From: a bacterium
GTDB lineage: Bacteria > Patescibacteriota > Saccharimonadia > Saccharimonadales > Saccharimonadaceae
Direction of reading: 5' to 3'
DNA length: 64,000 bases
NCBI GenBank assembly: GCA_030530825.1
Contig: JAUMUF010000001.1
Location: 448,757 to 512,756 of the forward strand
Shown here: positions 1-64,000 of the stretch, piece by piece
Numbering within the stretch: position 1 is the first letter of the stretch
How the letters are laid out: each line of letters opens with the position of its first letter
The notes under the pieces: generated by a model
The model's input: only the letters and a program-made list of their open reading frames with translations
Told to the model about the DNA's origin: nothing
The model's database searches: none
Translations under genes and position numbers: made by a program

Positions 1-84
1 TTTATCCTCGGACCCTGTTCGAAATTCATATTCGTAAAGTGTTTGAAGAACAACAATTCGTCCTAAATGTCTATTTGATGCCAT
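1..84 (-). CDS. nusB: Transcription antitermination protein NusB, N-terminal fragment (cut by window edge)
   Basis: Reading leftwards from ATG at 84, 28 codons are open to the window edge. They begin MASNRHLGRIVVLQTLYEYE, which matches the conserved NusB N-terminus (S-N-R-H-L-x-R, then Q-x-L-Y-E). NusB binds boxA RNA with S10 in rRNA antitermination. The rest of the gene lies outside the window. A possible -35 (TTGACA, read on minus at 131-126) and an A/T-rich -10 near 110-102 precede it, so it may have its own promoter downstream of the rpmF terminator. The gene is too short for a full domain check; identity rests on the N-terminal motif. Confidence 0.75.
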   Translation of the reverse strand, partial: MASNRHLGRIVVLQTLYEYEFRTGSEDK

Positions 85-101
85 TTTTGAGTAAGGTTCC
101 T

Positions 102-131
102 TTATTATTAAATATTTATTAAAATTGTCAA
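102..131 (-). promoter_or_regulatory. Probable nusB promoter
   Basis: On the minus strand a consensus TTGACA (131-126) is followed after 15 or 18 bases by TAATAA (110-105 or 107-102). The -10 is ambiguous in the A/T-rich stretch. Confidence 0.4.
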
Positions 132-140
132 ATACAAATA

Positions 141-171
141 AAACGCCAGCAAACTAAGCCGCTAGCGTTTT
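141..171 (-). terminator. rpmF terminator overlapping the end of the gene
   Basis: On the minus strand AAAACGC pairs with GCGTTTT, with AGC/GCT inside, then ATTTG. The stem includes the last codons of rpmF and separates it from nusB. Confidence 0.55.
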
Positions 172-333
172 ATTATCTTCGAGTTGCTTATTCAAAGCTT
201 TTCCAGATTGTTTTTTGGTTGTAAAAACTTTCACTGGGGATTTTTTATTCACTCGTCGAGCCAAGTCCAAGCGAAGGTGGCTTCGTCGAAGGCCGGTCTT
301 TCGTGGGCTACTCTGTTTCTTTGGCTGTGCCAT
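154..333 (-). CDS. rpmF: 50S ribosomal protein L32
   Basis: A 59-codon ORF on the minus strand begins MAQPKKQSSPRKTGLRRSHL, the typical L32 start (MAxPKK followed by a basic S/R/K-rich stretch and R-R-x-H). L32 is a small basic protein of the large ribosomal subunit. The ATG at 333 has a clear AAGGAG seven bases upstream and a good promoter (TTGATT, 17 bases, TATAAT) further up. The four zinc-binding cysteines of some L32 proteins are absent, as in the zinc-independent form. Gene order rpmF then nusB on the same strand fits a translation/transcription housekeeping cluster. Confidence 0.85.
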   Translation of the reverse strand: MAQPKKQSSPRKTGLRRSHLRLDLARRVNKKSPVKVFTTKKQSGKALNKQLEDNKTLAA

Positions 334-373
334 TTTAAGTTTCTCCTTAGGTTATTATTTAGATTCACCCACA

Positions 374-402
374 ATTATACACCACTTTTCAAGATAAATC
401 AA
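374..402 (-). promoter_or_regulatory. rpmF promoter
   Basis: Read on minus: TTGATT (402-397), 17 bases, TATAAT (379-374) with an upstream TG. It drives rpmF, leaving an untranslated leader of about 35 nt with a Shine-Dalgarno. Confidence 0.7.
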
Positions 403-422
403 GACAAATTTTCTTCAAACTA

Positions 423-451
423 TTGACATAAGAATTATTTTATGATATAAT
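423..451 (+). promoter_or_regulatory. Consensus promoter of the 489 gene
   Basis: Perfect TTGACA (423-428), 17-base spacer, perfect TATAAT (446-451). It points at the plus-strand gene at 489. A second TTGACA at 454-459 has no matching -10. Confidence 0.8.
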
Positions 452-488
452 GCTTGACATAATACTAAATTAAAACAAAAAGAAAAGT

Positions 489-1163
489 ATGTCAAACAAT
501 TTTAATGGATATCAAACAAACAATAACGCAAACTGGGAATCTCAGATGCTTTACGCTGAGAGGGTCCGACGGCAAGAGATAGAGCGTATGTCGTCGGCAG
601 AGACCTTAGAGCACAAACAATCTAAGCAGGAAAAGTCAAAAAAGCCGAATAATAAAACACTTAAGGGCTTAGCGAAATTAGCGGTTGTGTCTTCCGCGCT
701 GGCTTTTGGTATGGATAAATTCAACGAACACATCATTGACCCCGGAACAACCATCAACGATAGAATATCACAAATAAAAGCTGATGATTCTGGTCTCAAG
801 CGCCTTGATAACGAGATGCTCAGTCAAGAAGATATCGACAACCGAGCCACTGAAGCCCCTTCAACAATCACCCTCAAAAAGGAGGGTGTTATCCGCTCAA
901 ACGACTGGACTTACGCCAAAGCCAACCAGAGCTATTTTGAAGCCCGCCCCGATTCACCAACACACACAAGTATGCTTATTGCCGAAGAAGACCTAAATTT
1001 CAACATCACTCAGGGACACGCACTCAAGACCGACTCAAGAAACAGGATCGGCCTTCGAATAGAAAACTTCGAGAAAACAGCAGACGGTAAATATACGGGG
1101 TTGAAGATGGACGCCGATAAAGACGGATGGGTATTCGTAGACCTGCCAGAAGATGAAGAATAA
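489..1163 (+). CDS. Unknown single-pass membrane-associated protein (224 aa)
   Basis: I do not recognise this protein. The first 60 residues are polar and Asn/Gln/Lys-rich. One hydrophobic stretch (about residues 62-78, A-V-V-S-S-A-L-A-F-G) could be a membrane anchor. About 145 soluble, acidic residues follow, ending in a compact region with Gly, Trp and Val (V-F-V-D-L-P). An N-in topology with an external domain is plausible but not proven. It sits alone behind a consensus promoter and ends in a strong bidirectional terminator, so it is a monocistron, likely well expressed. The ATG lacks a good Shine-Dalgarno (only an AAAAGAAAAG run). Confidence 0.7.
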   Translation: MSNNFNGYQTNNNANWESQMLYAERVRRQEIERMSSAETLEHKQSKQEKSKKPNNKTLKGLAKLAVVSSALAFGMDKFNEHIIDPGTTINDRISQIKADDSGLKRLDNEMLSQEDIDNRATEAPSTITLKKEGVIRSNDWTYAKANQSYFEARPDSPTHTSMLIAEEDLNFNITQGHALKTDSRNRIGLRIENFEKTADGKYTGLKMDADKDGWVFVDLPEDEE

Positions 1164-1165
1164 CT

Positions 1166-1201
1166 AAAATCTCGCCTATATCTCGAAGGGCGAGATTTTG
1201 C
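1166..1201. terminator. Bidirectional terminator between the 489 gene and leuS
   Basis: AAAATCTCGCC (1166-1176) pairs perfectly with GGCGAGATTTT (1189-1199). The A/T flanks give a T-run in both directions, serving the plus gene and the end of leuS. Confidence 0.85.
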
Positions 1202-1210
1202 TTAGGGTAT

Positions 1211-3646
1211 TTATTTTACAACCAAGTTTATAAGTTTGTTAGGAACAAAAATTTCTTTAACGATTGTCTTTTCCGCCAAATGTTTGGCTACATTTTCTTC
1301 TGCTTTTGCGAGCGTTAGAATTTCTTCTTTTGAAATTTGTGGAGAAACTTCAATCTTCCCACGAAGTTTTCCGTTAACTTGAACAATAATCTGGATCTTA
1401 TCAGCCTTCAACAAATCTTCATTCCAAGTTGGCCAGCCAGAATGCTCGATAAAGTCAGGGTTGCCAAGTTGCTCCCAGAGTTCGCTCGAAATATGCGGCG
1501 CAAATGGCGCAAGCATCTTGAGAAGGCTTTCGAGAACCTCTTTCCACTCCTTGGAAAATCCAGCCAACTTCAACTTATAGAGTTCATTAGTCAACTCCAT
1601 CAAGCCAGCAACCGCCGTGTTGAGACTCTCTCGACGAAAATCTTCCGTGATTTTCTTAATGAATTTGTGCTGAATTTTTTGAACTTGATCGAAATTGGAT
1701 GAAGTTTCCGGCAAATCTTCTTCATTCAAAAATTCTTGATTTAACACCCAAACACGATTCAAGAATCGATAGACGCCTGCGATACCTCGCGGATCCCAAG
1801 CGGCATCGAGTTCATAAGGTGCGATAAACATCTCGTAAGTTCTAAGTGCGTCAGCGCCGTAGCCTTGGTCGATGATTTCGAGTGGGTCGATAGTATTACC
1901 CTTACTCTTGGACATCTTGGAGCCGTCTTCAGCGTTAATATAGCCATGGTAGAGCAATTTTTTAACCGGTTCCGCAAAATCTGTCAAGCCTAAATCGCGG
2001 AAAACATGCGTCCAGAATCGCACATACAAGAGGTGAGCAACTGCGTGGTCACCGCCAACATAATAATCGACTGGGGCCCAATAATTGACTTTTTCCGGAT
2101 CCCAAGCCTTGCCATAATTGGCTGGGTCGGCGTAGCGTAAAAGATACCAACTCGAGCAAGCATAGCCGTCCATAGTGTCAGTTTCGCGACGAAGTTTTTT
2201 GCCGTTAACTTCAACATTCATAAATTCTGGCGACTTGGCGAGGGCAGATTTTCCAGAGTCATCTGGTTTGAAATCTGTTAAATTCGGCAAGACAACTGGC
2301 AAATCTTCTTCTGGAATCAGATACTCGTTGCCATCCTCATCATAAGCAATCGGAATTGGGCATCCCCAATATCGCTGACGAGAAATCAGCCAGTCTCGCA
2401 TTTTGTAGGTTGTTTTAGCGCGGGCAACGCCCTTTTCTTCGAGCCAAGAAATTATTTTCGAAGAAGCCTCAACAGAATCTTGCCCGTTGAATTGCCCAGA
2501 ATTTATCAACTTTCCCTCACCACCGTAGCATTTTTCAGTAAAATCGGAAGACTTTTCGATAACTTCAACAAGTTCCAAGTTGAATTTTTCAGCAAATTCA
2601 AAATCTCGCTCATCGTGAGCAGGAACGCCCATAACTGCGCCTTCGCCGTAGCCGCCAAGAACATAATCACTAGTCCAGATCGGTATATGCTTGCCATTTG
2701 CTGGATTTATGGCATAATTTCCGGTAAATAAACCTGTCTTTTGCTTGTTTTCTTGGCGCTCAATCTCTGATTTTTTAAGAGCAGCGTCCTTGTATTTTTT
2801 GACTTCCGATAAATTATCTGGCGCAGAAATAACTTCTAAAAGACCATGTTCTGGAGCCAATGTCAAAAAAGTTGCACCAAAAACCGTATCTGGACGCGTG
2901 GTGAAAACCTTGATTTTTTCACCCTTTTTGTTGCCACCAGCAATCTCAAACTCAATCTCGGCACCTTCAGACTTACCAATCCAGTTGCGCTGCATAGTTT
3001 TAATTTTTTCTGGCCAATCGAGATTGTCGATGTCTGCAAGAAGTTCGTCCGCATATTCAGTAATTTTGAAAAACCATTGTGTCATTTCCTTTTTTGAAAC
3101 TTCATTACCGCAACGCCAGCACTTTCCACTTTCAACCTGCTCATTAGCGAGCACAGTCTTATCCGTTTCGCACCACCATTGATAGGAGTTTTTTCGATAC
3201 GCCAAGCCTTTTTTGTACATTTCTCTAAAAATCCACTGCGTCCAACGGTAATATTCTGGGTCAGAAGTGTTGATCTCGCGATTCCAATCGATAGAAATCC
3301 CCAAGCGCTTGAATTGTTTTTTGAAATTAGCGATATTCTCTTTAGTTGCTTGCTGAGGCGAAATTCCAGTTTTAATCGCATAATTTTCTGCTGGTAAACC
3401 AAAAGTATCCCAACCGATAGGATTTAAGACATTTTTACCATTCTGACGATAGAATCGCGCGATAGAATCAACGATAGTGTAACTACGTGCATGCCCTGTA
3501 TGAAGTCCCGCACCACTCGGATACGGAAACATTCCAGAAATATACATTTTTTCTTTTGATGGGTCAGCCTCAACTTGGTAGATCTTGGCGTCATCCCAGA
3601 TTTTTTGCCATTTTGGCTCGATTTGGCTTGGATTGTATCGTTTCAT
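1211..3646 (-). CDS. leuS: Leucyl-tRNA synthetase
   Basis: LeuRS charges tRNA-Leu in the cytoplasm. The 811-residue product has the usual bacterial class Ia layout. The HIGH-type motif is HTGH at residues 49-52 after P-Y-P-S-G. The CP1 editing insertion contains T-T-R-P-D-T and the A-H-D-E-R-D segment. The KMSKS loop is intact, followed by the anticodon-binding helical domain and a short C-terminal domain. A C-x-x-C pair (C-W-R-C) in the middle suggests a ZN1-like element. The ATG has no Shine-Dalgarno, but TATAAT on the minus strand (3660-3655) ends eight bases before it, so the mRNA is probably leaderless. LeuRS length is slightly short of E. coli (860). Confidence 0.97.
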   Translation of the reverse strand: MKRYNPSQIEPKWQKIWDDAKIYQVEADPSKEKMYISGMFPYPSGAGLHTGHARSYTIVDSIARFYRQNGKNVLNPIGWDTFGLPAENYAIKTGISPQQATKENIANFKKQFKRLGISIDWNREINTSDPEYYRWTQWIFREMYKKGLAYRKNSYQWWCETDKTVLANEQVESGKCWRCGNEVSKKEMTQWFFKITEYADELLADIDNLDWPEKIKTMQRNWIGKSEGAEIEFEIAGGNKKGEKIKVFTTRPDTVFGATFLTLAPEHGLLEVISAPDNLSEVKKYKDAALKKSEIERQENKQKTGLFTGNYAINPANGKHIPIWTSDYVLGGYGEGAVMGVPAHDERDFEFAEKFNLELVEVIEKSSDFTEKCYGGEGKLINSGQFNGQDSVEASSKIISWLEEKGVARAKTTYKMRDWLISRQRYWGCPIPIAYDEDGNEYLIPEEDLPVVLPNLTDFKPDDSGKSALAKSPEFMNVEVNGKKLRRETDTMDGYACSSWYLLRYADPANYGKAWDPEKVNYWAPVDYYVGGDHAVAHLLYVRFWTHVFRDLGLTDFAEPVKKLLYHGYINAEDGSKMSKSKGNTIDPLEIIDQGYGADALRTYEMFIAPYELDAAWDPRGIAGVYRFLNRVWVLNQEFLNEEDLPETSSNFDQVQKIQHKFIKKITEDFRRESLNTAVAGLMELTNELYKLKLAGFSKEWKEVLESLLKMLAPFAPHISSELWEQLGNPDFIEHSGWPTWNEDLLKADKIQIIVQVNGKLRGKIEVSPQISKEEILTLAKAEENVAKHLAEKTIVKEIFVPNKLINLVVK

Positions 3647-3698
3647 ATCTTAAAATTATAGCAGATTTTGGGAAAAAAATCAAAAACAGACATTCCTT

Positions 3699-7238
<3,540 letters not shown>

Positions 7239-7239
<1 letters not shown>

Positions 7240-8108
7240 TAAAATCTTCCTGCATTTTGTTTAAGTCGCATAATGCGTTTTTCAAGGGGTGGGTGAGTTG
7301 AGAACAAGTTAGAAAAAAAGCCTTTTTCAAGCGTATTAGAAATAAACAGGCCAGAAACAGTGCTTGATTGACGCGCCATTGGGCGAGAATAATCTCGCAA
7401 CTTTTCGAGTGCCCCAATCATCCCTTCTGGATAACGAGTCAACATAACAGCCGTAGCATCCGCCAAATACTCACGCTCTCGCGAAATCGCCATCCTTACA
7501 ATCGCCGCCAAAATTGGTGAAATAATCGCAAAAATAAGACCAACAATCATCATTACAGCGTTCTTAGAATCTTTATCGTCCCTAAAGACAATCCTGATCG
7601 CAATATCAGCCAAGAATCCAATCGATGCAGTCAAAGCCACAGCCGCCATAGATAGACGAACATCATAATTTTTAATATGGCCAATCTCGTGGGCGATGAC
7701 CGCCTCGAGTTCACTTTTATCCATAATATCAAGAAGACCAGTCGTTACACAAACTAAAGAATTTTCTGGCTTAGTTCCAGCAGCAAAAGCATTGGGCGCA
7801 GGATCATCGATAATATAGACCTTAGGCATAGGAAGCCCAGCGGTGATAGAAATAGTTTCAACTGCAGCGTAAAGTTGGGGGGCTTGGCTGTGTGTAACCT
7901 CTTGCGCTCCCGTCATAGCAAGCGCAATTTTGCTTGAAAAAGCATATTCCACGCCGGCATAAATAAGCGACCCGATCAATGCCCACCAAAATACGGACAT
8001 GTTTTTTGAAGCAAGCGCAAAAAATAGTCCGATTCCTGAAATAATCGCAATAAACATTGTAAAAATCACAACAGTCATTCGTTTATTTTTAGAGATCGAA
8101 CTATACAT
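7239..8108 (-). CDS. htpX: Membrane metalloprotease HtpX
   Basis: HtpX is an M48 zinc protease that degrades misfolded membrane proteins. Two transmembrane helices lie at about residues 12-32 and 38-56. The catalytic site H-E-I-G-H has His140, Glu141 and His144. Two further hydrophobic segments follow, then R-E-R-E-Y-L-A-D-A, which supplies the third zinc ligand Glu. The length of 289 residues is normal. It lies downstream of lemA with a 27-nt gap and upstream of an unknown membrane gene, the common lemA-htpX pairing. The start is ATG with an AAGGA-type Shine-Dalgarno. Confidence 0.96.
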
Positions 8109-8135
8109 TTTGCAAAAATCCTTTCAATTTATAGA

Positions 8136-8699
8136 CTAAAATTGAACTTCGGGCGCATTTTCGACAGTAGAGCGATCAGCAACTTCGAAAAATTCTCGCT
8201 TTTCAAAGCCAAGTTTTTTAGCAAAAATATTAGTTGGAAAAACTTTGATTTTGATATTCAAATCTCGAACGCCAGCATTATAAAATCGGCGAGCGCCTTG
8301 AATTTTGTCTTCAATTTCTTGAAGTTGGCTTTGAAGTTGAAGGAAATTTGAGTTAGCCTTCAATTCTGGATAACTCTCAGAGATCATCATCAAGCGAGAG
8401 AGCGCGCCAGATAATTCACTTTCCGCTTTAGAAGCCTCAGCGACATTGTTGCCTGCGCCCATTAGGCGACTTCGCGCGTCAGATACATCTTCAAAAACTT
8501 TACTTTCGTGAGCAGCATAGCCTTTTACAGTTGAAACTACATTCGGAATCAAATCCGCACGGTACTTCAACTGAACAGCAATATCACTCCATGCTTCTTC
8601 GACCCGCTCATTCAATTTTACGAGACCATTATATTGTGCCCAGATGTAGAGACCTACAACTACCGCCAAAACAGCAATTACAATTAATACAATTTCCAT
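8136..8699 (-). CDS. lemA: LemA family membrane protein
   Basis: LemA proteins have an N-terminal membrane helix (here residues 2-20) and a helical-bundle domain exposed outside or in the cytoplasm; their function is not well defined. The family signature Y-N-x-L-V-x-L-N-E-R-V-E-E-A-W-S-D-I is present right after the helix, as are the Q-L-K-Y-R-A-D-L-I-P-N motif and the late A-R-R-F-Y-N segment. The length of 187 residues is typical. The ATG at 8699 has AAGGA upstream. It is the first gene of a lemA-htpX-membrane protein-ligA run and lies just downstream of tRNA-Leu on the same strand. Confidence 0.95.
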   Translation of the reverse strand: MEIVLIVIAVLAVVVGLYIWAQYNGLVKLNERVEEAWSDIAVQLKYRADLIPNVVSTVKGYAAHESKVFEDVSDARSRLMGAGNNVAEASKAESELSGALSRLMMISESYPELKANSNFLQLQSQLQEIEDKIQGARRFYNAGVRDLNIKIKVFPTNIFAKKLGFEKREFFEVADRSTVENAPEVQF

Positions 8700-8724
8700 A
8701 CTATCCTTTCTTATCTTAAAATGA

Positions 8725-8812
8725 TGGTGCGCAGAGCGGGAATCGAACCCGCACGACTTTTTAGGTCAAGGGATTTTAAGTCCCTCGCGTCTACCAATTC
8801 CGCCATCCGCGC
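8725..8812 (-). tRNA. tRNA-Leu (UAA), CCA encoded
   Basis: The cloverleaf is complete: acceptor GCGCGGA pairs with TCTGCGC. The anticodon loop CTTAAAA has UAA. A long class II variable arm and a normal T-arm follow, and CCA is encoded at 8727-8725. Confidence 0.96.
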
Positions 8813-8867
8813 ATATAGATATTTTATCACGCCCTGACCGCAAAAATCAAGGCGTGACCGTATAAAA

Positions 8868-9191
8868 TTAGTTGGAATCTTTATCAAGAAGCGGCGCAAT
8901 AAGCATAATCACAACAGAAAAAGCACCAAGCACAAGGAAGGTTGCCCAAGACTTGCCCATAATACTCTCAAGTGAGTTATCTAGCCAAATATTCACAAGA
9001 CTCACTATTGCACAAATAGTTGCCGTAAAAATATTAAACCAAATTACCGTTTGGCGAATAGTCTTAACTGTTTGGCTATATTTCTTGCGCTCAACCGTTG
9101 CGAAAACCGGCTGAGAAACACCCTGTCCGCCAATTACCCGATCGTTTTCACCCTTTCGGATTTCTACTACTTTTTGTGTATTTTCTTCCAT
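8868..9191 (-). CDS. Small membrane protein, two helices (107 aa)
   Basis: I do not recognise this family. A polar N-terminal half (E-N-T-Q-K-V-V-E-I-R) is followed by two hydrophobic helices at about residues 48-68 and 78-100, ending in a short acidic tail. I take the ATG at 9191, with AAGGAA upstream. The upstream in-frame start at 9224 would run into tRNA-Cys. It lies between two tRNA genes on the same strand and may share their transcript. Function is unknown. Confidence 0.65.
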   Translation of the reverse strand: MEENTQKVVEIRKGENDRVIGGQGVSQPVFATVERKKYSQTVKTIRQTVIWFNIFTATICAIVSLVNIWLDNSLESIMGKSWATFLVLGAFSVVIMLIAPLLDKDSN

Positions 9192-9215
9192 ACTATTCCT
9201 TATATTAAATAATTT

Positions 9216-9289
9216 TGGAGGCACCTACGAGAATCGAACTCGTGTACGCGGTTTTGCAGACCGCTGCGTAACCCCTCCGCCAAGGCGCC
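9216..9289 (-). tRNA. tRNA-Cys (GCA), CCA encoded
   Basis: Acceptor GGCGCCT pairs with AGGTGCC. The anticodon loop CTGCAAA contains GCA. D- and T-arms are normal, the discriminator is T, and CCA is encoded. Confidence 0.95.
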
Positions 9290-9328
9290 ATAACCCGATT
9301 ATAGCACACTTTGACAGAAAAATAAACA

Positions 9329-10642
9329 TTAGTTTTTCAGATTATTTATGAAATTTTCGAAAGGCAAAACTTCGCCGGTTTTCATATTTTTTAGCGAGAA
9401 GGAATTTTCCGCGACTTCTTTTTCACCTACAACCAGCACAAATTCAACACCGCGCTTATCGGCAAACTTGAATGCCTTTTTAATAGAAGAAATTTCGAGA
9501 AGAGTTTCAACATTTTTGCCATTTTCTCGAAGTTTTTGCGCGATTTCGAGCGATTTTTCCATTTCGTTTTGGCTCATTGGTATTATAAGAACTTCAGCCG
9601 TGGTGCGCTTCTGTTCACGCACAATTTCGAGATTCTGAAGCGTCCAAAACAATCGAGTTAGCCCGATTGAGGCGCCAACACCAGGAAGTTTTTCTTTAGA
9701 ATAATACTCGCTCAAATTATCGTAGCGACCACCACTCGCTATCGACCCAATCTCGCGGAATTCGTTCAAGTTGGTCTCAAAAACCGTCCCAGTGTAGTAG
9801 TCAAGACCTCGTACAATCGACATATCAAGTTTGAAGAATTCTTCGCCGACGCCCATTTTTTGAAGCAGATTTGCGACATTTTCGAGTTCTGCAATTCCTT
9901 CTTCGAACTCATTATTTTTATCAACAAGTAAACCAGAAATCGCTCGAAGTTCTGTCAAAACTCGAGAATTATCACCAGAAATTTGGATAAACTTTTTGAT
10001 CAAATCTTCTCCTTCGCCCAAATCAAGTTCTGTTAATTTGGCTGAAAATTCTTTTTGCGAAATCTTCTCCGCGCGATCGATTAGCGCCAGAATTTCCGCT
10101 GATCTTTCCTTCAAATTAAGCGCAGAAATCAATCCACTGGACAATTTTCTGTTAGAAATTCGAAGCGTAAACTTGCCGAAATCAAGTTCTCGAAAGATTG
10201 AATAAATCACCGCAATCACTTCAGCATCATAATTAACACTAAGTTTGTCGCGACCCACAACATCGATGTCACACTGATAAAACTCTCGAAATCGCCCGCG
10301 TTGAGACCTTTCTCCACGATAAACTTTGCCAATTTGACTCCGCTTAAACGGAAATTGAAGTTGACCAAAATTCTCTGCCACATATCGCGCCGTTGGCACG
10401 GTCAAATCAAACCGCAAACTCAAATCATTATCGCCCTTATTAAAGCGATAGATCTGCTTCTCAGTTTCGCCGCCAGCCTTGGCTAGGAGCGTCTCCGTGC
10501 GCTCAATCACCGGCGTGTCAATTGGCGAATAACCAAAACGCGCGTGATTTTTCTTGATAATCTCTAAAATCCGATCAAATTCAATCTGCCACTCGGGCAA
10601 AAGTTCCATCATTCCGGGCAATGGTTTTGTGTTCATTTTCAT
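9329..10642 (-). CDS. hisS: Histidyl-tRNA synthetase
   Basis: HisRS charges tRNA-His. It is a class II synthetase of 437 residues. Visible motifs are R-F-D-L-T-V-P-T-A-R-Y in the active site, Q-C-D-I-D-V-V-G (motif 2 region), the HisA-type L-D-Y-Y-T-G segment, G-G-R-Y-D-N-L, and motif 3 G-A-S-I-G-L-T-R-L. A C-terminal anticodon-binding domain follows. The ATG at 10642 sits six bases after TATGAT on the minus strand, so the message is probably leaderless. hisS and rarA diverge from a 57-bp gap in which both genes have -10 boxes directly before the start. Confidence 0.97.
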   Translation of the reverse strand: MKMNTKPLPGMMELLPEWQIEFDRILEIIKKNHARFGYSPIDTPVIERTETLLAKAGGETEKQIYRFNKGDNDLSLRFDLTVPTARYVAENFGQLQFPFKRSQIGKVYRGERSQRGRFREFYQCDIDVVGRDKLSVNYDAEVIAVIYSIFRELDFGKFTLRISNRKLSSGLISALNLKERSAEILALIDRAEKISQKEFSAKLTELDLGEGEDLIKKFIQISGDNSRVLTELRAISGLLVDKNNEFEEGIAELENVANLLQKMGVGEEFFKLDMSIVRGLDYYTGTVFETNLNEFREIGSIASGGRYDNLSEYYSKEKLPGVGASIGLTRLFWTLQNLEIVREQKRTTAEVLIIPMSQNEMEKSLEIAQKLRENGKNVETLLEISSIKKAFKFADKRGVEFVLVVGEKEVAENSFSLKNMKTGEVLPFENFINNLKN

Positions 10643-10687
10643 AATCTTATCATACCATTTTTACAAGAAATTTTCAAATTTTTATGC

Positions 10688-10693
10688 TATAAT
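10688..10693 (+). promoter_or_regulatory. -10 box of leaderless rarA
   Basis: TGCTATAAT (extended -10) ends six bases before the rarA ATG at 10700, so transcription should begin at or within one or two bases of the start codon. Confidence 0.65.
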
Positions 10694-10699
10694 TGAAGA

Positions 10700-11959
10700 A
10701 TGAAAACCGCCCTCAAAATCCCCTTAGCAGAAAAACTCCGCCCCCAAACTCTTGACGAAGTCATCGGCCAAGAGCATCTTTTGGGTGGAGACGGAATTTT
10801 GCGCCAAATTGTAGAAAAAAAGGAGCCCGTTAGCCTGATTTTTTGGGGGCCGGCCGGAACGGGCAAAACTACACTTTCAAGGATTATCGCGCGAGAGATG
10901 AATGCAGATTTTATTGAAATTTCAGCCGTTATTTCTGGTAAAAAAGATATTGAAAAAGTTATCGAGAGAGCCCGACAGAATTGGAATTTACAGATTAGAA
11001 CCGTGTTGTTTGTCGACGAAATTCATCGCTTCAACAAGTCTCAGCAAGACGCGTTTTTGCCCCACATCGAAAGTGGCTTGATCTCTCTTATCGGCGCCAC
11101 AACAGAGAATCCCGCCTTCGAAATTATTGCGCCGCTTATCTCGCGCAGCCGCGTCCTTACCCTCAATCCGCTCAGCGAGTTCAACATTATCGAAATTATC
11201 TCGCGAGCGATCTCTAAAGTTTCGCCCAAAACTCAAATTGACGGCGATGCGCTTCAACTTCTTGCGCGGATATCTGGAGGCGATGCTCGAAGTACACTCG
11301 GTCATCTGGAAATAATTCTCACTTTCGAAAAAAAGAAAATCACGCGCAAATCTGTCGAAAAATTCGCACAGGATTCTTCAATAACTTACGATAAATCCGG
11401 CGAAGAGCATTATAACACAATTTCAGCATTTATCAAGTCAATGCGGGCGGGCGATGTGGACGCTACAGGATTTTATCTCGCAAAGATGCTAAAAGCAGGC
11501 GAGGATCCCAGATATATTGCGCGCAGAATGGTGATTTTTGCCAGCGAGGACATCGGACTTGCCGGCAATGGTGCGCTAAGTCTGGCTGTTTCGGCGTTTG
11601 ACGCAGTGGAACGCATCGGTATGCCACAGGCGGGCTACAATCTGTTTCACTGCGCAGTAGCACTGGCTAAAAGTAAGAAATCACGCGAGACAACTGGAGT
11701 GATGTACCAGTCCTACGATCTAGCAGAAAAATTCCCGCACGCAAGAGTCCCGCTCCACCTTCGAAATTCTACCTCTAAAATCACAGAAGAACTCGGCTAT
11801 ACTGAAGGATACGAGTGGACCGCCGGCTTTAAGCATGAAAAGGACTATCTTCCACCAGAAGTCCGCGCCTACAAGAATAACTCCGCGCACAACAAAGATC
11901 TCGGCCACGGCGTATGGACTCATCAAACCGAGGATTTAATCCAAAATTCAAAAACATAA
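10700..11959 (+). CDS. rarA: Replication-associated recombination protein A (RarA/MgsA), AAA+ ATPase
   Basis: RarA is a clamp-loader-like ATPase acting at stalled forks. The 419-residue product shows A-E-K-L-R-P at the N-terminus, Walker A G-P-A-G-T-G-K-T-T, and Walker B plus sensor D-E-I-H-R-F-N-K-S-Q-Q-D. I-G-A-T-T-E-N-P and the C-terminal tetramerisation domain (S-A-F-I-K-S-M-R-A-G-D, then A-S-E-D-I-G-L-A) follow. Length and order match the family. The start is ATG directly after a TATAAT box, with no Shine-Dalgarno. A weak hairpin follows the stop. Confidence 0.95.
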   Translation: MKTALKIPLAEKLRPQTLDEVIGQEHLLGGDGILRQIVEKKEPVSLIFWGPAGTGKTTLSRIIAREMNADFIEISAVISGKKDIEKVIERARQNWNLQIRTVLFVDEIHRFNKSQQDAFLPHIESGLISLIGATTENPAFEIIAPLISRSRVLTLNPLSEFNIIEIISRAISKVSPKTQIDGDALQLLARISGGDARSTLGHLEIILTFEKKKITRKSVEKFAQDSSITYDKSGEEHYNTISAFIKSMRAGDVDATGFYLAKMLKAGEDPRYIARRMVIFASEDIGLAGNGALSLAVSAFDAVERIGMPQAGYNLFHCAVALAKSKKSRETTGVMYQSYDLAEKFPHARVPLHLRNSTSKITEELGYTEGYEWTAGFKHEKDYLPPEVRAYKNNSAHNKDLGHGVWTHQTEDLIQNSKT

Positions 11960-11993
11960 AACAGCCTTGCAGTGATTTGGAAAGGTTGTTTTG
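11957..11993. terminator. Convergent terminator between rarA and sbcB
   Basis: AAACAGCCTT pairs with AAGGTTGTTTT with one wobble. It lies between two convergent genes and has T-runs both ways. Confidence 0.6.
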
Positions 11994-12002
11994 AACTTAA
12001 TT

Positions 12003-13457
12003 TTATTCAGAATTATTTTCTGGGAGAACATTTTCTAGCCAAAGTTTCAAGTCCTCCAAAACATTTTCTTGCGCTTTGGAGAGATCTGATTGCGCGGAAA
12101 CCTCTTCCATTTCTTTCAAGAATTGCGGCAGCATTTTTTGGATATTTTCAGCGCGATATTTTTCCCACGCGGATTTTTCATCCAAGGTCAGTGATTTAGG
12201 AAAAATTCGAGCCTTGTAATGAAGTAGCAATTTTGGAAGTCGCTCATCTGTAAAATCAGGGTTAAAATCGGCAAGTTGACGCGCATTAGCATTGCGGACA
12301 GCCTCAACTTTTTTCTTATCGATGTCCGGCAAAAATCCGTCATATAGCATTTCCTCTGGCTGTTTTTCAATATTTTCTTCAGAATCGCTGTAATTTTGAC
12401 TGCGTTTCTCGAAAGCAGAACGAAGATTTTCGCAAAAAACTGGATTCTGCTTCAAAATTTCAGAGTTCTTCAAGATTTCAGCCTTGTCGATTTTAAGCCT
12501 TTCGAAATTTTCTTCCGTTAAAACACCAAATGGCGCGACCGCCGGACAGCGATTATATTGGAGAATTTTAGCAGGAATTGGCAAAAAATCCGTATTATCT
12601 CGCTCGGACCAAGAACTTTCAAGATTATCAATAATTTCTTCTACTGACATCTGTAAAAACGGCTCGGGAGAAATGCGTAAATCCCAAATGACAGCATTAC
12701 GGTTGGGTGCAGGAGCCACAATTTGCGCGGGCGAAGTCTTCTCAAACTCAGCAGAAAATCGCCCAGAAGTATAGACAAACGGTGTTGGATTTTCAAGATT
12801 AATGAGTTTCTGAACTTCCGACTTTTCTCGCATTTTTAGCAAGTAGTCCAGCATTTGGGGTTGCGATTTTTTAAGAAGTTTAGCGACCTCAATCAAGCCA
12901 ATGACATCAGCCAAAGCATCGTGGGCGTTTTCATGCTCGATGCCGTTTTCCTTCGTCAAAAGTTCGAGTTTATTTGAGGGGAATTTTTCGCCCGTTTCAG
13001 GATTTTCGACAAAAGGCCAATTGATGCCGTCAGGCCTGAGCGCGCGCACCATTCGAACAACGTCGAGAAAGTCCCAGCGACTTCGACCATCCTTCCACTG
13101 CCACTCATACGGGTCGAAAAAATTGCGCCAAAACAGATGTCGCATATGCTCATCGTCAAAGCGGATATTGTTGTAGCCGACCGCGATTGTGTCTGGCGTG
13201 AAGAATTCTTCGGCGCACATTCGAGCAAATTCCGCCTCCGTGTAGCCCTCTTCAACAGTCTGTTGCGGGCTGATTTTGGTCACCATAAGCGCGCCCGGAC
13301 TCGGCAGAACATCATCATTCAGTCGCACCAGAATATTCACAGGCTTGCCAATTGGCTCAAAATTCACATCTGTTCTCTGTCCAGCAAATTGCATAATCCG
13401 ATCTCGGCGCGGGCTAAATCCGCTGGTTTCAAGATCATAAAAAAAGAAGGTTTTCAT
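12003..13457 (-). CDS. sbcB: Exodeoxyribonuclease I (SbcB-like)
   Basis: Exonuclease I degrades single-stranded DNA 3' to 5' in repair and recombination. The DEDD core is visible: D8 and E10 in Y-D-L-E-T-S-G, then G-Y-N-N-I-R-F-D-D-E, and H-D-A-L-A-D-V for the last Asp. The ExoI SH3-like and C-terminal regions complete 484 residues, close to E. coli SbcB (475). It ends convergently with rarA. The ATG at 13457 lies six bases after TAAAAT on the minus strand and has no Shine-Dalgarno, so it is probably leaderless. Confidence 0.9.
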   Translation of the reverse strand: MKTFFFYDLETSGFSPRRDRIMQFAGQRTDVNFEPIGKPVNILVRLNDDVLPSPGALMVTKISPQQTVEEGYTEAEFARMCAEEFFTPDTIAVGYNNIRFDDEHMRHLFWRNFFDPYEWQWKDGRSRWDFLDVVRMVRALRPDGINWPFVENPETGEKFPSNKLELLTKENGIEHENAHDALADVIGLIEVAKLLKKSQPQMLDYLLKMREKSEVQKLINLENPTPFVYTSGRFSAEFEKTSPAQIVAPAPNRNAVIWDLRISPEPFLQMSVEEIIDNLESSWSERDNTDFLPIPAKILQYNRCPAVAPFGVLTEENFERLKIDKAEILKNSEILKQNPVFCENLRSAFEKRSQNYSDSEENIEKQPEEMLYDGFLPDIDKKKVEAVRNANARQLADFNPDFTDERLPKLLLHYKARIFPKSLTLDEKSAWEKYRAENIQKMLPQFLKEMEEVSAQSDLSKAQENVLEDLKLWLENVLPENNSE

Positions 13458-13519
13458 ACTTTGATTTTACATTATTTTAACTCAAAAAGCAAATGCTTTG
13501 AATTTTTGCCTGAATGTGT

Positions 13520-13599
13520 TATAATTTATTTGTTGTCGAAGTTTTTCAAAACTTCACTCGACTAGCCAGAGAAAGGCTCGCACATTAAAGGAGGAAAAA
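13520..13599 (+). promoter_or_regulatory. Promoter and hairpin-rich leader of the 13600/13786 gene pair
   Basis: TGTGTTATAAT gives an extended -10 (TATAAT 13520-13525). In the leader, AAGTTTT (13539-13545) pairs with AAAACTT (13548-13554), and the flanking GTCG pairs with CGAC. A second hairpin AGCC/GGCT follows, then the strong Shine-Dalgarno AAAGGAGG just before the ATG at 13600. The folded leader could control translation or mRNA stability; no known riboswitch is recognised. Confidence 0.5.
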
Positions 13600-13755
13600 A
13601 TGACAAATCCATTCCCATACTCTACAAATCCTACTGGCCTTGCGCTACACATAACCGGAAAGTTGATCGAAAAACCTTACGGAAACAAGGGCAATAATCA
13701 CACTTCGAAAGACAAAAAAGAAGTTTTTCGAAAAGATGAAGAGGCGGAAAAATAA
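13600..13755 (+). CDS. Small hydrophilic protein (51 aa), unknown
   Basis: The ORF starts MTNPFPYSTNPTGLALHITG and ends in a Lys/Glu/Asp-rich tail (K-D-K-K-E-V-F-R-K-D-E-E). It has no membrane segment and no family I recognise. Support comes from the extended -10 promoter, the very strong AAAGGAGG Shine-Dalgarno at the right spacing, and a second Shine-Dalgarno-led gene 30 nt downstream. This makes a likely two-gene operon closed by the terminator at 14089. Confidence 0.65.
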   Translation: MTNPFPYSTNPTGLALHITGKLIEKPYGNKGNNHTSKDKKEVFRKDEEAEK

Positions 13756-13785
13756 CCGCATTCCGAAGAAGTAGGAGGTTCTTAT

Positions 13786-14076
13786 ATGGTTTTCAACCCT
13801 TTTGAAAAACCCACCCCGATCACGATGGGGGATTTTCTATATAGTCCATCTAAGGGACACCTACCGCTCGCTATCATGCGATATGACGTACCAGAGATGA
13901 TGAAATCAAAGACAGCAACTTTGATTTTTTCAAATATCGAATATGCATTTTTCGAAATAGCGAGAGATATTCCAGATAAAGCATCTCTCGAGGTCGTAAA
14001 ATCGGCCTTCGAGAGTATGCTCAGCAAAGAAAGGATCGAAGAGATCGTCAATTTTGTCGAGAGCCTTCGAAAATAA
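13786..14076 (+). CDS. Unknown soluble protein (96 aa)
   Basis: I do not recognise the family. The N-terminus is M-V-F-N-P-F-E-K-P, and N-P-F is also found near the start of the preceding 51-aa protein. The rest is a mixed alpha/beta sequence ending in an amphipathic helix (S-K-E-R-I-E-E-I-V-N-F-V-E-S-L). It has no signal peptide and no cysteines. GTAGGAGG at 13771-13778 gives a strong ribosome binding site for the ATG at 13786. It is the second gene of a short operon ending in a good terminator. Confidence 0.7.
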   Translation: MVFNPFEKPTPITMGDFLYSPSKGHLPLAIMRYDVPEMMKSKTATLIFSNIEYAFFEIARDIPDKASLEVVKSAFESMLSKERIEEIVNFVESLRK

Positions 14077-14088
14077 ACTCCAAAAAGC

Positions 14089-14119
14089 ACCGCCATTCAC
14101 TCGAAAGGCGGTTTTCTTT

Positions 14120-14121
<2 letters not shown>
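14089..14121 (+). terminator. Terminator of the 13600/13786 operon
   Basis: ACCGCC (14089-14094) pairs with GGCGGT (14107-14112), then TTTCTTTTT. The convergent obg gene stops at its edge. Confidence 0.8.
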
Positions 14122-15507
<1,386 letters not shown>

Positions 15508-15513
15508 TAATTT

Positions 15514-16677
15514 TTAGTGAATGAAGTTGGACACTTGTGACGCTGGAATAGTCCTTCGGCTTGTCACGCCAAGACCACGAGTGTTCATCTCGCTAACAGT
15601 GATTGTTCCATCGGCATGAACAGCCTCGACATAAGCAACGTGTCCCCAACCGGACATACCACCAGCATAAGGGTTCCATTGCGCAATTGAACCTACAGCT
15701 GGAGTTGAATCAACTTTATAACCAGCTGCTCGCGCGCTATATGCCCAACTTGATGCGTTACCCCAGAAACTTCCGATATCTGGACGAAGGTTATAAACAT
15801 ACCAAGTACAGTTACCCCAAGCGTAAGCATTCCCGGCTTTAGCGTTGTAGTTGGAAGCAATAATTGCAGAATTGGAAACTGACGATTGAGAAACACCATA
15901 AGAAGCCGAAAATCGTCGAGCAACTGGAGCGACATAATCTGGGCGTTCTTTTTCCGGTAAAATACCGCCAGGGATGACAATTTCTTTTCCTGCTTCGAGT
16001 TTATTATTTTCTATATTATTGTAAGAAAGAATTCGCTCAAGGCTTGCTTCATATTTTTTAGCAATTTCTTCGAGATTGTCTTCGGCTTTTGGCGAATATA
16101 CAATACCATCAACCGGCAAGATACGGATTTCTTTGCCCGCTTCAAGCTTGCCACCCTTGATATTATTCACCCATTTAATAGTTTGTGCAGTAATACCGAA
16201 TTTCTCCGACACTTTAGCGATATCTTCTTCGGACTCTGCCTTATAGGTCTTAATCTCACGGTTCTCGTTGGCAACTTCAAGGATCTTAGGCTTTTCTACC
16301 ACACCAGAAGTCTCGGTAGAAGAATCCTGAAGTACAGAAACTGAAACGGATAGGCTGGCAGTGTTTGGCGCAACAGAAAGGTTGGCGCTCTCTGCCAAGT
16401 TGGCTACTAAGTTAGTTTCAGAAACTGTATCAACAGAAGCAGGCTTGCTTTCTACCTGAGATATAACAGAAGTTGTTTCTGTCGGCGCAATACTATTTAC
16501 TTGAGATTCTTTCTCTAAAGGATTGGATCCAAGTATAGCTAAAGTACCTACTGCAATAAATACAGCAGAGTACATTAGTGTTGTTTTGTTATTAAATTTA
16601 CCCAAAAATCCAGAAATTTTAGCAGATCTTGAGTGTTTAGAATTCAAAATTTCAATTTTTGGTGATTTTTTCACCAT
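15514..16677 (-). CDS. Cell wall hydrolase with two LysM repeats and a CHAP domain
   Basis: This is likely a peptidoglycan amidase or endopeptidase used in wall growth or division. A basic N-terminus and one membrane helix (about residues 34-50) anchor or export it. A Ser/Thr/Val-rich linker follows, then two LysM modules (ending K-L-E-A-G-K-E-I-R-I-L-P and K-L-E-A-G-K-E-I-V-I-P-G). The C-terminal CHAP domain has catalytic Cys290 (G-N-C-T-W) and His346 (W-G-H-V-A-Y-V-E). The product is 387 residues. It has its own promoter, a leader of about 198 nt and a terminator, unlike its leaderless neighbours. No clear Shine-Dalgarno lies at the usual distance from the ATG; GGGAG is more than 20 nt upstream. 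Confidence 0.9.
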   Translation of the reverse strand: MVKKSPKIEILNSKHSRSAKISGFLGKFNNKTTLMYSAVFIAVGTLAILGSNPLEKESQVNSIAPTETTSVISQVESKPASVDTVSETNLVANLAESANLSVAPNTASLSVSVSVLQDSSTETSGVVEKPKILEVANENREIKTYKAESEEDIAKVSEKFGITAQTIKWVNNIKGGKLEAGKEIRILPVDGIVYSPKAEDNLEEIAKKYEASLERILSYNNIENNKLEAGKEIVIPGGILPEKERPDYVAPVARRFSASYGVSQSSVSNSAIIASNYNAKAGNAYAWGNCTWYVYNLRPDIGSFWGNASSWAYSARAAGYKVDSTPAVGSIAQWNPYAGGMSGWGHVAYVEAVHADGTITVSEMNTRGLGVTSRRTIPASQVSNFIH

Positions 16678-16875
16678 TTGTTGATTACGAATAATCTTTC
16701 TCCCGCAGACGCATTACTGCGCCGCACTACCTTAGTTTTGTCCCTCTATTGAGACGAGCACGGTGTCGACCTTTATTAGTTAATATTAGTTTAAATCGTG
16801 CGCTCTTACGACAATTTCTGGCAGGTGCCTCGCTGATAAAATCTCAATTCTCCATAAATTTTTACCACGATTTAC
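16678..16875 (-). promoter_or_regulatory. Long structured 5' leader of the LysM-CHAP gene (candidate cis-regulatory RNA)
   Basis: The distance from the promoter to the ATG leaves about 198 nt untranslated. Read on minus, ATTGAGA (16848-16842) pairs perfectly with TCTCAAT (16754-16748), enclosing about 90 nt. Inside, GAGCGCACG (16805-16797) pairs with CGTGCTC (16762-16756) with a one-base bulge, and a small GGC/GCC hairpin lies at 16830-16819. Downstream, CGCAG pairs with CTGCG before the start. This resembles an aptamer plus expression platform, but it matches no riboswitch class I know. Confidence 0.5.
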
Positions 16876-16881
16876 ATCCGT

Positions 16882-16910
16882 ATTTTACCAAAAAATACCC
16901 CAAAAGTCAA
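16882..16910 (-). promoter_or_regulatory. Promoter of the LysM-CHAP gene
   Basis: Read on minus: TTGACT (16910-16905), 17 bases, TAAAAT (16887-16882). The transcript should start near 16875. Confidence 0.7.
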
Positions 16911-16934
16911 GGTTTTAGGGCATTTTAACACAAG

Positions 16935-17987
16935 TTAAATGATTTTACATTTTTCTTTACAGTGGTTGACTATATTCTTCTCGTGATCAGCAGAAGTTTT
17001 ACCAAAATAAGTCTGGTCATCATCCCCACTTAGAAAGAATAAATAATCGTGCTCAGCAGGTTCAGCCACCGCATTTAGAGCGGATAAACTTGGCGTTGAG
17101 ATAGGTGTTGGTGTTAATCCAGGATTGATGCGGAGATTATATGGAGAACTTAACTGCGTATCACGCGCCACCCCTGTTTTATCGGCGATATACTGATAAG
17201 TTACATCTGATCCAAGATTCATTCCCTGCTTCATTCTATTAAAGAAAACGCCAGCAATTTGCCTTTGGTCTTCGCAAATCAACTTTGCTCCACAGCCAAT
17301 AGATTCTTTTTGAACAATTGACGCTAAGGTTATACCTTGGTAAAGATTAAGGTCGCGTTTCTTGAATTTTTCAGCAAGATCCATCTCTTTGATCTTCTTT
17401 TCAAAGTCCAAGAAAAATCTCGAAATCACCACTTTAGCACTCGTGCCTTTTTCGAAGATATGTGTCTCGCCATAAAAATAACCTTCAAGGTCCGCATCAG
17501 CAGGCTTATCGGCAAAAAGCACAGGGAAATCTTTGGAGTAATCCAATTTTAAGGCTTCATCAACTTCCTGTTCGGAAAATCCAGCAGAGATTAACGATTT
17601 CTTTGCACCACCCACCGTGCCACCGGGCAAAAATGTGACCGCAAAAGTCTTCTGAACTTGGCCAGAATTCAAAATCTCCAAAATCTCTGGAATAGACTTC
17701 TCTCCTTCAAATTTATATACTCCAGCCTTGAAATCTGTTTTTTTGTTGAACTTAGCATAAAATTCAAAAGATTTTTTATTAGAAATCCAGCCGAAATTCT
17801 TTAATTTTTCTGCGATTTGCGGTAAAGTTTCACCAGAATTGACGATAATTTGCGTATCTTGTCCGCGAGTTTTTACAGATATATCGTTAAAATATTTGAA
17901 CATAACCGTGCCGCCAAAAGAAAACAAGGGGAGCAAAATCACCAATAAAATTAGCCCAATCTTCTTAAAATTTTTCTTCTTCTCCAC
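16935..17987 (-). CDS. mltG: Endolytic murein transglycosylase MltG (YceG-like)
   Basis: MltG cleaves nascent glycan strands at the membrane and limits peptidoglycan chain length. One N-terminal helix (about residues 9-29) anchors it. A LysM-like segment (V-N-S-G-E-T-L-P-Q-I-A-E-K-L) follows, then the YceG catalytic domain with the active Glu in S-I-V-Q-K-E-S and the later P-Y-N-L-R-I-N-P-G-L-T-P-T-P-I segment. The 350 residues match the family. The start is GTG at 17987, preceded by AAGGTGG. It follows ruvX by 11 nt, a common mltG-ruvX arrangement. Confidence 0.93.
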   Translation of the reverse strand: MEKKKNFKKIGLILLVILLPLFSFGGTVMFKYFNDISVKTRGQDTQIIVNSGETLPQIAEKLKNFGWISNKKSFEFYAKFNKKTDFKAGVYKFEGEKSIPEILEILNSGQVQKTFAVTFLPGGTVGGAKKSLISAGFSEQEVDEALKLDYSKDFPVLFADKPADADLEGYFYGETHIFEKGTSAKVVISRFFLDFEKKIKEMDLAEKFKKRDLNLYQGITLASIVQKESIGCGAKLICEDQRQIAGVFFNRMKQGMNLGSDVTYQYIADKTGVARDTQLSSPYNLRINPGLTPTPISTPSLSALNAVAEPAEHDYLFFLSGDDDQTYFGKTSADHEKNIVNHCKEKCKII

Positions 17988-17998
17988 TTTCCACCTTT

Positions 17999-18409
17999 CT
18001 AAAAATTCTCTTCTAAATAATCTTGTAAAATCAAAGCCGCCGCATTCATATCGATATCAGCCTTGGAGTATGGCTTTTTATAACTTTTGAGCAAATTTTC
18101 AGCCTGAACGCTCGTCAAACTCTCATCTTGAAAAACAATTTTTCCAACCAAATCTTCAAAATTTTGTGCGAAGTTTTTAGTGAAGACGCTTTGAGCAGTC
18201 TCTTCTCCGCTCAAATTTCTAGGTAGGCCCACGACAAGAGTATCTATCTCTTCTGCCGCTATGATTTTAGCAATCTGCTCGATTTCTGATCCAGAATCAT
18301 CCGTCTCAACAGTAGTAAATGGGATCGAAATCCTAATACTAGAATCCGCCAGGGCAACGCCAATTCTGCGAGTGCCGACATCCAAGCACATTAATTTACG
18401 AGTTTTCAT
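17999..18409 (-). CDS. ruvX: Putative pre-16S rRNA nuclease / Holliday junction resolvase-like RuvX (YqgF)
   Basis: YqgF/RuvX proteins have an RNase H fold and process the 5' end of 16S rRNA. The catalytic Asp is in L-D-V-G-T-R-R-I-G-V-A-L. V-V-G-L-P-R-N-L-S-G, D-E-S-L-T-S and the terminal D-M-N-A-A-A-L-I-L-Q segment complete the family pattern. The length of 136 residues is typical. The start overlaps the stop of the previous gene as TAATG, indicating coupling. mltG follows closely. Confidence 0.92.
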   Translation of the reverse strand: MKTRKLMCLDVGTRRIGVALADSSIRISIPFTTVETDDSGSEIEQIAKIIAAEEIDTLVVGLPRNLSGEETAQSVFTKNFAQNFEDLVGKIVFQDESLTSVQAENLLKSYKKPYSKADIDMNAAALILQDYLEENF

Positions 18410-20025
18410 TATTCTACCGTAAATTTAATTGTGATTTTTTTGTCATCATTTGGAATCTTAGAAACCCAGAAATATGAGAATTTCACATCGACATTTCGAA
18501 CGCCTTCGATAGCCTCAATTTTAGATTGAACTTCGCCAAAAACTTTGCCTTTGATTTGGTTTTTAAGTTCTGATTCATTAATCTTAGGACCGATTTTTGC
18601 GGTAGCAGAGATATTGGCACTTGACTCACCGGAGTTAAAATTAGTAATTTGGAAATCTTTAATTCCTTCACCAAAGATCTGTTTAGAATCAGCCTTAATT
18701 TTAGAATTGGTCAAGTTTTTAAGATATTGGTCGATATCATTTTTTGAAATTGCGGAAATTCGATATTTAGATTTAATTTTAGCGACTGCACCATTTGGCG
18801 CCTCTTGGCCGACATTAGGAGAAAGTTCAATTTCACCAGTTTCTATGGCGTAACTTTCATCAATGATCTTGAAATTACTATCAAATTTGGCAAGAAGTTC
18901 ATTCTTTACGCCATCATTTTTAGCCTCGCTAAGTTTTTGGCGGGCCGCATTTACATCATTTTCACTCACAACTTTGTAAGTTCTCTTACTTCCGCCAGAA
19001 AGTTGTCCTCCATTAGCAGAAACGCCATCAACAGATGAAGAATATCTTTGCGCAGGCAAATTACACTGCTCTCCAATCTGTGTTGCTCGAATGTTCACAG
19101 AAGTAGAGCCAGCAGTAACCGACCCGCCTCGAAGTCGCGCGCCAGGAATTGTTGCAGTCCCAGTAGTTACAAAATTACATCCTCCAGCAGAAAAAGCCGT
19201 TCCAGATTTGACAGTTACAGGATCACTCTCTGTGCTCTGCGACAATGTTAAAGTTCCACTCGCCGCCTCACCATCTTCTTTGGTGCCAGTAGCCTCAAAT
19301 TTAATTTCTTCAACTTTTTCAACTACTTCAGTTTTTAGTGGCAAAATTCCTTTTCCAGAATCAATTTCTGCCGCAGAAGTTGAAAGCGAAACCTTCTCAG
19401 AAATATTCAGATCAGAAGTTTTAGCAGAAATTGTCACCGTTGCTGCTGGCGCAAAGACAATCGCCCAGACCAAGGAAGCAATTAAAACGAGACTAAGTCC
19501 GCCAAAAATAAAAATCTTCTTTCGGAAAGCGTTAAAATTAGGAACTTTAATCGCAGATTTTTTGCGGGCGTCTTTTTTGACCTCCGGCTTGGCTTTCGAA
19601 AAAGTCTTATTATCATCAATGTCAAGATTATCAAGCATCTCCGCTTCTTTTTCATCCTTGCTCTTTCCAGCAAATTCAGCCACAGGCAGAGCCTCGCCAT
19701 CGATGACATCTTCTCCATCAACCTCCAAAACATCAATTTCTGGAATTTCTGGCTTGCTTTGAAGAGTTTTAGCGACAGGAATTGAAGCAGACCCAGCCAT
19801 TGTTACAAGAGATGGATTGCTTGTCACTATCACAATTCTTTTGCCGACTTTGGTCGAAGTTTTGGCTAAAAGGCGCAAATTTACACTACTTCGAAGAACG
19901 CCAATACTTTTAGGTGGCACAATTGCGATGATTTTTTCTTTCGAATTTTTAACCTTTTCGACAATATCGGTGATATCATCCTCGATATCTATATAGATTA
20001 CATCTTTTTTAATCTTTTCTTCCAT
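18409..20025 (-). CDS. Bitopic membrane protein, baseplate-J-like extracellular part (538 aa)
   Basis: The cytoplasmic N-terminal 165 residues begin with an alpha/beta segment (I-I-A-I-V-P-P, then R-I-V-I-V-T-S-N), then an acidic/lysine linker. One helix lies at about residues 171-191. The external part is Ser/Thr/Gly-rich and resembles baseplate-J/VgrG-like proteins that I associate with candidate-phyla genomes; this is from general memory, not a search. Two cysteines may pair. It sits between an FtsA-like gene (12-nt gap) and ruvX (overlap), with GAGGTAAG before the ATG. It may be a membrane partner of the FtsA-like ATPase in division or pilus-type assembly. Confidence 0.6.
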   Translation of the reverse strand: MEEKIKKDVIYIDIEDDITDIVEKVKNSKEKIIAIVPPKSIGVLRSSVNLRLLAKTSTKVGKRIVIVTSNPSLVTMAGSASIPVAKTLQSKPEIPEIDVLEVDGEDVIDGEALPVAEFAGKSKDEKEAEMLDNLDIDDNKTFSKAKPEVKKDARKKSAIKVPNFNAFRKKIFIFGGLSLVLIASLVWAIVFAPAATVTISAKTSDLNISEKVSLSTSAAEIDSGKGILPLKTEVVEKVEEIKFEATGTKEDGEAASGTLTLSQSTESDPVTVKSGTAFSAGGCNFVTTGTATIPGARLRGGSVTAGSTSVNIRATQIGEQCNLPAQRYSSSVDGVSANGGQLSGGSKRTYKVVSENDVNAARQKLSEAKNDGVKNELLAKFDSNFKIIDESYAIETGEIELSPNVGQEAPNGAVAKIKSKYRISAISKNDIDQYLKNLTNSKIKADSKQIFGEGIKDFQITNFNSGESSANISATAKIGPKINESELKNQIKGKVFGEVQSKIEAIEGVRNVDVKFSYFWVSKIPNDDKKITIKFTVE

Positions 20026-20037
20026 TTCTTACCTCTG

Positions 20038-21297
20038 TTAATTTCGCAAAATCTTGTTTAACTTGTCCTTAAAACTTTCATTCGAATTATCCGCGCTCCC
20101 TAAAGTATCGTATCCGACTCGGAGAAGACCCATTGCTGTGATAAAGGTGTGGTCGGTGATTTTGCCAGTCTTGTCGGTAATTCCAGAAACTTCTTCTGGC
20201 TGAATGTGCTTGACTACGGGCTTTTTAGAGAAAGGTAAATCTTGCCACCAATCGGTTTTCCTGAGAGAATCCGCGAGATTAGAAAGGCTCGCCCCGCCAC
20301 CACAAAGCAAAATTTTGTTAGGTAGATAATCCACATTGTCAAAGTCGCCCAAGGCAAGTTCAACCCCGGAGAGCCAAACTTCGAGAGTTTTTTCAACAGA
20401 TTCAAGTGCTTGCTTGCCCACTTCAGATTTGAGGTTTTCACCATTAAGGCTAAGTTTCAATTTCTCCGCATTTTTGTAAGAAAGGCTCATCTCGTTGGCA
20501 ATCTGATTAGTGAAACTCCTACCGCCAATACCAAACATTTTAGTGCCTTCAACACCACCATCATTAACAACCGCGATGTCTGTTGTTCCACCGCCAACAT
20601 CCGCCAAAATCGCCGTAAAATTGCTCGAAGAATCAGTACCAATAACACTTCTTGCTACAGCAAAAGGCTCGGCTGCAACCGCCAAAAGGTCAAGTGCGAG
20701 TTCATTGGCCACACGCTCAATCGCGCCAATATGAACAGTTGGCGCAAATGCAGTATAAATCTGGATTGCCACATCCTTACCCTGAAATCCAATTGGGTTG
20801 GAAACTTTATAACCATCTATATGAATTCCAACAATCGCGGAGTTGACAAGTTTAATCTCTGCTTCTTTATTGCCGGTTTCGAGAGCAATTTCTCGCTGTG
20901 CTTTGAGTTGAGCCCTTTCGTGAATTTTATCAATAATAAATTCCATTTCCGCTTCATCCAATGGTTTATTGGGCTGCGGCCTTCTATATCTAATAGTGTT
21001 GGTTGAGCCTTTAACGAGTTCTCCAGCAATGCCAACGATCGCAAGCGTCGCCTGAACGCCTGCTTCATCCTCTGCTTCAATCAAAGCATTCTCACAATTT
21101 TGAACCACACTGGCAATATCAGCAATCGCCCCAGAATGCATATCTGAAACCTGTTGCCGTGCTCGACCAACGCCGACAACCTTAAGGTCGTCGCCATCAA
21201 CTTCAGCGATTAGCGCCTTAACAAACTCAGTTCCAATGTCAAGCGCAACAATATAATTATCAGTGGCGGGTTGTGGTTGCTTATTTTTGAAAAACAT
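20038..21297 (-). CDS. FtsA-like / PilM-like actin-family ATPase
   Basis: The product (419 aa) has an actin-like ATPase fold: phosphate-1 V-A-L-D-I-G-T, phosphate-2 L-A-D-V-G-G-G-T-T-D-I-A, and the adenosine motif L-C-G-G-G-A-S. An SHS2-type insertion (about residues 85-200) fits FtsA or PilM. The last residues (F-K-D-K-L-N-K-I-L-R-N) form an amphipathic helix like the membrane-targeting tail of FtsA, which tethers FtsZ, so division is the favoured role. I use the ATG at 21297 (M-F-F-K-N-K), nine bases after TATAAT; an upstream in-frame ATG at 21318 would overlap that box. It precedes a bitopic protein gene. Confidence 0.8.
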   Translation of the reverse strand: MFFKNKQPQPATDNYIVALDIGTEFVKALIAEVDGDDLKVVGVGRARQQVSDMHSGAIADIASVVQNCENALIEAEDEAGVQATLAIVGIAGELVKGSTNTIRYRRPQPNKPLDEAEMEFIIDKIHERAQLKAQREIALETGNKEAEIKLVNSAIVGIHIDGYKVSNPIGFQGKDVAIQIYTAFAPTVHIGAIERVANELALDLLAVAAEPFAVARSVIGTDSSSNFTAILADVGGGTTDIAVVNDGGVEGTKMFGIGGRSFTNQIANEMSLSYKNAEKLKLSLNGENLKSEVGKQALESVEKTLEVWLSGVELALGDFDNVDYLPNKILLCGGGASLSNLADSLRKTDWWQDLPFSKKPVVKHIQPEEVSGITDKTGKITDHTFITAMGLLRVGYDTLGSADNSNESFKDKLNKILRN

Positions 21298-21371
21298 AGT
21301 AATTTTATTATATCGCACTTATGGTTTTTGGTCAAATTTTTATACCCAAAAACCTGAAAACTTGTTTTTTT

Positions 21372-21409
21372 GAAAAAAATCAGCCCAAAGTCGAAACTTT
21401 AGACTGATT
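21372..21409 (-). terminator. alaS terminator
   Basis: On minus, AATCAGTCTAAAGT pairs with ACTTTGGGCTGATT around a TTCG loop, followed by a T-run. Confidence 0.85.
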
Positions 21410-21414
21410 CAATT

Positions 21415-23298
21415 TTATTGGAGAACTGCCTTGATTCGGCGCACGCCTGCGCTCGAAGACTGCTCTTTTTTAATCTTGAATTTTTTGCCACCTTCTGCGA
21501 GTTCACGAGTGTTCTCGACATGTGGACCACCACAGATTTCGACACTGAAAGGAGCCTCGCCGTCGGCTTTCATTGTGTAAACTTTAACTTTTTCACCATA
21601 TTTGTCGCCAAAAACACCGATCGCTTTAAGCTCGTTCAAGGCGTAATCCGTGTCAAATTCCGCCCACGAAACTTCCAATCCCTTTTTGATTTGCTCGTTG
21701 ACCAAATTTTCGACAGAGAGTTTTTCTTCGTCCGTCAATTTTCGATCAAAAGTAAAGTCGAAGCGGAGGCGAGTTTCGTCAATATTGGAGCCGCGCTGGG
21801 CAATTTCTTCGCCCAAGACAATCCTGAGTGCCGCATTCATCAAGTGAGTTGCGGTGTGAAGTTTAAGATGTTCGCGTGTCTGGCCACCGAGTCCGCCCTT
21901 AAATTTACCCTTCGAAGCAGTTTGTGAGCGTTCGCGCTGTTCTCGCATCTTTTCAGCAAATTCTTCTAGCCAGTCCGAGCTGAGAGAAATTTCTCGACGA
22001 AGCGCTTCTTCGGTCGAAAGTTCAACAGGAAATCCATAGGTGTCGTAAAGTTGGAACAACTCAACACCAGTTAGACCATCTTCTGCAAATTTTTCAAGTT
22101 CTTTCAAACCTTTATTCAAAGTCCTTCGAAACGCCTTCTCCTCCTTAACCATAACAGCGACAATATCTTCAGCACTTTCTGCAACCTCTGCATAATCAGG
22201 GGCGTAGATCGCAACGATCTCTGGCACGATTTTTTCGATGAAATTTTCTTCAATTCCAAGATCAAAAGCCTTAGACATCGCGCGCCGAATGAATTTTCGC
22301 ATCACATAACCCTGCTCCTTATTGCTTGGTACGCATCCATCAACCGCCAAAAAAGTCGCACTGCGCAAATGATCCGCGATCACACGCATCGAAGAAGTAA
22401 AATCGTTGTAATTTTTACCAGAAATTTCTTCGAGTTTATCAATAATCGGCTTCATCACGCTAATTTTGAAAACATCGGGCGAGCCGATTTTGGCAGCCGC
22501 GATTCGCTCCAAACCTCCACCAAAGTCAACATTTTTATTCTCGAGTGGCTGGAAACTTCCGTCCTCCATTCGACGATATTCCATAAACACCTGATTACCA
22601 ATCTCCATAAATCGACCGCTATCGCTGGCTGGATGTGCAAGCCCAAAACTTGCATCGTGATTCTCTTCACCAAAGTCGTAAAAAACCTCGCTGTCAGGAC
22701 CACAAGGATCGCCAATCGGCGTACTATCAAGACCACCACCACGGCTCCACCAGTTTTCCTTATCATTATAGAAGAAAATCCGTCCGCCCTGAAGTCCAAG
22801 TTTGTCGCCATTTTCAGCCGTGCCAAGTTCAACGATTTTAGCGTCAATACCCTTCTCCGCAAAAATTTTTTGCCAAATTTGCGCACTCGTATCATCACGC
22901 GGAATGCCGTATTTTTCATCACCTATAAAGCAAGAAACATAGATTTTGTGCGGGTCAAGACCAACTTCATCCACTAAAAATTCGAAGAATTGGCGAATCT
23001 GCTCTTCCTTAAAATAATCGCCCAGTGACCAGTTTCCGAGCATCTCAAAAAATGTCGTATGCCGATTATCGCCGACATCATCGATGTCTTGCGCACGCAG
23101 ACAAGTCTGACTATCTGTTAATCGCACGCCTTTTGGGTGTTTTTCACCCAAAAGATACGGCAAAAGTGGCTGCATTCCACTACCAGTAAAAAGTGTAGTT
23201 GGGTCATTTTTCAAAATCAAAGGCGCACGCTTAATCTGGGCGTGGCCTTTTTTCTTCATAAAATCTAGGTATAATTTTCGAATTTCTTGCGCTGTCAT
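21415..23298 (-). CDS. alaS: Alanyl-tRNA synthetase, short form without C-Ala domain
   Basis: AlaRS charges and proofreads tRNA-Ala. The class II core is present (motif 1 region F-T-G-S-G-M-Q-P, motif 2 D-V-G-D-N-R-H-T-T-F-F-E-M, and G-G-L-E-R). The editing domain keeps its zinc ligands H-T-A-T-H and C-G-G-P-H. The protein stops at S-S-A-G-V-R-R-I-K-A-V-L-Q, where the editing domain ends, so at 627 residues it lacks the C-Ala/DHHA1 domain of the 875-residue E. coli enzyme. The ATG at 23298 lies seven bases after TAGAAT (minus) and has no Shine-Dalgarno. A strong terminator follows. Confidence 0.95.
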   Translation of the reverse strand: MTAQEIRKLYLDFMKKKGHAQIKRAPLILKNDPTTLFTGSGMQPLLPYLLGEKHPKGVRLTDSQTCLRAQDIDDVGDNRHTTFFEMLGNWSLGDYFKEEQIRQFFEFLVDEVGLDPHKIYVSCFIGDEKYGIPRDDTSAQIWQKIFAEKGIDAKIVELGTAENGDKLGLQGGRIFFYNDKENWWSRGGGLDSTPIGDPCGPDSEVFYDFGEENHDASFGLAHPASDSGRFMEIGNQVFMEYRRMEDGSFQPLENKNVDFGGGLERIAAAKIGSPDVFKISVMKPIIDKLEEISGKNYNDFTSSMRVIADHLRSATFLAVDGCVPSNKEQGYVMRKFIRRAMSKAFDLGIEENFIEKIVPEIVAIYAPDYAEVAESAEDIVAVMVKEEKAFRRTLNKGLKELEKFAEDGLTGVELFQLYDTYGFPVELSTEEALRREISLSSDWLEEFAEKMREQRERSQTASKGKFKGGLGGQTREHLKLHTATHLMNAALRIVLGEEIAQRGSNIDETRLRFDFTFDRKLTDEEKLSVENLVNEQIKKGLEVSWAEFDTDYALNELKAIGVFGDKYGEKVKVYTMKADGEAPFSVEICGGPHVENTRELAEGGKKFKIKKEQSSSAGVRRIKAVLQ

Positions 23299-23339
23299 AA
23301 GATATATTCTATCAAATTTTGCGCTAAAAATCCAGTTTT

Positions 23340-24785
23340 TTAATTATTTAACGAAAAGTAGTAAACCGCCAAGCCGACGCCTGCCGCCACAAGTCCCATC
23401 ACTAAAATCATCGCCAGCACAGCACCCCAGCCAGACTTTTTTTTCTTATGAACGGTAGGTGCAGTGTACTCGTCGCGCGCCAGCATCGGAGTTGAAGGCT
23501 CAGGATTATCCATTTTGGCACGACGAATTTCTTTTTTTCTTTTCGCAAAATCATTCTTCATTTCGAAGTTAGAAACGCCGGTAGGTGCGCCCATTCCGAG
23601 AGGTCGCTTATCGATTTTTGCGTTAGCGACAAATGGAGTTTTGATTTCTTCTGCAGAAAGTTTTGCGCTTGACGAAATTGGTTGCGTGATAATTTTCTCT
23701 GGCTTATTAGGTTTTTCAAAGGGCTTGGAAGCCAAAATATTCATCGCATCTTCAATTTCTTCGTCCGTTTTAGAAGAATTGTCTAGAGTTGATTCCTTCG
23801 TCTGAGTGTCGTCAACCTTCAAGTCGTCGCTATCGGCAAAATTAATTCCAATTTTTACAGGCTTTTCTTCTGCAACTTCAGTTTTTTCTGAAGACTCCTG
23901 CTTTTCTTGGATCATTTTTTCTGTCAAAATTGGAGCGTTGTCATCAATAGGCTCATCCGCAAACTTTTTGATAGAAACATTAATTTTTTCAGACTCTTCA
24001 TCGTCTTCTTTAGGTGAATCTTGGATTTCTTTAGTATTTTCAGATTTTTTAGACCCAGAAAAAACATTCATTTCACCATTTTCTTCAATTTTGTAAACAC
24101 CTGGACGAGTTGGAATGACTAAATTATCTCGACTGATTTCTGCGTGAATTTCAGACTTCTCTTCTGCCTCGATATCTTTTTTATCTTTATCAGAAGTTTC
24201 AAACTCACTTTCATCAATTTCATCTGGAGAAATATCAATCTGCTCAAGGACCGGCGCCTGATAGTCGCTCTTATTTAACGCCAAAACCTCATCAAAAGAA
24301 TCTCGTTTGTCAGAATAATTTTCCGCATCATCAACATGAACTTTTTCAGAAATATCTGCTTTTTCTATACTTGAATTTTCTTTATTATATTGTGAAATAT
24401 TTTTATCGATGAAGTTTTCAATAGCCCTGTCTGTCTTGCTGGAAATTTCACTCAGAACTTTGTCAGAATTCTCACTCAAAAGTTTAGAAAAATCAGGCTC
24501 GGTCGTCGGCTCATCGACAGGCCTTTCTTCAATTTCTGATACCCGAGAAGGTGCTTCGACCTCCGAGGATGCGATCCCGCGATGAAAACTGCCAGCATCA
24601 ACAACTCGCCTTCGAGAAAAAACCATTCTTCGCTCATCCTTCATCTCAACTTTTTTGGATTTTTCTTCCGCTGGATTTTCTTCGGCCAAAATTTCCATAG
24701 TCTTTTCAGACTTCTTCATCTCTGGCTTTTTGTCTAAATAATTATTTACCGCTTTGTCCAATTCATCAAAATCTATGTCTCGCAT
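23340..24785 (-). CDS. Acidic, mostly disordered tail-anchored protein (481 aa)
   Basis: I do not recognise this protein. Residues 1-440 are very rich in Glu, Lys, Ser and Asp with no cysteine and little hydrophobic content, so probably disordered. A basic patch (K-K-K-K-S) precedes one membrane helix at about residues 456-478, very near the C-terminus, with no signal peptide. This suggests a tail anchor with the long acidic part in the cytoplasm. It starts four bases after tpiA's stop with AAAGGG upstream, so it is cotranscribed with pgk-tpiA. It could be a scaffold; no function is assigned. Confidence 0.65.
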   Translation of the reverse strand: MRDIDFDELDKAVNNYLDKKPEMKKSEKTMEILAEENPAEEKSKKVEMKDERRMVFSRRRVVDAGSFHRGIASSEVEAPSRVSEIEERPVDEPTTEPDFSKLLSENSDKVLSEISSKTDRAIENFIDKNISQYNKENSSIEKADISEKVHVDDAENYSDKRDSFDEVLALNKSDYQAPVLEQIDISPDEIDESEFETSDKDKKDIEAEEKSEIHAEISRDNLVIPTRPGVYKIEENGEMNVFSGSKKSENTKEIQDSPKEDDEESEKINVSIKKFADEPIDDNAPILTEKMIQEKQESSEKTEVAEEKPVKIGINFADSDDLKVDDTQTKESTLDNSSKTDEEIEDAMNILASKPFEKPNKPEKIITQPISSSAKLSAEEIKTPFVANAKIDKRPLGMGAPTGVSNFEMKNDFAKRKKEIRRAKMDNPEPSTPMLARDEYTAPTVHKKKKSGWGAVLAMILVMGLVAAGVGLAVYYFSLNN

Positions 24786-24788
24786 TGC

Positions 24789-25556
24789 CTACCCTTTCAC
24801 TGTTTCATAAACTTTATCTATAATCTGTGTAAATTTTTCTGCGCTCAGGCTTGCGCCACCCACAAATAGTCCGTCAATCTCATCTATCTTGGAATAGTCC
24901 GCAGCACTTTCCGGTTGGATACTACCTCCGTAAACCACTTGAATTTTCTTGGCCATCTCTGCGCCGTAAAGTTCTTTAATCTGATTTCTAATCACTCGTG
25001 CCGCCACCTTGATGTCATTAGGCTTAGCATTCACCCCTGTACCTATCGCCCAAACCGGCTCGTAGGCAATTACAATCTTTTCGATATCCTCGCTCGAAAC
25101 ATTAGCCAGTCCACCAGCAAGTTGGTCAGAAAGCACTAAATTGGTCTCGCCAAAATTGCGCTCGTCGGCATTTTCGCCAATACAAAGAATCGGCCTAATA
25201 TTATTTCTAATCGCCGCAGCGACTTTAGCGCGGACTTCTTTATCACTTTCGAAAAATAAATTTCGCCGCTCACTGTGTCCAACAATCGCATACTGAACAA
25301 TTCCGCGCAACTGCGAAATCGCCACCTCTCCAGTAAATGCACCATGATCGCGCCAGTAAAAATTCTGCGCAGCCAACTTAAATTGGCGATGATTCACCTG
25401 AATACTCAGCGATTGGAGCGTAAAAATCGATGGTGCTAAAATCACATCAATCGCGCGATGAGTCTTGACCTTTTCACTCAATTTATGAAGAAAAATGCTC
25501 GACTCGTGCATATTTAAGTTCATTTTCCAGTTGGCGATAACAAGTTTCTTTTTCAT
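24789..25556 (-). CDS. tpiA: Triosephosphate isomerase
   Basis: TpiA interconverts dihydroxyacetone phosphate and glyceraldehyde 3-phosphate. The catalytic Lys is in A-N-W-K-M-N, the His in G-H-S-E-R-R, and the Glu in A-Y-E-P-V-W-A-I-G-T-G. The phosphate-binding V-V-Y-G-G-S-I and G-L-F-V-G-G-A-S segments are intact. The length of 255 residues is normal. It lies 26 nt downstream of pgk with AAGGA before the ATG; a TAAAAT in the gap might add a secondary promoter. It precedes the acidic anchored protein by three bases. Confidence 0.97.
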   Translation of the reverse strand: MKKKLVIANWKMNLNMHESSIFLHKLSEKVKTHRAIDVILAPSIFTLQSLSIQVNHRQFKLAAQNFYWRDHGAFTGEVAISQLRGIVQYAIVGHSERRNLFFESDKEVRAKVAAAIRNNIRPILCIGENADERNFGETNLVLSDQLAGGLANVSSEDIEKIVIAYEPVWAIGTGVNAKPNDIKVAARVIRNQIKELYGAEMAKKIQVVYGGSIQPESAADYSKIDEIDGLFVGGASLSAEKFTQIIDKVYETVKG

Positions 25557-25582
25557 AATTCTTATCCTTATTTTAGCATTTT

Positions 25583-26896
25583 TTATTTATCTTGTAAAGC
25601 ATCCAGTCCGGGCAAATTTTTCCCGCTCATGAGTTCCAATGCCGCACCGCCACCAGTCGAGATTAAAGAAAATTTTCCGACTTCTGGATTTTCTTCTAAA
25701 TATTTTAAGGCAAAAGCAGAAGTGTCGCCACCGCCTATTATCGAAGTCGCACCGTTTCTGGTAGCCTCAGAGATTGACTCAGCGATAATCTCGGATCCTA
25801 CACTAAAATTATCGAGTTCACTCACGCCAAGCGTGCCGTTCCACATTATAGTCTTAGAATTTTTAAGAATTTTGGCGCAATATTTAGCATAATCTTCTCC
25901 AATGTCAAGTATTATGTCATCTTTTTGGATTTGGTTCAAATTCGCTGGCTTTCGAGGCGCAGTCTTACTGAATTCTTTGCTTACGCCAAATTCGGTAGGC
26001 AGAATAAACTTCTTTCGAAATCCTTCGCCAAATTTTGCACGCGCGCGAGATTCCACCTGAAGAATCACCTGATCTTGCTCCGCCTCAATTTTGCTTTTCC
26101 CAACTTCAAAATTATAAAAATCCAAAAAAGTGTTAGCAAGCGCGCCACCAAGAATCAGATTATCAGATTTGTCAATAAAATTCTCTACCAGAGGTAATTT
26201 ATCACTGATTTTGGCGCCACCCATCACCACACTGAGCGGTAGAGATGGACTGCGAAGAGCCTTAAAAATGGTCGAAACTTCTCTCTCAAGCAAAAATCCT
26301 GCCACACTCGGCAAAATCTGCGTAATCGCACTTGTCGAAGTATGCTCGCGATGAATCACGCCAAACCCATCTTGAATAAACAAGTCCGCCCCAGTAATTT
26401 CTAATAATTTCTGCGCAAATTCTGGCGAATTTTTCTTCTCGCCTTTGAAAAATCGCAAATTTTCCAGCATTTCGATTTTATAGTTGTCTGGCGAATCTTT
26501 GAGTGAAGTAAAAAATTTAGTTTCAGGAAAAATCGGCACAGGATGAAAATTCATCAATAGATTGCGCCCCATTTCTGCGGCGAGCAAAATCCGCAACTCA
26601 TCAAATACTGGTCTCATCGAGAATTTCAAGTCACCATTTTCCAGCCTCTCGGCGCGAGCAAATTCACTCAAATTATTAAAACTCTCTGGCCTGCCAAGAT
26701 GAGAAATCAGCACAATTTTCTTCACACCCGCTTCAATTAAAAATCTTAGGGTCGGCAAACTTGCCCGCACACGGAAATTACTCAAAATCCGAGCGTCACC
26801 ACTTTCCAGATATTCAATCGGCACATTATAATCCGCCCGAAGAAGCACGGTTTTTCCGCGCAGATAAACATCTCTGATTGTTTTTTTATTGAACAT
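25583..26896 (-). CDS. pgk: Phosphoglycerate kinase
   Basis: Pgk makes ATP from 1,3-bisphosphoglycerate. The signature L-R-A-D-Y-N-V-P is at about residue 18-26. S-H-L-G-R-P, L-G-G-A-L-A-N-T-F and the nucleotide-binding G-G-G-D-T-S-A-F follow. At 437 residues it is slightly longer than usual (about 390-400), with extra sequence in the N-terminal domain around residues 75-110. The start ATG has AAGGA upstream. It leads the pgk-tpiA operon. Confidence 0.96.
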   Translation of the reverse strand: MFNKKTIRDVYLRGKTVLLRADYNVPIEYLESGDARILSNFRVRASLPTLRFLIEAGVKKIVLISHLGRPESFNNLSEFARAERLENGDLKFSMRPVFDELRILLAAEMGRNLLMNFHPVPIFPETKFFTSLKDSPDNYKIEMLENLRFFKGEKKNSPEFAQKLLEITGADLFIQDGFGVIHREHTSTSAITQILPSVAGFLLEREVSTIFKALRSPSLPLSVVMGGAKISDKLPLVENFIDKSDNLILGGALANTFLDFYNFEVGKSKIEAEQDQVILQVESRARAKFGEGFRKKFILPTEFGVSKEFSKTAPRKPANLNQIQKDDIILDIGEDYAKYCAKILKNSKTIMWNGTLGVSELDNFSVGSEIIAESISEATRNGATSIIGGGDTSAFALKYLEENPEVGKFSLISTGGGAALELMSGKNLPGLDALQDK

Positions 26897-26967
26897 TTTG
26901 GTCCTTTTATTTTTTATTTTAGAATATTTGCTATTATTTTAACATAAGCATCAAAGAATATCAATAA

Positions 26968-28182
26968 CTATTTTCTATAAACACTATATTTTATGTCACC
27001 AAATAACATCAGTGTCAGACCAGAAATCACCATAAAAATTCGAATTCCCGCTTCTGCGCCAAACCAGAGGTATAGAAAATACAAAATAATCGAATAAATC
27101 AGAGACCCAATAAAGAAAAACGATTCTTGGATTACATTATATTCAATCCGCATCCCAGAATCTTCCGCCTCAAAAGCCGCACCCTTATACATTGACATCG
27201 ATTGCCCAACAGAAGTCAACCCCGTCACAAACTGTGTCGCCACCACACCAAAAACGGAATTCACAAACAACCCTCGAACAGCATTCGCCAAGCCCCTAAA
27301 AAACAACGAAGCTCGAAGCATCTTCCCACCAAGTCGCTTATCGATAAGCTTTCCAACAATAATCGCCGAAATAATTTGAAACACTGCCGTCAAACTCGCC
27401 AGAGCCGACATCACGCCATACGGATTCTCCTTCGAAAAAATAAAAATTGGCACAAAAACACTCCAAACATAATGAATTACTGAAGTTGGTGGCGAAACCC
27501 AAATTTGCGGCAAGAAAACCGTCTTCAAATATTTTTTAACCGGAAATTTCTTGAAGTTTAATTTGATATTTGTCGCCGTAGCCTCTCTTGTCGAAAGTAG
27601 CGGAATCGCCGAAAAGGCAAAAAGCCCCGCAGAAACCAACATCGCCGCCTGTGGACCAAAATTCATCGCCAAAAATCCACCAAAAAGTGGCGAAAAAATC
27701 CCCGCGCCCTTTTCGATAATACTCATTACGCCAAGTTGCTTGCCGGCGTTTTTCACGCTCTTCACCTTAGCAAAATTAACATATTTTGAAATATTATGAA
27801 TCGAAATCGCCGCGCCTTGAATAAAAATTGTCAAAATCGCCATCCACACGCCAAATTCTTTCGCCATAGAAGCAAAAATCATCATCGGAATATGTAGTAA
27901 ATTTGACAGCAAAATTCCATGCTTTGGACCATGTTTGGCAATATAAAATCCGCCAACCCACAGAAACACCAATTTAATCAGATACGACAACGCCAATAAC
28001 AACAAAACGCCTGACCAGCCGTAGCTAATTTTATAAAAATACATAAAAACAATGCCACTGGTCAAATTTATCGCGACACTTCGAAACAAATCCGCAACAT
28101 AAATAATGCGGATTTCATCAAAATTCGCCAAGAACCAATAATTGCGTTTTTGTCTAATTTTTCTTAAAAAATCTTTAACCAT
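26968..28182 (-). CDS. MFS-like multi-helix transporter
   Basis: The protein has about ten to twelve hydrophobic helices and pseudo-twofold organisation with short charged loops, as in the major facilitator superfamily. There is no strong substrate motif. A loop of the type G-K-L-I-D-K-R-L-G-G resembles the MFS motif A repeat between helices 8 and 9. I use the ATG at 28182 (M-V-K-D-F-L-R), seven bases after TATAAT on the minus strand, so it is leaderless; the in-frame start at 28218 lies upstream of that promoter. The substrate is unknown. Confidence 0.75.
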   Translation of the reverse strand: MVKDFLRKIRQKRNYWFLANFDEIRIIYVADLFRSVAINLTSGIVFMYFYKISYGWSGVLLLLALSYLIKLVFLWVGGFYIAKHGPKHGILLSNLLHIPMMIFASMAKEFGVWMAILTIFIQGAAISIHNISKYVNFAKVKSVKNAGKQLGVMSIIEKGAGIFSPLFGGFLAMNFGPQAAMLVSAGLFAFSAIPLLSTREATATNIKLNFKKFPVKKYLKTVFLPQIWVSPPTSVIHYVWSVFVPIFIFSKENPYGVMSALASLTAVFQIISAIIVGKLIDKRLGGKMLRASLFFRGLANAVRGLFVNSVFGVVATQFVTGLTSVGQSMSMYKGAAFEAEDSGMRIEYNVIQESFFFIGSLIYSIILYFLYLWFGAEAGIRIFMVISGLTLMLFGDIKYSVYRK

Positions 28183-28237
28183 AAGCGATATTATATCTGT
28201 TATTTTAACTTTTGTCAAATTTTCTGGCCAAAAGGTA

Positions 28238-28266
28238 TTGACTTTTTATAATTATTCTGCTATAAT
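28238..28266 (+). promoter_or_regulatory. Promoter of the 28340 microprotein gene
   Basis: TTGACT (28238-28243), 17 bases, TGCTATAAT with TATAAT at 28261-28266. This is a near-consensus, extended -10 promoter, suggesting strong expression of a very short transcript. Confidence 0.75.
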
Positions 28267-28276
28267 ACAAAACATA

Positions 28277-28338
28277 ATGATGAACAAAAACAAAAAAGAT
28301 TAAAAAATAAAAACCATCATTAGGAAGGAAAATTACCC
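28277..28338 (+). promoter_or_regulatory. Leader with an 8-bp stem next to the Shine-Dalgarno, and a tiny ORF
   Basis: TAATGATG near the 5' end pairs with CATCATTA, which directly abuts the GGAAGG ribosome binding site of the 28340 gene. The 5' arm also contains an ATG opening a tiny ORF (M-M-N-K-N-K-K-D, stop). Translation of that ORF could open the stem. Confidence 0.45.
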
Positions 28339-28339
28339 G

Positions 28340-28414
28340 ATGTTTAAGGTAGTAAAAATCAAACAAACAGATAGTAGTTATAGCGTTGATGTTCGCGTTA
28401 ATCGAAATCGCTAA
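28340..28414 (+). CDS. Basic microprotein (24 aa)
   Basis: The ORF encodes M-F-K-V-V-K-I-K-Q-T-D-S-S-Y-S, then V-D-V-R-V-N-R-N-R. It is basic, probably a beta hairpin, with no membrane segment. It is supported by a near-consensus promoter, a GGAAGG Shine-Dalgarno and a strong terminator 15 nt after its stop. The whole unit therefore appears to be a dedicated transcription unit for this peptide. I recognise no family. The transcript could instead act as a small RNA. Confidence 0.5.
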   Translation: MFKVVKIKQTDSSYSVDVRVNRNR

Positions 28415-28428
28415 TTTCTAAAATAATC

Positions 28429-28465
28429 AAAATCGCCCTTTTAGTCCTTGGGGCGATTTTTTGTT
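28429..28465 (+). terminator. Terminator of the microprotein gene
   Basis: AAAATCGCCC pairs with GGGGCGATTTT around an 11-base loop, then TTTG. It is also near the convergent typA end. Confidence 0.8.
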
Positions 28466-28501
28466 TTGCTATTTTTCCGGTATTTCATCAATTAGAAGAA
28501 A

Positions 28502-30328
28502 CTATTTTCCAGTTTTTGCCATTCGCTTGCGCTCATTGGCATCCAAGTAGCGCTTTCGAAGTCGGAGATTTTCAGGTGTAACCTCGAGAAGTTCATCATC
28601 TGCGAGAAAGTCAATACACTGCTCAAGGCTGAGATCTGTAAATGGCGTCAACTGAACATTGCCATCACTAGACTTTGAGCGCATATTCGTGAGATGCTTT
28701 TCCTTCACGACGTTAATTTCGAGATCTTCTTGGCGATTGTTAAGACCAACAATCATACCGGCATAAACCTCTGTTCCAGGCCCAACAAGAAGTTCGCCGC
28801 GAGACTCTGCTGATTGAAGAGCGTAAGGTGTCGTGATGCCTTTTTCAAACGCCAAAAGCACACCGTTGCGGCTCGATGGAATTTTAGGACCCATCGGTTG
28901 ATAGCCCGCAGGCAAAGTATTCATAATAATTGTACCCTTGGTTGCTGTCAGCATCAAATTGCGAAGTCCAATCATCGCGCGAGTCGTAATTTTATAAGTC
29001 AAACGAGAGGCGCCAGTTGGCAGATTTTCTTGAGATACCATCTCGGCACGACGAACACCCATCTCTTGAGATACGGCGCCCAAAAATTCTGGCGAAATTT
29101 CGATGATGAGTTCTTCGACAGGCTCTTTTTCAACACCATCTTCTTGAATTGTGACAACTTGCGGGCGGCCAACTTCGAACTCAAAACCTTCACGGCGAAG
29201 AGTTTCAATCAAAACAGAAAGGTGAAGTTCACCACGACCAGAGATAATAAATCCAATTCCAGTTTCTTCAACACGAAGAGAAACGTTGGTTTCAAGTTCC
29301 TTTTTGAGACGGTCGCCAATCTGGCGAGAAGTCGTAAACTCGCCCTCGCGACCCTTCATTGGGCTAGTATTTGGGCCAAGATACATCGAAAGTGTTGGCT
29401 TTTCGATTTCAATGGTTGGCAAAGCCTCAGGATTCTCAATACTTGCGAGAGTCTCGCCGATTTCTGCCTCCGCAACACCCGTAATCGCCACGATATCGCC
29501 AGCAAAAGCCTCTGCAATTTCTTCACGATTCAAGCCACGATAGGCAAATAGTTTGTCGATTTTGGCCTTTTTGATCTCACCATTTCTTTTGATAAGGGCA
29601 ATATTTTCGCCACTTTTAACCTTACCTCGAGCAATTCTACCAATAGCATACTTACCGAGGAAGTTGTCGTAAGTCAAAGATGTGGTAAGAAGTTGAAAGT
29701 CGCCGTTCATGTCAGCCTGCGGTGCAGGGATTTCGTTAATGATCGCATTGAAAATCGGAGAAAAATCTGCTGGCATTTCTGGATTTTCTGGAACTTCCGC
29801 CCACGCTTTGCCGTCGCGACCAATCGCGTAATAAGTTGGGTAAAGAAGTTGGTCGTCCTGCGTAGCGAGCTCCAAAAAGAGGTTCGAAACTTCGTCATTC
29901 ACCTCTGTAATTCGGCGCGCAGGCTTGTCAATCTTGTTCATCACGACGATTGGCTTCAAGCCAAGTTCGAGCGCTTTCGAAAGCACAAATTTAGTCTGTG
30001 GCATCGGACCTTCTTGCGCGTCAACGACGAGAATCACGCCGTCAGCCATATTGAGAGTGCGTTCAACCTCGCCCGAAAAATCGGCGTGACCAGGCGTATC
30101 AATAATATTGATCTTATAGTCACCGTAGTAAATCGAAGTCTGCTTGGCGGTAATTGTGATTCCGCGCTCAGATTCTTGGTCGCCCGAGTCCATAAGCAAA
30201 GTTTGGCTCATCTCAGCCTGATTGTCTCGAAAGGTGTTAGATTGCTTCAAAAGCCCGTCAACGAGCGTAGTTTTACCGTGATCAACGTGAGCAATAATTG
30301 CCACGTTCCTGATTTTTTCTGGATTCAT
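28502..30328 (-). CDS. typA: Ribosome-associated GTPase TypA/BipA
   Basis: TypA is a translational GTPase related to EF-G that acts in ribosome assembly and stress. G1 is [11 protein letters not shown]3 D-T-P-G-H-A-D-F, G4 M-N-K-I-D-K. Domains II, III and V follow ([11 protein letters not shown], then the TypA-specific C-terminal domain with G-L-N-N-R). The length of 608 residues is normal. A GAAAAGAG element precedes the ATG at 30328. It is a single gene, convergent with the microprotein unit. Confidence 0.97.
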
Positions 30329-30405
30329 AAATCTCTTTTCTTGATTAAAATTATTTTTAGAACTTTGGATATTTTAACATTTTTTACTGTAAAAATCAAA
30401 TGAAA

Positions 30406-32676
30406 TTATGGCCTTTGAGAATTAGCTCGGCGCTCAATCTCGCCAATCGTATCTTCGCGAGAATTATTTCTAAGATTCTGATTAGACAAAACCATATTAT
30501 CAACCTGCGCCATTCGATTTTTAGTTTGAAGGCTGGCCGACGTATTCATAAATTGAGTGCGCGCCTTTTGCTCGCCAAGGCTAAGTTTAGCCACACGCTC
30601 AGCAGACATCGATCCGTGAAATCCCTCAAGATCATTATGGTCGAGCCGAGCAGTGCCTTCTCGATAGAGTTTTTTGGACATCTCGTTGATCGAAGGGTCA
30701 CTGTCCTCGTATTTTTTAGTGTAATTGCTCATTACGCGCGAGATCGTATCTTTGGACTTATTGGCTACATCGGCGCTCACGCTCATAAGAAGAGCTTTCA
30801 TGAGCTCAGCACGATCTTTATTCTCGAGCAGTGTGTCACTATGAATTGCCGCAGCAAGATTACCAAAGTCATCGCCGTCCTTGATATTCTGAAAGGCTGC
30901 GTTGTATTTTGTTGTGTTTCCAGCCATATTGGAGGCGATAATTGCGCCTTCAGACTGGTGCTGTTCATGCTGTTCTTTATTAAATTCCGCTTGTAGCCTG
31001 TTTCTCTCTCTGCTCAAGCCAGGATCTGTAAGATTTCCTGCCTCTTCCATACGATTGAGCACATCAAAAGTTTGCTGATTTTGGAATTTTTTGTTGTCAT
31101 TCGCTAGTTCAGATGCGCCTCTAGTGGCTCTATTGCCAAGATTCTGCCAAGCACGTATCGCGCGGACTCTTTTACTGTTAGGCTTCTTAGCCTCAAGGTT
31201 CTCCATATAATTTCGCCTTTTACTACCCCAAAACCTTCTCTCCGCATTACTGATTGGACTATTTTTGACGGCGCTTTTAGCTCCCTCAGTCTTCGCCAGA
31301 GCTTTAGAGAAGGTTTTTGTACCTGTAAGATTATCCAATACTGAAGCCACACCCTTAATGACCGCAGCAGCAGCAAACAAACCAACAATCGGCAAGAGCC
31401 CATAAATCATCTTAAACAATGCATTATCGGCAGTTCCATAAAGTACATTTGAAGCCAAGATCATACCACCTATCATCAAAGAACAGATAGGATAAATCAT
31501 CAGCATCGCCTTCAAAAAGCCCTTCCACTTCTTATAAAAACCTTCTGTATTCGGTAAGATTGAAGAAACAAACGCTATAGGAGAAATAACGACGAGCATC
31601 ACAACCACCGCCTGACGACCAGTTAAAATCACAAACATCAAGAGTAGAGCAAGCCCAGCAAGAAGCAGAAGCACCAAAATACTTCCACCGGCAACGGTTG
31701 CCACCAGAACCGCCGTCACGGCGGCAAAGCCGGCAATCTCAGCAGAGCCAGTAAGAATCGAATTTACCAAATCGCCCATTCCGCCAGTCTCTTTGGCAGC
31801 GTCCCATCCACCGCTCGCACCAAGCCACATATAAAAATTGTAGCCCAAAAGATTAGAAAGATCTACTAGCGCCGCTACTGCCCAGAACGAAATATTGATA
31901 ATCACAGCATAAGGTATAATCCGCGGCAGCATCCGTTTAATGCCGTAATTAGAAATCCCGACATTGGTTGTTTGCGAAAAAATCACTACCGCAACGACAA
32001 TCGCCAAAAGCACATTGGCTATATTTCGAAAGTCATTCCAAGTTTTATAGGCGGGGTTGCCTTGCCTAAAAAGACTTCCTGCTTTAATTTCTAGCAGATT
32101 CTTAGCAATAACATTATAAAGATTAATTACGATCGCAGTTCCAATGCGAGCTCCAGGACAAACAACAAAGCCAACCCACTGGACTTCGCAGGAGGTGTTG
32201 TCTTTTTTTCCGCCACCGCCCCCCTCCTCTTTCTGCTGCGAAGTTCCCAACTGAGTACCTTGAGTGATTTGATCTTGAGCATCGACGGTATTGTTAGCTG
32301 CAAAACCCTGCTTCTTAGATTCGGCTAAGCATTTTTTAGAATTATCAGTGCTTGTAGTTATATTGCCTCGAGAATGATCAACTTTAGCATAAGCAGTACA
32401 TTTAGTCAAGAGCCACTCTTGCGCATTAGAAATAATTTTGCCATTAGACTTATCTTTCCTAGAAATAGCTTTATCACACTCTTGACTATCTCTACTAGGA
32501 TTTACAGTTCCACCAGCACCCGCTTGATAGAAAGCCTTACAACCTTCTTTTTTAGCTCTTTCATATTGTTTTTCGAACGTAACTCCAGTTTCGCCAACTA
32601 ATGAAGCATTAGTAGCTCCAGCAAAAAGCAATACGGACATCAAAGATAAAATCACCACCCAAAAAAATCGCTTCAT
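30406..32676 (-). CDS. Large polytopic membrane protein, VirB6/TrbL-like (756 aa)
   Basis: A signal peptide (residues 1-24, ending A-T-N-A-S) leads into a cysteine-containing extracytoplasmic part of about 160 residues. Six to eight long hydrophobic helices lie between about residues 170 and 440, including a very hydrophobic Ala/Val/Leu run near 315-360. A hydrophilic tail of about 290 residues, rich in Asn, Arg and Glu, follows. The layout recalls VirB6/TrbL channel components of type IV secretion, so a secretion, conjugation or DNA-uptake role is possible. No other secretion gene is next to it. A TAAATA-like box lies close to the ATG. Confidence 0.6.
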   Translation of the reverse strand: MKRFFWVVILSLMSVLLFAGATNASLVGETGVTFEKQYERAKKEGCKAFYQAGAGGTVNPSRDSQECDKAISRKDKSNGKIISNAQEWLLTKCTAYAKVDHSRGNITTSTDNSKKCLAESKKQGFAANNTVDAQDQITQGTQLGTSQQKEEGGGGGKKDNTSCEVQWVGFVVCPGARIGTAIVINLYNVIAKNLLEIKAGSLFRQGNPAYKTWNDFRNIANVLLAIVVAVVIFSQTTNVGISNYGIKRMLPRIIPYAVIINISFWAVAALVDLSNLLGYNFYMWLGASGGWDAAKETGGMGDLVNSILTGSAEIAGFAAVTAVLVATVAGGSILVLLLLAGLALLLMFVILTGRQAVVVMLVVISPIAFVSSILPNTEGFYKKWKGFLKAMLMIYPICSLMIGGMILASNVLYGTADNALFKMIYGLLPIVGLFAAAAVIKGVASVLDNLTGTKTFSKALAKTEGAKSAVKNSPISNAERRFWGSKRRNYMENLEAKKPNSKRVRAIRAWQNLGNRATRGASELANDNKKFQNQQTFDVLNRMEEAGNLTDPGLSRERNRLQAEFNKEQHEQHQSEGAIIASNMAGNTTKYNAAFQNIKDGDDFGNLAAAIHSDTLLENKDRAELMKALLMSVSADVANKSKDTISRVMSNYTKKYEDSDPSINEMSKKLYREGTARLDHNDLEGFHGSMSAERVAKLSLGEQKARTQFMNTSASLQTKNRMAQVDNMVLSNQNLRNNSREDTIGEIERRANSQRP

Positions 32677-32790
32677 AATGCTTATATTTAATCATTTTAC
32701 GCGCAAAATTTCAAGGTTTTGTGTTAAAAATATAAAAAATCCAATTTTACTCTTGACCAGCAGGATTTTTTGTGCTAAAATCAAGACATT

Positions 32791-32867
32791 GGGTGATTAG
32801 CTCAGTTGGCTAGAGCATCTCGTTTACACCGAGAGGGTCTGGGGTTCGAGTCCCTAATCACCCACCA
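32791..32867 (+). tRNA. tRNA-Val (UAC), CCA encoded
   Basis: Acceptor GGGTGAT pairs with ATCACCC. The anticodon loop TTTACAC contains UAC. D- and T-arms are normal, and CCA is encoded. A TGCTAAAAT box upstream (32773-32781) is a likely promoter. Confidence 0.96.
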
Positions 32868-32947
32868 GTAATTATTTGACGAAACGCACAACTTAATGGT
32901 TGGCGTTTTATTTTTATTATCATCTGTTTTAAGAACTCTCACATATC

Positions 32948-32975
32948 TTGACATTTAGCATTTTTATGCTAAAAT
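32948..32975 (+). promoter_or_regulatory. Promoter upstream of the 32982 mini-ORF and 33039 gene
   Basis: TTGACA (32948-32953), 16 bases, TGCTAAAAT with TAAAAT at 32970-32975. Six bases later the ATG of a 10-codon ORF begins. Confidence 0.65.
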
Positions 32976-32981
32976 AAAATT

Positions 32982-33014
32982 ATGCTTCAGCGTTCAAAAA
33001 GAGCCGAGAAGTAA
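32982..33014 (+). CDS. Leaderless 10-codon upstream ORF
   Basis: ATG at 32982 opens M-L-Q-R-S-K-R-A-E-K and stops at 33014. It sits six bases after the -10 box, the same spacing as the leaderless genes elsewhere in the window, and 24 bases before the Shine-Dalgarno-led gene at 33039. It may be a leader peptide, or simply the first ribosome landing site of the transcript. Confidence 0.35.
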   Translation: MLQRSKRAEK

Positions 33015-33038
33015 ATTAAAAATTTGGAGGTGTCGAGG

Positions 33039-33416
33039 ATGATTCATCTTCTCACAAAACTTATTATCTCTATCCTTAACTGGATTAATATTGGCGGAAT
33101 CTTTGAGAGCACAACTCTCGTAGCTGGAACAACTACGTTCATAGCGATCGCCGCCCTAATATCAGCATACTATATCAGAGAGATAAACATCATATCTTTC
33201 TTTGGTAGGAATGGATGGAGGATGTCTTTTTTCCTGATTGGCCTATCGCTACAAATCCCAAACAATTTCTTATTGTGGATTTTGGGAGGGCTAATCATTG
33301 CCACACAAGTCTTTATCAGTAAATTTATCGATAAAAATCGCGGCAAGAAGGGATTCCTTGCCAAAGTTAAACGGCTTTGGGAAGAAATCCAAAAAGAGGA
33401 CGAGGCGAAAGCTTGA
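33039..33416 (+). CDS. Small membrane protein (125 aa)
   Basis: I do not recognise the family. Three hydrophobic helices are visible at about residues 4-24, 30-50 and 65-95, followed by a charged, Lys/Arg/Glu-rich cytoplasmic tail. I choose the ATG at 33039 (M-I-H-L-L-T-K) with GGAGG eight bases upstream; an in-frame TTG at 33024 lies upstream of that Shine-Dalgarno and is rejected. It is flanked by a promoter and a strong terminator, so it is a single unit together with the 10-codon ORF. Confidence 0.65.
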   Translation: MIHLLTKLIISILNWINIGGIFESTTLVAGTTTFIAIAALISAYYIREINIISFFGRNGWRMSFFLIGLSLQIPNNFLLWILGGLIIATQVFISKFIDKNRGKKGFLAKVKRLWEEIQKEDEAKA

Positions 33417-33440
33417 AATACTCCAGCGCAACTTTCTCAA

Positions 33441-33471
33441 CCTCTCCTATTCGGAGAGGTTTTCTTTTTTC
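33441..33471 (+). terminator. Terminator of the 33039 gene
   Basis: CCTCTCC (33441-33447) pairs with GGAGAGG (33453-33459), then TTTTCTTTTTT. Confidence 0.85.
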
Positions 33472-33510
33472 TAAAATGCTTGTGCTTATCGTAAGTTTAT
33501 GCTTTAATTA

Positions 33511-33539
33511 TTGACTTTTTTAATATTTTGTGCTATAAT
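33511..33539 (+). promoter_or_regulatory. Promoter of the 33719 gene
   Basis: TTGACT (33511-33516), 17 bases, TGCTATAAT with TATAAT at 33534-33539. It leaves a leader of about 170 nt. Confidence 0.75.
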
Positions 33540-33545
33540 CAAGGC

Positions 33546-33718
33546 AATCGGCGGAGTCTATGCGTCGACGGAGGTTAAAAATTAGGTCAATTGAGTTATT
33601 GAACTTTACGGCAACGACCCCTCAATTGAGGTTGGCGGATCGTTGTCGTAAAGACAACACAATCATCGATTCAATTCACCCTTTGGGGTGAAAATAAAAA
33701 ATGAGGAGGATTGAAACG
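33546..33718 (+). promoter_or_regulatory. Strongly folded leader of the 33719 gene with a 43-codon upstream ORF
   Basis: CTTTACGGCAACGA (33604-33617) pairs with TCGTTGTCGTAAAG (33640-33653), 14 bp with one G-U pair. Its loop holds the palindrome CCTCAATTGAGG (33620-33631). A second hairpin, TTCACCC/GGGTGAA (33675-33692), comes just before the GAGGAGG Shine-Dalgarno. An ORF from ATG 33560 to TGA 33691 spans both and could encode 43 residues, starting M-R-R-R-R-L-K. Either the RNA structure or the peptide may regulate the downstream gene. No known riboswitch class is recognised. Confidence 0.55.
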
Positions 33719-34960
33719 ATGAAGAATTCAAAAATACTAGGGCAGCTGATGGCCGCCCTGTTGGTCGGGCTAGCAATAGCTGGCATACTTTTTCTCTTTT
33801 GGCTGAATAAGCCTAAAGAAAATAAAGCAGTAGCTTCGCAGCAAGCCGTTGCGAGCGTGGCGTCTTCTTCCAAGAAAGAAGAAACAGCGGCAGACCTTGG
33901 AGACTACTTCAAGGAAGATGACAAGTTTACCGAGATTTCTAACAAAAATCTTGAAACTATCATCACTGCTGATAAGGCTGGAGATGGATTTCAATTGTTT
34001 GATATAAAAAATATACCAAACAAAGAGATGAAAATCTCACCGTCTCGCCCTGGAGAGGATGCCATTAGAGCAAACTCCCCTCAAGCGGCGGTAAGCCAAA
34101 TCCTGTGGAGCGGTCGCCACAACGAGGTGGCACTCGAAAACCTACTTCGTCAATACGGAATTCCGGTTCCAGCCAAGCTGGCAGAGGAAAAAGGCGGTAA
34201 GAGATTCTTAACCCAAGATGCGCAAAACGCGTATTATCAAGTTGAGAAGATCTTCACTACCGCTACTCTCGAAAGTGGAGCCTTTGACCTGATGAAGAAT
34301 ACAACTTCAACAGGTATGGGCAAAGGGGGTGTGCTAGTGCAGGATGAAAATCCTCGCGACTGGAGCAATTACCAAATGCTTCAGGTGGTGTATAACGGGA
34401 AAGCATACTATCACAATTATTATTGTGAAAATGCGCAACTTCACACACCGTATAAAACGGTGCCAAAGAAGGAAATCCCTGCGCCACCAACTCCGCCAAA
34501 GGAGAAGACTCCACCGCCAACAACGCAAACTCCCCCACCAAGCACTACAACTGTGCCTAAGAAGGCAGAAGAAGCACCTCCAATGCCACAAGGCGGAGGC
34601 AAGGTTGATGGCTCAAACAACCCACCAACAAGTTGGGTTGAGCCACCAGCCGAGTATGTTGCTCCAGAAGCGCCAAAACCTTCTGAGCAAACTACTCAAC
34701 CTTCTGCCCCACAAGGCAATCAAGGTAGCGGCGGTGGCGTTACGCCGCCAAGTAATTGGCAAGGCAACGGAGGCTTTAGTGATTCCAACGGGAGAACGAA
34801 CGTGGGTTCAGACGGCTCAGTTCAAACCCCTAGTGGAGACACTAGACCAGGATTAACTGGTCAAAATGTAGTCGTTCCACCAGTGCAAAATGGCGGAACA
34901 ACCAATCAAGGAGTCAACGATGGCAGTAAAGATGCCAACGAGATCCCTATGGATGATTAG
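33719..34960 (+). CDS. Membrane-anchored, proline-rich surface protein (413 aa)
   Basis: One helix at about residues 8-30 anchors the protein. An external domain of about 210 residues (ending near H-N-Y-Y-C-E-N) is unrecognised. The C-terminal 170 residues are low complexity, first Pro/Thr/Lys-rich (T-P-P-P-T-T), then Gly/Asn/Ser-rich, like a stalk or wall-spanning linker. I choose the ATG at 33719, which has GAGGAGG upstream; the in-frame ATG at 33701 lies before that Shine-Dalgarno. It is part of an envelope island with an LPRTG protein next to it. Promoter, long leader and terminator are its own. Confidence 0.7.
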   Translation: MKNSKILGQLMAALLVGLAIAGILFLFWLNKPKENKAVASQQAVASVASSSKKEETAADLGDYFKEDDKFTEISNKNLETIITADKAGDGFQLFDIKNIPNKEMKISPSRPGEDAIRANSPQAAVSQILWSGRHNEVALENLLRQYGIPVPAKLAEEKGGKRFLTQDAQNAYYQVEKIFTTATLESGAFDLMKNTTSTGMGKGGVLVQDENPRDWSNYQMLQVVYNGKAYYHNYYCENAQLHTPYKTVPKKEIPAPPTPPKEKTPPPTTQTPPPSTTTVPKKAEEAPPMPQGGGKVDGSNNPPTSWVEPPAEYVAPEAPKPSEQTTQPSAPQGNQGSGGGVTPPSNWQGNGGFSDSNGRTNVGSDGSVQTPSGDTRPGLTGQNVVVPPVQNGGTTNQGVNDGSKDANEIPMDD

Positions 34961-34994
34961 AAACTCATTTGTTTCAATCCTCCAAGCACATTAT

Positions 34995-35030
34995 AATTCC
35001 AAGCGGTTCATTTACCGCTTGGGATTTTCA
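34995..35030 (+). terminator. Terminator of the 33719 gene
   Basis: CCAAGCGGT (34999-35007) pairs with ACCGCTTGG (35014-35022), followed by GATTTTC. Confidence 0.75.
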
Positions 35031-35114
35031 TTGTTTGATAATTCAATCGACCTAATTTTTAGATTAACAATTCGGAATTTCGACCAGAATTTTACCCTTC
35101 GAAACACAAAAATA

Positions 35115-35143
35115 TTGACATTTTAACAAATTTATGATATAAT
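35115..35143 (+). promoter_or_regulatory. Consensus promoter of the LPRTG surface protein gene
   Basis: Perfect TTGACA (35115-35120), 17 bases, perfect TATAAT (35138-35143). Together with the GGAGG site it predicts very strong expression. Confidence 0.85.
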
Positions 35144-35175
35144 TCTATAAATAATTAACAAGTGGAGGAAAAGTT

Positions 35176-37431
35176 ATGAGAAACTTTTTGAAAAAAGTTG
35201 CGACTTTTGCGAAATCTCACCCTGTGATGCTTTCAACATTAGCCGTAGCGACTGTCGGCCTTATCGCCGCACAGGCTTGGGGACCAGATCGAAAACTCTT
35301 CACAATGGAGAGCCCTGCCCCATACATCACCTTTAACTCGATTTCCAACAACCCAGTAATTGGCGGTAGCGAGACCGACTTTGTGGGTATTAGAGAAAAA
35401 GGTTCAAACGCAGCCTGGACCAATCAAATGAAGGTTCAACCAGGCAAAGAATACCAAGTTAGAATGTACGTTCACAATGACGCAAGCGAGAATCTTAATC
35501 TTGTAGCGGAAAATGTGACAGCAAAATTCAACTTGCCAACTACAACTGGCCGTAACATCCAAGTGCTTGGTGCGGTTTCTGCAAGCAACGCCAACCCTGG
35601 CCAAGTCCATGATGGCGCCAACTTTGTAGCAGACCAAGATTTCAACTTGGCATATGTGGCAGGTTCTGCGATTTATGAAAACAATGTTTTCAAAAATGGA
35701 ACCAAATTGCCAGACAGTATTATGACTTCAACTGGCGCAAAACTCGGTTACGATAAAATGGACGGCCGAATCCCAGGTTGTATGAAATATTCTGGCGTGG
35801 TAGTTATTACTGTTAAACCACAATTTGCCGAAGTTTCAAAAATCAGCCTTTCGAAGACTGTTCGAAAAATCGGCGGCGAGAAAAAATGGAGCGAAATTGT
35901 TGACGCCAAATCTGGCGACACAGTTGAATTTCAAATCGACGCCAAAAATGAAGGCACTTCGACCATCAAAAATCTCGTAATTCGAGACACTTTGCCTAAC
36001 GGTCTTGAATATATCAAGGGTAGCGCAAAATTATACAACGCCAACAATGGCTTCAAAGGCGCAAGCATCGATGATACCGTAGTTCTTGGAGATCACGGCG
36101 CAAATATGGGCGCTTACACCGCTGGAAGCAACGCAATCGTTCGACTTCGAGCAAAAGTTGTAGAAAACGCCAAATTGCCAGTCTGCGGTACAAACACTTT
36201 GACTAACCTTGCTCAAGCAAGCGATCAAAAAGTTGTTCAAAATGACACTGCTAGCGTCCGTGTAAACAAGACTTGTGAACAACTAAAAGTTCCAGTCTAT
36301 CAGTGTACAGCTCTTACAGTTAAACCAATCAGTGCGATCAGTGGCTCAAACCCAACCTACAATAATGGCCGTCCATACGGATCAGTGACTTACGAGGCCA
36401 CAACTTCCTACAAAGTTGAGCACACCCAAATCACTGGCGTTCGCTACATCGTAAAAACCTCCAACGGAACAGTTATTGCAAACAAAACTATCGCCGCGAA
36501 TGAAAAATTCCAATTCACCGTCGATAAGTACAAGAATGAGAAATACACCGTAACTTCAACAATCATTACGGCTAACGGCGAAAACACCAACGCCAACTGT
36601 TCTTACACTTTTGAAGTTAAATACGAAGAACCAAAAACTCCAATCGTAAAGTGTGAAAACTTGGTAATCTCAAAGATTTCAAGGACAAAATTCGAAGTTT
36701 CTGTCAATATTACTAAAATTAATGTCGTAAATAACGTTACCGTAAAATACGAAATTAAAAACTCAAACGGTCAAATTGTCAAGACTTTCGAAAACAACGG
36801 ATCAAAGACTAACATCGAGATCAACACTGTTGGTAAATATACAATTAAAGCAACTGTGATTTCTAACGGCGCACAAAGTTCAACTTGCGAAAAGCAAATT
36901 ATCGTTGAAGAATTGCCAAAAGTTAACACTCCTTCAATTTCGATCGAGAAGACTGTAAATGGCGTTAAAAATCTCATCACTCCAGAGAACCGCGATTTCA
37001 ACTACGAAATCACCGTTTCAAACACTGGAAATGTAGATCTTAAAAATGTCAAAGTAACCGACAAAACTCCTGAAAACATCAAGTTTATCAGTAGCGACAA
37101 GGGTGAAATTAAAGATGACGTTCTTACATATGTAATCCCAACCCTCAAAGTTGGTGAAAAGCAAACCATCACAATTAAGGCGCAAGCCCTAAAAGTTGGT
37201 AAAATGAAGAACATCGCCTGTGTCGATACTCCAACAATTCCTGGCGACAACGATGGATGTGACAGCGCAAATGTTGAAGTTCCACCAAAAGAAACTCCAA
37301 CTCCACCAGCACCACAAACCCCATCTGTTCCAGCAGAATTGCCACGAACTGGTGCCGACCTTCAAGCAATCTTGGCGATCTTCTCGCTAACAACTGCTTT
37401 TGGCTACTACTTCGTAAGCCTCAAAAAATAA
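35176..37431 (+). CDS. Secreted DUF11-repeat surface protein with LPRTG sorting signal
   Basis: A basic start and a hydrophobic helix (about residues 16-33) form the signal peptide, followed by external domains. Two DUF11-type modules are visible: one with N-E-G-T-S-T-I-K-N-L-V-I-R-D-T-L-P, the other with N-T-G-N-V-D-L-K-N-V-K-V-T-D. Between them lies a Lys/Thr/Asn-rich stretch with Cys residues. The C-terminus is a full sorting signal: L-P-R-T-G at residues 722-726, a hydrophobic helix, then L-K-K. A sortase would link it to the wall or another protein. The length is 751 residues. A perfect promoter and GTGGAGG ribosome site suggest an abundant surface protein. Confidence 0.85.
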   Translation: MRNFLKKVATFAKSHPVMLSTLAVATVGLIAAQAWGPDRKLFTMESPAPYITFNSISNNPVIGGSETDFVGIREKGSNAAWTNQMKVQPGKEYQVRMYVHNDASENLNLVAENVTAKFNLPTTTGRNIQVLGAVSASNANPGQVHDGANFVADQDFNLAYVAGSAIYENNVFKNGTKLPDSIMTSTGAKLGYDKMDGRIPGCMKYSGVVVITVKPQFAEVSKISLSKTVRKIGGEKKWSEIVDAKSGDTVEFQIDAKNEGTSTIKNLVIRDTLPNGLEYIKGSAKLYNANNGFKGASIDDTVVLGDHGANMGAYTAGSNAIVRLRAKVVENAKLPVCGTNTLTNLAQASDQKVVQNDTASVRVNKTCEQLKVPVYQCTALTVKPISAISGSNPTYNNGRPYGSVTYEATTSYKVEHTQITGVRYIVKTSNGTVIANKTIAANEKFQFTVDKYKNEKYTVTSTIITANGENTNANCSYTFEVKYEEPKTPIVKCENLVISKISRTKFEVSVNITKINVVNNVTVKYEIKNSNGQIVKTFENNGSKTNIEINTVGKYTIKATVISNGAQSSTCEKQIIVEELPKVNTPSISIEKTVNGVKNLITPENRDFNYEITVSNTGNVDLKNVKVTDKTPENIKFISSDKGEIKDDVLTYVIPTLKVGEKQTITIKAQALKVGKMKNIACVDTPTIPGDNDGCDSANVEVPPKETPTPPAPQTPSVPAELPRTGADLQAILAIFSLTTAFGYYFVSLKK

Positions 37432-37468
37432 GCCTGACCGCTCCACTTGGAGCCTAAAGGCTTCGACC

Positions 37469-37502
37469 AAAATACCCTTCATTCCGAAGGGTATTTTATT
37501 TT
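37469..37502. terminator. Terminator between the LPRTG gene and folD
   Basis: AAAATACCCTTC (37469-37480) pairs perfectly with GAAGGGTATTTT (37486-37497). It serves both convergent genes. Confidence 0.88.
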
Positions 37503-38352
37503 ATAGATCCTGCTGACCTTTTTCTTGTGCCACGCGCCGAGCAGAAATTATCACATTGTCGATTAGCGCCGCAACCGTTAAAGGTCCGACACCACCAATT
37601 TTGGGCGTCAAAGTTAAATCTTGCCGAGACTCTCTGACACTTTCTGCCAAATCACCTTTAATCTCTCCACCTTGCTCAGCCGTGCCAGCATCAACCACCA
37701 CCGCGCCATTCTTCAACATCTCACTTTTTATAAGTTCTGGAACACCCGTGGCGCTAACAATTACATCATATTGAGGCAAGATTTCTGTTAATTTATCCGC
37801 ACTATCACGGCCAAAAATTTCGACATTGTATCCAGAATTTTGCCACATTCGATAAAGTGGCGCGCCAACCAAAAGCCCACGACCAACGATCGCAATCTTC
37901 TTTTTCGAAAGGTCGATATTGTAGCCAGCAAGGAGCCAATTTATTGCCTGCGCGGTAGCAGGGTCGAATGCTCCGCCGTTCAAGCCATCGACATCTTTTT
38001 CTGGCGCAATCTCGCGCAGGATGTCATCCAAATCGTCGCCCGTAACGCGCTCGCCATTATTATTTTCAAGCGGCAACTGAACAATAATTCCGTGGATGCT
38101 TTCGTCCGCATTGGCCTTTTGAATTTCTTGTTTCAAGGTGTCAATTTCAACTTTTCTCTGCTCAACTTCAACCAAAATATCTTCGCCGTAGCGCTTTTTT
38201 AGTCTCATATAAGTCTCCACAACCGCACTATCGGAGTGGTAAAATATCACAAGTTTTGGCACAACTCGCCAACTTTGGCGCAAAGCCCGCACCTGCTTGG
38301 CCTGACGCTCTTTAATAAAATCGCGGAGTTCCGCACCGTTCAATATCTTCAT
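37501..38352 (-). CDS. folD: Bifunctional methylenetetrahydrofolate dehydrogenase/cyclohydrolase
   Basis: FolD interconverts methylene-, methenyl- and formyl-tetrahydrofolate with NADP+. Family motifs visible are V-Q-L-P-L-E, the K-D-V-D-G-L-N loop, G-R-G-L-L-V-G-A-P and P-K-I-G-G-V-G-P-L-T. The length of 283 residues is normal. The normally conserved catalytic Tyr-Lys region near the N-terminus is less typical (M-R-L-K-K-R-Y), so activity should be judged with care. The ATG at 38352 lies six bases after TATAAT on the minus strand, so it is leaderless. GlyA, elsewhere in the window, supplies methylene-THF. Confidence 0.93.
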   Translation of the reverse strand: MKILNGAELRDFIKERQAKQVRALRQSWRVVPKLVIFYHSDSAVVETYMRLKKRYGEDILVEVEQRKVEIDTLKQEIQKANADESIHGIIVQLPLENNNGERVTGDDLDDILREIAPEKDVDGLNGGAFDPATAQAINWLLAGYNIDLSKKKIAIVGRGLLVGAPLYRMWQNSGYNVEIFGRDSADKLTEILPQYDVIVSATGVPELIKSEMLKNGAVVVDAGTAEQGGEIKGDLAESVRESRQDLTLTPKIGGVGPLTVAALIDNVIISARRVAQEKGQQDL

Positions 38353-38430
38353 TCTTAAATTATATCGCGAAGTATTGATTTTTTCAAACTCAATCAGTAT
38401 AATTATAGAATAAACTAACGAAAGGAAAAA

Positions 38431-39024
38431 ATGTATAATTACTCATATAATTCTTCACCAATGATGAATGACTCAGATATATTTGCTGGTCTTATGGCAG
38501 TTGCGGGTATTTTTTTCTTCGCCATTACAATTGGCGTAGCAATTTATGTCCTAATGTCTTGGCCTTTGTCAAAGATCTTCAAAAAGGCTGGCATTGAGTC
38601 TTGGAAGGCTTGGGTGCCATTCTTGAATATGTGGAAATTCCTCGAACTTGGTGGCTACAACGGCGCGCTTATACTATTGGGATTGATTCCGTATGTTGGA
38701 AGCATTGCTGTCAGCGTAATCAGCATTCTTGCAGCTAATGAAATCAGCAAGAAACTCGGTAAAGCAGACTCGTTCTTCCTTTACCCTCTTGGACTTTTAA
38801 CTGCTGGAATCACTACTATAATTTGGTATTTCCAAATGGCAAATACTGAAAATCCATGGAATGATTCTCTCGGTAAAGAATCCTTAGCAAAAGGCACTAT
38901 TCTTGGCTACAAAGTCGTTGAAGAAGAGCCTGCCGGAACCCCACAAGAGGCTATAATATCAGAAGAAAAGCCAAAAACAGAAGAAGCAGAAGTGGTTAAA
39001 GAATCAACCGAAAAGACAGAATAA
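38431..39024 (+). CDS. DUF5684-like membrane protein (197 aa)
   Basis: Three hydrophobic segments (about residues 17-43, 78-97 and 112-133) surround a loop with the pattern F-K-K-A-G-I-E-S-W-K-A-W-V-P-F-L-N-M-W, typical of DUF5684/YqaE-size proteins near signal peptidase genes. An acidic Glu/Lys/Pro tail of about 50 residues follows. The ATG has AAAGGA upstream. The function of this family is unknown. A large hairpin terminator closes the gene. Confidence 0.7.
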   Translation: MYNYSYNSSPMMNDSDIFAGLMAVAGIFFFAITIGVAIYVLMSWPLSKIFKKAGIESWKAWVPFLNMWKFLELGGYNGALILLGLIPYVGSIAVSVISILAANEISKKLGKADSFFLYPLGLLTAGITTIIWYFQMANTENPWNDSLGKESLAKGTILGYKVVEEEPAGTPQEAIISEEKPKTEEAEVVKESTEKTE

Positions 39025-39031
39025 TCTCTAC

Positions 39032-39081
39032 AACTATATAAAAATCCTTCCAAATAGTTATGGAGGGATTTTTATATAGTT
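39032..39081. terminator. Large terminator hairpin after the 38431 gene
   Basis: AACTATATAAAAATCC (39032-39047) pairs perfectly with GGATTTTTATATAGTT (39066-39081), an unusually long 16-bp stem. Confidence 0.85.
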
Positions 39082-39102
39082 ATAAAAACTTTTTTATCTA
39101 TA

Positions 39103-39170
39103 GATAAAATTATTTTTAACTATAGATAAATTTTATTTTGCCTATTGATAAAAATATTTTCAACTATAGC
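39103..39170. repeat. Tandem 22-bp A/T-rich repeat, about three copies
   Basis: Units beginning CTATAGATAAAATT, CTATAGATAAATTT and CTATTGATAAAAAT follow each other at exact 22-bp spacing, then a partial CTATAG. The repeat runs into the murB stop codon. It could bind a protein, or be a remnant of slippage next to the terminator. Confidence 0.7.
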
Positions 39171-40210
39171 TCGAGTGGCTCTTGCTCAATTTCGAAACCA
39201 AATTTATCTCGTACCGCCTGCTTAATCTCAGCCCGCGCCAAGTCGAGATCGCTATAACTCTGCGCGGAAATATTGGTCAAAATCAGCGCGTTTTTATCGT
39301 GCGGGCGCATTCCGTGGAGTATTTTACCCCTTAGCCCCGCCCTATCAATCAGCCAGCCCGTCGGTATTTTACATTTATTTTGTTCATAAAAAATCGGCGC
39401 GTCGGGATGTTTAATTTTGAATTTCTCCGCCTCCTTACGAGAAAGTTCAACATTCTTAAAAAAACTCCCCGCACTTGGAATGTCGCTCGGGTCGGGCAGT
39501 TTTTCGCTCCGGAGATATATCACCGCGCGCATAATATCATTGGGCGTGAGATTTTGGCGAGGGATATTTTTCTGCTTAAAATATTCTTCAACAGAAATAT
39601 AAAGATTTTCAGGCGGAGTAAAATGCTTATTAAATTTAAGCCTAACAGTGGTGATGAAATATTTGCCAGCCTTTTCTTCCCTAAAAATACTACTGCGGTA
39701 ACCCAGCCGACACGCCTCGCGAGAAAAAGTCTCAATCTCGCCAGTTTCAAGATTAACCGCGTCCAATCCCTCAAAAATATCGACAGTTTCTTGACCATAA
39801 GCACCAACATTCTGAACAGCCAGCGCCCCAACTGTGCCCGGAATCATCACCATAGACTCACAACCGCTCAGATTTTCTTTTTCAATGATCTGGCGACAAA
39901 GTTTATCCCAGTTTTCACCTGCGCCAACAGAGAAAATCACCGATTCTTCATCTTCAAAAATCTTCTCTACGCCCAGAATCTCATTCTTAATCACCAGCCC
40001 ATTAAAGCCCGCATCGCGGACAATCAAGTTGCTACCACCCCCAAGTATAAAAATCGGCAGACTGTTTTGATCGGCGAAATTGATCGCGGAACGGATCTGC
40101 TCTATACTATTACATCTGGTAAAATATCTAGCATTCCCGCCAAGTCTCATAGTTGTAAGACTAGCAAGATTAATGTTTTGCTCAATTAGGAGAGATTCAA
40201 ATTCTATCAT
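39164..40210 (-). CDS. murB: UDP-N-acetylenolpyruvoylglucosamine reductase
   Basis: MurB reduces the enolpyruvyl product of MurA to UDP-MurNAc using NADPH and FAD. The FAD site I-L-G-G-G-S-N-L-I-V-R-D, the T-V-G-A-L-A-V-Q-N-V-G-A-Y-G-Q-E segment and catalytic Ser in S-A-G-S-F-F-K-N are visible. The C-terminal H-P-D-A-P-I-F domain contains the catalytic Glu region. The 348 residues fit the longer, type I layout. The ATG at 40210 lies seven bases after TATAAT on minus, so it is leaderless. The HTH-MurA gene lies about 4.6 kb away. Confidence 0.94.
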   Translation of the reverse strand: MIEFESLLIEQNINLASLTTMRLGGNARYFTRCNSIEQIRSAINFADQNSLPIFILGGGSNLIVRDAGFNGLVIKNEILGVEKIFEDEESVIFSVGAGENWDKLCRQIIEKENLSGCESMVMIPGTVGALAVQNVGAYGQETVDIFEGLDAVNLETGEIETFSREACRLGYRSSIFREEKAGKYFITTVRLKFNKHFTPPENLYISVEEYFKQKNIPRQNLTPNDIMRAVIYLRSEKLPDPSDIPSAGSFFKNVELSRKEAEKFKIKHPDAPIFYEQNKCKIPTGWLIDRAGLRGKILHGMRPHDKNALILTNISAQSYSDLDLARAEIKQAVRDKFGFEIEQEPLEL

Positions 40211-40294
40211 ATTTTAGATTATATCATATATGGTATAATTGACGCAAGCATTTAGGCACAAAAGAAAACGCACCTGCCTGAGATGCGCTTTCTA

Positions 40295-40371
40295 TGGTAC
40301 GCCCGGCAAGATTCGAACTTACAACCGCTTGGTTCGAAGCCAAGTACTCTATCCAGTTGAGCTACGGGCGC
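40295..40371 (-). tRNA. tRNA-Arg (UCG), CCA encoded
   Basis: Acceptor GCGCCCG pairs with CGGGCGT (G1-U72 wobble). The anticodon loop CTTCGAA contains UCG, which reads CGA directly. CCA is encoded. Confidence 0.93.
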
Positions 40372-40411
40372 GTATGTTTATATTTTATCATATCGAGAGC
40401 ACAATTTCAAG

Positions 40412-41911
40412 TTATTTTTTGGATAATTTATAGATAGAGAGGTTTTCAAAGTAGGGTAAATTTTCTTGCTTTTGTTCAATAAACCTGTCCAAGAAATCAG
40501 GTTTTTTATCTTTATTCATTACAGCCAAGATGTCAGGCGTCTTAAAAATATCCGCACCAATAATTCGTCTTTCGAAGTTATTGATTGGAGCGTATCCACC
40601 ACCGTAACTTCTTGCGTCTGGCGTAAAAATCCTAAAATCACAGCGCGAATCATTATATAATTCCAACTCCATAAATAGATAGATATCATCCATCACTACT
40701 GTATTTTTACCACAAATTGAAGCAATTTTGTCCATATTTTCCCGCGCATTAGATAGACGATAGTTCTGGAAATTAAAGTTACCAACGCGCCAAAGATTAA
40801 AGTTTCCGACAATCACAACCACAAGAATAGACACAACAATGACTAAACTTCGTCTTTTATTACTCAAAAGAAGTATTTTTGCTATACAAATCGCCAACAC
40901 CAGATACGCCAAAATCACAAATTGAGACATATATCGCTCCACAAAAAACGGCTTTTTGAGCCAAATCGGCTGAGAAAGGACTATCGTAATCAAGAAAGGC
41001 ACAAATGCCGAATGGAAAAGTATTTTGCTTTCAGAGAAATATTTTTTATTTTGAAGCACTAGCCATATCACTAAAGGTAAGCCTACAAGGGCAAAAATTG
41101 GCGCCACCGCCCCTACTGGCTGATAAAAGAACAAAAAATTAAACATATTTTCTATCTGAGAGAAGCCAATGTAATCACCGATACCCGAAGATGCGGAGTT
41201 TTTCAATTGAAAAATAAAACTTTGTAGCCAGGGAAGCCATAAAACAACCGCCAATACATATGACTTGAACCAATTTTCTTGCCAGATTTTGTAATTCTTC
41301 TGACTCAAATTCTTGCTGATTAAAATCAAAAAATGCGATAAAAATACGATCGCTAAAGTATAAAGCGTCCACATACCAGTAGCAACCAAGATGGCGTAGA
41401 TAATCCATAATTTTTTAGATTTGGGAGTTTTTTGAGCCAAAAATAACGCATAAGTCGAAGCAACCGTGATCAAACTCGCAAGCGAGTACATCCTAATCTC
41501 GAATGAATATCTCAGCAAAAAAGGAGAAAATGCCACAACAGCGCCTGATATTATAGCCATTTTCCGCCCAAAAATACTCTGCGTAAACTTCATCGCCACA
41601 AAAATCGAAAGAATGAAGAAAATCACACTTAAAATCCTAAGTCCAAAAAAGTTCCACCCAACAAGATTTCCCCATAAATTCAAAATCAAGTAGTAAAACG
41701 GCGGATGAGCGTCAACAGAGGTAAGGCTAACCGTTTCCGAAAAACTTTTACCTTTAGTTATCCAGATGGAATAACTTTCATCAAACCAAACTTGCTGGCG
41801 CGATGCCAAAATCAACGCCCAAACAGACGCAAAAATTAAGATTGCCGCAACTAAAATTTTGTATTTTTTCTCTTTTGAGATTTTATCCCAAAAATTTCGA
41901 GCACTCTTCAT
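40412..41911 (-). CDS. GT39-type membrane glycosyltransferase (PMT/ArnT-like)
   Basis: The 499-residue protein has about ten to twelve membrane helices and an N-terminal loop with W-F-D-E-S-Y-S-I-W, then D-A-H-P-P-F-Y-Y. These are the acidic residues and DxHPPxYY pattern typical of GT39/ArnT-like enzymes that use polyprenyl-phosphate sugars to glycosylate proteins or lipids outside the cell. I take the ATG at 41911 (M-K-S-A-R-N), seven bases after TATAAT on minus; the in-frame start at 41947 is upstream of that box. The acceptor is unknown; nearby surface proteins are possible targets. Confidence 0.85.
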   Translation of the reverse strand: MKSARNFWDKISKEKKYKILVAAILIFASVWALILASRQQVWFDESYSIWITKGKSFSETVSLTSVDAHPPFYYLILNLWGNLVGWNFFGLRILSVIFFILSIFVAMKFTQSIFGRKMAIISGAVVAFSPFLLRYSFEIRMYSLASLITVASTYALFLAQKTPKSKKLWIIYAILVATGMWTLYTLAIVFLSHFLILISKNLSQKNYKIWQENWFKSYVLAVVLWLPWLQSFIFQLKNSASSGIGDYIGFSQIENMFNFLFFYQPVGAVAPIFALVGLPLVIWLVLQNKKYFSESKILFHSAFVPFLITIVLSQPIWLKKPFFVERYMSQFVILAYLVLAICIAKILLLSNKRRSLVIVVSILVVVIVGNFNLWRVGNFNFQNYRLSNARENMDKIASICGKNTVVMDDIYLFMELELYNDSRCDFRIFTPDARSYGGGYAPINNFERRIIGADIFKTPDILAVMNKDKKPDFLDRFIEQKQENLPYFENLSIYKLSKK

Positions 41912-41956
41912 AAGCATAATTATATCACCTCGAAGATCATTTAACAATGCTTCGCG

Positions 41957-43225
41957 CTACCTATCACTCGGCAGCGGAAATTGTAGCGCAAAGGCTTCGA
42001 CCTCTTTTTTCAATTCCACCAATTTTTCTTCATCATTTCGAAATTCGATGGCAAGTTTCATCCACTCGGCAATTTGCGACATATGCTCAGCGCGAAGTCC
42101 ACGAGAAGTGATGGCAGGAGTGCCGAGGCGGATTCCGCTCGGCGCAAACATCGAAAGCGTATCATTAGGGATCGAATTAGCGTTGAGCGTCAGGCCAATT
42201 TTGTCCATCGCAATCTCAGCCGTTTTGCCATCAATGCCAAAACTTCCGTAAATATCAGCAAGGATCAAATGATTCTCGGTTCCGTTGGTTATAAGTTTAA
42301 AGCCCCGCCTCTTCAACTGCTCAGCAAGTTCTTTGGAATTTTCTAAAATTTGCTTAGCGTATTCTCGAAATTCAGGTTGAAGCGCTTCAAAAAACGCCAC
42401 CGCCTTAGCCGCAATTGAGTGCATTTGCGGACCACCCTGCGTACCAGGAAAGACGCTGCGGTCGATGAGGGTCGGGATATTTTCGAGCGTTTTTTCTGGC
42501 GCACGAAGTGGATTCGAAACTGTTCCGCGCGACAAAATCAGCCCGCCGCGAGGCCCGCGAAGAGTTTTGTGCGTGGTTGTCGTGATGACGTGAAAGCCGT
42601 AGTCGAAAGGATTTTCGCTCACGCCCGCCGCGATGAGTCCTGCAATGTGCGCCATGTCGGCCATCAGGAGCGAGCCGTGTTTTTGGCCAATCTCAGCAAT
42701 TCGTGCGTAGTCAATTTTGCCAGGATAAGCAGAAAATCCCACCAGAATAATTTTGGGCTTATGCTTGTCGGCCAACTTTTCAATCTGAGCGTAGTCAATT
42801 TCACCATTTTCATCCAAACCGTAACGAATAAAGTTGTAGATTTTGCCACTTCTAGTCACAGGCGAGCCGTGAGTTAAGTGACCGCCTTGCGCAAGATCCA
42901 TGCCGAGAACGGTGTCGCCAACTTCGAGCCAAGCGTTATACACAGCCTCATTGGCGTTAGCGCCAGAGTGCGGCTGAACATTGGCGTGATCTGCGTTAAA
43001 AAGTTGCTTAGCTCGCTCGATCGCCAAAGTCTCCACGATATCGGTATTTTCTTGCCCTCCATAATAGCGCTTACCGGGGTAGCCTTCAGAATATTTATTA
43101 GTAAAAACCGACCCAAGCGCATCGAGAACTTGGCGCGAGACATAATTCTCGCTCGGGATCAACTCCAACCCTTCGCGCTGGCGAGTTTCTTCAGATTTAA
43201 TCGCGTTAAAAATTTTTTCGTCCAT
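41957..43225 (-). CDS. glyA: Serine hydroxymethyltransferase
   Basis: GlyA converts serine and THF to glycine and methylene-THF. The PLP lysine is in T-T-T-T-H-K-T-L-R-G-P-R-G-G. S-E-N-Y-V-S at the N-terminus, M-D-L-A-Q-G-G-H-L-T-H-G and the R-L-G-T-P-A segment are intact. The length of 422 residues is normal. I use the ATG at 43225 with AAGGAG upstream (11-nt spacing) rather than the in-frame TTG at 43234. The GT39 gene follows on the same strand with its own -10. Confidence 0.97.
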   Translation of the reverse strand: MDEKIFNAIKSEETRQREGLELIPSENYVSRQVLDALGSVFTNKYSEGYPGKRYYGGQENTDIVETLAIERAKQLFNADHANVQPHSGANANEAVYNAWLEVGDTVLGMDLAQGGHLTHGSPVTRSGKIYNFIRYGLDENGEIDYAQIEKLADKHKPKIILVGFSAYPGKIDYARIAEIGQKHGSLLMADMAHIAGLIAAGVSENPFDYGFHVITTTTHKTLRGPRGGLILSRGTVSNPLRAPEKTLENIPTLIDRSVFPGTQGGPQMHSIAAKAVAFFEALQPEFREYAKQILENSKELAEQLKRRGFKLITNGTENHLILADIYGSFGIDGKTAEIAMDKIGLTLNANSIPNDTLSMFAPSGIRLGTPAITSRGLRAEHMSQIAEWMKLAIEFRNDEEKLVELKKEVEAFALQFPLPSDR

Positions 43226-43327
43226 AAATAACAATCTCCTTAATTTTAACTTTATTTTCGAATAATTTTTACGCTACAACATTATGCCATTATACAACAA
43301 AATCCACAAAAAATCTATAAATCAAAA

Positions 43328-44650
43328 TTAAGCTTTATTTTTTAATAAATACACTACGTGAAAGAGAAGTACTACGCCAGTTATGGCGAGAGCGATTGCA
43401 GAAATAGTCCCTCTATCCTTAGTAAAACCGGTATTTGGGGCTTTAACTTCTTCTATCGTAAGCTCAGTGCCAGAAGGATAAGCCTCAACTTCGATCTTAG
43501 TATTGGTGTCACCACTATCTTCAACCAGCTTTTCGTTTATTTTAGAAATAAAATCAGCCGTATTTCCTGAAATAGAAACATTTGCAGAGACAGTTTTGGA
43601 TAGAATCTCCTTTCCGCCTTTCTTTATCTTGAGAATATATTCAACCTGTGGCAATTTACCGCTATTTTCGATAAAGTATTTTTTACCAGCGTCGGACAAC
43701 CCTATATTTATGCCTCTAAGGCTAGAAACTATCTTCGGCGAAGCCTGTTCAGCAACAATGAATGATATTTTAGATTCATCAAGGTTTTTTAGCTTTGGCA
43801 AATAAGCATCTTGCGCGCCACTAATAATTAAGCCGTGGCGATTAACTGGAGTGCTCTCATCATAAACAAAGTTTGATAATTCTCGGGTCTTATCCGACTG
43901 TTTGATGAATTTAAGAGGAGAATTGTCAGGCAAAGATACCTCAATCTCACCATCTTCACCAAGTATTTCCTGAAGCCTAACACCGATAGTAAGAAGTATT
44001 TCATTCCTATTCAAATCAAACCTAGTAGTAGAATGCGTTAAATCAGTAGTATATTTGGTTTTGCTCCACGCAGCAACATCATAGCTCTTGGATGCAACCT
44101 CCACATCATTAACTCTAACCCACGCCCTAGTTGTATACTGCTTATTAGCTATGGAAAGCTGTACTGTTCTCTTGGTATTAGTTAAATTAAAAACTATACT
44201 ATGAAAACTCTTGGCAACATCATTAAAAGTAACTGTATACTTATATCTATAGTTGTCCTCAGGCCTCAAGTCAGACACGTCTACAGTCTTGCCGTCCTGG
44301 TACTTTCTACTCCCAGCAATGATATTATCATTATCTTTTTGGAGACGACCAACAACCTTACCTTCCATAACAATATCTTGACTTGCCATTTCCGGCAGAG
44401 CATGCGTCTCAAAGGTAAAATAATCATCCGGAAAAACCTCATCGTCAATCTCAAACTTTAGATTAAATTTAGATATTGGCGGATTCACTCCAGTTGGAGC
44501 GGTAGAATTGGGATTATCATGAATCTGTATCTCTACATTTGTTTTTACATCAGAAATCTGTGCGGCATAAGTACGCCTATCCGCGCCAACCATAACGCCA
44601 CCAAGTGCGGCCAAAACTGCAATAATCGATAAAATTTTTACTCTTCTCAT
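43328..44650 (-). CDS. Secreted surface protein with APNTG-like C-terminal anchor (440 aa)
   Basis: The signal peptide (residues 1-30, ending T-Y-A-A) leads into an external region of about 370 residues with beta-rich, Asn/Asp/Lys-containing sequence and no cysteine. I recognise no domain. The C-terminus has A-P-N-T-G at 404-408, a hydrophobic helix and K-N-K-A, which looks like a sortase signal with Ala instead of Leu. The ATG at 44650 (M-R-R-V-K) is 13 bases after TATAAT on minus; the longer ORF from 44734 has no signal peptide start and is rejected. It diverges from the HTH-MurA gene. Confidence 0.7.
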   Translation of the reverse strand: MRRVKILSIIAVLAALGGVMVGADRRTYAAQISDVKTNVEIQIHDNPNSTAPTGVNPPISKFNLKFEIDDEVFPDDYFTFETHALPEMASQDIVMEGKVVGRLQKDNDNIIAGSRKYQDGKTVDVSDLRPEDNYRYKYTVTFNDVAKSFHSIVFNLTNTKRTVQLSIANKQYTTRAWVRVNDVEVASKSYDVAAWSKTKYTTDLTHSTTRFDLNRNEILLTIGVRLQEILGEDGEIEVSLPDNSPLKFIKQSDKTRELSNFVYDESTPVNRHGLIISGAQDAYLPKLKNLDESKISFIVAEQASPKIVSSLRGINIGLSDAGKKYFIENSGKLPQVEYILKIKKGGKEILSKTVSANVSISGNTADFISKINEKLVEDSGDTNTKIEVEAYPSGTELTIEEVKAPNTGFTKDRGTISAIALAITGVVLLFHVVYLLKNKA

Positions 44651-44795
44651 AATTGTTAAGCTTATTATATCATAATGCCTTCCAGAATGAAAGCCTGAAT
44701 TTATTCCAATTCTAGATATAGCAACCAACAGCACAACTATAACAAGCTCTTATTTCTATATAATAAAGTCCTTGCGCTAAATATATCAAATATGA

Positions 44796-44801
44796 TATAA
44801 T
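44796..44801 (+). promoter_or_regulatory. -10 box of leaderless murA
   Basis: TATAAT (44796-44801) ends six bases before the ATG at 44808. No Shine-Dalgarno is present. Confidence 0.65.
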
Positions 44802-44807
44802 CACATT

Positions 44808-46337
44808 ATGAAAAACGAGCAAGCCTATTTAGAGAAAATCGGAAACTTAATTCAAGAAACGCGTGCGCATCGCGGACTAACACAGACAGAATTGGCGGAA
44901 AAAGTCGGCACTTCGCAAAGCGCAATCAACCGTATCGAAAGTGGCAAGCAAAATATCACGCTAGAAATGCTAGCGCGTATATCAGAAGAACTTTCAAGCG
45001 AGATCGTATCTGTTAATTCACAAAAAAAGACCAACTTTCGTGTCCGTGGCGGGAGAGAATTGAGCGGAGAAATCACCGTCAACACAAGCAAAAACGCAGC
45101 CGTCGGACTGCTCTGTGCAAGCCTTCTCAACAAAGGAAAAACGACTCTAAGACGCGTAGCAAGAATCGAAGAGGTCAACCGTATCATCGAAGTCTTGAAC
45201 TCAATCGGCGTCAAAACTCGCTGGCTCAACGAGCAAAACGATCTAGAAATTATACCACCAAGTGAATTGAACTTCGAAAATATGGACATTGCTGCGGCTA
45301 AAAAAACCCGCTCGATCCTGATGTTCTTAGGGCCGCTTCTTCATCAGTATTCGCACTTCAAAATTCCATTTTCTGGCGGATGCAATCTTGGCGCACGTAC
45401 AGTTGAGCCGCATCTTTCTGGACTAAGATTCTTTGGCTGTAGCGTTGAGTCGATGAGTGATTTTTATGAAGTTAAAAATTCCCTCCAAAAAGTAAAAGAT
45501 GCAATTCTTCTCACTGAGCGTGGCGACACTACTACTGAAAATGTGATTATGGCGGCAGCTCTGAGTGGTCAAACTATCACCATTCGCAACGCCAGCCCCA
45601 ATTATATGGTGCAGGATTTGTGCTTCTTCCTTGAAAAATTAGGTGTTAAAATTGAGGGTATCGGCACGACAATTCTCACCATTCATGGACTCGACAAAAT
45701 TGAAAAAGATGTTGAATACTTCGTTAGCGAAGATCCAATCGAAGCGGTAACCTTTGTGGCGGTGGCGCTGGTGACCAATTCTGAGATAACGATTAGGCGT
45801 GCGCCAGCAGAATTTACAGAACTTGAACTCGCCATTCTCAAAAATATGGGTGCCGAATTTGAAATTTCGCCAGAATATTTTTCTCGAAACGGCAAAACCC
45901 GCCTCTTCGATATTGTTGTAAAAAAATCAACACTTCACGCACCAAAAGACAAACTTCACTCACTGCCCTTCCCAGGTGTGAATATGGACAATTTGCCATT
46001 TCTTGGGCTCATCGCAACAGTAGCGGAAGGCAGAACACTTCTTCACGACTGGAGTTATGAGAATCGCGCGATTTACTTCACCGAACTCTCAAAATTAAAC
46101 GCCCAGATAGAAATGGTTGATCCGCATCGCGTCTATATCTCTGGCCCAACCCGCTGGAAGCCAGCCGATGTCGTGGCGCCACCCGCACTTCGCCCGAGCG
46201 TGGTCGTTTTGATCGCAATGCTCGCCGCCGAAGGTACTTCAATCCTGAGAGATGTCTACAACATCAATCGTGGCTACGAAGATTTTGCTCAAAGGCTCAA
46301 CTCTCTCGGCGCCCAGATAGAAACTATCACTATTTAA
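44808..46337 (+). CDS. murA: UDP-GlcNAc enolpyruvyl transferase fused to an N-terminal HTH domain
   Basis: MurA starts peptidoglycan synthesis by adding enolpyruvate to UDP-GlcNAc. Residues 8-66 form an XRE-type helix-turn-helix (G-L-T-Q-T-E-L-A-E-K-V-G-T-S-Q-S-A-I). The MurA part starts at about residue 77 with catalytic Lys95 (T-S-K-N-A), Cys192 (S-G-G-C-N-L-G-A-R), Arg197 and the C-terminal D-V-V-A-P-P-A-L-R and N-I-N-R-G-Y-E segments. The catalytic residues are present, so it is probably an active enzyme that can also bind DNA. The 509 residues exceed the usual 420 by the HTH. It is leaderless and ends in a terminator. Confidence 0.93.
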   Translation: MKNEQAYLEKIGNLIQETRAHRGLTQTELAEKVGTSQSAINRIESGKQNITLEMLARISEELSSEIVSVNSQKKTNFRVRGGRELSGEITVNTSKNAAVGLLCASLLNKGKTTLRRVARIEEVNRIIEVLNSIGVKTRWLNEQNDLEIIPPSELNFENMDIAAAKKTRSILMFLGPLLHQYSHFKIPFSGGCNLGARTVEPHLSGLRFFGCSVESMSDFYEVKNSLQKVKDAILLTERGDTTTENVIMAAALSGQTITIRNASPNYMVQDLCFFLEKLGVKIEGIGTTILTIHGLDKIEKDVEYFVSEDPIEAVTFVAVALVTNSEITIRRAPAEFTELELAILKNMGAEFEISPEYFSRNGKTRLFDIVVKKSTLHAPKDKLHSLPFPGVNMDNLPFLGLIATVAEGRTLLHDWSYENRAIYFTELSKLNAQIEMVDPHRVYISGPTRWKPADVVAPPALRPSVVVLIAMLAAEGTSILRDVYNINRGYEDFAQRLNSLGAQIETITI

Positions 46338-46343
46338 AAATCT

Positions 46344-46370
46344 CCGCTCGAACTCTCGGGCGGTTTTTAA
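46344..46370 (+). terminator. murA terminator
   Basis: CCGCTCGA (46344-46351) pairs with TCGGGCGG (46356-46363), one wobble, then TTTTTAA. Confidence 0.75.
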
Positions 46371-46390
46371 TAAGTTTCAGAGACAAACAA

Positions 46391-46420
46391 AAACCGCGCT
46401 CGAAACTTCGAAACGCGGCT
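46391..46420 (-). terminator. tRNA-His terminator
   Basis: On minus, CCGCGTTTCGAAGTTTCGA contains CCGCG pairing with CGCGG and inner TTTCGA/TCGA; TTTTTG follows. Confidence 0.7.
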
Positions 46421-46431
46421 TATTTTCAACT

Positions 46432-46509
46432 TGGGGCGAATGATGGGGTTCGAACCCACGGCCTCCGGAGCCACAATCCAGCGCTCTAACCAGCTGAGCT
46501 ACATCCGCC
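46432..46509 (-). tRNA. tRNA-His (GUG), CCA encoded
   Basis: Acceptor GCGGATG pairs with CATTCGC, with an extra G-1 opposite C73 as expected for tRNA-His. The anticodon loop ATTGTGG contains GUG. CCA is encoded. Confidence 0.95.
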
Positions 46510-46570
46510 AAGCCTTTTAATTTTAACATAAAATTTTGATTATTTCAAGACAAGTTTGCGGTGATTTTAT

Positions 46571-47092
46571 CTAAAACTTCGGTTTAACGTTAAAAAATCT
46601 GCTCGAAGTTGCTGGCGCGCTAGAAGCACCATTTCCGCCAACATGAAATCCTGCCATCCCAGACTGGGTGACGCCAGAAAAATCTTTCTTTTCACTACGG
46701 CGCATAGCAACTCGGGTGGAATTCTCAACCTGCCAAGGTTTAAGTGAAGAACTCCGACGATTACCAGTGCCAACACCATCCTCTCGACTGCCCGCAATTC
46801 TTCTATTACTTTCTGAATTTTCTTCTCTAATTTGCCGATTGTCCAAAATCCGCTTACGAGTAGACTCAACACTTTGAAGAACGGCACCGCGACGAGTCAT
46901 ATCATTCCGCCCCAATATTGACTGGGAGTATTGCCCCACGCGAGAATTTCGATAATCCACACTCTGCCGCTGGGCAAAAGTCCGACCACCACCACTCGCA
47001 CCAAAACTTGCTCCATTTTGCGTTTTGGCATATCCGCTAGTATGTGCGACATCTTCCAACTTAGCCCGCGTGATATAAGAGTTCATTTTCAT
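46571..47092 (-). CDS. Unknown Arg/Ser/Gly-rich soluble protein (173 aa)
   Basis: I do not recognise this protein. It is basic and rich in Arg, Ser, Gly, Asn and Gln, with no membrane segment and no cysteine, so largely disordered. It contains several S-V-R/D-Y-type short motifs and ends S-R-F-F-N-V-K-P-K-F. The ATG at 47092 lies six bases after TAAAAT on minus, the leaderless pattern seen elsewhere, which supports it as a real gene. It could be a nucleic-acid-binding or scaffold protein; this is speculative. Confidence 0.55.
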   Translation of the reverse strand: MKMNSYITRAKLEDVAHTSGYAKTQNGASFGASGGGRTFAQRQSVDYRNSRVGQYSQSILGRNDMTRRGAVLQSVESTRKRILDNRQIREENSESNRRIAGSREDGVGTGNRRSSSLKPWQVENSTRVAMRRSEKKDFSGVTQSGMAGFHVGGNGASSAPATSSRFFNVKPKF

Positions 47093-47181
47093 AATAAAAT
47101 TTTACCATAAGCAGTGGTTTTTAGCAAATTTCAAGCAAAAACTATTGAAATTCAAAATCCAATTTGCTATAATTGTAATAT

Positions 47182-47256
47182 GCGGGCGTCGTATAACGGC
47201 TAATATACCTGCCTTCCAAGCAAGTGATGAGAGTTCGATTCTCTCCGCCCGCACCA
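47182..47256 (+). tRNA. tRNA-Gly (UCC), CCA encoded
   Basis: Acceptor GCGGGCG pairs with CGCCCGC. The anticodon loop CTTCCAA contains UCC. TATAAT at 47168-47173 lies nine bases upstream, and CCA is encoded. A hairpin terminator follows at 47280. Confidence 0.95.
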
Positions 47257-47279
47257 TTTGATCTTTTTTGTTTTAGTGA

Positions 47280-47312
47280 AAACTCTCGAATTTCGGGAGT
47301 TTTTGCTTTTTT
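47280..47312 (+). terminator. tRNA-Gly terminator
   Basis: AAACTCTCGAA pairs with TTCGGGAGTTT (one wobble), then TTGCTTTTTT. Confidence 0.75.
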
Positions 47313-47359
47313 GAAAAATTTGAATTTTGAAAAATTTTGTGCTAAAATGGTAGTGGTCA

Positions 47360-47436
47360 GCCCCCGTAGCTCAGTGGATTAGAGTAAGAGGTTTCTACCC
47401 TCCTGGCCGTAGGTTCGAATCCTACCGGGGGTACCA
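47360..47436 (+). tRNA. tRNA-Arg (UCU), CCA encoded
   Basis: Acceptor GCCCCCG pairs with CGGGGGT. The anticodon loop TTTCTAC contains UCU. It has its own TGCTAAAAT box 11 bases upstream. CCA is encoded. Confidence 0.93.
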
Positions 47437-47484
47437 AATTTTACACTTGATTTTTACTAAATTTTGCGGTAAAATATCAATATT

Positions 47485-47561
47485 GGGCCAGTAGCTCAGC
47501 TGGTTAGAGCACCTGCCTCTTAAGCAGGGTGTCGAGGGTTCGAGCCCCTCCTGGCCCTCCA
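47485..47561 (+). tRNA. tRNA-Lys (CUU), CCA encoded
   Basis: Acceptor GGGCCAG pairs with CTGGCCC. The anticodon loop CTCTTAA contains CUU. Upstream TAAAAT acts as -10. CCA is encoded. Confidence 0.94.
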
Positions 47562-47566
47562 AAATA

Positions 47567-47602
47567 AAAGTCCAACTTTTCTGCAGAGTTGGATTTTTAT
47601 TT
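47567..47602. terminator. Convergent terminator of tRNA-Lys and the MATE-like gene
   Basis: TCCAACT (47571-47577) pairs with AGTTGGA (47587-47593), then TTTTTATTTT. Confidence 0.8.
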
Positions 47603-48799
47603 TCGAACTTTTTTGGTCGCTTTGCCGTTTTTAAGGATTTTGTAATTTCGATGAAAAATTAAATTTATCCAAAAAACTTGATAAAGTTGCGCCGATAACT
47701 GCCCTACAGCAAGCGCAAAAGGAGTAATCGGAGATAAAATCACCACCAAAATCAAGCGAAAAATCATAGCCGAGAATTTAACCGCAGTCGTTTTGACGGC
47801 GGAATATTTAAGCTGGAGGAAGTCCATCTTCAAGCGATATTGCGGATAAAAACAATAGGCGATATATTCAATACCTGTATAAATCACCGCTAGCACCAAA
47901 TTTAATTGATAAAAATTCTTCATTACAACAAACCCCACCACAGAAGTCGCCACTAGAACAGCAATCAAAACATACGCATCTCGAAAACTCGTCTTAAAGT
48001 TCATCCGATTTTTAGCAATATCAATCTTGGCCTTAGTTTGAATCGCGGTCGACACATCCCACTGGATATCGGTCACGAGAGTCGCAAAAGTGATCGCAAG
48101 CGCATATTCTGCGCCAAAAGAAAACGCCTGCCCAATCCCCAAAAGATAGACAAAAAATAAAACAGAATTCTCCAAAATATCCATTGAATTAAGTCGAGCA
48201 GCGCTTAAGACATTAAATTTAATCTTCGAAAAGCGTAATTCTCTCCGCACAATCACCAGCGCGGCCGACAAAATCATCATCAGCGTAAATCCAACAATCA
48301 CCCATTTATTTTTAGTCAGCAGAGAAGAACCGATCAGGCAAACAAAATTAACTGAGTTAAAAATTGTAGAATATTTATTCGCTAAAGTGTTTTTGTCGGC
48401 GTAATAAAGTTTTTCTATAATCATCATCACGATCAACTGGATCCAAAGTTGAAGCACGATATAAAGAGAAAATTCGCGATAGATCTGCGGATCCATATTC
48501 ATAAATCTAATAAATCCGTCGATATTGAGCGCCAAAATACCAAAAATCACGCCAGATATAAGCGCACCGACAATAATTCCAGCATCGGCAAGTTGCGAAT
48601 TGCGAGTTTTAGTAGCAAGAAGATTTCCGCCAACCGCAAAAATATCCTTAAGTAAAAGCCACAAAAATTGAAGCGGATAAGTCAAAGAAAAAATATTCAC
48701 CAAATTAGCGTCAAGAATTACGCCGAGCAAAAACCAAGACGCGATCGGGCTGAGCGACGCCAAAGAAAGGTCGAATCCAATTTTGAAGAGTTGCTTCAT
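47597..48799 (-). CDS. MATE/flippase-like multi-helix membrane protein
   Basis: About eleven or twelve helices and an internal repeat fit the MATE/polysaccharide-flippase (MOP) fold. Q-L-F-K-I-G opens the protein and the second half restarts near residues 195-215. I see no family-specific ion-binding motif, so drug export, lipid II-like flipping or other transport cannot be told apart. It starts four bases after the stop of the Clp-like gene and ends at the convergent tRNA-Lys terminator. It is the third gene of an operon with a small membrane protein and the Clp-like ATPase. Confidence 0.7.
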   Translation of the reverse strand: MKQLFKIGFDLSLASLSPIASWFLLGVILDANLVNIFSLTYPLQFLWLLLKDIFAVGGNLLATKTRNSQLADAGIIVGALISGVIFGILALNIDGFIRFMNMDPQIYREFSLYIVLQLWIQLIVMMIIEKLYYADKNTLANKYSTIFNSVNFVCLIGSSLLTKNKWVIVGFTLMMILSAALVIVRRELRFSKIKFNVLSAARLNSMDILENSVLFFVYLLGIGQAFSFGAEYALAITFATLVTDIQWDVSTAIQTKAKIDIAKNRMNFKTSFRDAYVLIAVLVATSVVGFVVMKNFYQLNLVLAVIYTGIEYIAYCFYPQYRLKMDFLQLKYSAVKTTAVKFSAMIFRLILVVILSPITPFALAVGQLSAQLYQVFWINLIFHRNYKILKNGKATKKVRK

Positions 48800-48802
48800 T
48801 GA

Positions 48803-51187
48803 CTAGCGCGCCATTTCTTTCACGATTTCAGCGCCAATCTCAATATTGGAGCCGGCGGAAATTTCACCAGAGAGCATTTTTCGCGCAACGGTGTTTTCGA
48901 CAACTTTTTGGATTACGCGGCGCATCGGTCGCGCGCCCATTACTGGATTGTAGCCAAGATCGGCGAGCAGACTCTTTGCCTCAGGCGAAACAGAAACGCT
49001 AATCTTTTGCTGAGCGAGAGTTTTGTTAACGCCAGCGATCATCAAATCTATAATTTCAAGCAAATTATCTTTGCTCAAAGGCTCAAATACGACGATTTCG
49101 TCAAAGCGATTAAGAAATTCTGGCTTAAACTCACGGCTTTCGATCAAATCTTGAAGAATAATCGGCTCAGCCGAATTCGCGTCATAACCTCGAGAAATCA
49201 ACTCCGAAATCCGCGCCGCGCCCGCGTTGGATGTGGCGATAATTATGGCATCACGGAAGGAGATCTCGCGATTCTTCTCATCACGCAAAATACCCTCATC
49301 CAAAACTTGAAGAAGCGCAGTCAAGACATTGGGATGAGCCTTTTCAATCTCGTCCAAAAGCACAACCGAAAACGGCTTCTTCATCATCTGCGCAGTGAGC
49401 GAATTGGCATCCTGCGAGCCATCTGCAATCAGGCGAGCGACATCTTCTGCGCGGACAAATTCATTCAGGTCGAGGCGCACGATATTTTCTTCACCATTAA
49501 AATAAATCTCCGCCAGCGCCTTAGAGAGTTCGGTTTTACCCACACCAGTCGGCCCGAGAAAAAGAAATGTTCCGATCGGACGGTTTTGGTTGCGCACGCC
49601 AGTTCTCGCTCGTCGAAGCGCATTCGAGACAGCAGAAACAGCCTTTTCTTGACCAATCATTCTCTGATGAAGCAAGTTTTCAAGATTGAGCAAAGTAGAC
49701 TTCTCGCTCTCGGAATTAGAGGATGCTACCTTGACATTCATAGTTTTTTCGATCGCTCTCTCCACCGCTTGCGCATCAACTATACCGCCCTCCGCAAAGC
49801 CAGTAGCCATTTCAAGAAGTCGTACCGCACGGCCCGGCATTTCAAGATCGAAGATATATCTTTGGCTCAGATTAAACGCCTGCTTCAACGCTTGATATCG
49901 GTAAAAAACTTTATTTTGGTTTTCGAAAAGGATCAACTTATCTTCCATCACCGCCAAAGTTTCTTCGAACCCAGCAGGCAAAACTTGGAGTCGATTAAGT
50001 GCCCCCGCAAGCGCCGGATTTTTAGCAGAAATCTGAAGGAAGCGCTGCTCATCCATTGTCAAAATCATCCGCACACGACCCGCCTCAATAATCGGTAGAA
50101 GAACATTCGAAATATCAACCGAGCCAACACCTTCTTCGAAAAACAATTGCGCGTTATCAAGACACAAAATTATATTTTTAGCAGAATACGCCTCAACCAA
50201 AATATGATTAATAAGGCTCTCAATCTCGCCTCGACCTGGAGCCGCGCTAATCAGACTGCTTGCGTCCAACGACACAACCTGACGGTATTGCAGAGTGGCA
50301 GGGACTTTAGAATTCCCGTCCAAAATTTTATGAGCGAATGCATTAACTACGGTAGATTTGCCTACACCATCAGGTCCAATCAACGCGACATTTTGGCGAC
50401 CGTTCTTAGAAAATTGCTCAACCATTCTATCAACCAATTCGTGATGCTGCTCCAAGTTAGAACTCATCAAAATATTGCCAGACACAGCCCTAGAAATATT
50501 CTGGCCAAATCTGTCCAACATTGGCGTCCAGCCAAAACTCCAATCGCGCGCCAGTCCGCCATCCCTAACAGGAATCTTGGCCCTGTCAATTAGAGAAAAC
50601 AGATGGTCATGCCAAGCGACGCCTCTCTCGAGATCCCCAAAATCAATCCGAAATTGCGCCAAAAGTTTTTCATGTTCGGGGTAATTTTTTACAATTGCCA
50701 GCGCAAGAACCGATCCAGAGATAGTATTTGTGTGTAGTTTTTTATGAATCTCCAGCGCTGTTTGAAAAATATTTTCGGGCGAATTTTGTGGTAATCCAGC
50801 CAAACTTTCAATAGTGGTTTTACCCAGACCAAATCGGGCCACAATAAATTGCCCACCGCTCGATTCCATTACAATTTTAGCAATCTCCGTAGAAGTCACG
50901 CTACTTGATATTTTACCAATAATATTGCTTGATAATAAATCTTCAATTTTAGAAGATCCAGAAATTGGATTCAATCTGTGGAGTTCGCCGGCCCGCCAAT
51001 TTAATATAGCAGAAATAACCGGCCAAATAGACAAGACCAGCCAGCCCAATTTTTGCCCAGATAGAATCAATGTAATTCCGCCTAAAATCAACGCCCATTT
51101 AGCAATTTTAAGTACGAGAATCCACGGCTTTAAGCCAACTTCAAGGCGAGATTTCTTCGCTCTGATAGAGTTATAAATTTGACTCAT
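48803..51187 (-). CDS. Membrane-anchored Clp/Hsp100-like AAA+ ATPase
   Basis: Two membrane helices (about residues 22-42 and 47-63) come first, unusual for Clp proteins. A Clp-N-like segment and a T-P-M-L-D-R-F-G linker follow. D1 has Walker A G-P-D-G-V-G-K-S-T (271-279) but a Walker B without Glu (L-D-N-A, 343-346). D2 has Walker A G-P-T-G-V-G-K-T (545-552) and Walker B L-L-D-E-I-E-K. No I-G-F-type ClpP loop is visible, so it is more likely an unfoldase or disaggregase working at the membrane than a ClpP partner. The 794 residues are typical of ClpB/C size. Its ATG overlaps the stop of the 51184 gene by four bases. Confidence 0.88.
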   Translation of the reverse strand: MSQIYNSIRAKKSRLEVGLKPWILVLKIAKWALILGGITLILSGQKLGWLVLSIWPVISAILNWRAGELHRLNPISGSSKIEDLLSSNIIGKISSSVTSTEIAKIVMESSGGQFIVARFGLGKTTIESLAGLPQNSPENIFQTALEIHKKLHTNTISGSVLALAIVKNYPEHEKLLAQFRIDFGDLERGVAWHDHLFSLIDRAKIPVRDGGLARDWSFGWTPMLDRFGQNISRAVSGNILMSSNLEQHHELVDRMVEQFSKNGRQNVALIGPDGVGKSTVVNAFAHKILDGNSKVPATLQYRQVVSLDASSLISAAPGRGEIESLINHILVEAYSAKNIILCLDNAQLFFEEGVGSVDISNVLLPIIEAGRVRMILTMDEQRFLQISAKNPALAGALNRLQVLPAGFEETLAVMEDKLILFENQNKVFYRYQALKQAFNLSQRYIFDLEMPGRAVRLLEMATGFAEGGIVDAQAVERAIEKTMNVKVASSNSESEKSTLLNLENLLHQRMIGQEKAVSAVSNALRRARTGVRNQNRPIGTFLFLGPTGVGKTELSKALAEIYFNGEENIVRLDLNEFVRAEDVARLIADGSQDANSLTAQMMKKPFSVVLLDEIEKAHPNVLTALLQVLDEGILRDEKNREISFRDAIIIATSNAGAARISELISRGYDANSAEPIILQDLIESREFKPEFLNRFDEIVVFEPLSKDNLLEIIDLMIAGVNKTLAQQKISVSVSPEAKSLLADLGYNPVMGARPMRRVIQKVVENTVARKMLSGEISAGSNIEIGAEIVKEMAR

Positions 51188-51615
51188 CTTTCTACACTCC
51201 TTGATTTTTCAAGATTAAAAATCTGTCGAAGTTTAGGCATTTTAGGCGTCCATCCAACAAAAAACATAATCACAAGCAAAATCGGTAAAATCGGTAAAAT
51301 CGGATGGAGCAAAAGCAAAAACATCCCCCAAATAGCCTTAGCAGAAATCCAAATCACGCCAACCGCCATCATAATCGTGCGTAAAAAAGCCCCGACAAAC
51401 CGCGAGAACAGCTTGTCCATCGCACGCCTAAACCACACTTCAAGAGAGCCTCCGCTACTTCCACCAGCATCAATTTGCCTAAATGGCGAGAACCAAGTCT
51501 TCACTAAAAGCCCAAGAGAAAAAGTATCCATCGAGCGCTCCAAGCCATCCAAAATCCGCTCCGCGCGCCACGCCCAACCTTTTCCATACCACCAAGAAAT
51601 AAAAGCCATAAGCAT
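51184..51615 (-). CDS. Small membrane protein coupled to the Clp-like ATPase (143 aa)
   Basis: An aromatic N-terminus (M-L-M-A-F-I-S-W-W-Y-G-K-G) is followed by an amphipathic region, then two hydrophobic helices at about residues 82-103 and 104-126 (rich in Ile, Leu and Pro), and a basic tail. I recognise no family. The stop overlaps the Clp-like ATG by four bases (ATGA), indicating coupling. I choose the ATG at 51615, six bases after TATAAT (minus), so this gene opens the operon. It may be an adaptor or membrane receptor for the ATPase. Confidence 0.7.
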   Translation of the reverse strand: MLMAFISWWYGKGWAWRAERILDGLERSMDTFSLGLLVKTWFSPFRQIDAGGSSGGSLEVWFRRAMDKLFSRFVGAFLRTIMMAVGVIWISAKAIWGMFLLLLHPILPILPILLVIMFFVGWTPKMPKLRQIFNLEKSRSVER

Positions 51616-51751
51616 ATTAAGATTATACGCCAAAATCTGATTTTTTTCAACAATTTTTATGATTTTTGTGTTATAATTGAAGTAGGCTTTTTAGCCTTTT
51701 GAATGATATTAAACTTGATAAATTTGTTTTACAAATACTGAAAGGAACTTT

Positions 51752-53257
51752 ATGGAAATACTTCTTCTCATCGCTGGTCTTGCGGCTGGTGGCGGTGGTG
51801 TTTTGGCGTATGAAAAGGTAAAAAGCGCCAACGCTCGCAATAATTCCGACAAAATTATCGCTGAAGCCAAGAAAAAATCAGCAGAAATCTTAGAGCGTGC
51901 TAATGAAAAAGCGCTAAAAATCACATCTGATGCACAAAAAGACGACAATGAGCGTCGCGCTGAAATCCGCAAGATGGAAAATCGCCTTGCTGAGCGCGAA
52001 AATAACCTCGACAAAAAACTCGACCAACTCGATAGTCGCGCCGAGAAACTTCGAAATTCAGAGATTGAAGTCGAAAATCTCAAAAATGAAGTGCTCGAAA
52101 TTCGCAATCGCCAATCGGAGAAACTAGAGAAAATCGCTAAACTCTCCAAAAAGGAGGCAGAAGAAAAACTTCTCGTCTTAGCAGAAAAAAATATGAAGCA
52201 AGATATGATCAATCTTGTAGCAAAACTCCAAAAAAATGCCACCGAGGACGCTGAAACTCGCGCTCAAACGATTCTCGTGAGCGCAATGGAAAGGATTTCG
52301 AGCGAGGTCACCGCTGATCGCACTGTCACCGCCCTCAAACTTCCAGATGACGAAATGAAGGGTCGAATCATCGGCAAAGAAGGCCGCAACATCCAAGCAA
52401 TTCAGCGCGCCACCGGTGTTGATGTGCTGGTTGACGATACTCCCGGAATGGTGGTTTTGTCCAGTTTCGACCCTGTTCGACGCCAGATTGCGCGACTTTC
52501 TTTGGAAATTTTAATGAAAGATGGTCGGATTAACCCTGCTCGAATCGAAGAAGTTGTCGAAAAGGCCGAGCGAGAAATCAACAAAGAGATCAACCGCGCA
52601 GGAGAAGATGCCGCGCGCGAAGTTGGCGTCTTTGGCCTACCCCGAGAGATGCTCCGCCTGCTTGGAGAACTCAAATTCCGCACAAGTTATGGGCAAAATG
52701 TCCTCAAACACTCCACAGAAATGGCCAATATCGCCGGCCTAATTGCCGAAGAAATTGGCGCAAATGTAAAAATCGCCAAAACTGCCGCCCTATTCCATGA
52801 TGTCGGTAAAGCCGTAACTCATAAAATTGAGGGTAAGCACGCGCAAATTGGAGCAGAACTCGCCGAAAAATACGGCATGGATCCACGCGTTGTCAACGCT
52901 ATTGCCGCACACCACGACGATGTTGAGGCAACCACTCCAGAGGCGATTATTGTTAAAATTACAGACGCAATGAGTGCGGCTCGACCTGGCGTCAGGAATG
53001 CCGCCGCAGAAAATTTTGCCGAGAGAATGCGAGAACTCGAAAACGTAGCAACCTCCTTCGATGGGATTGAAAAGGCTTACGCAATCAGCGCCGGTCGTGA
53101 AATCCGCGTGATTGTTCGCCCAGAAAAAGTCGATGATCTCAGCGCGATCAAACTTGCCCGTGATGTTGCCAACAAGATTGAAAGCACAATGCAATATCCT
53201 GGCGTAATCAAAGTCAACATCATCCGTGAAACTCGTGCGATCGAATACGCTAAATAA
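51752..53257 (+). CDS. rny: Ribonuclease Y
   Basis: RNase Y is a membrane-bound endoribonuclease that starts mRNA decay. A helix at residues 3-21, a long coiled coil (about 30-170), a KH domain with G-R-I-I-G-K-E-G-R-N, and an HD domain with H-D-V-G-K (metal site) follow in order. The 501 residues are typical. The start ATG has AAAGGAAC upstream. The gene ends in a strong terminator. Confidence 0.96.
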   Translation: MEILLLIAGLAAGGGGVLAYEKVKSANARNNSDKIIAEAKKKSAEILERANEKALKITSDAQKDDNERRAEIRKMENRLAERENNLDKKLDQLDSRAEKLRNSEIEVENLKNEVLEIRNRQSEKLEKIAKLSKKEAEEKLLVLAEKNMKQDMINLVAKLQKNATEDAETRAQTILVSAMERISSEVTADRTVTALKLPDDEMKGRIIGKEGRNIQAIQRATGVDVLVDDTPGMVVLSSFDPVRRQIARLSLEILMKDGRINPARIEEVVEKAEREINKEINRAGEDAAREVGVFGLPREMLRLLGELKFRTSYGQNVLKHSTEMANIAGLIAEEIGANVKIAKTAALFHDVGKAVTHKIEGKHAQIGAELAEKYGMDPRVVNAIAAHHDDVEATTPEAIIVKITDAMSAARPGVRNAAAENFAERMRELENVATSFDGIEKAYAISAGREIRVIVRPEKVDDLSAIKLARDVANKIESTMQYPGVIKVNIIRETRAIEYAK

Positions 53258-53261
53258 AATT

Positions 53262-53298
53262 AAAAACTTCGCTCTACTCGGGCGAAGTTTTATTTTTC
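53262..53298 (+). terminator. rny terminator
   Basis: AAAACTTCGC pairs with GCGAAGTTTT, then ATTTTTC. Confidence 0.88.
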
Positions 53299-53313
53299 TT
53301 GAAGTTTAATAGA

Positions 53314-54318
53314 TTAGAAACTGACAGCAATGCGCAAAATTTCTTCATTAGAAAGTTCTTCCGCACCAGAAATTTCGAACATCCGACCACCGTTAACCCA
53401 CACGGCCGAGCCATCTTTTTTATACACGGTCAGACCTTTTTCACGATAAGTTGTATAATCTTCTCCCCACTTTGTCAATACATAATTTTCAAGAAGTGAA
53501 GCAGAATCCCAAGAAGATTGTATCTGTTTAATCTCATAGTTCTTGTTATTATTGGAGAATCTCATTACTATTGACTTTCCATCAAAATATGGCAATTCCT
53601 TCAACCTGAAACCTTCTGGCTGAAAAGAAGGAATTGTAGCAGAAAATCCACTCTGCGCGGAAGCAACTTGAGCAGAAATTTGTGGTAAATTCATTAAAAT
53701 TCCAGCACCAACAATGATCGCCACAGCAAAAACTCCACCAAAAATCCACCACGCTCGACGCGATTTCTTCTGGGTTTTTTGTTCGATTTGCTGCTCTTTA
53801 GCCACGCGATTCAAGGCAGACGCAATCGCATTCTGCTTAATCTCTGCCATTGACGGTAAAATTTTGTCAGAATTCTTAGCCTGGATTTGCGCAATTGCCT
53901 GGGCTTGAATTGGATGGATTTTATACGGAGCAATCTCTTCAGATTTTTTGTCTTTCGAAGAGGAATTTTCCGCGCGGGTCACACCTTCAACCTTTCTTGA
54001 AATTGGCTGAATCACCGCTGATCCACTTCTGCGCAGAATTTTGCGAGAGTTTTCAGCGTGATATTTTTTAACTTCCGCCAAAGATGCCAACTTTCTCTCT
54101 TCAGCATAATCGTGGCGACGCTTAAACTGCTCAATAGCGATCTGCTCAGAAGTCTTCTTCTCGGGCATTCGCACAAATTTTCTGTTCAGGGTTTGTGACT
54201 TTTGGGGTGATTGATGGATATTTTTTGCTTCAAAAACTGGAGCCTTAGGCTCAACTACCTCCAACAATTGTCCAGTTTCGGCATCATATCGCCTGCCATT
54301 TACAATTATTTCTTTCAT
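53314..54318 (-). CDS. Bitopic protein with C-terminal DUF4367-like domain (334 aa)
   Basis: A basic, Lys/Arg-rich cytoplasmic N-terminal part of about 185 residues (R-R-Y-D-A-E-T-G start) is followed by one membrane helix at about residues 191-211. The external 120 residues fit a DUF4367/LolA-like pattern (N-N-K-N-Y-E-I-K-Q-I-Q-S-S-W, then S-N-E-E-I-L-R-I-A). Such domains are often found in regulators of the envelope, so an anti-sigma or envelope-sensing role is possible. GGAGATGAG precedes the ATG at 54318. It stands alone on minus between rny and eno. Confidence 0.65.
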   Translation of the reverse strand: MKEIIVNGRRYDAETGQLLEVVEPKAPVFEAKNIHQSPQKSQTLNRKFVRMPEKKTSEQIAIEQFKRRHDYAEERKLASLAEVKKYHAENSRKILRRSGSAVIQPISRKVEGVTRAENSSSKDKKSEEIAPYKIHPIQAQAIAQIQAKNSDKILPSMAEIKQNAIASALNRVAKEQQIEQKTQKKSRRAWWIFGGVFAVAIIVGAGILMNLPQISAQVASAQSGFSATIPSFQPEGFRLKELPYFDGKSIVMRFSNNNKNYEIKQIQSSWDSASLLENYVLTKWGEDYTTYREKGLTVYKKDGSAVWVNGGRMFEISGAEELSNEEILRIAVSF

Positions 54319-54385
54319 CTCATCTCCAATTAACTTACGCTTATTTTATCATAAAACTTACGCTTTTTCAAGATTTTTGAGCAAA

Positions 54386-54420
54386 ATAAAACCACCCCAA
54401 TTTAATGGAGCGGTTTTATA
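54386..54420 (-). terminator. eno terminator
   Basis: On minus, AAAACCGCTCC pairs with GGGGTGGTTTT (two wobbles), then ATTTTG. Confidence 0.8.
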
Positions 54421-54430
54421 CTTTCAAAAA

Positions 54431-55708
54431 CTAATTGCCGAAAGGTCGAGCAAGTTCAAGTTCTGGGTTGGCTTCGGCGATTCGCATCAACTCGTTGTAT
54501 TTAGCAACGCGGTCGGTGCGTGAGAGCGAGCCAGTCTTGATCTGACCACAACCCAAGCCAACAGCAAGGTGCGAGATTGTGGTGTCCTCAGTTTCACCAG
54601 AGCGATGGCTCATTACGGTGTTGTAGCCGTTGCTTTGTGCCAATTTGACAGCGGCGATCGTTTCAGAAAGCGATCCGATCTGGTTTGGCTTAATCAAAAT
54701 TGCGTTAGCGACACCAAGATCGATTGATTTTTGGAGCAATTTTGAGTTTGTCACCATCAAGTCGTCGCCGACCAATTGGATTTTATTGCCTAATTTTTCA
54801 GTCAAAAGTTTCCAGCCGTCCCAGTCGTTTTCCGCCAACCCGTCTTCGATTGAGGTGAATGGATATTTTGAAGTCAAATCTTCATAAAACGCAATCATCT
54901 CTTCGCTTGAAAGTTTAACGCCGTTAGCCTTGAGATCGTATTGATCTTCTTTATAGAATTCTGTCGAAGCAGGGTCGGACGCGAACGCGATATCTTTACC
55001 GAGTTCATAGCCAGCATCAGCGATTGCTTGAGAAATCAATTGAAGTGGCTCTTCGTTGCCGTTTTGAACTTTTGGAGCATAACCACCTTCATCACCAACA
55101 GTAGTAGGGTAGCCTTTGCTCTTGAGAACTTTGGCGAGAGCGTGGAAAGTTTCTGCGCCCATTTGTACTGCTTCAAAAATAGTTTTTGCGCCAACTGGCA
55201 TAATCATGTACTCTTGAATATCAGTTGCCCAACCAGCATGCGCACCACCGTTCATCACATTCATCATTGGAAGCGGAAGGCTTGGCTTGGAGTTGGTTTT
55301 TTCAGCGATATATTGCCAAAGTTCAATGCCTTTTTCAGCAGCGACCGCCTTAGCAACCGCGAGCGAAACCGCTAAAACAGCGTTAGCACCAAGATTAGAT
55401 TTGTTATCTGTGCCGTCGATGTCGAGCATAATTTGGTCGATCTCTTCTTGGTTTTCAGCATTTTTGCCAATCAAAGCCTCACGGATCGCACCGTTCACAT
55501 TATCAACTGCCTTAGTTACAGCTTTTCCAACGTAAGCGTCACCGCCATCGCGAAGTTCAAGCGCCTCACCAGAACCAGTCGAAGCACCGCTCGGAACAGC
55601 CGCGCGACCCATTGCGCCACTTTCCAAAATTACATCGGCCTCCACGGTAGGATTACCGCGCGAGTCCAAAATTTGTCGTCCTTTAATCTCTTTAATTATG
55701 TATTCCAT
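54431..55708 (-). CDS. eno: Enolase
   Basis: Enolase makes phosphoenolpyruvate from 2-phosphoglycerate, the substrate MurA also needs. Family motifs include [30 protein letters not shown] and [10 protein letters not shown]. The 425 residues are normal. The ATG at 55708 has AGGAG only one base away, but TAAAAT (minus, 55720-55715) ends six bases before it, so this gene too looks leaderless. A good terminator closes it. Confidence 0.97.
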
Positions 55709-55770
55709 ACTCCTATTTTACGCCTTTTAAGCGAAGCGGTCAAGGTTTTTTGATCGAAAATTTCACTTCA

Positions 55771-55815
55771 AAAAAAATAAAAACCGCCCCGCTTTCCACG
55801 AGAGGCGATTTTGAA
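55771..55815 (-). terminator. tRNA-Trp terminator
   Basis: On minus, AAAATCGCC pairs with GGCGGTTTT (one mismatch-like wobble), followed by ATTTTTTT. Confidence 0.65.
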
Positions 55816-55824
55816 AATCGAATT

Positions 55825-55900
55825 TGGCACGGACAGAGAGACTCGAACTCCCGACACCAGGTTTTGGAGACCTGTGCTCTACCAACTGAGCTATGCCCGT
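55825..55900 (-). tRNA. tRNA-Trp (CCA), CCA end encoded
   Basis: Acceptor ACGGGCA pairs with TGTCCGT. The anticodon loop CTCCAAA contains CCA. D- and T-arms are normal, and the 3' CCA is encoded. Confidence 0.95.
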
Positions 55901-55972
55901 ATGCTCACAATTTTAGCATACTTTTTATAAAATCTCAACCGATTTAACGCATAAAATGTTATAATATATTAT

Positions 55973-58345
55973 ATGAGCAAAGAGAAATTTAGCGGGCTAA
56001 ATAAACAACAAGTCCAAAAACAGATAGAACTCGGAAATACTAACAATTTTACGGCATCGACCAGCAATTCTAACTGGGATATTTTTAAGCGGAATGTCTT
56101 CACGCCGTTCAACTTTTTGAACTTCGCTATTGCCGTGGCGCTGGCACTGGTTGGTGCTTGGACAAATATGGTCTTCATTGCCGTGATTGCCGTCAACGCC
56201 ATCACTGGAATCTTAACAGAGATTAGAGCCAAGAAGATGATCGACAAACTCAATCTTTTGTCCAAAGAAAAAGTCACCGTGCTTCGTTCAGGAAGAAAAC
56301 AACAGATCAATCCAGAAGAGATCGTTCTCGGCGACATCTTAGAACTTTCTGCCGGCGAGCAAATCCCAAGCGACGCCATCGTGATTAAAGGTATGGCAGA
56401 AGCCAACGAGGCGATGCTCACAGGTGAGTCCGACTTGGTGCTTAAAGAATTGGATGCGGAAGTCTTATCTGGAAGTTTTTTGGCCAGTGGTAAGATCTTG
56501 GCGCGCGTACATAAAGTCGGCGCCGACAATTACGCCAACAAACTTATGGTTGAGGCTAAAACACTCAAGCCGATCAATTCGCAAATTCTCTTCTCTCTTA
56601 ACAAAATTGCCGGCTTCACTAGTAAAATCATCATCCCTCTTGGTCTTGCTCTGTTTTTTGAAGCGTGGCTGATTTACTTTGCTAAGCACACCCCACACAA
56701 AGGTAGCGAGATTAAAAACGCTGTAATTTATACAGCAGCCCCACTTCTCGGAATGCTCCCTAAAGGCATTGCCCTTCTTACAATTACTTCTCTCCTCACA
56801 GCCGTGATTAAGTTAGGACTTCGTAAAGTTCTCGTTCAAGAAATGTATTCTGTCGAAACTCTAGCCCGTGTCGATACGCTATGTCTCGACAAAACCGGCA
56901 CAATAACAGAGGGAAAAATGAAGGTGGCAGGCTTTTATAATTTAAGCAAAAAATTCTCCGAAGACGATACGGAAAAAATCATCGCCGCGTATATGAGTTT
57001 TTCAGAAGACAACAACCCAACCGCTCAGGCCATCAGAAAGAAATTTAGTAAAACTTCACACGATTTTGAGGCTTCTAACATAATCCCATTCTCGAGCGAT
57101 CGCAAATGGGGTGCGATGGAGATTTCAGGTGTTGGCACGATAATTCTTGGGGCGCCAGAATTTATCTTTTCTAAATTGCCTAAAGAAGCGATTGAAGCAC
57201 AATCTCGAGGCTCTCGCGTTTTGGCGGTAGCGGTTTCTTCAAGCAAAATTGACTCGCATAAAATCTCATTGCCATCCAAAATTTCAAAACTTGCCCTGCT
57301 CGAAATTCTCGACCCAATCCGTGATGGTGCCCGAGAGACGCTCGAATATCTCCGCTCACAGCAAGTAGATCTTAAAATCATCTCTGGCGACAACCCCGTG
57401 ACTGTTTCTTTTATTGCTAAGGAGGCAGGCTTTGACAACTTTGAGAATTTTGTCGATTGCTCCAAAATCTCAGATAAGGAACTTCAAAAAATCGCCACCA
57501 AAACAGCAATCTTTGGTCGAGTTTCTCCGCATCAAAAGAAATTGCTCGTCCAAACGCTCAAAAATGCTGGTCGCACAGTCGCGATGACAGGTGATGGCGT
57601 CAATGATATCTTGGCGCTTCGTGAAGCGGACTGCTCAATCGTAATGGCTGAAGGCGATCCCGCAACTCGCCAAATAGCCAACCTCGTGCTTCTCAATTCA
57701 GACTTTAACGATATGCCAGAAATTCTGTTCGAAGGCCGCCGCGTGGTCAACAACATCTCCCGAATCGCCCCAATCTTCTTCATCAAGACAATCTATTCGT
57801 TTATTTTGGCGATAATTTGCATGATTTCGATTTTGTTTGGCGGAGATGCGCTAATGATTTTCCCGTTCATTCCGGTCCAAATTACATTAGTAGATCAAAT
57901 TATCGAAGGCTTCCCGCCATTTGTGCTGACCTTCGAAAAAAACGACAAGCCAGTCGAGAAAAACTTTTTACGAAGTTCCCTTCTTGCAGCGTTACCAAGT
58001 GCCTTGATGGTGGTGTTTAGCGTGATTTTTATTCGAATTTTTGGCTCACAAAACGGCTGGACAAGCGAGGCGATATCAACAACGCAATATTACCTTTTAG
58101 GCGTGATCGGGTTCTTTAGCGTGGTGCGTGCAAGCCTTCCGCTCAACCTTTGGCGAAGTCTGCTTCTCATTTGGACAATTTTCGCATTTACTGCCACGGC
58201 GATCTTCTTCCGCCCACTACTTGAAATTGGCCTACTCACCTCTCAGACATTCCCTATTTTTGCGGTGCTTTCAAGTATTTTCGCACTAATTTTCTTGGCG
58301 ACCAACTTGAATTTGGGCAAAATTCGTGATAAAATTAAAGCATAA
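55973..58345 (+). CDS. P-type cation-transporting ATPase
   Basis: The 790-residue enzyme has the phosphorylated Asp306 in D-K-T-G-T, the dephosphorylation T-G-E-S at 150-153, and the hinge T-G-D-G-V-N-D. About ten membrane helices include M4 with P-K-G-I (263-266), at the position of the PEGL that binds Ca2+ in many P2 pumps. This points to a P2-like, CtpE-related pump, perhaps for Ca2+ or a similar cation, but Lys in place of Glu makes the substrate uncertain. The ATG lies seven bases after TATAAT, so it is leaderless. The KH gene follows 18 nt later with its own GGAGG. Confidence 0.85.
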   Translation: MSKEKFSGLNKQQVQKQIELGNTNNFTASTSNSNWDIFKRNVFTPFNFLNFAIAVALALVGAWTNMVFIAVIAVNAITGILTEIRAKKMIDKLNLLSKEKVTVLRSGRKQQINPEEIVLGDILELSAGEQIPSDAIVIKGMAEANEAMLTGESDLVLKELDAEVLSGSFLASGKILARVHKVGADNYANKLMVEAKTLKPINSQILFSLNKIAGFTSKIIIPLGLALFFEAWLIYFAKHTPHKGSEIKNAVIYTAAPLLGMLPKGIALLTITSLLTAVIKLGLRKVLVQEMYSVETLARVDTLCLDKTGTITEGKMKVAGFYNLSKKFSEDDTEKIIAAYMSFSEDNNPTAQAIRKKFSKTSHDFEASNIIPFSSDRKWGAMEISGVGTIILGAPEFIFSKLPKEAIEAQSRGSRVLAVAVSSSKIDSHKISLPSKISKLALLEILDPIRDGARETLEYLRSQQVDLKIISGDNPVTVSFIAKEAGFDNFENFVDCSKISDKELQKIATKTAIFGRVSPHQKKLLVQTLKNAGRTVAMTGDGVNDILALREADCSIVMAEGDPATRQIANLVLLNSDFNDMPEILFEGRRVVNNISRIAPIFFIKTIYSFILAIICMISILFGGDALMIFPFIPVQITLVDQIIEGFPPFVLTFEKNDKPVEKNFLRSSLLAALPSALMVVFSVIFIRIFGSQNGWTSEAISTTQYYLLGVIGFFSVVRASLPLNLWRSLLLIWTIFAFTATAIFFRPLLEIGLLTSQTFPIFAVLSSIFALIFLATNLNLGKIRDKIKA

Positions 58346-58363
58346 ACTGATTAAAGGAGGACT

Positions 58364-58732
58364 ATGGCGACTATCGACCAGCAATTTGTAGAATATATCG
58401 TAAAAAATCTCGTTGAGAATCCAGAGGCCGTGCAAGTTGAACGCACTATTGATGAAAAAGGAGTTTTGTTGACTTTAACCGTTGGTGATGAGGATCTTGG
58501 ACGAATCATCGGCCGTCGTGGTGCAACTGCTCAGAGCCTTCGAAATCTACTTCGCGCTTTGGGAGTAAAGAATGATGCGCGCTATAATCTAAAAATTGTT
58601 GAAAATTCCGCTCCAAAAGAAACTGTTGTGGAAAACTCAACAGATAAGCCTGTGGAAAACTCGGCAAATTCTGAAAATTTCACAGAAAAAACTCGAAAAG
58701 CCCTTGCAGAACTCGATGACTTTGATGTATAA
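58364..58732 (+). CDS. khpA: KhpA-like KH-domain RNA-binding protein
   Basis: KhpA proteins are small RNA-binding proteins that affect cell division and sRNA biology. Residues 1-80 form the KH domain, with G-R-I-I-G-R-R-G as the RNA-binding loop. A Glu/Asn/Lys-rich tail follows, longer than usual (total 122 residues). TAAAGGAGG precedes the ATG at 58364, so it is Shine-Dalgarno-led behind the P-type ATPase. In many bacteria this gene lies beside trmD; here trmD is 0.8 kb downstream, with a candidate ncRNA and a hydrolase between. Confidence 0.88.
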   Translation: MATIDQQFVEYIVKNLVENPEAVQVERTIDEKGVLLTLTVGDEDLGRIIGRRGATAQSLRNLLRALGVKNDARYNLKIVENSAPKETVVENSTDKPVENSANSENFTEKTRKALAELDDFDV

Positions 58733-58733
58733 T
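58704..58733 (+). promoter_or_regulatory. Promoter of the 58740 RNA, overlapping the khpA stop
   Basis: TTGCAG (58704-58709), 18 bases, TGTATAAT with TATAAT at 58728-58733. The stop codon TAA (58730-58732) lies inside the -10 box. Confidence 0.6.
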
Positions 58734-58739
58734 ATAAAT

Positions 58740-58886
58740 TAGTTCAAACATAAGCGTTAAGTGGAGTTTCGCTTATAACAATTGAACTGCGGAAAAACAA
58801 AAGCTCTATGCGAGCAAACTACAAGTTTGAGAGCTTATACTTATCAAAAACCCTGCCTTTTCATCTCCTGGCGGGATTTTTGATTT
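58740..58886 (+). ncRNA. Candidate small non-coding RNA with two stems and a terminator
   Basis: It is bracketed by a promoter and a terminator. Stem 1: AGTTCAA (58741-58747) pairs with TTGAACT (58782-58788), with inner ATAAGCG/CGCTTAT (58750-58756 and 58770-58776). Stem 2: AAGCTCT (58801-58807) pairs with AGAGCTT (58830-58836), with inner CAAACT/AGTTTG. The terminator CCCTGCC/GGCGGG (58851-58875) precedes ATTTTTG. No ORF of note fills it. The compact, self-contained architecture looks like an independent sRNA rather than a leader. It is not 6S, 4.5S or tmRNA as far as I can tell. Confidence 0.6.
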
Positions 58887-58931
58887 TTATTAGAATTTGC
58901 CAAAATTATCAAAATATGCTAAAATATAAAT

Positions 58932-59537
58932 ATGTTAATTTTAGTTCACGGACTCGGTCAAGATAAAAACTCTTGGGCAAAAGTCTCCAAGAATCTTCAT
59001 CAGGAATCTGTAGCGCTAAGCCTGCCAAGTATTAGTGATTTTGATAGTCTCTATAAAATATTTGAAGAAGAATGCAATAAATTTGAGGAAAAACTCACGC
59101 TATGCGGATTATCTCTTGGCGGTTTATTATCTCTAAAATACGCCATAAATAACCCTCATAAGATAAATAAACTCATTCTAATCGCTACGCCTTACAAGAT
59201 TCCAAGATTCTTGTTTTCGATTCAGTCGACAATATTCAGAATGCTTCCAATATCTTTTTTCAAAAAAATGAATCAAAGTAAAGAAAATGTTCTATCTTTA
59301 ACCAATTCATTAAAAAATATAAATCTTGAAGACAACCTCAATGATATTGCCACGGAAACGTTAGTTGTAGTCGGAGAAAAAGACTTCGCCAATAAAAAAT
59401 CTTCGAAGAAAATGAGCCAACTATTGTCAAAGTCCACTCTCGAAATCATCCAAAGTTCTGGGCATGAAGTCAATATAGACAACCCGCAAGATTTAGCAAA
59501 AACAATCAATAACTTCCTAAGGGACTCGAAATGCTAA
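58932..59537 (+). CDS. Alpha/beta hydrolase
   Basis: The protein (201 aa) shows the alpha/beta hydrolase pattern: H-G-L-G near the N-terminus (oxyanion region), the nucleophile elbow C-G-L-S-L-G-G with Ser61, an Asp in V-G-E-K-D, and the final His in S-G-H-E. The family includes esterases and C-C hydrolases; the substrate is unknown. The ATG at 58932 lies six bases after TAAAAT and is probably leaderless. Its end overlaps trmD by seven bases, so they are cotranscribed. Confidence 0.8.
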   Translation: MLILVHGLGQDKNSWAKVSKNLHQESVALSLPSISDFDSLYKIFEEECNKFEEKLTLCGLSLGGLLSLKYAINNPHKINKLILIATPYKIPRFLFSIQSTIFRMLPISFFKKMNQSKENVLSLTNSLKNINLEDNLNDIATETLVVVGEKDFANKKSSKKMSQLLSKSTLEIIQSSGHEVNIDNPQDLAKTINNFLRDSKC

Positions 59538-60172
59538 TCCAAATAATCACCCTCTTCCCAGAAATGTTCGAGCCGGTACTTAATGGCTCAATGATGTGGA
59601 AGGCGCAAAATCAAGGCGCTGTTCGCTTCGAGATGATAAATTTACGCGATTACGGAATTGGCCCTCGCAAGCAAGTCGACGACACACCCTATGGCGGAGG
59701 CGATGGAATGCTACTAAAGCCCGAGCCCCTTTTTGAAGCGGTAGAGTTTGCTAAGAGCAAATCGCCACACGCCCGCGTCATTGCAATGTCACCTAGCCCC
59801 ACAATCTGGAATCAACAAATGGCGCAAAATTACGCCGACGAAGCACGCGATTTGATAATTTTGTGCGGTCGCTACGAAGGCTTCGATGCACGAATATTTG
59901 AATTAGTTGATGAGAAAATCAGTGTCGGCAAATTCGTCCTGACCGGAGGAGAACTGCCAGCAATGACCATCATCGACAGTATCGTGCGCCTAATACCAGG
60001 CGTTCTTGGTGGCGAAACTTCCGCCGAGATCGAGAGCTATTCTGACGGTGGCAATCTGGAATTTCCGCAATACACGCGCCCTGCGGAATTTCGCGGGCTA
60101 AAAGTCCCAGAGGTTCTCCTCAGCGGCCACCACGGCGAAATCGCCAAATGGCGTACCAACCACTCAAAATAA
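59531..60172 (+). CDS. trmD: tRNA (guanine-N1-)-methyltransferase
   Basis: TrmD methylates G37 of tRNAs to prevent frameshifting. Visible features are L-F-P-E-M-F-E at the start, Y-G-G-G-D-G-M-L, the trefoil-knot SAM site with R-Y-E-G-F-D-A-R and T-G-G-E-L-P-A, and the short C-terminal domain. At 213 residues it is slightly short (usual 230-250). The ATG overlaps the hydrolase end by seven nt. In many bacteria it is with khpA, rimM and rplS; here the hydrolase takes that place. A terminator follows. Confidence 0.95.
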   Translation: MLIQIITLFPEMFEPVLNGSMMWKAQNQGAVRFEMINLRDYGIGPRKQVDDTPYGGGDGMLLKPEPLFEAVEFAKSKSPHARVIAMSPSPTIWNQQMAQNYADEARDLIILCGRYEGFDARIFELVDEKISVGKFVLTGGELPAMTIIDSIVRLIPGVLGGETSAEIESYSDGGNLEFPQYTRPAEFRGLKVPEVLLSGHHGEIAKWRTNHSK

Positions 60173-60203
60173 AACATCCCTCGCAAGAAGGATGTTTTTT
60201 ATC
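60171..60203 (+). terminator. trmD terminator
   Basis: AAAACATCC pairs with GGATGTTTT, with a T-run beyond. Confidence 0.85.
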
Positions 60204-60298
60204 TTGTATAAAGAAATTATTTCCGAAAAGTCCTCGGGCAAGCCTTGCGGAAAATTCGAAAGTTAATTTGCTTTATGCAAAATTATAGTCCGATTAAT

Positions 60299-61234
60299 TC
60301 AACCAATGATCACCGTGCCATCGCCATTTTCGATAGCGTTTTGTGCATTTTTGAGTGAAGTAATCACCGCTTTTCCGCCAAATTCGGCAAATTTTACGCA
60401 GGCTTCAATCTTAGGTAGCATCGATCCCGCACCAAATTGTCCGTCTGCGATATGCTTTTTGGCCTCTTCGACAGAAATTTGCTTCAAGTCTGCTTGATTT
60501 TCTTTGCCGAAATTGATGGCAGCATAATCCACCGCCGTCAAAATCAGCAACATATCCGCACCAATCTGCTCAGCCAAAAGTTCCGCCGCAAAGTCTTTAT
60601 CAATAATCGCATCCACGCCAGACAGACTTCCGTCCGCACTGCGCTCAACAGGGATACCACCACCGCCACCTGCGATGACCACTGCGCCCGATTCCAATAG
60701 CCTTTCAATTACAGAAAGCTCCACAATGTCGATCGGTTTAGGCGAAGAAACCACACGACGCCACCCACGCCCCGAGTCTTCTTTGACCGCGTAACCCTTC
60801 TCCTGCTCGGCTGTCCTAGCCTCTTCTTCCGTGTAGAATGGCCCAATCGGCTTGGACGGACTGTCGAACGCAGGGTCCGACCGCGAAACTTCAATCTGCG
60901 TTACCACCGCCACAGCGTCTTTTTTAAGATTTATTGAATGGAATTCTTCTTTTAGCGCCTTTTGAAGCCAAAAACCAATCATACCTTGCGTCATTCCAAC
61001 CGCCGTATGAAGTGGCATAGTCGGCGTCGCCTCAGTATTGATCGCCTCCTCGTGAAGAATTATATTGCCTACTTGCGGACCGTTACCGTGAACAATCACA
61101 ATTTGGTGCCCCTCTTCAATCAAAGGCATCAGCCGTTTTATGGTTTGCTTGGCAACCGCCTCTTGCTGATCGGCGCGGGCTTCTTTGCCGTTTTGGAGCG
61201 CATTTCCGCCGAGCGCCACTACAATTTTACTCAT
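60299..61234 (-). CDS. arcC: Carbamate kinase
   Basis: Carbamate kinase makes ATP from carbamoyl phosphate, the last step of the arginine deiminase pathway. The N-terminus is V-V-A-L-G-G-N-A-L. V-H-G-N-G-P-Q-V-G, A-G-G-G-G-I-P-V and the C-terminal G-S-M-L-P-K-I-E-A segments are family marks. The 311 residues are normal. AAGGA precedes the ATG. No arcA or arcB is next to it in the window. In this reduced organism it may be a key ATP source, if the other two enzymes lie elsewhere. Confidence 0.95.
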   Translation of the reverse strand: MSKIVVALGGNALQNGKEARADQQEAVAKQTIKRLMPLIEEGHQIVIVHGNGPQVGNIILHEEAINTEATPTMPLHTAVGMTQGMIGFWLQKALKEEFHSINLKKDAVAVVTQIEVSRSDPAFDSPSKPIGPFYTEEEARTAEQEKGYAVKEDSGRGWRRVVSSPKPIDIVELSVIERLLESGAVVIAGGGGGIPVERSADGSLSGVDAIIDKDFAAELLAEQIGADMLLILTAVDYAAINFGKENQADLKQISVEEAKKHIADGQFGAGSMLPKIEACVKFAEFGGKAVITSLKNAQNAIENGDGTVIIG

Positions 61235-61305
61235 AACTTTTCCTTTTTATTTTTATGGTTGATTATATACTTATTCTAGAATATTCAACACAAAAAAGCA
61301 AGTCC

Positions 61306-61334
61306 TTGACTAGTAAAAATAAAAACCGTATAAT
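61306..61334 (+). promoter_or_regulatory. Promoter of the 61342/61494 pair
   Basis: TTGACT (61306-61311), 17 bases, TATAAT (61329-61334), then seven bases to the ATG at 61342. Confidence 0.75.
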
Positions 61335-61341
61335 TGAAGTC

Positions 61342-61497
61342 ATGAAAGAGCTGAAAGTTTCGAGAAAATTTAGAATTATTTTTATGTTAGCCGTGGTGGC
61401 TGTTACGATATTCTTGGTAATTATTGGCAGAAAACCGTATCAAGAATCTTTTTCAGAATATTACGAAAAAACTAAAAATAGCGGAGTTTCGAAATGA
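61342..61497 (+). CDS. Small single-helix membrane protein (51 aa)
   Basis: A basic start (M-K-E-L-K-V-S-R-K-F) is followed by one helix at about residues 11-30 and a short polar tail ending S-G-V-S-K. I choose the ATG at 61342, seven bases after TATAAT; longer in-frame ORFs begin upstream of the promoter. The stop overlaps the next gene's ATG by four bases (ATGA), so the two are coupled. Function is unknown; it may stabilise or help export the following protein. Confidence 0.6.
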   Translation: MKELKVSRKFRIIFMLAVVAVTIFLVIIGRKPYQESFSEYYEKTKNSGVSK

Positions 61498-62450
61498 AGA
61501 AAGTCGCAACGACAAAAAATCTTACGGAAAAATACCTTAACTTAGACGAACCGAAGTTCAATGCTTTACTTATAGTTACAGGAATACTTCTAGCCCTCGT
61601 TATTTGTGTATCTATTGACGGAATGATCACAGGATTCGAAAAGGCCGATCTTTACCAAGAGTTTAATAAAACTATCAATAGGGAAAAGTCTAAGAAATAT
61701 AGCATTAATATTATTGGAGGCGATAAGCAGAAGATTCCCTGTGAGTTAACGCCGATTGAGGTTTCTATCGATAATTACGATAGTGAAATAAAGCCACTCG
61801 ACTGTAAAGAAGTTGAAATTTCTGGCAAATTTTCTGATGTAGAAAATGCCAAATTGGATAGCAATGGAGTGAGTATTTCTAGCGATAAAGATGGAAAATT
61901 TACTTCGAAGATTTCTCGAAAAATTCCTATTAGCGATTGGGCTAAGTCTGATTTTGATACAGAAAAAATCACTTCTCAGAAATACTTTGGGGAATTTGTC
62001 GTTAAAAATACGGTTTTAAATAACGACCGTATGGCGGATCAGAGCATTGAAATCGACATTTTTCTTACCGACAAAGACAAAGCAACTCTCAAGGAATTGA
62101 ATAGCAAATACCTACAATCAGAAAAATTGAAAGATGATAAGCGTAAAGCGGAAGAAGCTGAACGGGCTCGACGCGAAGCCGAAGAAAAGCAAAGAGCTGA
62201 AATAGAGAGGCGTAATGAAGAGTATCGACAGGCGGCAGAGGCTCGACGGAGACAGCAAGAGGCTGCCTCAAAAAATGCCACCCCACAGCCTCGACCACAA
62301 ATACAGCATCAGCCGACACCGCGACAGCAGCCTCAACCTCGTGGCCCAGACGGATACTGTCGAGACGGGACACCCGCATACGGAAATCCGTCCGCCAGAG
62401 GCAGGGCAAATTCCTGCTGGGGTCACGGTGGATGGAATGATAATCATTAG
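61494..62450 (+). CDS. Membrane-anchored coiled-coil protein with DUF3761-like C-terminus (318 aa)
   Basis: One helix at about residues 25-45 anchors it. A beta-rich domain with two cysteines (C-E-L and D-C-K) follows. A charged coiled coil (R-K-A-E-E-A-E-R-A-R-R-E-A-E-E) and a Pro/Gln linker come next. The last 33 residues (Y-C-R-D-G-T-P, then R-A-N-S-C-W-G-H-G-G) match the DUF3761 pattern of paired cysteines and a HxGG motif. Function of that domain is not established. It is the second gene of a coupled pair and has a terminator. Confidence 0.65.
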   Translation: MKKVATTKNLTEKYLNLDEPKFNALLIVTGILLALVICVSIDGMITGFEKADLYQEFNKTINREKSKKYSINIIGGDKQKIPCELTPIEVSIDNYDSEIKPLDCKEVEISGKFSDVENAKLDSNGVSISSDKDGKFTSKISRKIPISDWAKSDFDTEKITSQKYFGEFVVKNTVLNNDRMADQSIEIDIFLTDKDKATLKELNSKYLQSEKLKDDKRKAEEAERARREAEEKQRAEIERRNEEYRQAAEARRRQQEAASKNATPQPRPQIQHQPTPRQQPQPRGPDGYCRDGTPAYGNPSARGRANSCWGHGGWNDNH

Positions 62451-62465
62451 CATTAAATAGATACA

Positions 62466-62508
62466 TAAAAAGAGACATGCCACTCTGGAAGCGCGTCTCT
62501 TTTATATA
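62466..62508 (+). terminator. Terminator of the 61494 gene
   Basis: AAAAGAGAC pairs with GTCTCTTTT around an 18-base loop, then ATAT. Confidence 0.65.
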
Positions 62509-62511
62509 TAA

Positions 62512-62545
62512 AAAATACACGAATCGATATACAATTCGTGTAGTC
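62512..62545 (-). terminator. tRNA-Gln terminator
   Basis: On minus, ACACGAAT pairs with ATTCGTGT around an eight-base loop, then ATTTTTT. Confidence 0.8.
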
Positions 62546-62549
62546 TTCT

Positions 62550-62624
62550 TGGCTGGGATGGAGGGATTCGAACCCCCGAATGCCGGGACCAAAACCCGGT
62601 GCCTTACCACTTGGCGACATCCCA
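62550..62624 (-). tRNA. tRNA-Gln (UUG), CCA encoded
   Basis: Acceptor TGGGATG pairs with CATCCCA. The anticodon loop TTTTGGT contains UUG. The D- and T-arms are normal, and CCA is encoded. Confidence 0.95.
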
Positions 62625-62668
62625 ATACTTCAATATTTTACCAGAAGTTGCGCCAATATTCAAGACTT

Positions 62669-63915
62669 TTAATTATTTTTTGGCTTAAAAACACGTGTCC
62701 CCCAACGAACATCGCGCAAAGTCAGCAGAGCATAAAGCCTGATTGGTTGGAGTAAAAATATATGAAGAAAGCCATAAAACGGCGAGAGTAGGAAAAGAAG
62801 CGGATACTTAACTGCGTAGTGAACGTTTCGAAACAGCGCAGAGATCGAAATCACTGCCACCGCGCCCGCAACCCACCAAAAATCAATTTTGCCAAAGTTG
62901 CCGACAAATAGGTTTATGGTCGAAGTCATCAGCAAAACCCAGAGGACGACTTCGAGAAATGACCAAACGCTGAGAAGTGGCCTTCGAGCAAACATTGAAA
63001 GAGCGATTAAACTTTCTCGAAAGAAAGATTTGTTCCAGCGGATTTGCTGGCGAGCGAAAGTTCGCAGATTATTCGGCACATCAGTATCGCATCGCGCGGT
63101 TGATTGGTAGGCGGTTCTGCCGAGTCGTGCGGCGTAGTTGGTCAAACAGCGATCGTCGCCGATATTGACTTTTACGCCGAGGAAATATTGATTGGTGTAA
63201 TGTTTGAGGTTTGGGATGATGACTTCGCGCTTGTAGAGGCTGAGCGGGCCGGAGCAGGTTAAAATATTGCCGGTCATTGATTGTGCGGCGCGTTCTACCC
63301 GAAACGCATTATCATATCGAATGTCGATTAATTGCGTGAGCAGATTTTCATCCCTATTGCGCGCATTGATATGTCCTGTCGCAGCATAAACTTGCTCATT
63401 ATTAAAACATTTAACCAGCTCTTCAAGCGCATTTGGATAGATATAAGAATCAGAATCGACAGTAAAAAACATATCCGCATCTGAAGTCCTAAAAGCCCAA
63501 GCCTGCGCGTGACGCTTGCCTTTATTGCGCGCCGAGCGCTATGAGTAAAAACATTGGAGAATTTTTCAGGATTACTCTTAATATGTTTTTTAACCATCTC
63601 AAAGCCACTTTTGTCCGAAGATCCATCATCAATCAGATAGATCTTTCTGATCGGGTAAGTTTGAACTGCCAGACTTTCAAGCGTTTCAATCAACCCCTCG
63701 CCGTTTTCATTATAAGTCGGGATAACACAGTCAATCTTAATTCCTCTTTTGACTTCTCCGCCAAAAGGTCTATAAAAGAACGATAAAAACATCTTTGTTA
63801 TTAAATACACTAAAAGAACTGCACCATAAATACCCAAAATTCCACCACCCTTAACCGCGACAGACAGAGCAAATAGCGCCAAAAAGAGTAAAGCCACCAC
63901 AAGTTTTTTAATCAT
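62669..63915 (-). pseudogene. Family 2 glycosyltransferase interrupted by a frameshift
   Basis: The N-terminal part, from ATG 63915 (seven bases after TAAAAT on minus), has two helices and the GT2 start C-V-I-P-T-Y-N-E-N-G-E-G with D-D-G-S-S-D-K. The frame then breaks within a GCGCGC tract at about 63525-63535. In the other frame it continues R-N-K-G-K-R-H-A-Q-A-W-A, then T-V-D-S-D-S-Y (the D-x-D-S metal site), Q-x-x-R-W-like Q-Q-I-R-W and three or four C-terminal helices. Joined, it looks like a processive glycan synthase (hyaluronan/cellulose type). An extra GC or a missing base would explain the break. It may be a true lesion, a phase-variable tract or a sequencing error. Confidence 0.75.
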
Positions 63916-63957
63916 ATACTCTATTTTACCATACTTACCTCTCCCTGACAATTTTTA

Positions 63958-63990
63958 CAAAAAACTCCCGCAAAATGCGAGAGTTTTAGG
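63958..63990. terminator. Hairpin at the window end
   Basis: AACTCCCGC pairs with GCGAGAGTT (one wobble) around AAAAT, with T-runs on both sides. It probably ends a gene lying to the right of the window. Confidence 0.6.
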
Positions 63991-64000
63991 TTTTCGAAGT

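Follow-up and report, generated by a model that had tools for sequence, protein, structure and literature searches.

We found that the MurA of a Saccharimonadaceae bacterium is a fusion protein, in which an XRE-type helix-turn-helix (HTH) DNA-binding domain precedes the enzyme. The fusion gene lies in a 64,000-nucleotide stretch of DNA (the window), and a palindrome just before its start codon is conserved at the fusion promoters of two phyla. Comparison of these sequences makes it quite likely that the protein functions as MurA and also represses its own gene and, in this genome, probably murB, which would make it a bifunctional enzyme-regulator. The gene and its product are laid out as follows.

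44808 to 46337, forward strand: HTH-MurA fusion gene, ATG start, 509 amino acids, the sole MurA of the genome
44850 to 44993, forward strand: HTH_3 (Cro/C1, XRE-type) DNA-binding domain, residues 15 to 62
44913 to 44939, forward strand: recognition helix, residues 36 to 44, SQSAINRIE
44994 to 45032, forward strand: short linker, residues 63 to 75, predicted flexible
45033 to 46328, forward strand: MurA (UDP-GlcNAc enolpyruvyl transferase) domain, residues 76 to 507
45381 to 45383, forward strand: catalytic Cys192, equivalent to E. coli Cys115

An earlier sequence-only reading had placed an XRE-type HTH at the N-terminus of MurA and had called for a domain search, in which HTH_3 and EPSP_synthase matches were expected. 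Both were obtained, well above the Pfam cut-offs: HTH_3 at residues 15 to 62 with 55.2 bits (cut-off 23), and EPSP_synthase (PF00275) at residues 79 to 497, covering profile positions 1 to 417, with 166.6 bits (cut-off 22.8). By sequence, the nearest solved relatives of the HTH are the HipB and 434 repressor families, and those of the MurA part are the bacterial MurA enzymes 5ujs and 5u4h. The AlphaFold2 model of the fusion (mean pLDDT 86.9) contains the MurA fold and a four-helix HTH at residues 2 to 62. Residues 67 to 73 of the linker have pLDDT values below 50; with the linker predicted to be flexible, a rigid coupling of the two domains is not visible. In the recognition helix, S36, Q37, S38, A39, R42, and E44 are invariant in both of our alignments (A1 and A2).

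Protein and PF00275 searches of the 687-kb Saccharibacteria-type genome found the fusion as its only MurA-family protein. In a set of 41 genomes, comprising this one and 40 relatives, the fusion was matched in 38, with two of the matches partial or split between contigs (the G022 match starts only at residue 83, where the contig has its edge, and the G037 match is spread across two contigs). All of the near-complete genomes have both a fusion match (27/27) and murB (27/27), and a second MurA-sized match was not found in any of the 40 relatives. An assembly or frameshift artefact was rejected, given the single intact frame in this genome and the 36 single full-length matches among the 38. The sequence-only reading had been made to depend on whether homologs in relatives also have the HTH, and the outcome favours it, as the close relatives do carry the domain. 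The named homologues in a collection of species genomes are annotated as Candidatus Saccharibacteria, which makes the host a Patescibacterium of the Saccharibacteria type. One member of the same order, G028 (locus L139; 98% complete with 7% contamination, and outside the 27), has murB and a small HTH match only, with no MurA-sized match.

The same fusion occurs in Streptomyces, Kitasatospora, Actinopolymorpha, Knoellia, and other actinobacteria, with 60 to 62% identity over the HTH and MurA domains, and its distribution in the Actinomycetota is patchy (6 of 149 sampled genomes). A canonical MurA is present beside the fusion in 9 of the 12 actinobacterial genomes examined; in the draft assemblies of Knoellia remsis, Piscicoccus intestinalis, and one Nocardioidaceae MAG, the fusion is the only MurA found. 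At one actinomycetotal locus, L318 (G532:C1:1261849-1263356), an apparent frameshift at about residue 389 breaks the fusion gene in two. Other families of Patescibacteria have the fusion at 51 to 57% identity, several of them together with close relatives lacking the HTH, and HTH-less forms were found only in Patescibacteria families other than that of the window. In our trees the HTH-less proteins fall among the fusions at three places or more. Since both the HTH and its dyad occur in two phyla, we interpret these proteins as having lost the HTH secondarily. The Patescibacteria were nested inside the Actinobacteria in a quick tree but not in a careful one, for which a single patescibacterial clade was not rejected (p-AU 0.914). 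Because the two trees disagree and the single clade is not rejected, we dropped any assignment of a direction of gene transfer between the Actinobacteria and the Patescibacteria.

The 157-bp gap at 44651 to 44807 had been proposed to hold an operator. The comparative evidence supports this, as a palindrome lies in the gap and is conserved at the fusion promoters of relatives.

44782 to 44799, no strand: predicted operator TATATCAAATATGATATA, 8 bp before the murA ATG

The predicted operator overlaps an extended -10 element, TGATATAAT (44793 to 44801). The fusion promoters of the Patescibacteria have the dyad TATAYCANNNNTGRTATA (ATAYCA-N4-TGRTAT) in the same place, and in Streptomyces and its relatives that place is occupied by the dyad ATCTCANNNNTGAGATA (ATCTCA-N4-TGAGAT); the dyad of the Streptomyces murA2 promoter is written as ATCTCATATCTGAGATA, with TATATCAAATATGATATA as its counterpart in the window. 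In many Saccharibacteria the dyad lies directly 3' of a TTGAC -35 element, and in many relatives it fills the space between -35 and -10. Some fusion promoters have no clear dyad within the 80 bp examined, and L190 has one further upstream. In a motif-free test, perfect 6-bp dyads with even spacers were counted in promoters and in shuffled sequences. Among 47 dereplicated Saccharibacteria promoters, 34 to 45% had such dyads with spacers of 4 and 6, compared with 4% of shuffles; the figures were 48% versus 6% for 25 further Patescibacteria promoters and 33% versus 4% for 9 actinobacterial promoters (spacer 4).

The dyad and the HTH have co-evolved. A consensus-guided dyad stands at 48 of 81 fusion promoters and at none of the 10 promoters of HTH-less sister genes (Fisher p = 0.0003, kinship ignored), and one family contains a sister pair of which L189 has both the HTH and the dyad and L231 has neither. 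Where the recognition helix has the substitution S36T, the half-site is TAGCA in place of TATCA: all 3 of the S36T cases have it, against 1 of the 62 others (p = 9e-5 by the Fisher test, for few sequences and with kinship ignored), and the tree gives S36T at least two origins. The dyad is weaker, with a spacer of 5 bp (ATTCANNNNNTGATATAAT), in a mostly gut and rumen clade of Saccharibacteria (L018, L056-L063, L066-L067, L088-L090), in which the recognition helix also has N replaced by H (AIHRIE). This is possibly a second co-variation of helix and site.

A second exact copy of the operator is found before murB, and the genome has only these two sites with the exact pattern.

40220 to 40237, no strand: second exact operator copy, 9 bp before the murB ATG
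39164 to 40210, reverse strand: murB (UDP-N-acetylenolpyruvoylglucosamine reductase), the next enzyme of the pathway, predicted to be co-regulated here

Among the relatives, G024 has murA and murB in divergent orientation with one dyad common to both, and G004 has matching variant sites, ATTCATTTCATGATATAAT and ATTCGTTCCATGATATAAT, at its murA and murB promoters. The murB promoters of both G003 and G004 have look-alike variants of the site. The site is absent from murB promoters in most relatives, and dyads were not enriched in murB promoters in the motif-free test. We therefore rejected murB as an order-wide target, the site being exact in the window's own genome, shared in G024, variant in G003 and G004, and absent elsewhere; control of murB by the fusion is probable in this genome and some close relatives and is not a general rule. 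A wider regulon was likewise rejected: the remaining exact sites found in relatives have unrelated genes beside them and were treated as background, with the murB site of the window's genome excepted. In G007, two exact dyads 72 bp apart (L148 positions 1501 and 1573) occur near a Mur-ligase-like (murE) reading frame.

The usual divergent neighbour of murA is glyA, which directly adjoins it in the relatives examined. As far as we have seen, only the genome of the window has a surface-protein gene between the two (43328 to 44734; signal-peptide-like and C-terminally anchored). The sequence-only reading had offered both the fusion's own promoter and this divergent gene as targets. The former is well supported by the conserved dyad in two phyla, the loss of the dyad with the HTH, and the co-variation of half-site and helix. 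The latter is not supported, as the gene is in this place only here and the dyad sits close against the start codon of murA.

From these observations we infer the following mechanism. The C-terminal domain would be the only MurA of the cell and would make enolpyruvyl-UDP-GlcNAc, while the N-terminal XRE-type HTH would bind the 18-bp palindrome as a dimer. The bound dimer would block transcription of murA, and the protein would thus be a homeostatic autorepressor. Binding is predicted to repress because the dyad overlaps the -10 element or fills the space between -35 and -10. With the same dyad at murB here, the first two committed steps of peptidoglycan synthesis would be set together.

The sequence-only reading had also suggested sensing of UDP-GlcNAc or PEP, which is plausible. 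A refinement of our mechanism on these lines, which we offer tentatively, is a ligand-gated sensor-repressor: the MurA domain would open or close with UDP-GlcNAc, PEP, or product, and its state would decide whether the HTH dimer binds DNA, in the manner of BirA and biotinyl-AMP. The enzyme and the DNA-binding domain have stayed joined with the active-site residues intact, and there are precedents in the Group II biotin ligases (PMC4016012) and in BoxR/BzdR (PMC6449761). Against this, the linker is predicted to be flexible (pLDDT below 50), and plain autorepression dependent on protein concentration accounts for the same sequence evidence. In the structural model, a flexible linker would strongly favour neither ligand gating nor repression by protein amount. 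The broadest form of the proposal, which we regard as possible rather than probable, is that the first committed enzyme of the peptidoglycan pathway doubles as a transcription factor, sensing the state of its substrate and adjusting expression of murA (and here of murB) in the Saccharimonadales, in other Patescibacteria, and as MurA2 in Streptomyces. Entry into cell-wall synthesis would then be under direct metabolite-to-promoter control, with no separate regulator.

The dyad could instead be bound by a separate XRE regulator, with the fused HTH serving for protein-protein contact. These genomes do encode other small HTH proteins (weak matches), but in two phyla the dyad goes with the fused HTH and is lost when the HTH is lost, and in Streptomyces it is nearly unique to the fusion promoter. 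Of 61 Streptomyces-group genomes, 55 have the dyad, in most cases as a single copy, versus 0 for a control pattern; in all 34 fetched loci (34/34) its place is a short distance upstream of the fusion gene. We consider a separate regulator very unlikely.

We give equally little credence to the idea that the dyad is merely a strong extended -10 promoter and that the HTH has another target or is a structural relic. The right half of the dyad in the Patescibacteria is indeed TGATATAAT, a textbook extended -10, and this overlap inflates the conservation of the right half-site in the Patescibacteria, though not in Streptomyces. However, the left half mirrors the right and is about as conserved, the two halves carrying about equal information, and in the window the left half accompanies only 3 of 8 extended -10 matches, these being the murA site and the murB site read on either strand. 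The Streptomyces dyad has a different sequence without TATAAT, the HTH-less sister genes have no dyad, and helix and half-site co-vary.

As for the enzyme that the autorepressor would carry, the claim that the catalytic Lys and Cys of MurA are intact was confirmed by alignment, with E. coli K22 corresponding to K95 of the fusion and C115 to C192. The fusion keeps K22, N23, R91, C115, R120, D231, D305, R331, R371, and R397 (E. coli numbers), and each of these is invariant in 91 of 91 subfamily proteins. A loss of the catalytic Asp305, suggested by a by-eye alignment of GVNMDN with GFPTDM, was rejected, as the full alignment shows the Asp kept as D394, and the reading of the protein as a dead enzyme was dropped on that account. 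Across the whole subfamily, D49 of E. coli MurA is replaced by E, D369 is aligned with P, H394 is changed, and the SVG of the UDP-contact loop is aligned to GDT. Given the subfamily-wide changes at D369, H394, and the UDP-contact loop, the kinetics or the substrate may differ from those of E. coli MurA. The protein passes the cut-off of the MurA subfamily model NCBIfam NF006873 (331 versus 297) and misses that of the stricter murA equivalog TIGR01072 (310 versus 392.7 bits). As the sole MurA of the genome, the fusion would be expected to transfer an enolpyruvyl group to UDP-GlcNAc. An enzymatically dead MurA domain acting only as a ligand sensor, like the kinase-like domain of BoxR, is hardly likely, for although D369, H394, and the UDP-contact loop are unlike those of E. 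coli MurA, the remaining catalytic residues are invariant and the fusion is the sole MurA in Saccharimonadales genomes that keep murB, in Knoellia, in Piscicoccus, and in the Nocardioidaceae MAG. The Streptomyces-type canonical MurAs (L243, L245, L246, L252) have Asp at the Cys115 position, and the HTH-fused MurA keeps the Cys. Elsewhere, the change of Cys115 to Asp in MurA gives fosfomycin insensitivity.

The usual view is that control of cell-wall synthesis at MurA works through feedback on the enzyme, proteolysis, or separate regulators. If our reading is correct, one protein that is both enzyme and repressor of its own gene would give compact, self-sufficient control over entry into the pathway, and would be a notable regulator to find in host-dependent bacteria with very small genomes. 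Streptomyces MurA2, beside the main MurA, would gain a concrete and testable function. The dyads and the natural HTH-less controls make the claim cheap to test.

We found no published description of a MurA with a helix-turn-helix in the open-licence literature. The pair of HTH and MurA domains is presumably already visible in automated annotation. We judge Streptomyces MurA2 (SCO5998, sven5810, vnz_28735) to belong to the same gene family, given its 60 to 62% identity, including the HTH, and the dyad at its own promoter; the correspondence of the Streptomyces loci examined to SCO5998 is likely from their paralogue status. Streptomyces also has a canonical MurA, so MurA2 is a paralogue there, whereas the fusion in the window is the sole MurA. 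Published passages report a BldM-WhiI footprint at Streptomyces murA2 (PMC4125116), SigB as its regulator (PMC8346170), a predicted DmdR1 site (PMC12161575), and a failure of murA2 overexpression to reproduce the whiI phenotype (PMC11005364). Those passages make no mention of the HTH or of autoregulation of MurA2.

Canonical E. coli MurA has its fold and catalytic residues in common with the fusion, but it has no HTH, and the fusion subfamily differs from it at D369, H394, D49 (to E), and the UDP-contact loop. The principle of combining an enzyme and a repressor is already known, although for MurA we found no precedent. Group II biotin protein ligases are enzyme and repressor in one, and the Group I enzymes are their HTH-less counterparts (PMC4016012). 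The fusion has HTH-less counterparts that may be active. BirA is another enzyme of another pathway. It binds DNA through a winged helix and has a known corepressor. In BoxR/BzdR, an XRE domain is joined to a shikimate-kinase-like domain (PMC6449761), and this family gave a weak match to the fusion in the NCBIfam search; both have an N-terminal XRE-type HTH on a shikimate-pathway-type enzyme fold. BoxR and BzdR are treated as dedicated repressors, whereas the enzyme part of the fusion is the only MurA of its genome and has kept its catalytic residues.
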